Origin: Planctomycetota bacterium
Lineage (GTDB): Bacteria; Planctomycetota; UBA8742; JACQVU01; JANLHZ01
Reading direction: 5' to 3'
DNA length: 37,238 nt
Assembly (NCBI GenBank): GCA_024653775.1
Contig: JANLHZ010000108.1
Location: forward strand, 1-37,238
Below are positions 1 through 37,238 of this stretch, in pieces. The notes below the pieces were generated by a model, which had not been told where the DNA came from, searched no databases, and was given only the letters and a program-made list of their open reading frames with translations. The translations under genes and the position numbers were made by a program. Numbering within the stretch: position 1 is the first letter of the stretch; each line of letters starts with the position of its first letter.

Positions 1-124
1 TCCATGCATTCCCCGCGTCGAAAAGTGATATAATTTGGAATGATGACTACAGCAGCGGGAAATTAAATTTCAGTTCCTACGGTGAATAACACGGGCTTAT
101 ACAAGAATAGTCAAATCGATAAGG

Positions 125-595
125 ATGGTGATGCCATTTTTTGACGATTTTATTCTGTCCGTCGAAGACTTTGGACCCGCGAAAAAGGTGAACCTGTCTT
201 GGAGGCAAAAAGGGTCGGACTATCCAATGCAGCCTTATCATTTCTCGGATGGAACACTCAGGTTTGTTTGCATCGTAACGGCGCTGCTTCAGCCAAGGCC
301 ACCTTCAACAATAGTTATCGACGAACCGGAGCTTGGGTTGCACCCACAAGCGATCGACCTGCTCGCGGAAATAATCAAAGCAACCTCGAAAAGCACTCAA
401 ATAATCGTTTCTACCCAATCTCCACTACTTGTAGATTGTTTCGATCCTGAAGATGTTATCGTTGTCAAACGAGAAAATGGAGCTTCCGCATTTAACCGAC
501 TTGACAAGGAAGACCTTGACGTATGGCTCGAAGATTACTCTTTGGGAGAACTCTGGCGAAAAAATGTCGTGATGGGAGGACCGACATTTGAATAG
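125..595 (+). CDS. AAA-family ATPase, C-terminal part (5' end missing or frameshifted)
   Basis: This is the C-terminal half of an AAA_21/OLD-like ATPase. The signature region contains SDGTLRF, followed by Walker B IVIDEPELGLHP and the switch-like motif IIVSTQSPLLV, and the tail SLGELWRKNV is typical of the family. No Walker A is present; family members normally carry about 200-250 further residues upstream. Family-like sequence continues upstream of this ATG in the same frame back to position 86 (TRIVKSIRMV), where a TGA at 83-85 closes the frame. Another frame is open from 3 to 86, so a single frameshift near 86, or a real truncation, would explain the break. The stop overlaps the next gene, indicating translational coupling. 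The region is AT-richer than the rest of the window, suggesting transfer. The partner gene suggests a defence-type ATPase/nuclease pair (inference). Confidence 0.75.
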   Translation: MVMPFFDDFILSVEDFGPAKKVNLSWRQKGSDYPMQPYHFSDGTLRFVCIVTALLQPRPPSTIVIDEPELGLHPQAIDLLAEIIKATSKSTQIIVSTQSPLLVDCFDPEDVIVVKRENGASAFNRLDKEDLDVWLEDYSLGELWRKNVVMGGPTFE

Positions 596-1262
596 CAAAG
601 ACGTTTACATCGTCGTAGAAGGACAAACCGAGAGGGCTTTTATCGAAAGAGTCCTCGCGCCTTACTTTCACCCACAAGAATTATATCTTCACGCGACTCT
701 GATACGAAAAACTGGTGGCGATATTAGGTTTGAACGAGCGATATATGATATTGAAAGATTTCTAAAACAGCGACCGGACTCCTATGTGTCGACAATGTTC
801 GACTTTTTTCGTATTGATTCAAATTGGCCGGGAGTATCGGACCTCAAAGCAAAAATGGAGAACGGAACAAAATTCAAGGCTGTAAAAAAAGCAGGATTGA
901 TAGAGAAGGAAACCGCGGAAAAAATTGCTGAGCGAGTACCGAATCGGAATGCGGAAAATAGATTCATTCCTTATTTGGAAATGCACGAGTTTGAAGCGCT
1001 TCTGTTCAGCGATATTGATATTTTGTCCGAAGAAACTTCGATTGATCTGTCGGAGCTTAAAAATATATTTGATAAGTACAAAGAGCCTGAAGAAATAAAC
1101 GATGAGGTTGCGCCTTCAAAACATCTGAAAAGACTCGACGAAGGTTATAACAAAATTCTATCGGGAACTTCTGTTACGGAATCCATAGGAATAGACCGTA
1201 TTCGCGCGATGTGTCCGCATTTCGATCGCTGGATATCGAAACTCGAAGCGCTATCTTGTTAA
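588..1262 (+). CDS. DUF4276 family protein (TOPRIM-like), partner of the upstream ATPase
   Basis: The 224-residue product has the hallmarks of DUF4276: an N-terminal VYIVVEGQTERAF with an acidic residue typical of TOPRIM-like folds, an acidic strand around FDFFRID, and the block PYLEMHEFEALLFSD near residue 125. The start is TTG at 588, supported by a strong GGGAGGA at 574-580 seven bases upstream. The gene begins inside the end of the ATPase gene, so the two are coupled. ATPase plus TOPRIM-like nuclease is the architecture of several anti-phage systems, such as PARIS (AriA with DUF4435 AriB) and Gabija/OLD-type systems. DUF4276 pairs are not the same as PARIS, and a defence role is inference. 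The 3' end overlaps the convergent VWA/DUF4159 gene by 12 bp. Base composition is AT-rich relative to neighbours. Confidence 0.85.
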   Translation: MNSKDVYIVVEGQTERAFIERVLAPYFHPQELYLHATLIRKTGGDIRFERAIYDIERFLKQRPDSYVSTMFDFFRIDSNWPGVSDLKAKMENGTKFKAVKKAGLIEKETAEKIAERVPNRNAENRFIPYLEMHEFEALLFSDIDILSEETSIDLSELKNIFDKYKEPEEINDEVAPSKHLKRLDEGYNKILSGTSVTESIGIDRIRAMCPHFDRWISKLEALSC

Positions 1263-2816
1263 CGCATACAAGACGATGTTGATTCCGAGCTTCATTGCGT
1301 CGGGCTCGAGATAGCAACAGGTCGGGAATCCTTCGACGTGCGCGAGTCCGCAGCCGACATCGCGTTCAGATAGTACGATCAGACCACCTGAGGCGCGTTC
1401 AGAAATGTATAGGAGCGTTTCCCGCTCGCTTACTGCGCCGCGTCGTGCGGACGGTCTTTGCCTGGTCGTTCTAATCTCGAATGGTTTCGAAAGCAGCGGG
1501 TGGTCCTCCCGGGCACGAATCAAAGGCGAGTCGCCGCCGCTAAGAGCGCGCGCGAGATTCCTCGACGATTCGATAAATTCCGCGTTTTCGCAGCACGCGT
1601 CGATGAAGAGCGCACCGCCGGAATCGAGATAGTTTCGCAGCGAACCGACTTGAATGTCGCTGAACTCGAACGAACCGTGACCGGTTAGATACAGCAGCGG
1701 AAACTCGAAAAGGTCCGTCTCTCCGAGGTCCACGCGCACCCGTTCGTCCACGTAGTCCACTCCGTAGTCGTCTCGAAGTTTCCGGGTCAGGTATTTTGTT
1801 ACGTGTGGAACGTTCCAGTCGCCTTCGAACGCGATCTGGCCGAGAGCGAGTTCTCCTACCTCTAGCCCGATCTCTTCGCTGCGAAGATCGACGACCACGT
1901 TTTCTCGCCAGAACTCGAGCCTCGGATCGTCGACTTCAATATCCGGCTGCTTCCCGAGCGACAATTTCAGCAGGGTCTCGACGATTTCTTCCTCCTGAAA
2001 AATCGCCACGGCGACGCCTTCGCCGCGATCAGAAAGTTCCTTGAACAGCGGCAGGACGAACTCGCTACGACGTTCCTCCGGAATTCTCCCCTCCGCTTCG
2101 TGGAGCATCGTTTCCCGCTCCCTTTCGAGCCGTCGAATGGTTCGCGCGCCATCCGGATTGGTACGAATATCGAGGTTCATCCTGAGATCGACGATGCGCC
2201 TGTCGATCTCCGCGAGTCTTCGATTGTCCTCTTCCCGCAGGAATTCCCGGACGTCGTCGATGGTCCGTTCCCGCGCGCTGATCGTATGGAGCGTGATGTC
2301 TTTCGCGCGGGCTTCCGCCACGAGATCGAAAAGAGCTTCGTCCGTTGTCGAGTGTTCTGCTTCGTCGCCGACGAGTATGATTACCTTCGCCGCGTCGGCG
2401 CGGAATTCCATTTCGCGAATTGCGAGCGCGAGACCCGTGTCGATGCATTCCTCGCCGCCGCCGTGTGCGTAGAGCGCGCTTATGAAATCGATGACCTCCT
2501 CGTGATTCGCAGTTGGATGAACACCCCAGGGAACGCCGCGGAACTGCTCCTCCGACCTCGTCCAGAACACGGAAACGCCTGTCCGGAGGGACCTGGTCTC
2601 GTGCTCGAGCACAAGAATCATCCGCCTGACGCGATCCTGGATTATCGCGAGTTCGTCCTGCATGCTTTCGGTGCAGTCGATTACGAAAACGATGTCGAGA
2701 TCGAGTTCGCTCCGCGGATTGTCCGCGCAGGTGCATTCCGTCCTCGCGCTTTCCGGCGCCGCGAAAAACGATAGCGCCGCGAGCGAAATCGCGAGTAAGA
2801 GGGCTTTCGATTTCAT
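1251..2816 (-). CDS. Secreted VWA domain + DUF4159 domain protein
   Basis: The product is 521 residues. A signal peptide (residues 1-26, ending around PESARTE) precedes a von Willebrand factor A domain at about 40-220. The MIDAS motif is an atypical DCTES (D47, T49, S51), with GGGEECIDTGLA and VGDEAEH supplying further metal-site positions. A charged helical, probably coiled-coil stretch follows at about 200-255. The last ~200 residues are a DUF4159 domain, with FPLLYLTGHG, SLRNYLDSGGALFIDACC and a HPLL block. DUF4159 adopts a class I glutamine-amidotransferase-like fold with no known activity in this context. Such proteins are common in Planctomycetes and related phyla, often near MoxR; a distant moxR occurs at 31157. 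Export to the periplasm or surface and metal-dependent adhesion are inferred. The gene converges on the DUF4276 gene. Confidence 0.88.
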   Translation of the reverse strand: MKSKALLLAISLAALSFFAAPESARTECTCADNPRSELDLDIVFVIDCTESMQDELAIIQDRVRRMILVLEHETRSLRTGVSVFWTRSEEQFRGVPWGVHPTANHEEVIDFISALYAHGGGEECIDTGLALAIREMEFRADAAKVIILVGDEAEHSTTDEALFDLVAEARAKDITLHTISARERTIDDVREFLREEDNRRLAEIDRRIVDLRMNLDIRTNPDGARTIRRLERERETMLHEAEGRIPEERRSEFVLPLFKELSDRGEGVAVAIFQEEEIVETLLKLSLGKQPDIEVDDPRLEFWRENVVVDLRSEEIGLEVGELALGQIAFEGDWNVPHVTKYLTRKLRDDYGVDYVDERVRVDLGETDLFEFPLLYLTGHGSFEFSDIQVGSLRNYLDSGGALFIDACCENAEFIESSRNLARALSGGDSPLIRAREDHPLLSKPFEIRTTRQRPSARRGAVSERETLLYISERASGGLIVLSERDVGCGLAHVEGFPTCCYLEPDAMKLGINIVLYALTR

Positions 2817-2891
2817 CCAGCGAAGTATACCCCGGCCTGCGCGAAAGTAAACGCCAATCGACCTTTGGAGCTTCCGCGCATAGAAGGAGGT

Positions 2892-2919
2892 TGCTCACTG
2901 CTCCCTACTCCCTGTTCAA
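2892..2919. repeat. Short heptanucleotide array (4 degenerate units)
   Basis: Positions 2892-2919 read as four 7-bp units: TGCTCAC, TGCTCCC, TACTCCC and TGTTCAA. The block lies directly beside the 3' end of the tRNA-Ser gene. It belongs to the same class of 7-bp-period arrays seen at 12265, 12711, 24432 and 35810. Confidence 0.55.
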
Positions 2920-2921
2920 CG

Positions 2922-3006
2922 CGGAGAGGACAGGATTCGAACCTGCGGTACCCGGAGGTACACACGCTTTCCAAGCGTGCACTATCGTCCACTCAGTCAC
3001 CTCTCC
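2922..3006 (-). tRNA. tRNA-Ser (anticodon GGA)
   Basis: On the minus strand the 5' acceptor strand GGAGAGG pairs with CCTCTCC, followed by discriminator G. The anticodon loop CTTGGAAAG gives GGA, reading serine UCC/UCU. A long variable arm (about TGTACCTCCGGGTACC) confirms a class II tRNA. The T-arm GGTTCGAATCC is intact. The CCA end is not encoded. Confidence 0.96.
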
Positions 3007-3390
3007 GTGGAAGGTTCAAAAAATAACTTCCAACGGTTCTTTTACAAGCAGAATGACGATTATTTCAGATTTAGGACGTGGAACAAAATAACCTTCCAAT
3101 CTTGCATCGCGTCTTCACGCCATCTTCGCCCCGCGCTCAGTCGCCAAATCCTCAGCGGAACCGCCGCTACGCCTCCGGTTTGGCTTCCTCGCGCGAACCG
3201 AACTTGTCGCAAATCCGAGCGCAATTTTTGAAAGTTCATTATGTTCCACGTCCTTAGAGAAAAGGAATTTTACGTCAGGATTTTCGGTGAATTCGTGGCG
3301 TCCAAAAAATCCGTTTTTTACTGCGCGATTTCGCCGTCGCTGCTAACATGTAGGCGTGCGGAATAACCAAAATAGAAACGAGGCTTCGTT
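3007..3390. other. Intergenic region, no gene seen
   Basis: No convincing coding frame, RNA fold or repeat-family member was found here. It lies between the divergently oriented tRNA-Ser gene and the SH3-like gene, so it probably holds promoters for both, but I could not assign boxes confidently. Confidence 0.4.
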
Positions 3391-3909
3391 ATGAACAAAA
3401 GGATTCTGTTCACGAGCGTTTCGCTCCTGATTCTCGGCTGTGTTCTCGCAATGGGCGGCGAATATTATGTCCAGACTCCCAATTTGACGGTGTACGACGA
3501 TGATGGCGTCATCAACGCTACTCGCGGCACCTACGACACGTTCATGGGCGCTCCAGTCGGAACACTCCCGTATGGAACCAAGGTCAACGTTCCCGATGAC
3601 CGCGCGGAGATGGAGTGGTGGAAGATCAACCTCCCGAAGGTCGGCTGGGTTCCGCGCAGAAGTCTTGTGGGCGACGCTTCCGCGGTCGCCGGTGGAACAG
3701 CTCAGGCGGGACAGGTCCAGGCCGGAGAGATCGCAGGCGCGGCAAGAGGCTTCACCGAAGAATACGAAACCGCGCACGTAGGAGACGACGCAACTATGCA
3801 GCGTCTGATGGCGGAACTCGACGCGCATATCGCGTGGGTGAATAGCACCATAACAAGAGATGCAATGCTCAATTTCGCGCGGCAACGCAATTTGCGTCCG
3901 CAGCAGTAG
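3391..3909 (+). CDS. Exported SH3-like domain protein
   Basis: The 172-residue product has an N-terminal signal sequence (MNKRILFTSVSLLILGCVLA). A cysteine after LILG leaves open a weak lipobox. Residues ~23-95 resemble a bacterial SH3 (SH3b) fold: YYVQTPNLTVYDDDG, APVGTLPYGTKVNV and WWKINLPKVGWVPRRSL, where the last block is the characteristic GW(V/I) ending of SH3b repeats. An Ala/Gly-rich linker at ~97-120 leads to a helical tail of unknown function. GAGG upstream of the ATG supports the start. It is followed 45 bp later by the M48 protease gene on the same strand, so the two probably form an operon with related envelope roles (inference). The ligand is unknown. Confidence 0.8.
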   Translation: MNKRILFTSVSLLILGCVLAMGGEYYVQTPNLTVYDDDGVINATRGTYDTFMGAPVGTLPYGTKVNVPDDRAEMEWWKINLPKVGWVPRRSLVGDASAVAGGTAQAGQVQAGEIAGAARGFTEEYETAHVGDDATMQRLMAELDAHIAWVNSTITRDAMLNFARQRNLRPQQ

Positions 3910-3954
3910 CTTGTCGTTTCGATAAATATCAAAAATAGAATTCCGGAGATAAAA

Positions 3955-4893
3955 ATGAATAACAAATTGCTGACATTGATCGCGGTGTTCTTCGCGTCCC
4001 ACGTTCTGAGCGGCTGCTTCATTATGGACTGGTTCACGAAGAACGTGCTAGGAGTCGAAGATCTTACCCCGGCTAACGAATACTACATCGGACGCAGCGC
4101 GCAGGTTCACGTCCTTACAGGTCAGCCCGCGGGCGCGACCGACGTTCGGAAGATGCACCCCGACGTGGAATTGCAGCAGTACATCAATACTATCGGTAAC
4201 TACATCGCGGTGAACAGCACGCCGCAGTTCAGACCGGAGGAGCGCCTTGGAGCGAATGCCGTCGGCAAGTGGTATTTCACGGTCGTCGAATCCCCCGAGG
4301 TAAACGCATTCGCGCTGCCCGGCGGGTTCATTCTGATAACGACCGGAATGCTAAAGACCGTCAAGAATGAAGATGAACTCGCCTGCATTCTCGGCCACGA
4401 GATTACCCACGTAGAGAAAAGACACGCAATCGACGCGATTCAGAGCGGAAGAACGATCGCTGCGTACGTCGAACTCGCGACGAAAATTGCTCAGGCCTCA
4501 GCCGATCAGCCGATCGATCCAGAAATTCTCAATTTCTTCGGCGAATGCGTCACCGGGGTTGCGGGCACGATCGTCAACGGCTGGCCGGCGGAAAAAGAGT
4601 TCGAGGCAGACCATGAAGGACTCGTCGTCGCGGGTCGTGCGGGAAATGTAAACGGCGTCCAGCAGGGATATTACACCCGCGCGATGCTCGATTATCTGAC
4701 GCGGATCAAAACGACCCTAGAGTCTGGCGCGGGAATGATGGACTTCATGGGCACCGGCCACGGCAGCCCCGACGAACGTATCGCGAAGGTGAAGGAATTT
4801 ATCGAGGGCCCTGAGGCCCCGCCGACATCCGCGCAGGTCAACTACGTCGGTCAGCAACGATACCAATACTTCATCGGCAAATTCGGCTGGTAA
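3955..4893 (+). CDS. M48 family metalloprotease, lipoprotein
   Basis: The 312-residue product begins with a lipoprotein signal ending in LSGC (Cys21), so it is probably anchored on the periplasmic side of a membrane. The zinc motif HEITH is at residues 148-152, with the third-ligand glutamate expected in EFEAD at ~215-219. The strand before the active site, LPGGFILITTGML, is typical of M48 (HtpX/BepA/LoiP-type) peptidases. Bacterial secreted members act in outer-membrane protein quality control; that role here is inferred from the family. A GGAG ribosome site precedes the ATG. It follows the SH3-like gene closely. The C-terminus contains the usual HGSPDERIAKV block found in periplasmic M48 proteins. 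All key residues are present, so it is expected to be active. Confidence 0.93.
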   Translation: MNNKLLTLIAVFFASHVLSGCFIMDWFTKNVLGVEDLTPANEYYIGRSAQVHVLTGQPAGATDVRKMHPDVELQQYINTIGNYIAVNSTPQFRPEERLGANAVGKWYFTVVESPEVNAFALPGGFILITTGMLKTVKNEDELACILGHEITHVEKRHAIDAIQSGRTIAAYVELATKIAQASADQPIDPEILNFFGECVTGVAGTIVNGWPAEKEFEADHEGLVVAGRAGNVNGVQQGYYTRAMLDYLTRIKTTLESGAGMMDFMGTGHGSPDERIAKVKEFIEGPEAPPTSAQVNYVGQQRYQYFIGKFGW

Positions 4894-4953
4894 ACCGATC
4901 GCGATGCGAAATGGTTTGATTCGCCGGACGCTGTTTTTTCGATTATTGTCTCG

Positions 4954-5035
4954 TGCGAGCGGGGGGAGTCGAACCCCCATGCCCGAAGGCACTGGATCCT
5001 AAGTCCAGCGCGTCTGCCAGTTCCGCCACGCTCGC
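4954..5035 (-). tRNA. tRNA-Leu (anticodon TAG)
   Basis: On the minus strand, acceptor GCGAGCG pairs with CGCTCGC, followed by discriminator A. The anticodon stem CTGGA/TCCAG encloses loop CTTAGGA, giving anticodon TAG (codon CUA/CUG). The variable arm is long, as expected for leucine. The T-arm GGGTTCGACTCCC is intact. CCA is not encoded. Confidence 0.96.
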
Positions 5036-5072
5036 CAGGCTGCGAAGGTTATATTATTTAGACCAAAGACTC

Positions 5073-6041
5073 TCAACCCGGTTCAGTATTTTTACTCGCA
5101 AAATTCAACTTTCGATTCGTCGGCAATGCGGAAATAGAGCCTTTTCCGTAAATCGAGACCCTAGAAAATTCGTCGAGCGCGAATTTCAGGTAATCCGTTT
5201 GCACGGCAAAAGAATTTTCGCGCCTTGCCCTCGCTACTGCATTTTGCTGCGGCGAAGACGAATCCGCCGAGTGAACACCCCTGGCGAAAAGGTTTGAAAT
5301 CATCTTCGGCTGACCGACTCCGAAGGCGTGAACGTACATTTCTTCCGCTGCGTCGATCACTCCTCTGATCACATCGTCCGCGGCTTCAGGCGATTTTCTC
5401 ACCGCGAGTCCGCCGATTCCGACGCCGTCGAGACCGAGTTGTTTGTATTCGTTTGCGAGGAAGAAAGCGCTATTGTAGTCCCAGGCGGTGAGCGATCCGA
5501 AAACGCGGATATCCGGATTCGAAATTCTCTCTTTCAGGTACACCGCATTATCGAGAGTCATTTTCTGGCGCGATTCCTTGGTTTTCAGATCGTCTTCCGG
5601 GCGGGTCTGTATATCCAGCGTGAAACAGACTTCGCCTATTCGTTCGCAAGTTTCGATAATTTCGTCCGAAGTGATTCGCGTACCTTGCTTTGTTATCAAA
5701 ATGTGATTTCCACGAGCTTTCTCGACTCGCGATTCCATAGGTAGTGACGCAAAGCCGCCGGAATCGATAAACGTCGGGAGAATGTATGGAGCATCGATGT
5801 TTTTTGCATAGTAGACGCTTACCATCACGGCGCCCCAAAATCGTGGCAGATACGCGTGAAGCATTTCGTCGAGGAAGTACTTCCCGCCGAAGGTGGTCAC
5901 GGGTATGAACGCGGGAAGCTTTACGTCGGCTTTCCGTGTGCGAAGTATCGATCCGCCTGAAGCGCGCTCGACGAAGCTATAGCAGTGTTCGCCAAATATC
6001 GGGTAGGGTAGCGTCGGTCCGGCTGGTGTTGTCATTTTCAT
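5073..6041 (-). CDS. TGT-superfamily (tRNA-guanine transglycosylase-like) protein without the zinc site
   Basis: The 322-residue product matches the tRNA-guanine transglycosylase TIM-barrel. It has PAFIPVTTFGGK near the N-terminus, FIDSGGF (Asp93, the base-binding/general-acid position in TGTs), a substrate-pocket-like FTLDIQ (Asp143), VGIGGLAV (about 207-214) and a nucleophile candidate Asp260 in GVHSADSSS. Canonical TGTs carry a CxCxxC...H zinc site after this block; here no cysteine follows, so the C-terminal zinc subdomain is missing. It is therefore unlikely to be standard bacterial Tgt. It could act on another RNA or on DNA, as DpdA does, but no dpd partner genes are near. ATG codons at 6041 and 6035 are both possible starts; no clear ribosome site is visible. 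A truncated paralogue lies at 7038-7373. Confidence 0.75.
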   Translation of the reverse strand: MKMTTPAGPTLPYPIFGEHCYSFVERASGGSILRTRKADVKLPAFIPVTTFGGKYFLDEMLHAYLPRFWGAVMVSVYYAKNIDAPYILPTFIDSGGFASLPMESRVEKARGNHILITKQGTRITSDEIIETCERIGEVCFTLDIQTRPEDDLKTKESRQKMTLDNAVYLKERISNPDIRVFGSLTAWDYNSAFFLANEYKQLGLDGVGIGGLAVRKSPEAADDVIRGVIDAAEEMYVHAFGVGQPKMISNLFARGVHSADSSSPQQNAVARARRENSFAVQTDYLKFALDEFSRVSIYGKGSISALPTNRKLNFASKNTEPG

Positions 6042-6109
6042 CGGATAATGTTAGATCGATACTCGCCGCAAAACTTAAAATCTATTCCCGCGCGACCTAT
6101 GGAGCTTCT

Positions 6110-7033
6110 ATGAATCAGGAAAACGTCATCGACTGGCTGCTCGAAGGCGATCCTTCGATCCGGTACCAGGTTCTTCGAGACATTGTGATTGCCGACAAAC
6201 GTACGATCGAGGCGGAGAGAAATAAAATTGCCCACGCGGGTTGGGGCGCGAAGCTGCTCTCCTTTCAGGACGGGTGTGGAACGTGGGCGCGTCAGCTCTA
6301 CGATCACAAGTGGATCTCGACGACTTACACGCTTCTTCTCCTGATGCGGATGGGACTTCCGCCCGGTAATGCGCAAGCGCATGAGGCGTGCAGGGAGCTT
6401 CTCGATGGAGGCTACCGCGAAGGCGGCGGGATATGTTTCGCGAAAACCGTCGATACCGTCGATAACGGCGTGACCGCGATGGTGCTCGCGATGCTCTCGC
6501 AGTTCGGTTACCCCGATCCCCGGGTGCACGAGATCGCGGACTACCTTTGCAAAGAGCAATCCCCGGACGGCAGGTGGTTCCCGTCAGGCGTCGGAGTGAA
6601 ATTTCGTTATCATTTCGACAACACGCTGCTGGTTCTCGAAGGTTTGCGGGAATACGAGAAAAGACATCCGCGAGAATCGAAGAGATCGAAAGCCGCGCAG
6701 TCGTATGGTCGCGACTTTCTGCTTCGTCACCATCTTTTCATAATCCCGGAAACGGGCGCGCCGATCGATAAGAAGTTCACGCTGATTTCGTTTCCGCGAA
6801 GATGGTTCTACGACGTCCTCGGCGCGCTGGACTATTTCCGCGAATCCGGTGCAAAAAAGGATCCGCGTCTTGCCGAAGCTATCGAAGTCCTGAGGAAAAA
6901 GCGAAATAGGGACGGCACCTGGAACCTGCAGAACCCGCATCCGGGGAAAGTATGGTTCGAAATGGAGAAACCCGGAAAACCGAGCAGATGGAACACCCTT
7001 CGCGCGATGCGCGTGCTTAAGTGGTGGGGATGA
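6110..7033 (+). CDS. Terpene-cyclase-fold (prenyltransferase/squalene cyclase-like repeat) protein, cytoplasmic
   Basis: The 307-residue product has alternating helical repeats of the (alpha/alpha)6 toroid type, with QW-like segments DGCGTWARQLYDHKW, SPDGRWFPSG and RDGTWNLQNPHPGKVW. It has no signal peptide. The start is ATG 6110, with GGAG eight bases upstream; the frame is open further upstream but that part overlaps the opposing TGT-like gene. Proteins of this type are often annotated as squalene cyclase, but the catalytic DxDD motif of hopene cyclases and the zinc ligands of protein prenyltransferases are not evident, so no reaction is assigned. It is divergent from the TGT-like gene and sits between that gene and its truncated copy. 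Confidence 0.8.
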   Translation: MNQENVIDWLLEGDPSIRYQVLRDIVIADKRTIEAERNKIAHAGWGAKLLSFQDGCGTWARQLYDHKWISTTYTLLLLMRMGLPPGNAQAHEACRELLDGGYREGGGICFAKTVDTVDNGVTAMVLAMLSQFGYPDPRVHEIADYLCKEQSPDGRWFPSGVGVKFRYHFDNTLLVLEGLREYEKRHPRESKRSKAAQSYGRDFLLRHHLFIIPETGAPIDKKFTLISFPRRWFYDVLGALDYFRESGAKKDPRLAEAIEVLRKKRNRDGTWNLQNPHPGKVWFEMEKPGKPSRWNTLRAMRVLKWWG

Positions 7034-7037
7034 AGCT

Positions 7038-7373
7038 TCAGGTTCTTCGGTACACGACGTAACTGCAGTCGTCGCTAAGTCCGCCGGAATCGATAAACGT
7101 CGGGAGAATGTATGGAGCATCGATGTTTTTTGCATAGTAGACGCTTACCATCACGGCGCCCCAAAATCGCGGCAGATACGCGTGAAGAATCTCGTCTAAA
7201 AAGAACTTTCCACCGAACGTGCTTACGGGGATGAATGCGGGGAAACTAATGTTTCCATTTCGAGTTTGAATAGTATCCGAAACATATCCAGCCTTCGCCT
7301 GCGTATACTTCTCCTCGGAATAAACTGGATACGGCAATTTTGGCGCGTTATTTTCCATTGCTATTTTTTGCAA
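7038..7373 (-). pseudogene. Truncated second copy of the TGT-like gene
   Basis: The frame encodes 111 residues aligning to the N-terminal third of the 5073-6041 protein: FPAFIPVSTFGGK, FLDEILHAYLPRFWG and ILPTFIDSGG. It then departs into an unrelated tail (SDDCSYVVYRRT) and stops. Everything after the IDSGG motif, including the nucleophile region, is missing, so it cannot be an active transglycosylase. Positions 7081-7187 are nearly identical in DNA to 5755-5861 (one mismatch in 107), while the remaining 5' part has diverged to protein-level similarity only. This pattern fits recent gene conversion or a duplication followed by patchy decay. Its 3' end lies 4 bp from the stop of the convergent cyclase-fold gene. 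The ATG at 7358 is an alternative start. Confidence 0.7.
7081..7187. repeat. Direct duplication of 5755-5861
   Basis: The first 89 bases (7081-7169) are identical to 5755-5843. After one mismatch, another 17 bases match, and then similarity drops sharply. The block covers the coding region from HAYLPRFWG to the IDSGG motif of the TGT-like gene and its truncated copy. Confidence 0.85.
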
Positions 7374-7444
7374 ATATCACTATTCGTAAGCCAAAGCAGA
7401 GTCGGCCAACACCATTGTTTCTATGACGTGCATGAAATCGCGGC

Positions 7445-8866
7445 CTAAAATCCAGCCGCGGCGCCGAGTCCGATAGTAATGATATTTCCGCTGACGGAAT
7501 AATCCGTCACCTGCTGCGGATGTGTTGGCGCGGAGGATTTCGTGACGGACACGCTCATCAGTTTGTGGTATTGAAAAAATACCGAAAATGAAAATACTTC
7601 GTCATACTCCCATTCCGCTCCAAGCGTCAGAACGTGTTTCTCGGGATCGACTAGAGAATTGTTGACGTTGCTGTCGTCTGTTATCGGTGACGGACGATAG
7701 TAATAACCAGCGCGCAAAAATACTCCCTCCTTAAGCAGATATTCCACGCCGAAGCGGGGGACGACGATGTCTTTGAACTTTGGCTCGACGGGAACCACGG
7801 GCGCAAAGGAAATCCCCGACGCCGGCGCGGGATCGACCTGCGGACCCGCCGCGGGGTAGCTGGACCAGTCGTACCAGGTAAGGTCGAAGGTCGCGGTGAT
7901 TCCATTTTTGAAATCGTACGAGACGCCGACGCCGAAGTTGCTCGGCGTGAACAGCGCGATGCTTTCGATTTTCATCACGAGGTCCGCCTGCCCAACCCCG
8001 AAGAATTTTGTTCTCGTCAGCGCAGTCGTCGAAGCCTTCAGCGAAAGTTCTCCACGGAACACGAATCCGAATTTCCAGTTGTCTCCGCGGTATAGAAACC
8101 CGAAGTTCGGCGCCATATCGGGCTGCATTTCCTGGCTGAACGAGATGTCCGCCTGTCCGCCGATTTCGACGTCGGCGCCGCTGAAGACCTCGGCGTCGGC
8201 GAGCATCGAGAGGCTGAGGCCGAAGCTGTACCGTTTTTCAAAAAGGAACCCCGCCCCGAGGATTATGCCGATGCGATGGAGATTAGCGTCGTAGCTGACC
8301 CACTGTGGAACTCTCGCGCGGACGTTGTCGATCGAGACGAGCGAGGGTATCGGCAGGATGATGCTCATCCCGAGGCCGATTCCCATTTCGCGCTGGCTGA
8401 TCGCGCCTTCGCGGGACGCGGGTTTCAGCGGGATTCCGCAGTACGAGCACTGCGTATCCGTCATCGCGACGCTGTGCCTACAATTGCCACAGACGGAAGC
8501 GGCTCTGCGGTTTCCCATAGGTCCTTTCAGCGGAATGTAATTCGAGAAACCAAGCGTAAACGTTCGCATGGCCGGAATTCGGCTGATTCTGCCGATTTTG
8601 GAAGGATCGTCCCTGGTGGACGCGCTCGCGCTTCCCTTAAGGATCATGAAGCTCGCGCCAAGTTCCATCGCGGGATTTATCGCGAGCGCGGCGGGGTTGT
8701 AGTACGTCGCAGCGAAGTCGTCGCAGGCCGCGATGCCCGTCCCTCCCATTGCGCGATCGCGGTTATTGATGCCGAACTGCTCCGGGATGTCGGCGAAGGA
8801 CTTCAGCGGAACCATCGCGAGAACAACGATGGCCTCGATCACTATCAGAATTGCGGTTCGTCTCAC
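7445..8866 (-). CDS. FadL/OmpP1-like outer-membrane protein with a zinc-ribbon insertion
   Basis: The 473-residue product has a signal peptide (~1-25) followed by the FadL/TodX N-terminal pattern FGINNRDRAMGGTGIAACDDFAATYYNPAAL. Many amphipathic beta strands (FGVGVSYDFKNGITATFDLTWYDW, VPRFGVEYLLKEGVFLRAGYYYRP) end in a C-terminal aromatic residue, as expected of a beta barrel. Family members import hydrophobic compounds across the outer membrane. Unusually, residues 126-143 form a four-cysteine knuckle pair (C126-x2-C129, C140-x2-C143) resembling a zinc ribbon, in a loop between early strands (DNA 8438-8491). I know of no such insertion in characterised FadL proteins. The start is GTG at 8866 with a weak AAGG upstream; no closer ATG would keep the signal peptide. 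Confidence 0.85.
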   Translation of the reverse strand: MRRTAILIVIEAIVVLAMVPLKSFADIPEQFGINNRDRAMGGTGIAACDDFAATYYNPAALAINPAMELGASFMILKGSASASTRDDPSKIGRISRIPAMRTFTLGFSNYIPLKGPMGNRRAASVCGNCRHSVAMTDTQCSYCGIPLKPASREGAISQREMGIGLGMSIILPIPSLVSIDNVRARVPQWVSYDANLHRIGIILGAGFLFEKRYSFGLSLSMLADAEVFSGADVEIGGQADISFSQEMQPDMAPNFGFLYRGDNWKFGFVFRGELSLKASTTALTRTKFFGVGQADLVMKIESIALFTPSNFGVGVSYDFKNGITATFDLTWYDWSSYPAAGPQVDPAPASGISFAPVVPVEPKFKDIVVPRFGVEYLLKEGVFLRAGYYYRPSPITDDSNVNNSLVDPEKHVLTLGAEWEYDEVFSFSVFFQYHKLMSVSVTKSSAPTHPQQVTDYSVSGNIITIGLGAAAGF

Positions 8867-9040
8867 TAATAGCCTTAATCACCGGGGAGGGTTTGGGATT
8901 AATATCATGTAAACAAAATCCGTGCACAATCTTCAACAATGAATTATAGTGCAAAGATTACAAGCCTTGCGGGCTAGCCCCCGAAGAAGTATAGATTCAA
9001 GTAACTCGATAACCCGGTAATTCTGACTCTGGAGGCCACC

Positions 9041-10786
9041 GTGATCGCAACGAAGAAGAACTGTTTACTCCTTGCCGCAATTATTCTTACCGTTTTGTCG
9101 GTCGCGCCTCTCAGGGCCGAGATGTCGGAACGGGACTGGCGCGGAATAAAGGACAGCGTCGCCCAGCAGCTCGCGGGCGAGGAGGAGCGATTCGTGATCG
9201 CGGGCGTCGAGCGCTGCGTTGAGGCAGACTGCGAAGGTTCCGCGATGCTTATATGCGACGCCGTCGCGAGTCCGCCGGCTGACACGGTGGAGCTTTTCAG
9301 GGACTGGCGCGCGGCGCTACGGGCGCTTTCCGAAGCTCAGTCCGAGGCGATGGCCAACAACAATCCCGTTATGATGCTCGATCAGGAAACGGCGGAGCTC
9401 CTCGGCAGAATGCCGGACCTCGGACACAAACTCACGACGCGCCTTTCGATTCGCGTTCACGGCGCGGACGGACTCGCGGAGATGACGAGCGACAGTGCCG
9501 TCGGGTTCATCGAGGACGCGGGTCTTCGTCATCGCAGAAGCTGGGTGGTCAAGGGCGACTGCGCCTGGGCGCTCGGAGAGATCGGTCACGAAAGCAGCAT
9601 CGCTCCACTCACTCGTGCGCTTTCAGACGGACATCCCGTCGTGCAGAGCATGGCGGTCGAAAGTCTCGCGTGGCTTTTCAAGGAGCACGGTCTTCAGAAG
9701 GTGATGGATAGCTGGGACAAGATCGCCGAAGTGCTTGGGAACACGTACTGGCAGGTGAGGCTGTCCGCGCTGAACGCACTCGTAGCGCTCGAAAACCCGA
9801 AGGCGATCATCAAGATCATCGAGCGCATGCCGCAGGAAAAGGGAAGAATGCTCGTCGAGATGGAGGAAGCTCTGAACGAACTCACAGGCGAAAAAGGGTA
9901 CGCGAGTCCGGAATTCTGGGCTGACTGGCTTAAAAGGCATCGCGAGGAAATCGAAAACGGAACCTTCAGAAGGAATCAGGGTCAGAACACCGCGCAGGGT
10001 TCCGCCGGGACTTCCGCGCCGTCGAACTTCTTCGATATGCCGATTTTTTCGAAGCACATTATGTTCATCATCGATATTTCCGGCTCGATGGAAGCGCCCC
10101 GCGGCGATAATCGCAGGGGTCCGGACACCGCGGGACCGGGCAGCGGCCCTGCGAGACCATATCTCGGCGGCAACAGACTGAACCAGGCTCAGGAAGAGCT
10201 TATTATGGCGATCCGGAACCTTCCCGAGGATACTCAGTTCAACGTAATCATCTATTCGTCCGCGGTTCAGCTTCTAAGCCCGCGAATGCTCGAAGCGAAC
10301 GCGCGCAACAAGCAAACGATGGAAGACGAGATCAAGAAGCTGAAGCCGACCGGATCGACCGACATTTTCGACGCGGTCGAGCTTGCGTTCGACATTACCG
10401 GGACGGGCGAATTCGATCGCGCGTACGGCCAGCCGATCGACACGATCTATCTGCTTTCCGACGGGACGCCGACGGACGGAAGGATCATCAACACGAGCCG
10501 GATTCTGCGAGAGGTGCTTTACTGGAACCGATACCGCAAGATCGAGATCAACACGATCGCGCTCGGCGGCGGGGGAGGAATGGGAGGCATGGGCGGAATG
10601 ATCGGCGGGATGCTGAACGCAAACGATCCGCGCATGCAGGACTACGGAATACGCCCGCGAAACAGCAGGTTCGGAGGTTCGAACTCAGGCGGCGGTCGCG
10701 GCGGACGAAGGGTCGGCGGCGGCGGAGGTGACGTCATGCGCGGTCTTGCCGAGGATTCCGGCGGAATTCATCGCTCGGTGCCATAG
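9041..10786 (+). CDS. Secreted HEAT-repeat + VWA domain protein
   Basis: The 581-residue product starts at GTG 9041, with GGAGG 5 bases upstream, and has a signal peptide (1-26). Residues ~155-275 contain HEAT/PBS-lyase-like helical repeats (DCAWALGEIGHESSIAPLTRAL, WQVRLSALNALVALENP). A VWA domain follows from ~338, with a complete MIDAS DISGS (D345, S347, S349), a conserved TGSTDIFDA block and LLSDGTPTDG. The C-terminal part holds Gly/Met-rich and Gly/Arg-rich low-complexity runs before ending GGIHRSVP. HEAT plus VWA secreted proteins recur in Planctomycetes-type genomes; their partners are generally unknown. A surface or periplasmic binding role is inferred. The glycine-rich insertion interrupts the final VWA strands, so it is probably a loop expansion. 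Confidence 0.85.
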   Translation: MIATKKNCLLLAAIILTVLSVAPLRAEMSERDWRGIKDSVAQQLAGEEERFVIAGVERCVEADCEGSAMLICDAVASPPADTVELFRDWRAALRALSEAQSEAMANNNPVMMLDQETAELLGRMPDLGHKLTTRLSIRVHGADGLAEMTSDSAVGFIEDAGLRHRRSWVVKGDCAWALGEIGHESSIAPLTRALSDGHPVVQSMAVESLAWLFKEHGLQKVMDSWDKIAEVLGNTYWQVRLSALNALVALENPKAIIKIIERMPQEKGRMLVEMEEALNELTGEKGYASPEFWADWLKRHREEIENGTFRRNQGQNTAQGSAGTSAPSNFFDMPIFSKHIMFIIDISGSMEAPRGDNRRGPDTAGPGSGPARPYLGGNRLNQAQEELIMAIRNLPEDTQFNVIIYSSAVQLLSPRMLEANARNKQTMEDEIKKLKPTGSTDIFDAVELAFDITGTGEFDRAYGQPIDTIYLLSDGTPTDGRIINTSRILREVLYWNRYRKIEINTIALGGGGGMGGMGGMIGGMLNANDPRMQDYGIRPRNSRFGGSNSGGGRGGRRVGGGGGDVMRGLAEDSGGIHRSVP

Positions 10787-11156
10787 GCTTCGACGCAATG
10801 AAACCAGCGTCCTCGCAGACCTTCAGCGCGGAGAATTTTTTGTGCGCACGGATCGCTGCGCTTTCCCTCGCCGACGCAGAGCGTGACGGAGCTTCGGTGG
10901 ATTCGCGGCGGCAGCTCGCTACGCTCGCACAAGTTCGTGGCCTGTACAATCCAGGCCGTGAAATCGTGAATGAGACGTCTGTGCCACATGTCCATCGAGC
11001 GTACACCACAAAGATAACGTTACGTTCATTATTATGGCGGTGTATCTTTCAAATTTATTTCAAATTTGAATCTATATAGGCAATATTTAATTACTACATG
11101 CGCGATACGTGCTGAAAGTTCACCGAACCGATCCGAAAAACGTGGCTATATGCGGA
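10787..11156. other. Intergenic region carrying a 51-bp two-hairpin repeat
   Basis: No gene is supported. Short open frames here overlap a repetitive block (10800-10990), and none has a ribosome site or recognisable product. The only definable structure is the 51-bp element at 10937-10987. The right part (11020-11110) is AT-rich. The two flanking genes converge here, so a transcription stop is expected, but I see no hairpin with a T tract. Confidence 0.45.
10937..10987. repeat. 51-bp two-hairpin repeat, intergenic copy
   Basis: The element begins GTGGC and ends GACGTCTGTGCCAC. One arm forms a clear stem GGCCTG/CAGGCC around a short loop; the other is decayed. Its length, ends and spacer (GTGAAATC versus GTGAATTC) match the 51-bp element inside polA at 22542-22592. 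Confidence 0.6.
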
Positions 11157-12215
11157 TCACTGATTTACGAGGCTCTCGAAGTTAGTTTTGTCGCGGGCCT
11201 TCATATAGGCCTCCTGCGCGCTGATCGTCCTCGACTTGACGAGTTCCATCAGAGTTCCGTCCATACTCTGCATACCCTGAGCCTTGCCGCCCTGGATGAT
11301 CTGGTAGATTTTCGAAATCGCGCCTTCGCGGATGATGTTCGCGAGGCCAGGGATGTTGAAGAGGATTTCGTTTACTGCGACGCGTCCCTTGCCGTCCATC
11401 GTACGGAGCAGGAGCTGGCTGACGACGGCTTGCAGGCTTTCGCTCAGCATTCCGCGGACCTGATCCTGCTGCGCGGGCGGGAAGATGTCGATCATTCGGT
11501 CGATGGTTTTGCCTGCGTTATTCGTGTGCAGCGTCCCGAACACGAGAAATCCCATCTCCGCGGCTTCGATCGCAAGCGACGTCGTCTCCATATCGCGCAT
11601 TTCGCCAACGAGAATGATGTCCGGATCCTCGCGCACGGCGGCTTTCAGCGCGGACGCGAAACTCTTCGCGTGCTCGCCGACTTCGCGCTGGGTGATCACG
11701 GAGCTTTTGTTCGGATGCACGAACTCGATCGGCTCCTCGATAGTGATTATGTGGCGCTTCTGCGTGCGGTTGATGTAGTCGATTATAGACGCGAGCGTGG
11801 TCGATTTACCCGAGCCGGTCGGGCCGGTGACGAGCACCATCCCCGAGTGCAGGTCCGCGAGTTTCAGCAGCGATTGCGGCAGCTTCAGTTCCTCGATGCT
11901 TTTGATACGCGACGGAATCTGGCGGAAGATCGCGCCCTGTCCTCCAGAATGATAGAAGTAGTTCGCGCGGAGACGGAGCAGACCTTCGATGCCGTAGGCG
12001 AAGTCGAGGTCGTGGGTTTCGAGGTATCTTTCCCAGAGTTCGGGTTTGACGATTTCCTTCAGAAGTTCCTGCGCCTTCGACATCGTGAGGATTTCCGGAA
12101 CGACGATTTCAAGCTCGCCGTGGATGCGCGCCTTGATGGGCATTCCGACCGCGAGGTGAAGGTCGCTCGCGTCCTTTTCCATCATCATTTTGAATAGTGC
12201 GTCGATTTTTGGCAT
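11157..12215 (-). CDS. pilT: Type IV pilus twitching/retraction ATPase PilT
   Basis: The product, 352 residues from the chosen start, is a canonical PilT. It has the N-terminal PAS-like domain start (SDLHLAVGMPIKARIHGELE), Walker A GPTGSGKST, the Asp box ITIEEPIEFVH, Walker B DPDIILVGEMRD and the His box TLHTNNAGKTIDR. PilT hydrolyses ATP to disassemble type IV pili and drive twitching. I start it at ATG 12215 because GAAGGA lies just upstream; the frame is open to 12263, but that extension runs into the preceding gene. It is downstream of the four-helix-bundle gene (17 bp) and a second PilT-like gene on the same strand. No pilin or assembly genes are in the window. Confidence 0.95.
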   Translation of the reverse strand: MPKIDALFKMMMEKDASDLHLAVGMPIKARIHGELEIVVPEILTMSKAQELLKEIVKPELWERYLETHDLDFAYGIEGLLRLRANYFYHSGGQGAIFRQIPSRIKSIEELKLPQSLLKLADLHSGMVLVTGPTGSGKSTTLASIIDYINRTQKRHIITIEEPIEFVHPNKSSVITQREVGEHAKSFASALKAAVREDPDIILVGEMRDMETTSLAIEAAEMGFLVFGTLHTNNAGKTIDRMIDIFPPAQQDQVRGMLSESLQAVVSQLLLRTMDGKGRVAVNEILFNIPGLANIIREGAISKIYQIIQGGKAQGMQSMDGTLMELVKSRTISAQEAYMKARDKTNFESLVNQ

Positions 12216-12231
12216 TGGATAGTCCTTCAAC

Positions 12232-12687
12232 TTAATCTTGCGCGGAACCGTCGATTTGATCATGACGAGGGGCGAGGGGCGAGTGACGAGTGACGAGGGG
12301 CGAGTGACGAGTGACGAGGGGCGAGGGGCGAGGGGCGAGGCGATTCATCAGTGCGTTCGTCATTTTGTTGACCTCGACTTGTATTGACAAAATTGGAGCT
12401 ATGTCCTCGTCCGCGATGTAGCCAAGACGTTCCGCGATTATTAATTGGGTTTCGACTTCGGCAAGTGATCCCCGAGAAATCGAAAGAAACCTCTTAAATT
12501 CCTGCGTTGAATCCCTCGCGTGGCCCTCCGCGATATTGGAGGGAACCGAAACCGCGGCTCTTCGCAATTGCGCCGTCAGTCCATACATTTCCTCACGCGG
12601 AAACAAACGCGATACCTTGTAAACCTCTTCGACTAAATCAATGGCTTTCTGCCATACGAGCAAGTCCTTGTAACTTTTAACGCTCAT
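12232..12687 (-). CDS. Four-helix-bundle (S23/TIGR02436) protein with a repeat-derived C-terminus
   Basis: The 151-residue product matches the four-helix-bundle family first seen as open frames in 23S rRNA intervening sequences: KDLLVWQKAIDLVEEVYKV, LTAQLRRAAVSVPSNIAEG, EFKRFLSISRGSLAEVETQ and AERLGYI. Core length is ~117 residues. The last ~33 residues (SPLVTRHSPLVTRHSPLAPRH) are simply the translation of the heptanucleotide array at 12265-12341, so the array has extended the reading frame. The function is unknown; a nucleic-acid-binding role is often suggested. It lies between two PilT-type ATPase genes, with inverted heptad blocks on both sides, which suggests it arrived as a cassette rather than being a pilus gene (inference). 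Confidence 0.9.
   Translation of the reverse strand: MSVKSYKDLLVWQKAIDLVEEVYKVSRLFPREEMYGLTAQLRRAAVSVPSNIAEGHARDSTQEFKRFLSISRGSLAEVETQLIIAERLGYIADEDIAPILSIQVEVNKMTNALMNRLAPRPSPLVTRHSPLVTRHSPLAPRHDQIDGSAQD
12265..12341. repeat. Heptanucleotide tandem array, 11 units
   Basis: Eleven 7-bp units follow the consensus RCGAGKG (for example ACGAGGG, GCGAGTG, ACGAGTG). Units vary only at the R and K positions and alternate in blocks, suggesting slippage of a larger unit. The array forms the 3' coding end of the four-helix-bundle gene. Confidence 0.9.
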
Positions 12688-12710
12688 CTTCGTCTCTTTT
12701 TAACTGTTTT

Positions 12711-12787
12711 CCGCCCCTCGTTACTCTCTATTCGCGATGCTCCAAAGTTCAGTAGGATTATCCTTCCGACTCGCCCCTCGTCCCTCG
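12711..12787. repeat. Degenerate heptad sequence in inverted orientation
   Basis: GCCCCTC, GTTACTC and TCTATTC from 12712, and CGACTCG, CCCCTCG, TCCCTCG at 12767-12787, are 7-bp units. Read on the minus strand they resemble the CGAGGGG units of the array at 12265-12341. The four-helix-bundle gene is therefore flanked by the same repeat in opposite orientations. Confidence 0.6.
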
Positions 12788-12797
12788 ATACTTTCCT

Positions 12798-14165
12798 CTA
12801 ATAAATCTTTAGTTGCGGCGAAACCATTTTCGCGGCATCGAGAGTGACGGTTTTGCTTGAAACGAGTTCCCTGAGCGATTCGTCGAGTAGTTTTTGCCCG
12901 AGTTTTTTTCCGGTCTGCATCACGCCCGGAAGCTGGAAGCATTTGTTCTCACGAATGAGGTTTGCGATCGCGGGAGCGTTGAACATCACTTCGATCGCGG
13001 GTACGAGTCCCTGATTGTCCGCGCGTGGAATGAGATGCTGGCTGATCACGCCGCGGAGGGATTCGCTGATCATCGCGCGGATCTGCGTCTGCTGCCCAGG
13101 CGGGAAGGTTCCGATAAGCCTTTCGATCGTCCGAGGCGCGTTGTACGTGTGAAGCGTTCCGAGCACGAGGTGTCCTGTCTCGGACGCGCTGATCGCGAGG
13201 CTTATCGCTTCGAGGTCGCGCATTTCTCCGATCATGATGACGTCCGGATCCTCGCGCAGCGCGGCGCGCATCGCGGACGCGAAGCTGTTCGTGTGGTCCG
13301 GAACCTGACGCTGGATGACGTTCGCCATCTTGCTTTTGTGGACGAATTCGATCGGGTCTTCGAGGGTGAGGATATTGTGTCTGCGCTCCTCGTTTATGAG
13401 GTTTATGAGCGCGGTGAGCGTGGTGGACTTGCCGCAGCGGGCGGGTCCGGTGACGAGCACGAGTCCCTGGTGGAAATTAGTGAACTTCGCAAGACTCGTC
13501 GGGAGGCCTAGAGACGTCAGCGAAGGCGGAGCGCTCGCGATCACGCGGAAATTCGCCGCGGGGCCTTTGCGCTCCTTGAATATGTTTACGCGGAACCTCG
13601 AAAGCCCAAGGACCTCGAACGCGAAGTCGACGTCGTGATGCTCCCTGAAGTGCCCTAGCTGCTCTTCGTTCATCGCAGACTCGAGGATCGGAAGCAGCGC
13701 GTCTGGAGTCAGCGGGTCGGATTTCGTAAGTGTGACCTTGCCGCCAATGCGAAAATAAGGGGGGAGCGAGCACTGAAGATGGAGGTCGGACGCGTTCGTC
13801 TTCACCGCGGATTTGAGCCACGAGATCAGTATTGGCGAGATCGCGCCCTCGATGTTTCCGGAAGTGACGACTGAAGTATCCGGCTTAGCCTGCTTAGGCG
13901 CGCTTTCCTCCGCCACGTCGAAATCGTCGTCGAATTCGTCCTTGATTCTCGCCGAGGCTTCCTTCGCCTTCTGCGCGAGAAACTGCCGCTGCGCCTTGAG
14001 GATCGCCTTTTTGTGATCCTCGGTGATGAACCCGAGCTCGACGGCGATGTCCCCGAGCTTCTTGTCGGGCTGCATGCCCTGGATCGTGACGCATTCCGCG
14101 AGTTGCTCTTTTGTAAGTACCTTGTTGTGGACCGCGATCCGTCCAAACAGCCCGGTATCCTGCAT
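12798..14165 (-). CDS. PilT-like ATPase with an N-terminal T2SSE_N-like extension
   Basis: The 455-residue product has a PilT-type motor from ~115 (SDLHLQCSLPPYFRIGGKV), with the Asp box TLEDPIEFVH, Walker B DPDVIMIGEMRD and His box TLHTYNAPRTIERL. Its P-loop reads GPARCGKST, still GxxxxGKST but unlike the usual GPTGSGKST. Residues 1-60 hold two short helical modules (LTKEQLAECVTIQ, ITEDHKKAILKAQ) resembling the N-terminal domain of PilB/GspE, followed by a charged linker. It may be a PilU-type accessory retraction ATPase or a regulatory motor. ATG 14165 is preceded by GGAGG five bases away, which decides the start over the adjacent TTG. The same-strand order is this gene, four-helix-bundle gene, pilT. 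Confidence 0.88.
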   Translation of the reverse strand: MQDTGLFGRIAVHNKVLTKEQLAECVTIQGMQPDKKLGDIAVELGFITEDHKKAILKAQRQFLAQKAKEASARIKDEFDDDFDVAEESAPKQAKPDTSVVTSGNIEGAISPILISWLKSAVKTNASDLHLQCSLPPYFRIGGKVTLTKSDPLTPDALLPILESAMNEEQLGHFREHHDVDFAFEVLGLSRFRVNIFKERKGPAANFRVIASAPPSLTSLGLPTSLAKFTNFHQGLVLVTGPARCGKSTTLTALINLINEERRHNILTLEDPIEFVHKSKMANVIQRQVPDHTNSFASAMRAALREDPDVIMIGEMRDLEAISLAISASETGHLVLGTLHTYNAPRTIERLIGTFPPGQQTQIRAMISESLRGVISQHLIPRADNQGLVPAIEVMFNAPAIANLIRENKCFQLPGVMQTGKKLGQKLLDESLRELVSSKTVTLDAAKMVSPQLKIY

Positions 14166-14366
14166 CAATCCCTCCGCATTTTCCCGCTTGATTTTGTCTG
14201 GAAGAGTATCGGGGGGAAGAATTCAAAGGTCAAGGACAAACTCACCTTGCGAGCAGGAGCACAGAAGAGAAACCGGAAGCCCGGAAACGCCTTCAGTTTT
14301 TCGGGCGCTATTTGTTTCGAAGTTCGCCATAGTGATAATCTGTGTCTGGAGTGGGGAACGAAATCT

Positions 14367-15236
14367 ATGCAGGAGTTTAACATAAAAGACCGAATAATCA
14401 CCGCGCCGAATCTCAGCGTCGTGATGGCGGTGCTAAACGAAGAGCGTCATCTTGACGAATGCCTCGCGTCGTGCGCGTTCGCTGGGGAGATCGTCGTCGT
14501 CGATACGAAGAGTTCCGACCGCACCCCCGAAATCTGCCGGGAGTGGGGCGTCACGTACATCGACTCGGACATCGACGGCATTCTGGAAAAAAAGCGCCTC
14601 GCGCTCCGCGAAGCGAAAACCGAGTGGGCGATCAACGTGGATGCGGACGAGCGGATCACTTCCGAGCTTGCCGCGGAGATTTCCGCCCTCCTCCAAACGA
14701 ACCCGGAGCGAAACGGCTACGAAATCCGCCGGCGGAACTTCTATCTTGGCCGCTGGGTCCGCTTCGGGGAGTTCGGAAAGAACTACGTTCCCCGGCTGAT
14801 CCGCAGGGGAAAGGCTCAAATCCTAGGCACCGACCCGCACGACCACATCGTCATCGAAGGCAAATTCGGAAGGATGAAGCACCCGATGAACCACTTCGTT
14901 TATCGTGATCTTTCTCACCAGATTCGCACGGTCGATCGTTTCTCTACCATCGCCGCGAGGTTCATGAAGGAGCGTGGAAAGCGCTTTTCGTGGCTCGACC
15001 TTCTTTTCCGCCCTGGCTTCAGATTCTTCCGGGGATACGTTTTACAGCTTGGTTTCCTCGACGGCCTCGCTGGTATCGCGATTGCCGCGGGCGCGATGTA
15101 CTACAACTTTGCGAAGTTCATCAAGCTGCGGGAACTGGAGCTTGCGGAGATTGCGGAGAAGGAAAAAGGCTTGTATGAAGCCGCTTCGAACCAGCAAGAT
15201 GAAAGCGAGAAGCTACCCCCCGGTTTGAAAAAATGA
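14367..15236 (+). CDS. Family 2 glycosyltransferase, WaaE/KdtX-like
   Basis: The 289-residue product begins with the GT2 nucleotide-sugar fold (LSVVMAVLNEERHLDECL, EIVVVDTKSSDRT). The DxD motif is D92-A-D94 within INVDADERI, followed by GYEIRRRNFYLGRWV and the RLIRR/H(D)H blocks seen in LPS-core glucosyltransferases of the WaaE/KdtX group. A hydrophobic helix near the C-terminus (about residues 225-250) suggests membrane association. It probably transfers a sugar to LPS core or a similar glycolipid at the inner face of the membrane. I start at ATG 14367 where homology begins; the open upstream extension lies over the divergent PilT-like gene. The ribosome site is weak (GGGGAACG). Its stop overlaps the next gene's ATG (ATGA), so the two are translationally coupled. 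Confidence 0.88.
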   Translation: MQEFNIKDRIITAPNLSVVMAVLNEERHLDECLASCAFAGEIVVVDTKSSDRTPEICREWGVTYIDSDIDGILEKKRLALREAKTEWAINVDADERITSELAAEISALLQTNPERNGYEIRRRNFYLGRWVRFGEFGKNYVPRLIRRGKAQILGTDPHDHIVIEGKFGRMKHPMNHFVYRDLSHQIRTVDRFSTIAARFMKERGKRFSWLDLLFRPGFRFFRGYVLQLGFLDGLAGIAIAAGAMYYNFAKFIKLRELELAEIAEKEKGLYEAASNQQDESEKLPPGLKK

Positions 15237-16294
15237 GTCTCGATATCAGGAAACGATTCGCGAAAGCGCTGCTGGCGATTTCGCTCTCGGCGGTTTTCGC
15301 CCAGGTTGCGAGCGCGCAGTCGCCGGAACCTCCGCCGCCTACGCCGGAAGACGAAACGAGCACCCAGCCTCCTCCGCCTATGTTCGTCCCCGGAACCGGA
15401 AGCGGACGAAATCAGCCCGAAGGCTCACAGCTCGGAACCTCCGGAGGACAGAACGACCTTTACTCCGGCAGTTTCACCCGCGCCGACCACGATTTCAGCT
15501 TCAGCGTAACGAGTCTTCTCACAAAGGATGTTCAGGTGGTGTCAGCGCCTGTGCCGATTCCTATATCTCTGATATCCGAAGGTTCGCCTCTTTCGATGAG
15601 TCTCAACCTGAGCTACATATTCCGCAACTACGACACCGACGACGGCACCACGATCTCCGCGAAAGGTCTCGGCGACATCTCGCTCTCCGCATCATATCAG
15701 TGGCGGCTCATCGGAATGAACTACGTCACCAGCATGCGCATCAAGTTCCCGACCGGCGATTGGGAGAACACCGCGAACGGCGTCCCGCTTCCCTTCGGCA
15801 CCGGGCAGATGGAATACGGCATGTTTCAGGACTGGACCGTCGACTTCAATCTGATCAGATTTTTCACAACAATGGGGTACGAGTACAAACCGTCACGAGG
15901 TCTGACTTTTCCGAACGATTCAGGAGTCGACGAGCGATACCACGTCGATAACGGCGAAATCTTCCATTATATGTTCGGCGGCTCCATCCCGACGTGGTGG
16001 ACCTGGCTTCACTGGTACGGCAAAGTCGGCGGGCTGTATCAGGAAAGCACGCGAGCCCTCTACCAGGGATCGTTCATCGATCTGGAGGACGGAATGATCA
16101 CCGCGGATTACCTTACCGGCTTCCATATCTATCTTCAGGAGGACGCGCTCTGGGGGCTATTTCGCAAAGGCGACGGCTTCAAATTCGGGGTGATCATCCC
16201 GCTGTGGACCAAACCTTTCGAACACACGACGCGGCAGTCTAGAAGCCGGAGTCTCGGCTTCGAGGTCGGATTCCTTTCCGAATGGACGTTCTGA
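15233..16294 (+). CDS. Predicted outer-membrane beta-barrel protein (MetA-pathway/transporter-like)
   Basis: The 353-residue product has a signal peptide (1-28, cleaved after AQVASAQ). A Pro/Glu/Thr-rich linker (about 29-50) precedes regular amphipathic strands: SMSLNLSYIFRNYD, GDISLSASYQWRLIG, YVTSMRIKFPTGDW and FGVIIPLW. It ends in a terminal phenylalanine (EWTF), the typical outer-membrane targeting signal. The GLGDIxLSxxY...KFPTGD...LPFGTGQ pattern resembles the phenol-degradation MetA-like outer-membrane family. The substrate is unknown. The ATG overlaps the stop of the glycosyltransferase gene, indicating one operon. A MITE-like element begins 15 bp after the stop. Confidence 0.75.
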   Translation: MSLDIRKRFAKALLAISLSAVFAQVASAQSPEPPPPTPEDETSTQPPPPMFVPGTGSGRNQPEGSQLGTSGGQNDLYSGSFTRADHDFSFSVTSLLTKDVQVVSAPVPIPISLISEGSPLSMSLNLSYIFRNYDTDDGTTISAKGLGDISLSASYQWRLIGMNYVTSMRIKFPTGDWENTANGVPLPFGTGQMEYGMFQDWTVDFNLIRFFTTMGYEYKPSRGLTFPNDSGVDERYHVDNGEIFHYMFGGSIPTWWTWLHWYGKVGGLYQESTRALYQGSFIDLEDGMITADYLTGFHIYLQEDALWGLFRKGDGFKFGVIIPLWTKPFEHTTRQSRSRSLGFEVGFLSEWTF

Positions 16295-16309
16295 GCGCGC
16301 TCCATAGAC

Positions 16310-16450
16310 GTAACTGTTCACGGGGTAGTTCGCGTTCGTAGTGGCGCCGTAAGGCGTTTCTTCGATCCTCTACTATCTGGAAATATGCTCTCACGAGCAC
16401 ACTACTACAGAATCCCGCTATAGACTGCGATCTACACCGCGAACAGTTAC
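16310..16450. mobile_element. MITE-like element, copy A (141 bp)
   Basis: The ends are 24-bp inverted repeats beginning GTAACTGTTC; 21 of 24 positions pair between left and right ends. The interior matches copy B at 18963-19104 over nearly its whole length, including GGCGCCGTAAGGCG and TGCTCTCACGAGCA hairpins. No target duplication is visible, and the right half has more substitutions, so this is an older copy. It fills the gap between two convergent genes. Confidence 0.85.
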
Positions 16451-16456
16451 CTTCCG

Positions 16457-17578
16457 TCAGCGCAATTCTTCCAGTTTTTCCCACGCTTCCTGCGCGCGCT
16501 GGCTCGCGGGATACGTTCCGATGAGTTCGCGATACGCTGCACGCGCCGCGTCCGCGTTTCCGGACTCCTCAGCGCTTGCGGCTTCCGCCATCAATCGTTC
16601 GCATTCGCGATTCTCCGCCTCGAGCACTTCCGCGATGGCGGAGGCGTAGTCGTTGTTCCTTCCGATTCGCGCGATGGTCGAAGACAGCCTGCGCGCGTCG
16701 CTCGGATTCTCGACGTGCTGGAGCGCCCGCAGAGTCTCCGCGACGATCTGCGCGTTATGCTCCGTTTCCGCTGTCGTAAGCTTCTGCCAAAGCTCGGAAC
16801 TTTTCGCATCTGCGGCGGTTTTCCATTCGCGATAATTCGCGGCGCGGAGGAGTTCTCGTTTCAGATCTTTCGCGGTTTCGCCCTCCGGAAGTTTGTCGTA
16901 TTCGTCCTCGATCGCGTCGTAAATGAGCATCGCGTGCCCGAACTGTCCGCGTTGGACCGACTTCTGCGCGTTTTCGATCATCGTCTTCGCGATCGCGGAA
17001 AATTCAGCGAGCATTCGCCTCGCAGCGCTAACGGAAGGCGAACGAAATCCGGATTCCGTGATCCGCTGAAGCTGTTGTATGCACCGAGCGATCTGCGCGT
17101 CGTCGCGGTAACCCTGAGCGGTTTCGAGATCCCTTTCAAGTCTCGTAACGTCCCTGGGCGACGGTCTCGTTCCCTGCGATGAGATGAGCGCCTTGATCGC
17201 CTCTGCGAGCGGCATCGGATCTACGATACTGCTCCAGTCATCGAGCTTCGTCTGATCTGCGTCGAACACGAACATCGACCCGACCTGCATCCCGAGATGC
17301 TCCGCCCGGCGTGCGTCTGAGTCTTCCGTCGGATTGAGCCGGACCTGCGCGAAGTCGCTCGCGAGAAGCGCGCGAACCTCGTCGTCTATGAACGCGGGCC
17401 CGCGCCGCCAGCGACTCGAAATTCCTGGCGGATCGTAAACGACGAGCAGGAATCGACTATCCTTCTGCGCAAGCGCGAGCGCGTCCTCCCACGGAAGCCA
17501 TTCCGCGAAAGCCAGCGAAGCATGAAGCATCGAAAGCGCCGCGCTGAAGATGAAAGCCCGGAGTATTGTTCTTGGCAA
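16457..17578 (-). CDS. Exported thioredoxin-like + helical-repeat protein lacking redox cysteines
   Basis: The 373-residue product starts at TTG 17578, with AGAGG five bases upstream, and has a signal peptide ending around AFA-EW (residue 25). Residues ~26-135 resemble the thioredoxin fold seen in DUF255/thioredoxin_7 proteins (WEDALALAQKDSRFLLVVYDPP, DDEVRALLASDFAQVRLNPTED, PLAEAIKAL), but the CxxC site is replaced by GISSRW. The remaining ~230 residues are helical with TPR-like character (GQFGHAMLIYDAIEDEYDKLPEGETAK, GNADAARAAYRELIGTYPASQRAQEAWEKL), the last block resembling the YfiO/TolA-linked repeat pattern. It is likely periplasmic with a scaffolding rather than redox role (inference). 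Confidence 0.75.
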   Translation of the reverse strand: MPRTILRAFIFSAALSMLHASLAFAEWLPWEDALALAQKDSRFLLVVYDPPGISSRWRRGPAFIDDEVRALLASDFAQVRLNPTEDSDARRAEHLGMQVGSMFVFDADQTKLDDWSSIVDPMPLAEAIKALISSQGTRPSPRDVTRLERDLETAQGYRDDAQIARCIQQLQRITESGFRSPSVSAARRMLAEFSAIAKTMIENAQKSVQRGQFGHAMLIYDAIEDEYDKLPEGETAKDLKRELLRAANYREWKTAADAKSSELWQKLTTAETEHNAQIVAETLRALQHVENPSDARRLSSTIARIGRNNDYASAIAEVLEAENRECERLMAEAASAEESGNADAARAAYRELIGTYPASQRAQEAWEKLEELR

Positions 17579-18012
17579 CTTGACCTCTGAATCTCGATCG
17601 AAAAACTTGAAGCGCGCCCGAACTCATTCTAACGATTATTTCTTCGATTGGGTTCGAAAATCCGTTTCCGGCGTATCGCGAGAAATCGTATCGGTTCGGT
17701 CAACCACATGGATTTGGCGGCGCGACAGATCGACCTCGCACACAACAGCGTAAGAAACTATCGGAGGCACCTGGGACCGCGGTCGTCTATGTCCGCAAAA
17801 GTCGCCAAACGTCTCGTTTGACGGCTCCGAATTTATCGATGTCGCTTGCTTGAGATAGTTTCTATATAGTAATATTATATATGCTTTTATCCTTTATCTG
17901 CGTTTCACACTGATACTCGCATATACGTCTGTACAAACAGTCTTGTTTATAGAAGTCGTTTGGTGCCACGCCTATAGGATAATATTGCATTAAATTCGTG
18001 TCAGTCACAAAT
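17579..18012. other. Intergenic region with composite repeat and AT-rich tract
   Basis: No gene is seen. It holds the repeat at 17753-17863 and then an AT-rich tract at 17864-18012 (TATATAGTAATATTATATAT), the most AT-rich stretch I noticed in the window. It lies between the stop of rsmA and the start of the thioredoxin-like gene, so it probably includes the latter's promoter. Confidence 0.45.
17753..17863. repeat. 111-bp composite repeat, copy 1 (AGAAACTATC ends)
   Basis: A 10-bp perfect terminal inverted repeat (AGAAACTATC/GATAGTTTCT) encloses GGGACCGCGGTCGTC, a GCGGTC/GTCCGC arm, an AAAA spacer and a second hairpin AAACG-TCT-CGTTT. An inverted copy of nearly the same length is at 26688-26797. 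The enclosed part matches the GGGACCGCGG hairpin family at 29686, 30893 and 31112. No clear target duplication. Confidence 0.8.
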
Positions 18013-18900
18013 TTAATGTTCGATTTTCGCGGTCAATAGATTTCTCGACAGCGCAAGCAGAGTTTCCGGCGAAAGCTCCTCTGCACGAGCGTTCGAATCG
18101 ATTGCGAGCATCTTGAACGCGCGTTCGATGGATTCCGCCCGATACGCTCCCTTCAAAGCTTTGTGAAGCGTTTTCCTGCGGTGCGAGAACGCGAGGTGCA
18201 GAAGGTCTTTCAGAAGTCCGTAGCCCGCGACGTCTGACGGCTTCACGCGAAGGTTTGAAATTTCGAGCACTGCGCTTTCCACCTTCGGCCTTGGCCAGAA
18301 GACGTCCCTTCCGAGCTTTTTCAGTAGTTTTGGTTTGCCGAGTAGAGCGGTGACGACGCTGATGATCCCGTACTTTCCGCCCGAAGTCGCGACGATGCGC
18401 TGCGCGACCTCCTTTTGTACCGTGAGCACAAATCTTTCGAGCGGAAGTTCCGACTCGAGAAGATTGACTATCAGCGACGTGGAGATGTTGTACGGAATGT
18501 TGGCGACGACTTTCAGACGCGATACTTCGCTACGCGCGAGAGCGTTTTCGCATTCCCGGACCACCACCGGATTCAGCGCCGCTTTGCCGTCCAGAACGTC
18601 GGCGCGGATCACCTTGATCCTTGACGAATCCGCGTTCTCTTCGACGAACGACGCGAACCCTTCGTCGAGTTCCACCGCGATGACTTTCGCACCCGAGTCG
18701 AGCAGTACTCCCGTCAGCATTCCGGGTCCGGGTCCGACCTCGAGCACGACGTCGTCCGGAGTCAGCGCCGCAGCGTTTACGATGAAATTGAGGAGGTTCT
18801 TGTCGAAAAGGAAATGCTGGCCGAGTTTTCGCGTGTTCGCAAGGAGTCCGCGGGAATCGAGGATTTCCTTTATTTCTGTAAGAGTCCTTGGAAGCGGCAC
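18013..18900 (-). CDS. rsmA: 16S rRNA (adenine1518/1519-N6)-dimethyltransferase RsmA/KsgA
   Basis: The 295-residue product has all the RsmA marks: the N-terminal substrate-clamp motif LGQHFLFDKNLLNFIV, SAM-binding motif VLEVGPGPGMLT (residues ~52-63), the catalytic NIPYN (~139-143, the usual NLPY replaced by NIPY as in some family members), QKEVAQRIVA, and the C-terminal helical domain FSHRRKTLHKAL. It dimethylates two adjacent adenines in helix 45 of 16S rRNA late in 30S assembly, using S-adenosylmethionine. The start is GTG 18900, with no strong ribosome site. A MITE-like element was inserted 62 bp upstream, between it and the divergent glutaredoxin gene, where it could affect promoters of both. 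Confidence 0.97.
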   Translation of the reverse strand: MPLPRTLTEIKEILDSRGLLANTRKLGQHFLFDKNLLNFIVNAAALTPDDVVLEVGPGPGMLTGVLLDSGAKVIAVELDEGFASFVEENADSSRIKVIRADVLDGKAALNPVVVRECENALARSEVSRLKVVANIPYNISTSLIVNLLESELPLERFVLTVQKEVAQRIVATSGGKYGIISVVTALLGKPKLLKKLGRDVFWPRPKVESAVLEISNLRVKPSDVAGYGLLKDLLHLAFSHRRKTLHKALKGAYRAESIERAFKMLAIDSNARAEELSPETLLALSRNLLTAKIEH

Positions 18901-18962
18901 GATGAATTTTCAGTTTTCGGGAAGTTGATCCCGCGGCAGATGGTTCATAGCATAAAAGACCT

Positions 18963-19104
18963 GTAACTGTTCACGGGGTAGTTCGCGTTTGTAGTGGCGC
19001 CGTAAGGCGTTTCTTTTATCCCCTACTATCTGAAAATATGCTCTCACGAGCACACTACGAACAGATTCCCGCTATAGACTGCGAACTACCCCGTGAACAG
19101 TTAC
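18963..19104. mobile_element. MITE-like element, copy B (142 bp, perfect ends, 8-bp target duplication)
   Basis: The terminal inverted repeats are identical over 24 bp and begin GTAACTGTTCACGGGG. The element is flanked by an exact 8-bp direct repeat AAAGACCT (18955-18962 and 19105-19112), showing transposition. An inner stem GTTTGTAGTG/CACTACGAAC and the hairpin TGCTC-TCAC-GAGCA mean the whole element can fold into one long structure. GTAA ends plus 8-bp duplication match the IS66 family, so it is probably mobilised in trans by an IS66-type transposase elsewhere. It carries no gene. Confidence 0.92.
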
Positions 19105-19143
19105 AAAGACCTCAGATGATCGAACCAATGTGGAGCGCTGACA

Positions 19144-19410
19144 ATGGCGAAAATAGAAATTTACACAACGAGGATATGTCCGTATTGCGTCCGGGCGAAA
19201 AAACTGCTCACGGAACTTGGGCAGGAGTTCATCGAGATCGACGCGTCGGACCCGGACGTGCGCGCTGCGATGATCGATCGGGCAGAGGGCAGGACTACGG
19301 TCCCGGAGATATTCATCGACGATAAACTCATCGGCGGTTGCGACGATCTGTACGCTCTTCATAACCGTGGCGGTCTCGAACCGCTGCTCGGAAATGAGAC
19401 GAGTGGGTGA
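19144..19410 (+). CDS. grxC: Glutaredoxin 3-type (GrxC)
   Basis: This 88-residue classical dithiol glutaredoxin has active site C12-P-Y-C15 in TTRICPYCVRAK, the cis-proline strand TTVPEIFIDD, and the glutathione-binding GGCDDLYAL. It reduces disulfides and glutathione-mixed disulfides in the cytoplasm with glutathione as donor. Length fits GrxC. GGAG about eight bases upstream supports the ATG at 19144. The gene is divergent from rsmA. The right end of MITE copy B and its target duplication end about 30 bp upstream, so the promoter may overlap or lie within the element. Confidence 0.95.
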   Translation: MAKIEIYTTRICPYCVRAKKLLTELGQEFIEIDASDPDVRAAMIDRAEGRTTVPEIFIDDKLIGGCDDLYALHNRGGLEPLLGNETSG

Positions 19411-19929
19411 GTGGTCAGCGGTGAGAAATTAGGAATTCCTCAAGTTGACGGCTATCTTTTCAGCCGCCTGAGCGGAAAAAGATAAAAATCTGCGCTTGGT
19501 AAATGTCTCACCAAGTATTTCTGCAGGAAGAAGAGACAGAGATCGGAGGTTCGAGATCGCGCAAGAGCAGGTAAGTCCGGATGGCGTTTCACGAATGTCG
19601 GCGCTACTTTTGCGGGTAACGATTTCGAACCACCCGGAGCCGTCAAATCGCCGTCGAGTTTCTCCGGCGACGCGATGACTTCGGGTCCACCGAGGGTACC
19701 CTCGATCCTTTCTCGCCACGGCGGGGAACGGATACGAAAATAGCGGGAATCTGTTCGTAGTGTGCTCGTGAGAGCATATTTTCCAGATAGCAGAGGATCG
19801 AAGAAACGCCTTACGGCGCCACTACGAACGCGAACTACCCCAGGAACAGTTGCTAATTTTTATGTGTCCTTTACCGTTCATCAGCGATAAAATACGTGCT
19901 GCTCCGAATCCATTTTCACGAGGTGGTCA
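19411..19929. other. Intergenic region with a truncated MITE-like copy
   Basis: No gene is supported; short open frames at 19429-19719 have no recognisable product or ribosome site. The right part contains element copy C (19740-19853). The left part includes CGAGTGGGTGAGTGG at ~19400, weakly reminiscent of the heptad arrays. The promoter of the 19930 gene must lie here or inside copy C. Confidence 0.45.
19740..19853. mobile_element. MITE-like element, copy C (truncated, inverted)
   Basis: Read on the minus strand from 19853, the sequence starts GCAACTGTTCC and follows copies A and B closely through the GGCGCC and TGCTC/GAGCA hairpins as far as CCCGCTAT. It then departs into unrelated sequence, so about 28 bp including the second terminal repeat are missing. 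It is opposite in orientation to copies A and B. Confidence 0.85.
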
Positions 19930-21345
19930 ATGAAAAAGATGCGCGCGCTTTGTCTCGCCTTTGCAGTCTGCGTTTGTGTTTCCGCGAACTCTTTCGCCGC
20001 GGAGCCGCCGCAGGGGTTTCGAGATCAGGTCAAGACCGCTATCGAGAAAGGCGTCGAGTGGCTTAAAAACGCCCAGCTCGACGACGGCACGTTCGGAGTC
20101 ACCACGGGACAGGCCTACGGCGGAATGGTCGGTCAGGTCCACGACAACAAGATCGGGATAACGGCGTTCTCGCTGTACACTCTCCTGAAATGCGGAGTCC
20201 CGAAGAACGATCCGGTGATTGTCAAGGGATTCACCTGGCTTATCGACAACTACGACAAGCTGAACCGAAGCACTTACGAGATCGCGGCGTGCCTGTTCGC
20301 GATGGAAATGTTCTGCGCGGAGCGTCCGCCCCGCCCGGATGGAATGCCCGAGTGGGAATGGAAGCAGCTTCCGCTGATCTACACCGTCGGAAGGCGCGAA
20401 GCCGCGATGATCACCCACTTCCTCGAAGACATTCTCGCGAACCAGCAGGACGCCCCAGGCGGAGGCAAGGGCTGGCGCTACGGCGCTCCCGGCAGCTACT
20501 TCCACCCGCAGGACCCGAACGTCGACCTGAGCGCGACCCAATACGCGCTGCTCGGCCTCGGCGCGATCAACCGCATGCAGATTCGCGGTCTCCAGGTCGG
20601 CCCCGATCCGTTCGTCGGCGCGCTTCAGTTCGTGCTGAACCTTCAAAAGAATGACGGCGAGCCGGTGCGCAGGACTGATCAGGAATTCGATCCGCACACG
20701 ACGTACGTCGCAAGCGATGGAGACAAGGCAAGAGGCTGGTGCTACGCGTTCATCGATGAAGAGTCGCTTGCGCCGTTTCCGCCGCAGAACCCGAACCCGC
20801 AGTCGATCGGGATGAACATGGAGAAGTGGCAGGAAGCCGCTGTGACGGGATCGATGACCACCGCTGGCGTTTGCTCGCTTTTGCTCTGCAAGAACGAGCT
20901 TTCCGAAAACCGCCGACTCTGGACTCGTAACGTCAGCGAGATGACCGAAAAGGGAATTAAGGACGGTTTCGGCTGGATCATCAACAACTACACGATGGAG
21001 TCGAATCCCGCGATCCTTAACGGCGAGCCGATGGAGATCAGGATGGGAATGGCGGTCCAGCGCCTCGGCGGTCAGCACTACTACTTCCTGTACGGTATGG
21101 AGCGTATGTGCGTCTTCGGCGGATTCGACAATTTGGGCGAGCACAACTGGTACACGGACGGCGCGCAGGTTCTTCTGAACCAGCAGAAACCCTCCGGCGC
21201 GAACATGACCCACTGGAACTCGGGCCAGACCCACGAGCCGCAGGACATCCTCGACACCTGCTTCGCGCTGCTGTTCCTCGAAAAGGCGACGATTCCGCTG
21301 CCCAGGTCGAGCGTCATCACCGAAGGTCCGAACCGCAGGAGATAA
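19930..21345 (+). CDS. Secreted terpene-cyclase-fold repeat protein
   Basis: The 471-residue product has a signal peptide (1-24, ending NSFAA). Prenyltransferase/squalene-oxidase-type repeats follow: AIEKGVEWLKNAQLDDGTFG, FTWLIDNYDKLNRSTYEIAACLFAM, LSATQYALLGLGAI, FVLNLQKNDGEPV, DGFGWIINNYT, and a final GAQVLLNQQKPSGANMTHWN...DILDTCFALLFLEKA. This last block is the usual closing signature of such secreted proteins in Planctomycetes and relatives. The fold is an alpha/alpha toroid; neither the cyclase DxDD nor prenyltransferase zinc ligands are evident, so the activity is unknown. GAGGTGG upstream supports ATG 19930. The long opposite-strand frame here is a shadow. Confidence 0.85.
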   Translation: MKKMRALCLAFAVCVCVSANSFAAEPPQGFRDQVKTAIEKGVEWLKNAQLDDGTFGVTTGQAYGGMVGQVHDNKIGITAFSLYTLLKCGVPKNDPVIVKGFTWLIDNYDKLNRSTYEIAACLFAMEMFCAERPPRPDGMPEWEWKQLPLIYTVGRREAAMITHFLEDILANQQDAPGGGKGWRYGAPGSYFHPQDPNVDLSATQYALLGLGAINRMQIRGLQVGPDPFVGALQFVLNLQKNDGEPVRRTDQEFDPHTTYVASDGDKARGWCYAFIDEESLAPFPPQNPNPQSIGMNMEKWQEAAVTGSMTTAGVCSLLLCKNELSENRRLWTRNVSEMTEKGIKDGFGWIINNYTMESNPAILNGEPMEIRMGMAVQRLGGQHYYFLYGMERMCVFGGFDNLGEHNWYTDGAQVLLNQQKPSGANMTHWNSGQTHEPQDILDTCFALLFLEKATIPLPRSSVITEGPNRRR

Positions 21346-21583
21346 CCGGGTAAAAGAGTTAGGAGCCTCAACGCAAGCGTTCTGTCTGCGCAGAAGGTTC
21401 GACGCACGGCCGCGTTTCCAGGACGAGTTTTTATTTGACACAAGCGCGCGGGATTGTCAAACTGCCCTAAATCCACAAAGCTATTCTTGCTCACAACTTG
21501 CATGCGCCGCGCGTACGCCGCGATTACATATAAATCTCACCTTCACTCAAATTTAGCTTCCTCTAACTTTCACGCTGGCTTCG

Positions 21584-24427
21584 ATGTCCCGGGACAAACG
21601 CGATAAAAATCTGTTCATCGTCGATGGATACAGCTACGTGTTCCAGCAGTTCTATGGGATGCGAAACCTGACCACGCCTACAGGCGTTCCGTCGAACGCG
21701 GTCTTCGGCATGGCGCAGATGCTTCTGAAGGTTCTCGGCGAGGAGAAGCCGGACGCGATGGTCTGCGTCTTCGACACGAAGGAGCCGACGTTCCGGCACG
21801 AGATGTATCCCGAGTACAAGGCGAACCGTAGCGAGATGCCAGACGATCTCTCGGTGCAGCTTCCGTACCTGTGGCGACTGCTCGATGGTTTCCGCGTTTC
21901 GAAAGTGACGAAGCCCGGTTACGAGGCGGACGATCTCATCGCGACGTACGCAAAGATTGCCGTCAGCGAAGGCTGGCATGTGGACGTCATCACGCGGGAC
22001 AAGGACATCAAGCAGATCCTGAACGAGAATATTTCGTTCTACGATCCCGCGGACGGAAGACGCACCGGGATAAAGGAGTTCGAGGAGGAGTTCGGCTTCC
22101 CCCCGGCGAGGTTCGTCGACTTTCTCGCGCTCGCGGGAGATACCGCGGACAACATCCCCGGCGTTCCCGGCTGCGGCAAGAAGACCGCGCTCAAGTACAT
22201 TCAGGAGTATGGAAGCCTTGACGGACTACTCGACCACAAGGACGAGATCAAGGGAAAGGCTGGCGAGAAACTGCGCGACAACGTCGATAAGGCGCATCTC
22301 GCGTACAGGCTCGCGTCGCTCGATTATGACGTACCGCTCGACGTTCCGCTTAACGACCTCAAAGTCCGCGAGTGGAATCGTGACGCGCTGAAGGACCTTT
22401 TCGTCGAGATGAACTTCAACCGCTTCATTATGAAGCTTGGCCTGACGGGCGGCGCCGCGAGCGTCGAAGCCCCGGCGAAGGAGGAGCCGAAGCCCGCAGC
22501 GAAGGAAGCGAAGGCCAAGCAGAAGTCGCTTTTCCCGGATAGTGGCACGGGCATCCTGCCCGTGAATTCCACGGACGGGACGTCCGTGCCACGTGGCGAG
22601 GGTGGGACGCTCGAAACGTATCAGACCATCGGCTCGAAGTATCATCTCGTAACGGATGTAAGCGAACTCAAAAAGCTCGCCGCGAAGCTTTCGAAAGCGA
22701 AAGAGATTTCCATCGACACGGAAACCACGGGCGTCGATCCGATGGAAGCGGACCTCGTCGGGATTTCATTCGCGATCGAGCCGGGGGAGGGGTGGTACAT
22801 CGCGCACCGAGGTCCTGAGGGCGAAGTAATTCCGCTCGAAACGCTGCACGAGCATTTAAAGCCGATAATCGAGAACGAACAGATTCCGAAGATCGGGCAC
22901 AACATCAAGTACGACGCGCTGATTCTCATGCGTCACGGCTTCGAGTTCCGCGGCTATGGTTTCGATACGATGGTCGCGGCGTTCCTGATCGACAGCGAGC
23001 GAGGCGGCATCGGACTCGACGCGCAGGCGATACGCTGGCTGCGTCGGGAGAATATCCACATCGAAAGCCTTATCGGTTCGGGACGCAAGCAGACGACCAT
23101 CGACACCGCGCCGCTTGTGGACGTGGCGAATTACGCGGCGGAGGACACGGACGTCGCGTTGCAACTGAAGCTTGTGCTCGAGAAGGAGATCGAGCGCCTC
23201 GGGCATAACGATCTGTTCTTCAAATGCGAAATGCCGCTCGTGGAGGTGCTCGCGCATATCGAATACTTTGGGCTGAAGATAGACGAGAAGATGCTGAACA
23301 AACTGTCGGACGAACTGAATAAGCGCGCCGGGCAGCTAGAGAAGGAGATTTACATTCTCGCGGGCGAGGAGTTCACCATCGGCTCGCCGAAACAGCTCGG
23401 CGCGATCCTTTTCGAGAAGATGGGACTTCCGCCGACGAAGAAGACGAAGACGGGCTGGAGCACCGACGCGGAGACGCTCGAGACGCTAGCGCAGCATCAC
23501 GAACTCCCGGCGAAGATAATCGAATACAGGCAGGTCACGAAATTATCGAGCACGTACACCGAGGCGCTTCCCGCCGCGATAAACCGCAGGACGGGGATGG
23601 TCCACACGAGTCTCAATCAGACGGTCGCTGCGACGGGAAGGCTCAGTTCGAACCGTCCGAACCTTCAGAACATTCCGATAAGGAGCGAGATCGGGAGGAG
23701 CGTGCGCGAGGCATTCATTCCGTCTAGCGAGGACAAGCTGCTGCTCACCGCGGATTATTCGCAGGTGGAACTGCGAGTGCTCGCGCACTTCTGCAAGGAC
23801 AAGGCCCTCGTACAGGCCTTCCGCGACGGCGCCGACCTGCATGCGCGGGTCGCGTCCGAAATTTTCGGCGTCGCGGAAAAGGAAGTGACCATCTCTCAGC
23901 GCGCGGTCGCGAAGGCGATCAACTTCGGGCTGATCTACGGACAGGGACCGTTCGGGCTGTCGCGGGTCGCGAACATTTCCTTCAGCGACGCGAAGAATTT
24001 TATAGACCGTTATTTCGCACTGTTCAGCAGCGTGAAGTCGTACGTCGAGGAAGTCGCGGACCTCGCGAAGGAGCGCGGATACGTCGAAACCATCCTCGGC
24101 CGGCGCAGGTACTTGTCCGACATCAACTCCCCGATAAAACAGCGGGAGCTCGGAGCGCGGAGGGTCGCGGTGAACAGCGTGATCCAGGGCAGCGCCGCGG
24201 ACCTTATCAAAGTGGCGATGGTGAATCTGTTCAAAAGGATTCGCGACGAAAAGCTCGATCTGCGCATGCTTCTGCAAATCCACGACGAACTACTGTGCGA
24301 ACTCCCCATAGGCACCGAGGAAAAGTACAAAAGAATCGTGAAGGAAACGATGGAAGGCGCGATGACGCTCGACGTTCCGCTTGTTGCGAACGCCGACGTA
24401 GGCAAGTGCTGGAAGGAACTGAAGTAG
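21584..24427 (+). CDS. polA: DNA polymerase I (5' nuclease, 3'-5' exonuclease and polymerase domains)
   Basis: The 947-residue full-length Pol I fills gaps and removes RNA primers. The 5' nuclease domain (1-~290) shows VDGYSYVFQQFYG, YKANR, YEADDLIAT and GDTADNIPGVPGCGKKTA. The proofreading domain keeps its acids (DTE at 378-380, NIKYD, YAAEDTD), so it should be active. The polymerase domain has motif A DYSQVELR (Asp724), motif B RAVAKAINFGLIYGQG and motif C HDE (900-902). The linker between the 5' nuclease and exonuclease is expanded and includes an Ala/Glu/Lys-rich stretch followed by a 51-bp two-hairpin repeat (residues ~320-336, GTGILPVNSTDGTSVPR) inserted in frame. No ribosome site stands out before ATG 21584. 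Downstream are coaE and rho on the same strand. Confidence 0.97.
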   Translation: MSRDKRDKNLFIVDGYSYVFQQFYGMRNLTTPTGVPSNAVFGMAQMLLKVLGEEKPDAMVCVFDTKEPTFRHEMYPEYKANRSEMPDDLSVQLPYLWRLLDGFRVSKVTKPGYEADDLIATYAKIAVSEGWHVDVITRDKDIKQILNENISFYDPADGRRTGIKEFEEEFGFPPARFVDFLALAGDTADNIPGVPGCGKKTALKYIQEYGSLDGLLDHKDEIKGKAGEKLRDNVDKAHLAYRLASLDYDVPLDVPLNDLKVREWNRDALKDLFVEMNFNRFIMKLGLTGGAASVEAPAKEEPKPAAKEAKAKQKSLFPDSGTGILPVNSTDGTSVPRGEGGTLETYQTIGSKYHLVTDVSELKKLAAKLSKAKEISIDTETTGVDPMEADLVGISFAIEPGEGWYIAHRGPEGEVIPLETLHEHLKPIIENEQIPKIGHNIKYDALILMRHGFEFRGYGFDTMVAAFLIDSERGGIGLDAQAIRWLRRENIHIESLIGSGRKQTTIDTAPLVDVANYAAEDTDVALQLKLVLEKEIERLGHNDLFFKCEMPLVEVLAHIEYFGLKIDEKMLNKLSDELNKRAGQLEKEIYILAGEEFTIGSPKQLGAILFEKMGLPPTKKTKTGWSTDAETLETLAQHHELPAKIIEYRQVTKLSSTYTEALPAAINRRTGMVHTSLNQTVAATGRLSSNRPNLQNIPIRSEIGRSVREAFIPSSEDKLLLTADYSQVELRVLAHFCKDKALVQAFRDGADLHARVASEIFGVAEKEVTISQRAVAKAINFGLIYGQGPFGLSRVANISFSDAKNFIDRYFALFSSVKSYVEEVADLAKERGYVETILGRRRYLSDINSPIKQRELGARRVAVNSVIQGSAADLIKVAMVNLFKRIRDEKLDLRMLLQIHDELLCELPIGTEEKYKRIVKETMEGAMTLDVPLVANADVGKCWKELK
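22542..22592. repeat. 51-bp two-hairpin repeat inserted in frame within polA
   Basis: The ends GTGGCACGG and CCGTGCCAC are inverted repeats. Inside are two perfect 8-bp stems: CACGGGCA-TCC-TGCCCGTG and CACGGACG-GGA-CGTCCGTG, joined by AATTC. The length is exactly 17 codons, so the reading frame is kept. A related 51-bp copy is intergenic at 10937-10987. Translations of this repeat type (HGQDARAT in the opposite frame) are familiar from many uncultivated-bacterium proteins. Confidence 0.9.
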
Positions 24428-24431
24428 GTAT

Positions 24432-24543
24432 GAGTTAAGAGTTAAGAGGTAAGAGGTAAGAGGTAAGAGGTAAGAGTTGAAATTTAGCAACTATCGACTT
24501 TCTGACAACTGACTACCGAATACTGACTACTATTCAATTATTC
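24432..24543. repeat. Heptanucleotide arrays between polA and coaE
   Basis: Positions 24432-24480 are seven 7-bp units of GAGKTAA (GAGTTAA twice, GAGGTAA four times, GAGTTGA). Positions 24488-24543 continue in degenerate 7-bp units of the type CTGACTA (CTGACAA, CTGACTA, CCGAATA, CTGACTA, CTATTCA). The whole polA-coaE gap therefore follows a 7-bp period right up to the coaE start codon. Confidence 0.88.
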
Positions 24544-24544
24544 A

Positions 24545-25186
24545 ATGGATCGAAAATCGAAAATCATCATCGGTTTGATGGGCGGCGTCGGAAGCGGCAA
24601 GAGCACCGTCGCGCGCATCCTCGCGTCCCTTGGCGCGGAGGTGATCGACGCCGACGAGGTCGCGCTTTCCACCTACGGCTATGACGACGTTCGCGAGAAA
24701 GTCAAGGCGCGCTTCGGCGAAGGCGTGTTCCTGGGTGACGGTTCAATCGACCGTAAAACGCTCGGCGCGATCGTCTTCGCCGACAAGGCCGCGCTCTTCG
24801 ATCTGAACGCCATCGTTCATCCGAAGACGCTTGAGCTGATGGTCCAGCGCGTAGACGAATTCCGCGCCGGTGAAAATGACGTTCTCGTGCTCGACGTTAG
24901 TCTGCTCGCTGAGTCGGGAATGAAAGGCGTCTGCGACAGTGTTTGGTTTGTGAAGTCCCGTGCGGATAGTCGCCGGGAGCGCGTGAAGTCCCGCGGCTGG
25001 AGCGAAAGCGAAGTCGAGACTCGCGAGAACCTTCAGACGCCGCTAGCGGTAAAAGAGAGTATGGCGGACACGATTATCGATAATGACGGTTCCCGCGAGG
25101 AGCTTCAGCGCGCCGCCGCCGCAAACCTCGCGAGGCTTAAAGAACATCTTTTTCCCACCAGTCCCAGTTCGAGAGGACAGTTATGA
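24545..25186 (+). CDS. coaE: Dephospho-CoA kinase CoaE
   Basis: The 213-residue product catalyses the last step of coenzyme A synthesis, phosphorylating dephospho-CoA at the ribose 3'-hydroxyl with ATP. The P-loop [12 protein letters not shown] (residues 10-21) matches the family's GLTGGIGSGKS. Other marks are [34 protein letters not shown], and the lid/adenine region [20 protein letters not shown]. The start is ATG 24545; it directly follows the heptad array and has no recognisable Shine-Dalgarno sequence. A later start would destroy the P-loop, so the call stands. Its stop overlaps the rho start (ATGA), indicating translational coupling with rho. Confidence 0.95.
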
Positions 25187-26577
25187 CTACACAAAACGGT
25201 AACGGCGATCAGAACAAGTCACGGGGTCCGCGGCGCAAGTCGCCGCCCAGGCAGGACGACGACAAGCAGCTACCTGAGGACGCCGAGATCGAAGTCGAAG
25301 GGGAGTACGAGGAGGATTCGGAGAATCAGATCCATCTGGGCGACCTTCAGAAGCTCAGCATCAACGAGCTGAACAACATCGCGCGCGCCGAAGGTATCAA
25401 CGAATTGAGCGGACTCAAGAAGCAGGAGCTGATCTTCAAGATTCTGAAGGTCAAGTGCGCCCAGCGCGGCCTTATGTTCGGCGAGGGCGTGCTCGAAGTT
25501 CTGAGCGAAGGTTTCGGATTCCTCCGCAGCCCGCAGTACAACTACCTCCAGTCACCCGACGATATTTACGTCAGCCCAAGCCAGATAAGAAGGTTCGGAA
25601 TGCGCCCGGGAGCGATCGTGACGGGGCAGATTCGTCCTCCAAAGGACAACGAGCGGTACTTCGCGCTGCTCCGTGTCGAGGCGATCAATTACGAAGCTCC
25701 CGAAAACGTCATCGAGAAGACGTATTTCGACGACCTGACGCCGCTGTATCCGCAGCGCAGGATTCACCTCGAAACCACGCATGAACGGATGGAGACGCGC
25801 ATCCTCGACCTCATCGCGCCGATAGGGTTCGGACAGCGCGCGCTTGTCGTCGCGCCGCCACGGACTGGAAAGACGATCATCCTCCAGCACATCGCGAACG
25901 CGGTTTCCACCAATCATCCGAAGGCGTATCTGATCGTGCTTCTGATCGACGAGCGGCCCGAGGAGGTGACGGATATGCAGCGCAGCGTCCGAGGCGAGGT
26001 CGTCAGCAGCACCTTCGACGAGCCGGCGTCGCGGCACATCCAGGTCGCGGAGATGGTCATCGAGAAGGCGAAGCGTATGGTCGAGTACGGGAAGGACGTC
26101 GTGATCCTGCTCGATTCCATAACGAGGCTCGGACGGGCGTACAACAACGAGGAGCCGCACTCAGGGAGAATCCTTTCGGGCGGCGTCGACGCGAACGCGC
26201 TCCACAAGCCGAAGCGCTTCTTCGGCGCGGCGCGCAACATCGAGGAAGGCGGCTCGCTCACGATCATTGCGACCGCGCTCGTCGACACCGGGTCGAGGAT
26301 GGACGAAGTCATCTTCGAGGAGTTCAAGGGCACGGGCAACATGGAAATCCATCTGACCCGCGTACTCAGCGATCGGAACATCTACCCTGCTTTCGACGTC
26401 ACCCGCTCGGGAACGCGCAAGGAAGAGCTTCTTTACGACGAGAAAACCCTCACGAAGATTCGAATGCTCCGCAGAATCCTGCAGGATATGCCGCCGAACG
26501 AGGCGATCAACCGTCTCAAGGAACGCCTCGGCGCGACCAAGTCGAACGAGGAATTCCTTTCGCTGACGTCGTATTAG
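25183..26577 (+). CDS. rho: Transcription termination factor Rho
   Basis: The 464-residue Rho is a hexameric RNA-dependent ATPase that ends transcription. A short charged N-terminal extension (1-50) is followed by the Rho N domain (about 52-95, [18 protein letters not shown]) and the cold-shock RNA-binding domain ([17 protein letters not shown], 100-170). Walker A is APPRTGKT (224-231), Walker [17 protein letters not shown], followed by the Q-loop/R-loop region [21 protein letters not shown] and the C-terminal [24 protein letters not shown]. All catalytic segments are present. The gene overlaps coaE by four bases. The scarcity of T-tract hairpins in this window agrees with Rho-dependent termination being used widely here. 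Confidence 0.98.
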
Positions 26578-26687
26578 GAGTCGTGTCAAAACAAGTTTAC
26601 GAACCGAAGACGACTGAGCGCCCGAACTGTCGCGATCTAGAGGTATTTTCTGTCCGCAGCGGCTGGCGCGTGGCATAATGCCTTCTA

Positions 26688-26797
26688 AGAAACTATCTCA
26701 AGCGAGCGACATCGATAATTCGGAGCCGTAAAACGAGACGTTTGACGGCTTTTGCGGACATAGACGACCGCGGTCCCAGGTGCCTACGATAGTTTTT
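26688..26797. repeat. 110-bp composite repeat, copy 2 (inverted relative to 17753-17863)
   Basis: It starts AGAAACTATCTCAAGCGAGC and ends CTACGATAGTTTTT. Read on the minus strand it follows copy 1 closely (GGGACCGCGGTCGTCTATG, AAAA spacer, CGTTTTACGGC hairpin). It lies downstream of rho and about 30 bp upstream of the next gene's start. No clear target duplication is seen. Confidence 0.8.
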
Positions 26798-26829
26798 AAA
26801 TCCTTTTACCTTTCAGCAGGGAGATCACC

Positions 26830-27834
26830 ATGCGATCAGTTGCCTTAATCTTGTTTGCGCTCGTCTTCGGAATGGCGGGAGGAGTTCTCGGGTACGCAGG
26901 TTTCGAGTATTTCGGAATCGAGTTGTTTCCGGCGGAGAAGGACGACACCACGCAGAAAATCGCGCGTCTCGAGGAGCAGATATTTCTGCTCGAAGAAAAG
27001 CTCGCCGGAATGGACTCGCGAAATGAGATCGATGAAAGGATAGAGGACGTCGTCGCGGAAGTCGATCAGAAGATCGCCGGTAACGCCGCAAGCCTCAGGT
27101 CGTCGATCTCCGCGGAAATGAGCGAGCGCGCGGAACGGACGGAAGAACGCATCGCGGAGGTAGAATCGACGGTGCAGGAGTCGGCTTCGAACGCGGACGA
27201 CTCGTTCGGCCGGCTCGATAACGGCATGGAGCGCACGCGAATCATCGGCTCGATCCGCGACGGTCTGCTCCAGGACAACCAGTTCCGGGAAGGAGTGGCT
27301 AGTGTCGCCCGCCAGGCGGCGCAGGATCAGAAGGACAAGGAGAAGTGGGAGCCTACGATGGACGAGATGACGGAGACTCTGAATCTGTCGACGAACCAGC
27401 GCCAGCTAGTCGAGGAGACGATCCGCGGCGCACAGGCGGATATGGCGCATATTCTCGGAGTCCCGAACGAAAACGGCGTGCGGATCGTCGACAAGCTCGC
27501 GGAAGTGCTCGGCAAGGAGAACCCGCAGGAAAGGATGCTCGCGATGCAGGAACTGTTCCTCGGCCTTCAGCGCACCCCATATCCGGACAACCCCGAGATC
27601 ACTTACGGTCAGGAGTTGCAGGAGCTCGAGATGGCGACGCACAGCTCCATCCGCGGACATCTTACTCCCGAGCAATCGGAAATCTTCTCGCAGCGAAAGC
27701 TCGACATCGGAGGCGTGAAGATTCCCGGAAATCCGGTCGCGGAACTGATTACGAGCGCGCTGACTCCCGAGCAGCTCGCGCGGCTTTCCGGGCAGGATCA
27801 GCAGGGCGCAAACGGATCTCGTGGCGAAGAATAG
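26830..27834 (+). CDS. Membrane-anchored coiled-coil protein of unknown function
   Basis: I do not recognise a family. The 334-residue product has an N-terminal hydrophobic segment (residues ~4-26, VALILFALVFGMAGGVLGYAG) acting as an anchor or uncleaved signal. A long coiled coil follows from ~40 to 140 (KIARLEEQIFLLEEKLAG, MSERAERTEERIAEVESTVQ). A helical C-terminal half (about 180-325) contains LNLSTNQRQLVEETIRGAQADMAHIL and HLTPEQSEIFSQRKLDIGG; its TPEQ...F motifs recall the Spy/CpxP-like LTxxQ proteins of the envelope, which is only a suggestion. GGGAG precedes ATG 26830. The Rpn-type gene follows 7 bp after its stop, on the same strand. Confidence 0.7.
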   Translation: MRSVALILFALVFGMAGGVLGYAGFEYFGIELFPAEKDDTTQKIARLEEQIFLLEEKLAGMDSRNEIDERIEDVVAEVDQKIAGNAASLRSSISAEMSERAERTEERIAEVESTVQESASNADDSFGRLDNGMERTRIIGSIRDGLLQDNQFREGVASVARQAAQDQKDKEKWEPTMDEMTETLNLSTNQRQLVEETIRGAQADMAHILGVPNENGVRIVDKLAEVLGKENPQERMLAMQELFLGLQRTPYPDNPEITYGQELQELEMATHSSIRGHLTPEQSEIFSQRKLDIGGVKIPGNPVAELITSALTPEQLARLSGQDQQGANGSRGEE

Positions 27835-27841
27835 GAGCGCA

Positions 27842-28840
27842 ATGTCGAATCTACCCAATCCAAAGGACGCATATTTCAAGGGAATTTTATCCCGAGATGT
27901 AAACCAAAGAAGCTTTATCGAGAACTACCAGGACCCAGAAGTGGTTGCAGAACTGGACCTCAGCGATATTGTCGCGGTGGATTGCAGCTATGTGCCGGAT
28001 CATCTGAAACAATACTATGCAGACGTAATGCTCAGGTGCAAATCGAAGACCGGGTACAAGTACATTTACAACTTGTTCGAGCACAAGAGCTGCCCGGAGA
28101 GATTCGCCGTGTTACAGATATTTCTGTATATGGCGCTGCACTGGACGGAGCAATCTCAGTCGCAAAAGGACCTTGACCCGATCGTCCCGACACTTTTCTA
28201 TCAGGGCACACAGCCGTGGAAAATGCCCCTCAGACTTCGCGAACTCTTCCCGAACGTGTCTCCGGTATTTCTGAAGTACATCCCCGACGGGGACGTCAAT
28301 TTCATCGATCTATCGAATCTCTCGGAGGACGAAGTAAAAGGTGTCGCATCCGTCGCCGCGATGATTCTGATATTGATGCCTAGAGGTCCAGATGATATAA
28401 TCAGAGGGGTAGAACTGGCGATGAAAACCATCGGTCAGGATTTCAACCCGCACGATTATATGATGACAATTTCGTATGTGATGTACACTGCCGAGGTTGA
28501 CAAGGACGAGATGTTTGAAATCGTAAGCAGACACACACCTTTGGAAGGCAAGGAAATGGCAAAAACCGTATATGAGCAACTAATCGAAAAGGGTGTAAAC
28601 AAGGGAAAGATCGAAGGGAAGATCGAAGGGAAGATCGAAGGGAAGATCGAAGGGAAGATCGAAGGGGAACTCCAGACGATCGAAAACGTTTTGAAACTGA
28701 GGTTCGGGGAGGATGGCGCCCTGTTACTTGAAACCATACGAGATAACCTAAGCGACGACACGCTTCCGAAAATCATCGCCGCGATCATGGATTCGCGGGA
28801 CATCGAAGAGTTCAAGATTAACCTTACCGCAATCTTCTGA
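27842..28840 (+). CDS. Rpn family recombination-promoting nuclease / putative transposase
   Basis: The 332-residue product belongs to the Rpn (YhgA-like, PD-(D/E)xK) nuclease family. The N-terminal block NPKDAYFKGILSRD and the catalytic core YYADVMLRCKS...YIYNLFEHKS, with Asp and the ExK (EHK) motif, are intact; the core continues through LQIFLYMALHW and PIVPTLFYQG. E. coli Rpn proteins are magnesium-dependent DNases, and some carry an internally encoded small C-terminal protein. Here residues 255-274 are five GKIE repeats (DNA 28604-28663), matching the variable repeat region of that family. AGGAG upstream decides the start at ATG 27842 rather than an earlier GTG at 27821. Composition is lower in GC than neighbours, suggesting acquisition. 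Confidence 0.9.
   Translation: MSNLPNPKDAYFKGILSRDVNQRSFIENYQDPEVVAELDLSDIVAVDCSYVPDHLKQYYADVMLRCKSKTGYKYIYNLFEHKSCPERFAVLQIFLYMALHWTEQSQSQKDLDPIVPTLFYQGTQPWKMPLRLRELFPNVSPVFLKYIPDGDVNFIDLSNLSEDEVKGVASVAAMILILMPRGPDDIIRGVELAMKTIGQDFNPHDYMMTISYVMYTAEVDKDEMFEIVSRHTPLEGKEMAKTVYEQLIEKGVNKGKIEGKIEGKIEGKIEGKIEGELQTIENVLKLRFGEDGALLLETIRDNLSDDTLPKIIAAIMDSRDIEEFKINLTAIF
28604..28663 (+). repeat. 12-bp coding tandem repeat (5 x GKIE) in the Rpn-type gene
   Basis: Five 12-bp units GGRAAGATCGAA encode GKIE five times. Four units are identical and the first differs by one base, so copy number probably varies by slippage without changing frame. Confidence 0.95.
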
Positions 28841-28884
28841 TAAAATCCCGAACACCGCACATGTACTAACCCCGGAGATCGAAC

Positions 28885-29664
28885 ATGACTAAACCAGCTT
28901 CCCTGATACAGGTTGTGGTCCTCGCGCTTTGTTTTGCCGCGAACGTTTCCGCCGAAGAGCTGACGTCCACGGTTGTAAGTTTCGAGCTCGACACCACGTA
29001 CGACGGCGCGGACCGAAAGGCGAACGTGAAGGTTCTCGAGTTCGACGTCCCCGAAGGAACGAAGCTCCCGATGATGATCTCCCTACACGGCGCGTTCCTG
29101 AACGAACGAATCGAATTCGGCTACTTCGAGGAAGTTTGCAAAGCGAAAAACATTATCCTCTGCTGCCCGAAATCGCGTGCTATCGCCTGGACCCCCAAGG
29201 ATCACCAGATGCTCGACGACCTCTACGAATACATGGTCGCGAACTACCCCGTCGACACGGACCGCGTGTACCTCTCCGGGCTTTCGAGCGGCGGCAACTG
29301 CACCTTCGATTACGGCATTCAGCGCGCGGATCGATTCGCCGCGGCGATACCTTTCGCGGGATACCTGACTCCTTCGGTGGCGGAAGCGGAGTTCGCGCGG
29401 GAGGGGCATACAACGATCCCATTCTACATCGTCCACGGCGACGCGGATTTCATCGTGAACGTCCAGAGCGGCAGGGACGCGAACAGAATCCTCACCGACG
29501 CGGGTTACGAGGTCGTTTACGAGGAGATTCCGAATCTGAACCACGCGGTCCCGATCTACAGACTTCCAGATATCCTCGACTGGGCACTCGAACACTCCCT
29601 TAGTGGCAACGCCGACACCAATTCCGGCGGCGAAGCTGAAGAGTCGGACGAAGAAGATTTCTAA
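28885..29664 (+). CDS. Secreted alpha/beta-hydrolase (PHB depolymerase/esterase-like)
   Basis: The 259-residue product has a signal peptide (1-23, ending ANVSA). The hydrolase fold shows an oxyanion segment MMISLHGAF, nucleophile motif G132-L-S134-S-G136, an acid in HGDADFIV (Asp186 or Asp188) and catalytic His220 in NLNHAVP. This layout fits the poly(3-hydroxybutyrate) depolymerase/feruloyl esterase-like (esterase D/LpqC) families; the substrate cannot be assigned. The C-terminus is strongly acidic (EAEESDEEDF). A purine-rich site (CCGGAGATC) lies before ATG 28885. The stop codon TAA is the first part of a dispersed decamer repeat (TAACCACGGATG), so the 3' end coincides with repeat DNA. Confidence 0.85.
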   Translation: MTKPASLIQVVVLALCFAANVSAEELTSTVVSFELDTTYDGADRKANVKVLEFDVPEGTKLPMMISLHGAFLNERIEFGYFEEVCKAKNIILCCPKSRAIAWTPKDHQMLDDLYEYMVANYPVDTDRVYLSGLSSGGNCTFDYGIQRADRFAAAIPFAGYLTPSVAEAEFAREGHTTIPFYIVHGDADFIVNVQSGRDANRILTDAGYEVVYEEIPNLNHAVPIYRLPDILDWALEHSLSGNADTNSGGEAEESDEEDF

Positions 29665-29740
29665 CCACGGATGAACGCGGATTATGGGACCGCGGACGTC
29701 CCTCGTCCGCAAAAGCCTTCAGGAGTCTCGCCTGAAGGCT
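29662..29740. repeat. Decamer block plus GGGACCGCGG two-hairpin repeat
   Basis: 29662-29682 is, on the minus strand, two decamers of the type ATCCGYGKTT. It is followed at 29686 by GGGACC and hairpin GCGGAC-GTCCCTC-GTCCGC (29692-29710), an AAA spacer, and a perfect 10-bp stem AGCCTTCAGG/CCTGAAGGCT (29714-29740). There is no T tract, so it is not a standard terminator. Confidence 0.75.
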
Positions 29741-29862
29741 TAGCAGCATTTACGTGTTGCACTCCAAAGTCAATTAAACCGCCCGGCATTTGAAAGCCAT
29801 ATGTGGCCATGGCATCGAACCCGCACGTGATGCACGGAGTAAAAACGTCGGAGGTACACGCG

Positions 29863-30393
29863 ATGACGACAACTACCGTCGATCCGAATAATATGCAGCT
29901 TCTCGCGAGCGCGCGGATATCCGAGTTTCCGGGCATCGATTTCATGCGCGAGTATTTGCTCTCTCTGACTTACAGCGCAGATGTGATGCTCATCGAGGAA
30001 ACGAGAGAACGAAAGGTGTTTGAAATCGCGCCGACGCAAAGAAGGTTCGGATCGAGGCGGTATTACGCGATGATTTTCTGCGACCATCTCGCGCATTTTC
30101 GGTACAGGACCCGGATTTCGTTTCAAAGAACCAAGCGAGGATGGGTAGTGAGTGTTCTTGCGTACAAGAAGAATATAATGGCGCTTCAACTCTTGCATGT
30201 AGTCTCAGCGGTTCTGTTTTTTGCATTCGTTTCTTGCGTTATTTTCTCCACCGCTCACGGCTCGGGTTCGGCGTACTTCGTACCTGTGATTGCACTTCCA
30301 TTCCTCGCGCTCGTGACCCATAATGAGATCAGACGTTACATGTCGCAGTATGAAAAACTTGCACATTTCATCGAACAGATCGGCAATAAATAA
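29863..30393 (+). CDS. Small membrane protein of unknown function
   Basis: The 176-residue product has no recognised family. The N-terminal ~110 residues are soluble and charged (RISEFPGIDFMREYLLS, VFEIAPTQRRFGSRRYYAMIFCDHLAHFRY). Two hydrophobic helices follow at about 116-140 (ALQLLHVVSAVLFFAFVSCVIFS) and 146-165 (YFVPVIALPFLALV), ending in a charged amphipathic tail. I start at ATG 29863 because GGAGG sits at 29850-29854; the frame is open further upstream without a ribosome site. The next gene begins 2 bp after the stop, so the two are likely cotranscribed and may act together. Confidence 0.6.
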   Translation: MTTTTVDPNNMQLLASARISEFPGIDFMREYLLSLTYSADVMLIEETRERKVFEIAPTQRRFGSRRYYAMIFCDHLAHFRYRTRISFQRTKRGWVVSVLAYKKNIMALQLLHVVSAVLFFAFVSCVIFSTAHGSGSAYFVPVIALPFLALVTHNEIRRYMSQYEKLAHFIEQIGNK

Positions 30394-30395
30394 AA

Positions 30396-30854
30396 ATGAA
30401 AAACGAATGTCACCGATGCGGCGAGGTTTTCGACGTTGACGAATCGCGCGTCGGAAACGCAACCGACTGTCCGAAATGCGGGATCACCCACGAAATCGTT
30501 CCCGGGGAGATCGCGGACGAGCCTGTCATGACGGGGTGCTCGAAAAAAGGCTGGGGCTGGGAGTACAAATCGAGAGCCAGAATTTTCGGAATCCCGCTGC
30601 TGCATATCTCGTTCAAATACCGCGCGAACAAAATGCCGGTGCCGGCGCGGGGAGTCATCGCCATCGGACAGTTCGGCGCCGGGGTCGTGAACATTTCGCA
30701 GATCGGTATCGGCGTGTTCAGCCTCAGCCAGATCACGGTTGCGGGATTCGCGGTTGCGCAGATCGGTGTGGCGTATTCGCTCATCGCGCAAGTCGGGCTA
30801 TACGTCGACCAGGGCTTCGGTCAGATCGTTAAAAGTATATACGACCTGATTTAG
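30396..30854 (+). CDS. Zinc-ribbon protein with a C-terminal decapeptide repeat
   Basis: The 152-residue product has an N-terminal zinc ribbon (C5-x2-C8 and C25-x2-C28 in NECHRCG...DCPKCG), then a linker with KKGWGWEYKSR. Residues ~86-143 are a regular ten-residue hydrophobic repeat (AIGQFGAGVV, NISQIGIGVF, SLSQITVAGF, AVAQIGVAYS, LIAQVGLYVD), with Gln at position 4 and Gly or small residues at regular places. This suggests a solenoid or a glycine-zipper membrane bundle. I do not know the function; similar IGQ/IGxG repeats occur in uncharacterised bacterial membrane-associated proteins. It is probably in an operon with the preceding small membrane protein. Confidence 0.65.
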   Translation: MKNECHRCGEVFDVDESRVGNATDCPKCGITHEIVPGEIADEPVMTGCSKKGWGWEYKSRARIFGIPLLHISFKYRANKMPVPARGVIAIGQFGAGVVNISQIGIGVFSLSQITVAGFAVAQIGVAYSLIAQVGLYVDQGFGQIVKSIYDLI

Positions 30855-30892
30855 AAACTGCCTCAGGTCACTATTTGCCTGTTTCGAAATCG

Positions 30893-30944
30893 TTGGACAA
30901 GACGTCCGACGATTTTTGCGGACGAGGACGTCCGCGGTCCCAGG
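30893..30944. repeat. GGGACCGCGG two-hairpin repeat (minus orientation)
   Basis: Hairpin TTGGAC-AAGAC-GTCCGA is followed by a T-rich spacer and hairpin GCGGAC-GAGGAC-GTCCGC, then GGTCCCAGG. It has the same two-hairpin order as the copy at 29686-29740 when read on the minus strand. Confidence 0.8.
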
Positions 30945-31075
30945 AGTTTCTTATTTCTGAGCCGAGAACATGCGTGCGTCGTTAATAACCTTGGCGCTGG
31001 AAAAAGTATCGCGCTGGTGGTAGAGTTTTATTTCATTAATTGCCACAAAGATCACAAAGAAAAAGACTCTTAATA

Positions 31076-31137
31076 ATCCGTGTGAATCTGTGTTTATCTG
31101 TGGTTAAAAATGCGGACGAGACGTCCGCGGTCCCAGG
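31076..31137. repeat. Decamer block plus single-hairpin GGGACCGCGG repeat
   Basis: 31076-31106 comprises three 10-bp units ATCCGTGTGA, ATCTGTGTTT and ATCTGTGGTT. After a short A-rich spacer comes hairpin GCGGAC-GAGAC-GTCCGC (31112-31128) and GGTCCCAGG. Decamer and hairpin are adjacent here, as they are at 29662-29710. Confidence 0.75.
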
Positions 31138-31156
31138 AATAATCAGGAGCTTATAG

Positions 31157-32161
31157 ATGGCAGACGTAAAGCAGCAAGCCGCGGAGTTCGCGAAGATTTT
31201 TAACGCGCTCAGGACCGAGATCGGCAAGGTCATCGTCGGTCACGAGGAGATTGTCGAGAACGTTCTGATCTGCGTTTTCGCGCAGCGAAACTGCCTGCTC
31301 GAAGGCGTGCCCGGGCTTGGTAAGACGCTGCTTGTACGGACGCTCGCGCAGACGCTCGATCTTCCGTTCTCGCGAATCCAGTTCACGCCCGACCTGATGC
31401 CCGCGGACATTATCGGAACGGACGTCATCACAGGCGACGAAAAGGGCGGACGCGCGTTTCGGTTCCAGCCCGGCCCGGTGTTCTCGAACATCGTGCTCGC
31501 GGACGAAATCAACCGCGCGACGCCTAAGACGCAGAGCGCGCTCCTCGAAGCGATGCAGGAGCACAGCGTCACCGTCGGCGGCAAGCGATACATTCTGAAG
31601 GAGCCGTTTTTCGTGCTCGCGACGCAGAACCCGCTCGAGCAGGAGGGCACGTACCCGCTGCCCGAGGCGCAGCTCGACCGCTTCCTTTTCAAGCTGCTAG
31701 TGCACTATTCGACGCGCGAACAGCTTAACGAGGTCGTTCTCCGGACGACGAGGAGCGAAACCGCGGACGTCAGGAAAGTCCTCGACGGCGCCGAGATAAT
31801 GAAGTGGGGCAAGTTTGCGCTCGAAACGATTCTCGCGCCGCACATTCGCGATTACGCGGTGCGGGTGTGCCTCGCGACGCATCCGGGAGGGGAGTTCGCG
31901 CCCGAAATCGTGAACAAATACGTAAGGTGGGGATCGTCCCCCAGGGGCGCGCAGGGACTCATCCTCGCGGCGAAGATCAAGGCGCTCCTCGACGGTCGCT
32001 ACCACGTCAGCTTCGACGACGTCGCCCGCAGCGCCCGCCCGACGCTACGTCACCGCCTGATCCTGAACTTCGAAGGCGAAGCCGACGGAATCAGCCCCGA
32101 CAACGTGGTCGACACGATCCTGAAGCACACGCCGCGGGAAGTCGAGATGTCGGTGGCGTAG
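31157..32161 (+). CDS. MoxR-family AAA+ ATPase
   Basis: The 334-residue product is a standard MoxR ATPase. It has Walker A GVPGLGKT (50-57), the MoxR-specific RIQFTPDLMPADIIG, Walker B IVLADEINRATPKTQSALLEAMQE, a sensor block ATQNPLEQEGTYPLPEAQLDRF, and the C-terminal helical lid ending in RHRLILNFEGEADG. MoxR proteins act as chaperone-like ATPases, usually encoded just before DUF58 and VWA (Bat-type) genes that they help mature. Those partners are absent here; the next gene is on the opposite strand. The VWA proteins at 1251 and 9041 are candidates for clients in trans (inference). AGGAG lies upstream of ATG 31157. Confidence 0.94.
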   Translation: MADVKQQAAEFAKIFNALRTEIGKVIVGHEEIVENVLICVFAQRNCLLEGVPGLGKTLLVRTLAQTLDLPFSRIQFTPDLMPADIIGTDVITGDEKGGRAFRFQPGPVFSNIVLADEINRATPKTQSALLEAMQEHSVTVGGKRYILKEPFFVLATQNPLEQEGTYPLPEAQLDRFLFKLLVHYSTREQLNEVVLRTTRSETADVRKVLDGAEIMKWGKFALETILAPHIRDYAVRVCLATHPGGEFAPEIVNKYVRWGSSPRGAQGLILAAKIKALLDGRYHVSFDDVARSARPTLRHRLILNFEGEADGISPDNVVDTILKHTPREVEMSVA

Positions 32162-32204
32162 TCAATTGCGAATTGATAGCCGGTCCGCGCAGTCGAATGT
32201 TGCT

Positions 32205-32666
32205 TTACCCGCCGATGCGTTTTTTGAACTCGTCCGACAGCACGAACGCGCCGCGGGGGAGCATCGCGGTCTTGTTCACTTCGATGCCGACGATGTCCCG
32301 CTGCCCGCCGAGGACTCCGAGCGCGGCTCTTCCTATGTGCGCCTTGATCTGAAGGGTGCTCGAAATACCGCGGCTGGCCATCAGCGCGTCGGCTTCGTCC
32401 CTCAGTTGCCTTAGCGCGAGTTCCGCCTCCATCGCGAAGGTTCCGGGGAATACGATCAGTATCGCGTCGCCTATGAATTTCAGAACCTGCCCGCCGCCGG
32501 ACTCGACTACCTTCCTCGCGACGTCGTAATATTCGGAAAGGATTTCGAAAAGTAGCTCCTCGGACGCTCCGGCGCAGATTTCCCGGTGATAATTCGTCAG
32601 GTCGGCGAACGCGATCACGAATTCCCCGACCTGCATTTCGTCGCGCGGCTTTTCATTGTCTGCCAT
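32205..32666 (-). CDS. Class III nucleotidyl cyclase domain protein, possibly inactive
   Basis: The product, 153 residues from the chosen start, is a lone adenylate/guanylate cyclase catalytic domain. Both metal-binding aspartates are visible, in VIAFADLTNYH and LKFIGDAILIVF. The later block DIVGIEVNKTAML keeps the transition-state asparagine of the VNxxxR motif but has methionine where the arginine should be, so catalysis may be weak or lost. There is no sensor, membrane or HAMP region. The start is ATG 32666, supported by GGGAGG just upstream; an in-frame start further upstream (32693) lacks such a site. It converges with moxR. Stand-alone degenerate cyclases can serve as regulatory partners; this is inference. 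Confidence 0.82.
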   Translation of the reverse strand: MADNEKPRDEMQVGEFVIAFADLTNYHREICAGASEELLFEILSEYYDVARKVVESGGGQVLKFIGDAILIVFPGTFAMEAELALRQLRDEADALMASRGISSTLQIKAHIGRAALGVLGGQRDIVGIEVNKTAMLPRGAFVLSDEFKKRIGG

Positions 32667-32808
32667 AGAACCTCCCGCCTTCTGCGCAGACACTCTACAC
32701 GCGAATCTCCGGAAGGTGCACTATATTTCCGGCTGAAATGAGTTGACGCGGGCGTCGTTGCCGCATAGCCTTGCTTGACCTCCTTAGCAAAATCGAAGGA
32801 GAAAGCAC

Positions 32809-33756
32809 ATGCGCTCGATATTGTTGATAGCGATCGCATTGAACGCAAGCAGTGCGGTTTTCCTGTTAGTATGCTCGGCGATACAAATTGAAGGTCAGGA
32901 AAGCCGGTCCGGGTTGTCTGAGTATCAGACAATTTCTTTCGGGGAGGCAGCCCCGCGCGAAAGTTCAATGGCTATGGAGGATCGAGCGCCAGAGATTGAC
33001 CCTGCGCGATTCGAGCGCGAACTTTCGCTGGCTCGACGCGAGGCGCTCGAATACCTCGATAGACTCAGCGCATCGAACCGCGATCGGGACAGACTCCGCG
33101 GCGAGAATGAGACCCTTAGACTATCGGTCGAGGACGCAAAAAGAGTTTGCAGCGAACTTCAGGACAAGTATTACGAATCATTTCGCGAACTCGAAACTCT
33201 GCGGCGCGATAATGTTATCTGCATGGAGCTTTACCTCCACGACGACCAGTCAACGGCGCGGGACTTACCGCCACTTACCTGCAATGTGACGGCTGTGGAC
33301 GAAACGTTCGGACTAGCCCTGCTCTCCGCGGGACGCGCCGACGGAGTCACGATGGGTATGAAATTTTTATTAGATCCGGGCGGGACCAACTACGTCGCTA
33401 CAGTAACGCGCGTCTACAATGACAACTGCGCCGTGAACTTACGGGGATGTGCGGGCCCAGTGGTCACAGGGGCCATCGCGGAGTTGACCGACCGCAGTGA
33501 TGGTGATCGACCTCGAGTGCGGTGGCCCTCGGTGCGGTGTACTGTGGTTTCCATCGAAGGATCGAGGCTGTTCCTTGACGCGGGCGAAGATAAGCGCGTC
33601 ATCGAAGGAATGGAATTCGCCGTGTACTCAGGAGAACAGTTCAAAGCCATCGTTACTGTGGATGAGGTGCTTCCGGACCGCTGCTCGGCGGCAATCGATG
33701 ACGCGAAGCGCGTCCGCGAAATCCTCGTCGGCGACAGCGCGAGGACCGCGAACTGA
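32809..33756 (+). CDS. Membrane-anchored coiled-coil protein with two beta domains
   Basis: The 315-residue product has an N-terminal hydrophobic anchor (residues ~3-25). A coiled coil follows from about 65 to 135 (RFERELSLARREALEYLDRLSASNRD, ENETLRLSVEDAKRVCSEL). Two similar beta-rich repeats then occur: VTAVDETFGLALLSAGRADGVTMGMKFLL...TVTRVYNDNCAVNL (~158-210) and CTVVSIEGSRLFLDAGEDKRVIEGMEFAVYS...TVDEVLPDRCSAAI (~245-300). Coiled coil followed by paired beta domains recalls the layout of MreC and of FlgT-like C-terminal modules, but I cannot claim homology. AAGGAG precedes ATG 32809. It is likely an envelope scaffold protein. No operon partner is evident; cstA follows 102 bp later. Confidence 0.7.
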   Translation: MRSILLIAIALNASSAVFLLVCSAIQIEGQESRSGLSEYQTISFGEAAPRESSMAMEDRAPEIDPARFERELSLARREALEYLDRLSASNRDRDRLRGENETLRLSVEDAKRVCSELQDKYYESFRELETLRRDNVICMELYLHDDQSTARDLPPLTCNVTAVDETFGLALLSAGRADGVTMGMKFLLDPGGTNYVATVTRVYNDNCAVNLRGCAGPVVTGAIAELTDRSDGDRPRVRWPSVRCTVVSIEGSRLFLDAGEDKRVIEGMEFAVYSGEQFKAIVTVDEVLPDRCSAAIDDAKRVREILVGDSARTAN

Positions 33757-33858
33757 TTTCACGATGCTATCGTCAGGCGGAGAATATTGATTGCGATAGC
33801 TTCGCGGGCGCGATTAGAATTCACGTCGGCTCGACCTTTCTTCAGCACGGAAAAGACC

Positions 33859-35736
33859 ATGGAAATCTTCGCTCTCCTCATCGGCACGCTGGCTTTCTTC
33901 GCGCTCGCCTACAAGTTCTACGGCGGGTATATTTCGAAGCTCCTCGGTACTTCCGACGAGCGCGTCACTCCCGCGGAGGAGCAGACCGACGGCAAGGACT
34001 TCGTTCCGACGAAGACGCCGGTCGTGTTCGCGCACCATTTCGCCACCATCGCCGGCGCGGGGCCGATCGTCGGGCCGGTGATCGCGCTCGCGTACGGCTA
34101 CGGACCCGCGTGGCTCTGGATCGTGATGGGCGCGGTCTTCTTCGGCGCGGTCCACGATTACACGGCGCTCTTCATCAGCCTCCGCGAAAAAGGAAAATCC
34201 ATCGCCGACGTGGCGCGTGGCAGCATCGGAAAAACCGGATACGTGCTGTTCATCATCTTCACGATTATGTTGCTGACGCTCGTCACAGGCGCCTTCCTCG
34301 GTATCAGCGCGACCGCGCTAACGTCGTGGTGGCCGCTCGAGAAGCTCTACCCCGACATGGCGGCGGAGGGAAAGACCATCGACGAAATCCGCGACGCAAC
34401 CTTCCTCCGCGTCGGCTACGTCGGCGAAGGCGGCGCAGTGGTCGACGAACCCGCGGGGCTGAGCCAGGCGTCTCTCGATAATCCGCAGGGCTGCCTCGGT
34501 GGGATCGCGTCGATGTCGGTCATCATCGTGACGCTGCTCGCGCCGCTGCTCGGGTGGCTGCTCGTGAAGCGCGGACTCAATGTCAAAATCGTGTTCGTGC
34601 TCGCGACTATCGTTTGCGTGCTCTCGATCGTCTTCGGCATCGCGTATCCGATAACCCTCGATCCCAAGTGGTGGATGGTCGCGCTTGCCATCTACGTGCT
34701 CTTCGCGTGCGGGCTTCCGGTGTGGATGATACTCCAGCCGCGGGACCTCACTAACGTGCAGATTCTGTACGCGGGGATGGGGATCATAGTCGTCGGCGTC
34801 GTCGCGAATCTTTTCCGGGGTAACCTGAATTTCAGCGAAACCACCGCGCCCGCGCTGAATCAGAACCTCAGTCCGGAAATGATGATGTGGATCTGGCCGA
34901 CGATGTTCATAACGATTGCGTGCGGCGCGATTTCGGGGTTCCACTCCCTTGTCGGCAGCGGAACGACGTCGAAGCAGATCATGAAGGAGCGTAACGCGCG
35001 CTCGGTCGGGTTTGGCGGGATGCTGCTCGAAGCGACGCTCGCGGTGCTCGTCGTTATCACCGTGGCGTTCTTCCTCGATTTTAACAGCTATACCTCGATC
35101 GTTCCGCCCGGGAGCGACAAAGGCAATCCGATACTCGCATTCTCCCTCGGCGTCGGGCACCTGCTGCACAAAGGACTCGCGATCCCCGTCGCGTATGGCT
35201 GCATCGCGGGCATCCTCATAATCGAGGGATTCGTCGTGACGACCCTCGACAGTGCGGTCAGGATGAACCGCTATCTCTTCGAGGAGTTGTGGAAATTCAT
35301 GTTCGAGAAGCCGCACTGGATTCTGAGGCAGGCGTGGTTCAACGCGAGCCTCTGCGTCCTCTTGATGCTCGCGCTCGCGTGGAAAGGCTCGTGGAAGATG
35401 GTGTGGAAGAGCTTCGGCACGTCGAATCAGCTTATGGCGGTGCTCGGGCTTATCGCGATGAGCTTCTGGCTTTTCAAGAAGGGGAAGGCGTTCTGGTTCA
35501 CGGCAATTCCCGCGGTGTTTATGACTCTGACTACGGGAATGTCGCTTTACCTGATAACTAACGAACACCTTGAGCTATACGCCAATTCGACGGAGGCAAA
35601 CGAGGTTCAGCTTGTGATTCTGCTGTGCTTCGACGCGGTCCTCGCGATCCTGACCGGCGGCGTAGTGCTCGTCGCTGGCTACCAGATACTCGCGGGAGTC
35701 AAGCGCGAGCCGGAACTCGCGCCGGAGGAGGCGTGA
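33859..35736 (+). CDS. cstA: Carbon starvation protein CstA-family transporter
   Basis: The 625-residue integral membrane protein has many helices. Family blocks include LAYKFYGGYISKLLG, TPVVFAHHFATIAGAGPIVGPVIALAYGYGPAW, FFGAVHDYTALFISLREKGKSIADV, SGFHSLVGSGTTSKQI, and VVTTLDSAVRMNRYLFEELW. CstA/BtsT proteins import peptides or pyruvate across the inner membrane, with pyruvate shown for E. coli BtsT; the substrate here is not known. I choose ATG 33859 because the upstream in-frame TTG (33787) would add a tail unlike the family; the ribosome site is weak (CGGAAAAG). No CstA regulator gene is nearby. Confidence 0.95.
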   Translation: MEIFALLIGTLAFFALAYKFYGGYISKLLGTSDERVTPAEEQTDGKDFVPTKTPVVFAHHFATIAGAGPIVGPVIALAYGYGPAWLWIVMGAVFFGAVHDYTALFISLREKGKSIADVARGSIGKTGYVLFIIFTIMLLTLVTGAFLGISATALTSWWPLEKLYPDMAAEGKTIDEIRDATFLRVGYVGEGGAVVDEPAGLSQASLDNPQGCLGGIASMSVIIVTLLAPLLGWLLVKRGLNVKIVFVLATIVCVLSIVFGIAYPITLDPKWWMVALAIYVLFACGLPVWMILQPRDLTNVQILYAGMGIIVVGVVANLFRGNLNFSETTAPALNQNLSPEMMMWIWPTMFITIACGAISGFHSLVGSGTTSKQIMKERNARSVGFGGMLLEATLAVLVVITVAFFLDFNSYTSIVPPGSDKGNPILAFSLGVGHLLHKGLAIPVAYGCIAGILIIEGFVVTTLDSAVRMNRYLFEELWKFMFEKPHWILRQAWFNASLCVLLMLALAWKGSWKMVWKSFGTSNQLMAVLGLIAMSFWLFKKGKAFWFTAIPAVFMTLTTGMSLYLITNEHLELYANSTEANEVQLVILLCFDAVLAILTGGVVLVAGYQILAGVKREPELAPEEA

Positions 35737-35809
35737 TCCGGGAGCGCGGACAAGGGCTGTGTAATTTCGGATTTCAGCCACGCGCCCGCTAGGACGCCAA
35801 GGTTATCGA

Positions 35810-35858
35810 GATTTCGGATTTCAGATTGAACTTCCGCATTCCGCATTCCGCATCGGAA
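35810..35858. repeat. Heptanucleotide array, 7 units
   Basis: Units are GATTTCG, GATTTCA, GATTGAA, CTTCCGC, ATTCCGC, ATTCCGC and ATCGGAA, in register across 49 bp, with the unit sequence changing part-way. It lies between the convergent cstA and cyclase-fold genes. A partial echo (ATTTCGGATTTCA) is at 35764. Confidence 0.8.
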
Positions 35859-35862
35859 GCGC

Positions 35863-37101
35863 TCACTTCTGGAAAATCGGAAGGGTGCCGCGCGGAATTT
35901 GCAGGATCAGCGTCGCTATCGCGGTGCAATAGAACTCGTCCTGATGGTTGAACTCGGACGCCTTCCAGGTCGGCCCGTCCGACTTGTATTCGGGGGACAT
36001 CAGCTTGTTTTCGATGAACGCCCAGTATTTCGTCCAGTAATTCCGATTCGGCGCGTGATAGAACGCCTGGGCCGCGTAGAAGTGCGAATAATAGAAAAAC
36101 CGGGTGTACCAGTTCTCCTCCGGAAGCGCGCCCGCCATCGATCCGGTGTAGTAGGCCTCCAGAAAATCGAGTCCGCCGCGGACGGTGTCGGCGTAGTAAT
36201 CTCCGGCCATCTGAAGCGTCGCGACCGCGCCCGCGGCAAGCGGAAAACTCGGCCTCGAAATATTCATCGCGAGGCTGTATTTGAACGTATAGCCCTGCCG
36301 CGCGTCTCCGGTGGCTTTATCGTTCCAGGTATAGACCTGACGGGATTCGTTGATGTATTTCTGCGCGTTGTCGATTGTCTCCCTCGGCACCGCGATCCCG
36401 ACGTCCTGCGCCGCGCGGAGTCCCTGGATCACGCAGATCGTCGTGCTCGCTTCGTCGAAATTGCTCGCGTTCGGAACGTAGTTCCAGCCGCCCTTCGGAG
36501 TCTGGTGATCGACGATAAGGCGCACCGCGCTAGACATAACCTGGCTGATGTCGCGGTCGGCGACGCGGGTGACTCCGCCTGTCGCGTAGACCTGCGCGAG
36601 GAAAAGCAGCGCAAGCCCGTGGCCGTGGATGTTCGACGAATTCGACGCGTCCGATTCCTCGGTTATGTACCCAAGGTTCGGAGTCTGCCTGCGAACGAGA
36701 AAATCGAGCGTGCGGTAGATCGCCTCGCCGAACTCGCCGCGTCCGAGGGAACTTCCGCTCGAAAGCAGGCTGAGGCCGCAGAGCGAGGTCGTCGCGACGG
36801 TGTGGGCGCTTCCGAAACTGCCGTTGGCGTTCTGATGCGCGGCGATGTACCGCATTCCCTTGTCCACCGCGTCGAGGGTCTGGAGGCTGTAACCCCTCGG
36901 CCTCGGGAATCCGTCGGGCGGGAACCTGGAATCGTTCTGCGCGTTAGCCGCGGTTTCTTCCCGCTGGGTCCGATTCGGTCTTTCGTCTTCGGTCTGGCCG
37001 GAGACGGTAATCGACGTGACGAAGAGGATCGATGCGCAGAGCGAAAGCAGCGCGCCGGTCTTGATCAGAACCTTTTCACCTGTTCCGTTTCGGTTTCGCA
37101 T
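35863..37101 (-). CDS. Exported terpene-cyclase-fold repeat protein
   Basis: The 412-residue product has a signal peptide or anchor (hydrophobic ~14-35). Alpha/alpha-toroid repeats of the prenyltransferase/squalene-oxidase class follow: AVDKGMRYIAAHQNANGSFGSAHTVATTSLCGLSLLSSG, AIYRTLDFLVRRQTPNLGYI, AVRLIVDHQTPKGGWNYVPN, TTICVIQGLRAAQDVGI and GGLDFLEAYYTG. The ending HQDEFYCTAIATLILQIPRGTLPIFQK is the usual C-terminal signature of secreted members (final helix then LPIFQ). No catalytic motif is evident. It resembles the 19930 protein in class but is not a close copy. The long opposite-strand frame over it is a shadow. Confidence 0.87.
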   Translation of the reverse strand: MRNRNGTGEKVLIKTGALLSLCASILFVTSITVSGQTEDERPNRTQREETAANAQNDSRFPPDGFPRPRGYSLQTLDAVDKGMRYIAAHQNANGSFGSAHTVATTSLCGLSLLSSGSSLGRGEFGEAIYRTLDFLVRRQTPNLGYITEESDASNSSNIHGHGLALLFLAQVYATGGVTRVADRDISQVMSSAVRLIVDHQTPKGGWNYVPNASNFDEASTTICVIQGLRAAQDVGIAVPRETIDNAQKYINESRQVYTWNDKATGDARQGYTFKYSLAMNISRPSFPLAAGAVATLQMAGDYYADTVRGGLDFLEAYYTGSMAGALPEENWYTRFFYYSHFYAAQAFYHAPNRNYWTKYWAFIENKLMSPEYKSDGPTWKASEFNHQDEFYCTAIATLILQIPRGTLPIFQK

Positions 37102-37238
37102 TTAGATATTATAGCGTAAAGATTCGAAAAAAGGACACTGTTCACTACAAATCAGCGTGAGCGTCAGACAAAAAAGTGAAAAACGTCGGCTTCCTAAATT
37201 CTGCAGCGCGGAGCCGCAGAGGACGCGGAGACTCGCAG
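37102..37238. other. Window end, no gene seen
   Basis: This holds the upstream region of the cyclase-fold gene and ends in GAG/GCG-rich, repeat-like sequence (GCCGCAGAGGACGCGGAGA) that continues beyond the window. No coding frame is supported. Confidence 0.4.

Follow-up and report, generated by a model that had tools for sequence, protein, structure and literature searches.

A 142-bp intergenic element in the genome of a Planctomycetota bacterium is very probably a non-autonomous IS66-type transposon (MITE) that carries a doublet of REP units as cargo and was amplified by a trans-acting IS66 transposase of the ISBst12 type. The window, by which we mean the whole stretch of 37,238 nucleotides analyzed here, comes from a 5.4-Mb assembly in 331 contigs (96% complete). 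The element lies at 18963–19104, between a divergent minus-strand rsmA/ksgA-type 16S rRNA dimethyladenosine transferase gene (PF00398, 18013–18900, start at 18900) and a plus-strand glutaredoxin gene (PF00462, 19144–19410, start at 19144), and is bordered on both sides by the 8-bp target duplication AAAGACCT (18955–18962 and 19105–19112). Its terminal inverted repeats start with GTAA, span 24 bp each and are 100% complementary, with the IS66/ISBst12-type end GTAACTGTTCACGGGGTAGTTCGC on the left (18963–18986, plus) and its perfect complement on the right (19081–19104, minus). The inverted ends, the duplication and the position in the rsmA/grxC gap had been described in the initial annotation and held up, as did the predicted hairpin folding, which we computed as a single long hairpin (−77 kcal/mol, z = −11 relative to dinucleotide shuffles). 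The element is non-coding and encodes no TnpC or DDE_Tnp_IS66 domain, so it is not an autonomous IS66 element, and it has the attributes of a MITE in being short, multi-copy, dispersed, bounded by inverted ends and without a transposase gene. An Rfam scan of the window returned two tRNAs only.

We found that the interior of the element consists of two REP units in head-to-head inverted orientation with GTAG outside, an arrangement that the initial annotation had overlooked together with its independent occurrence elsewhere. REP-A (18991–19009, plus) comprises GTAGTG and the hairpin GCGCC-GTAA-GGCG, and REP-B (19037–19058, minus) comprises GTAGTG and the hairpin TGCTC-GTGA-GAGCA, then TA, and completes the doublet across a 27-bp spacer (19010–19036). 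GTAG followed by a short hairpin is the form expected of GTAG REPs and REPINs, and head-to-head doublets of GTAG-tagged REPs have been described before (PMC3733652) and were named REPINs by Bertels and Rainey (PMC3116915). As with REPINs, the inverted pair is also dispersed as independent units. In an unbiased sample of 1.03 Mb of contigs, about a fifth of the genome, 17 REP doublets were located inside IS66-type ends and 14 outside; 15 of 34 REP-A matches and 14 of 31 doublets lacked these ends, and reversed controls gave 0. Free doublets mostly had a spacer of about 4 bp and a GTCA or GTAA loop, compared to the 27-bp spacer of enclosed doublets, and some enclosed copies contained duplicated REPs (L071, 190 bp; L142, 172 bp). 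Judged by its sequence, the composite is thus an IS66-type MITE with a REPIN-like doublet as cargo.

Two further copies that had been proposed within the window were confirmed. One is a full-length, older copy of 141 bp (16310–16450, plus) with an imperfect right end and differing flanks (CCATAGAC and CTTCCGTC), meaning that no target duplication is left, and the other is truncated (19740–19853, minus), retaining the REP doublet and one IS66-type end (GCAACTGTTCCTGGGG at 19853). The search for additional copies in the genome, which the initial annotation had suggested, yielded many: the exact 16-bp end GTAACYGTTCACGGGG occurred 118 times compared to 0 for the reversed-pattern control, so the multiplicity of the element is far beyond chance. 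BLAST against the genome gave 227 candidates, and all 40 that were scored were full or near-full copies. Ends with up to two mismatches numbered 52 in the unbiased 1.03-Mb sample, or ~270 per genome, and since some ends are orphaned, we estimate a lower copy number, roughly a hundred to 150. Complete copies had a mean identity of 86% (maximum 98.6%). Contig termini carried an element end in 12 of 130 cases (0.7% expected). This excess indicates that the assembly was interrupted at recent copies nearly identical to one another, and part of its fragmentation is explained by the MITE. The full element was absent from 60 relatives, and the 24-bp end pattern had no exact match outside this species in GTDB r220, a database from which the genome itself was possibly left out.

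Target duplications and empty sites provided evidence for transposition. The unbiased sample contained 21 end pairs, of which 12 had exact 8-bp duplications and two had matches at 7 of 8 positions, and none of 20,000 trials with shuffled flank pairings reached 7 or 8 matching bases. About three of these pairs were chance pairs, all without duplications, leaving ~18 complete copies, 12 of them with perfect duplications. Three copies were inserted in dispersed repeats, and sibling repeat copies were uninterrupted at exactly the same point. The joined flanks of these copies aligned without gaps when one target copy was retained, with the copy in L117 (8669–8810) matching window positions 3140–3071 (93% over 70 bp), that in L017 (1505–1646) matching 3070–3145 (89% over 76 bp) and that in L032 matching L102 (82% over 93 bp). 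Because uninterrupted paralogous target sites exist for three copies, insertion is demonstrated directly rather than deduced, and the comparison of filled and empty sites that had been recommended between strains was thereby achieved within a single genome, relatives being without the element. The empty site in the window (3070–3145) is itself a dispersed repeat of ~75–95 bp with many paralogs in the genome, hit elsewhere by two MITE insertions. MITE junctions fell within long open reading frames in 14 of 49 cases compared to 84% of random positions, and duplicated target sites were AT-rich (60% vs. 44%). Insertions thus avoid genes, and copies are mostly intergenic.

The origin of the ends was assessed by comparison with IS66 elements in the phylum, where 56 of 149 genomes encode IS66 transposases. 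An earlier sample of top hits consisted mostly of other IS66 subgroups with different ends, and the right subgroup was reached by a protein search with the L158 transposase (NF033517/PF03050-type), which gave 28 usable loci. Inverted exact GTAACCGTTCA(C) ends bracketed the transposase in 9 of the 28, and in 0 with reversed or complemented controls. Exact 8-bp duplications flanked L196, L214 and L221 (1473 bp), L211 ended in GTAACCGTTCACGG on one side and GTAACCGTTCACGA on the other, and an IS66 remnant from the same order as the window’s genome (L159) had the end GTAACCGTTCACC and carried GTAACCGTTCAC. ISDge4, a member of the ISBst12 group of IS66, has the ends GTGACTACTCAGCA and GTAACTGCTCAGCA and an 8-bp duplication (PMC12898284). 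Given the IS66 ends and duplications in the phylum, the L159 remnant and ISDge4, IS66 is the best-supported family for the MITE ends, a link that is based on duplication length and on a match to known IS66 ends that covers ~11–14 bp, not the full 24 bp. In G372, an IS66 element (L158/L193) and a 202-bp element (L089) with GTAACCGTTCAC ends both had 9-bp instead of 8-bp duplications, and duplication length is therefore non-uniform across the group. Short, non-homologous elements of other phylum members also carried the exact 16-bp end, among them L086 with the 8-bp duplication GAACTGAG. The genomes G097, G289 and G039 have their own short elements (e.g. L086 and L093) with an exact GTAACCGTTCACGGGG end and unrelated interiors, which suggests a wide distribution of IS66-type MITEs across the phylum.

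No IS66 transposase (PF03050) was detectable in the 96%-complete assembly, and in ~1.4 Mb searched for longer elements with MITE ends and a duplication, nothing exceeded 190 bp. A parental autonomous element was not found in the same genome; the draft assembly may have lost it, and the parent, if present, would be unassembled, unbinned or lost. Contigs ending ~95 bp inside the repeat were considered as a collapsed parent and rejected, as the sequence there is that of the MITE itself. The full IS66 element sharing these ends that the initial annotation had called for was thus missing from the genome, and elements with shared ends (11–14 bp) were instead found in the phylum. Its proposal of an IS66-type transposase as mover accordingly agrees with the ends and duplications of IS66 elements in the phylum, and we infer the trans-acting enzyme, which would probably have been of IS66 type, from these matches, since the genome has no detectable IS66 transposase.

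The genome encodes five Y1 genes, of which three are RAYT-like (L079, L080 and L082), with NF047646 just below its cut-off. The hairpin repeats flanking these three differed from gene to gene, with GGAGTG-AAACGC-GCAA-GCGTTTC, for example, beside L082 and a tandem GGTGACTGGCACGTCACC array beside L079, and a cognate RAYT flanked by the REPs of the MITE was not found among the five. We do not regard L082 as cognate: although its REP has GCGTTTCTTTG in common with that of the MITE, it is confined to the vicinity of the L082 gene. In L081 (G000:C288, minus, locus 388–2736), a Y1 (IS200-like) domain lies in frame within purH; the open frame of 783 aa combines MGS and Y1_Tnp domains with a split AICARFT_IMPCHas domain, which is unusual for a purine-synthesis enzyme.

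In the reading we favor, the 16–24-bp ends would be recognized by a single-ORF, ISBst12-type transposase of the IS66 family, which, acting in trans, would excise or copy the 142-bp unit and insert it via 8-bp staggered cuts. The cargo is a head-to-head, REPIN-like REP doublet rather than a random IS remnant. Its likely history is that a REP doublet became flanked by IS66 ends and that the composite was then amplified by IS66 transposition, reaching about a hundred copies or more, mostly intergenic. The interior could also be nothing but folded remains of an IS66 element, its hairpins resembling a REP doublet by chance; palindromic interiors are frequent in MITEs, and the whole element does form one hairpin. 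However, the REP units occur without IS66 ends in nearly half of their matches, usually with the short spacer and never in controls, and these free doublets largely refute a plain IS66 MITE, which we regard as quite unlikely.

Movement of the MITE by another DDE family (e.g. IS256- or ISAs1-like), with ends that resemble those of IS66 by convergence, would account for the lack of a detected IS66 transposase in this genome, and 8-bp duplications are also made by other transposase families. Against such convergence, GTAACCGTTCA pairs repeatedly bracket IS66 transposases in the phylum and never do so in controls. An autonomous parent from a different family with the same ends, which would have contradicted the initial annotation, was not found, and in searches directed at IS66 rather than systematically at other families, no GTAACYGTTCACGGGGTAG ends were seen with another transposase; we judge this explanation very unlikely. 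The presence of RAYT-like Y1 genes and the GTAG-plus-hairpin form of the core would fit a REPIN moved by a RAYT (Y1) transposase with the GTAAC ends as passive flanks. Y1 transposition of the IS200/IS605 type produces no target duplications, yet copies of the element terminate precisely at GTAAC and are flanked by 8-bp duplications, and the RAYT-like genes have other hairpins alongside. The duplications and the empty sites, which are exact to the element ends, contradict movement by RAYT and make it extremely improbable.

The IS66-type ends also enclose hairpins unrelated to the REP doublet. Among elements with such ends and an 8-bp duplication, one contained CCCTCTCCC...GGGAGAGGG (L129, 4269–4422) and two a GGACGTCC-type hairpin (L151, 14257–14422; L073, 3469–3620), and a further element resembling the latter two had a duplication matching at 7 of 8 bases (L097, 17885–18048). 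This variety could reflect either repeated capture or ancient divergence. It is conceivable, though doubtful, that IS66 ends here repeatedly recruit palindromic cargo (the GTAG REP doublet and the GGACGTCC and CCCTCTCCC hairpin families), such that REP-type repeats may be spread by two mechanistically unrelated kinds of transposition, RAYT/Y1 and IS66/DDE. Repeated recruitment, if true, would constitute a RAYT-independent route for multiplying REP-like repeats.

Similar to the ISBst12 group of IS66 (e.g. ISDge4, PMC12898284), the MITE has ends beginning with GTAAC and 8-bp direct repeats. ISBst12-group elements in the phylum consist of a single ORF in 1.47–1.55 kb with GTAACCGTTCA ends, whereas the MITE is 142 bp, has no transposase gene, shares a longer end of 24 bp and is without a detected autonomous partner in its genome. 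It resembles the bacterial MITEs MITEPsy1, MITECca01, Nezha and ERIC in being short, non-coding, multi-copy and intergenic, with inverted ends, target duplications and a strong hairpin. In contrast to the present element, the published MITEs compared here derive from IS5-, Tn3- or IS982-type elements (PMC3189936, PMC9769881), and none of them is IS66-derived or contains a REP doublet. GTAG REPs are already known from Planctomycetes (PMC3116915, PMC3733652), and the same features as in REPINs and GTAG REP doublets (PMC3116915, PMC3733652) are present here, namely GTAG with a tetraloop hairpin, pairs with GTAG outside, and free doublets and singlets. Unlike REPINs, the doublet is enclosed by IS66-type ends, would move as cargo and has no cognate RAYT with the same REPs among those found. 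The open-access literature searched contained no IS66-derived or REP- or REPIN-bearing MITE, and IS66-derived MITEs thus appear undescribed there, though an ISfinder entry or subscription paper is possible. The element reached high copy number in a genome without a visible IS66 transposase, connects MITEs and REPINs, two classes of non-autonomous DNA that are usually kept apart, and provides a testable mechanism by which REP-like repeats could multiply where no cognate RAYT exists.

Elsewhere in the window, a minus-strand TGT-domain gene (PF01702, 5073–6041) and a shorter fragment on the same strand (7038–7373) share FIPVSTFGGK.../MVSVYYAKNIDAPYILPTFIDSGG, and this likeness suggests a partial duplication around 5936–7033.
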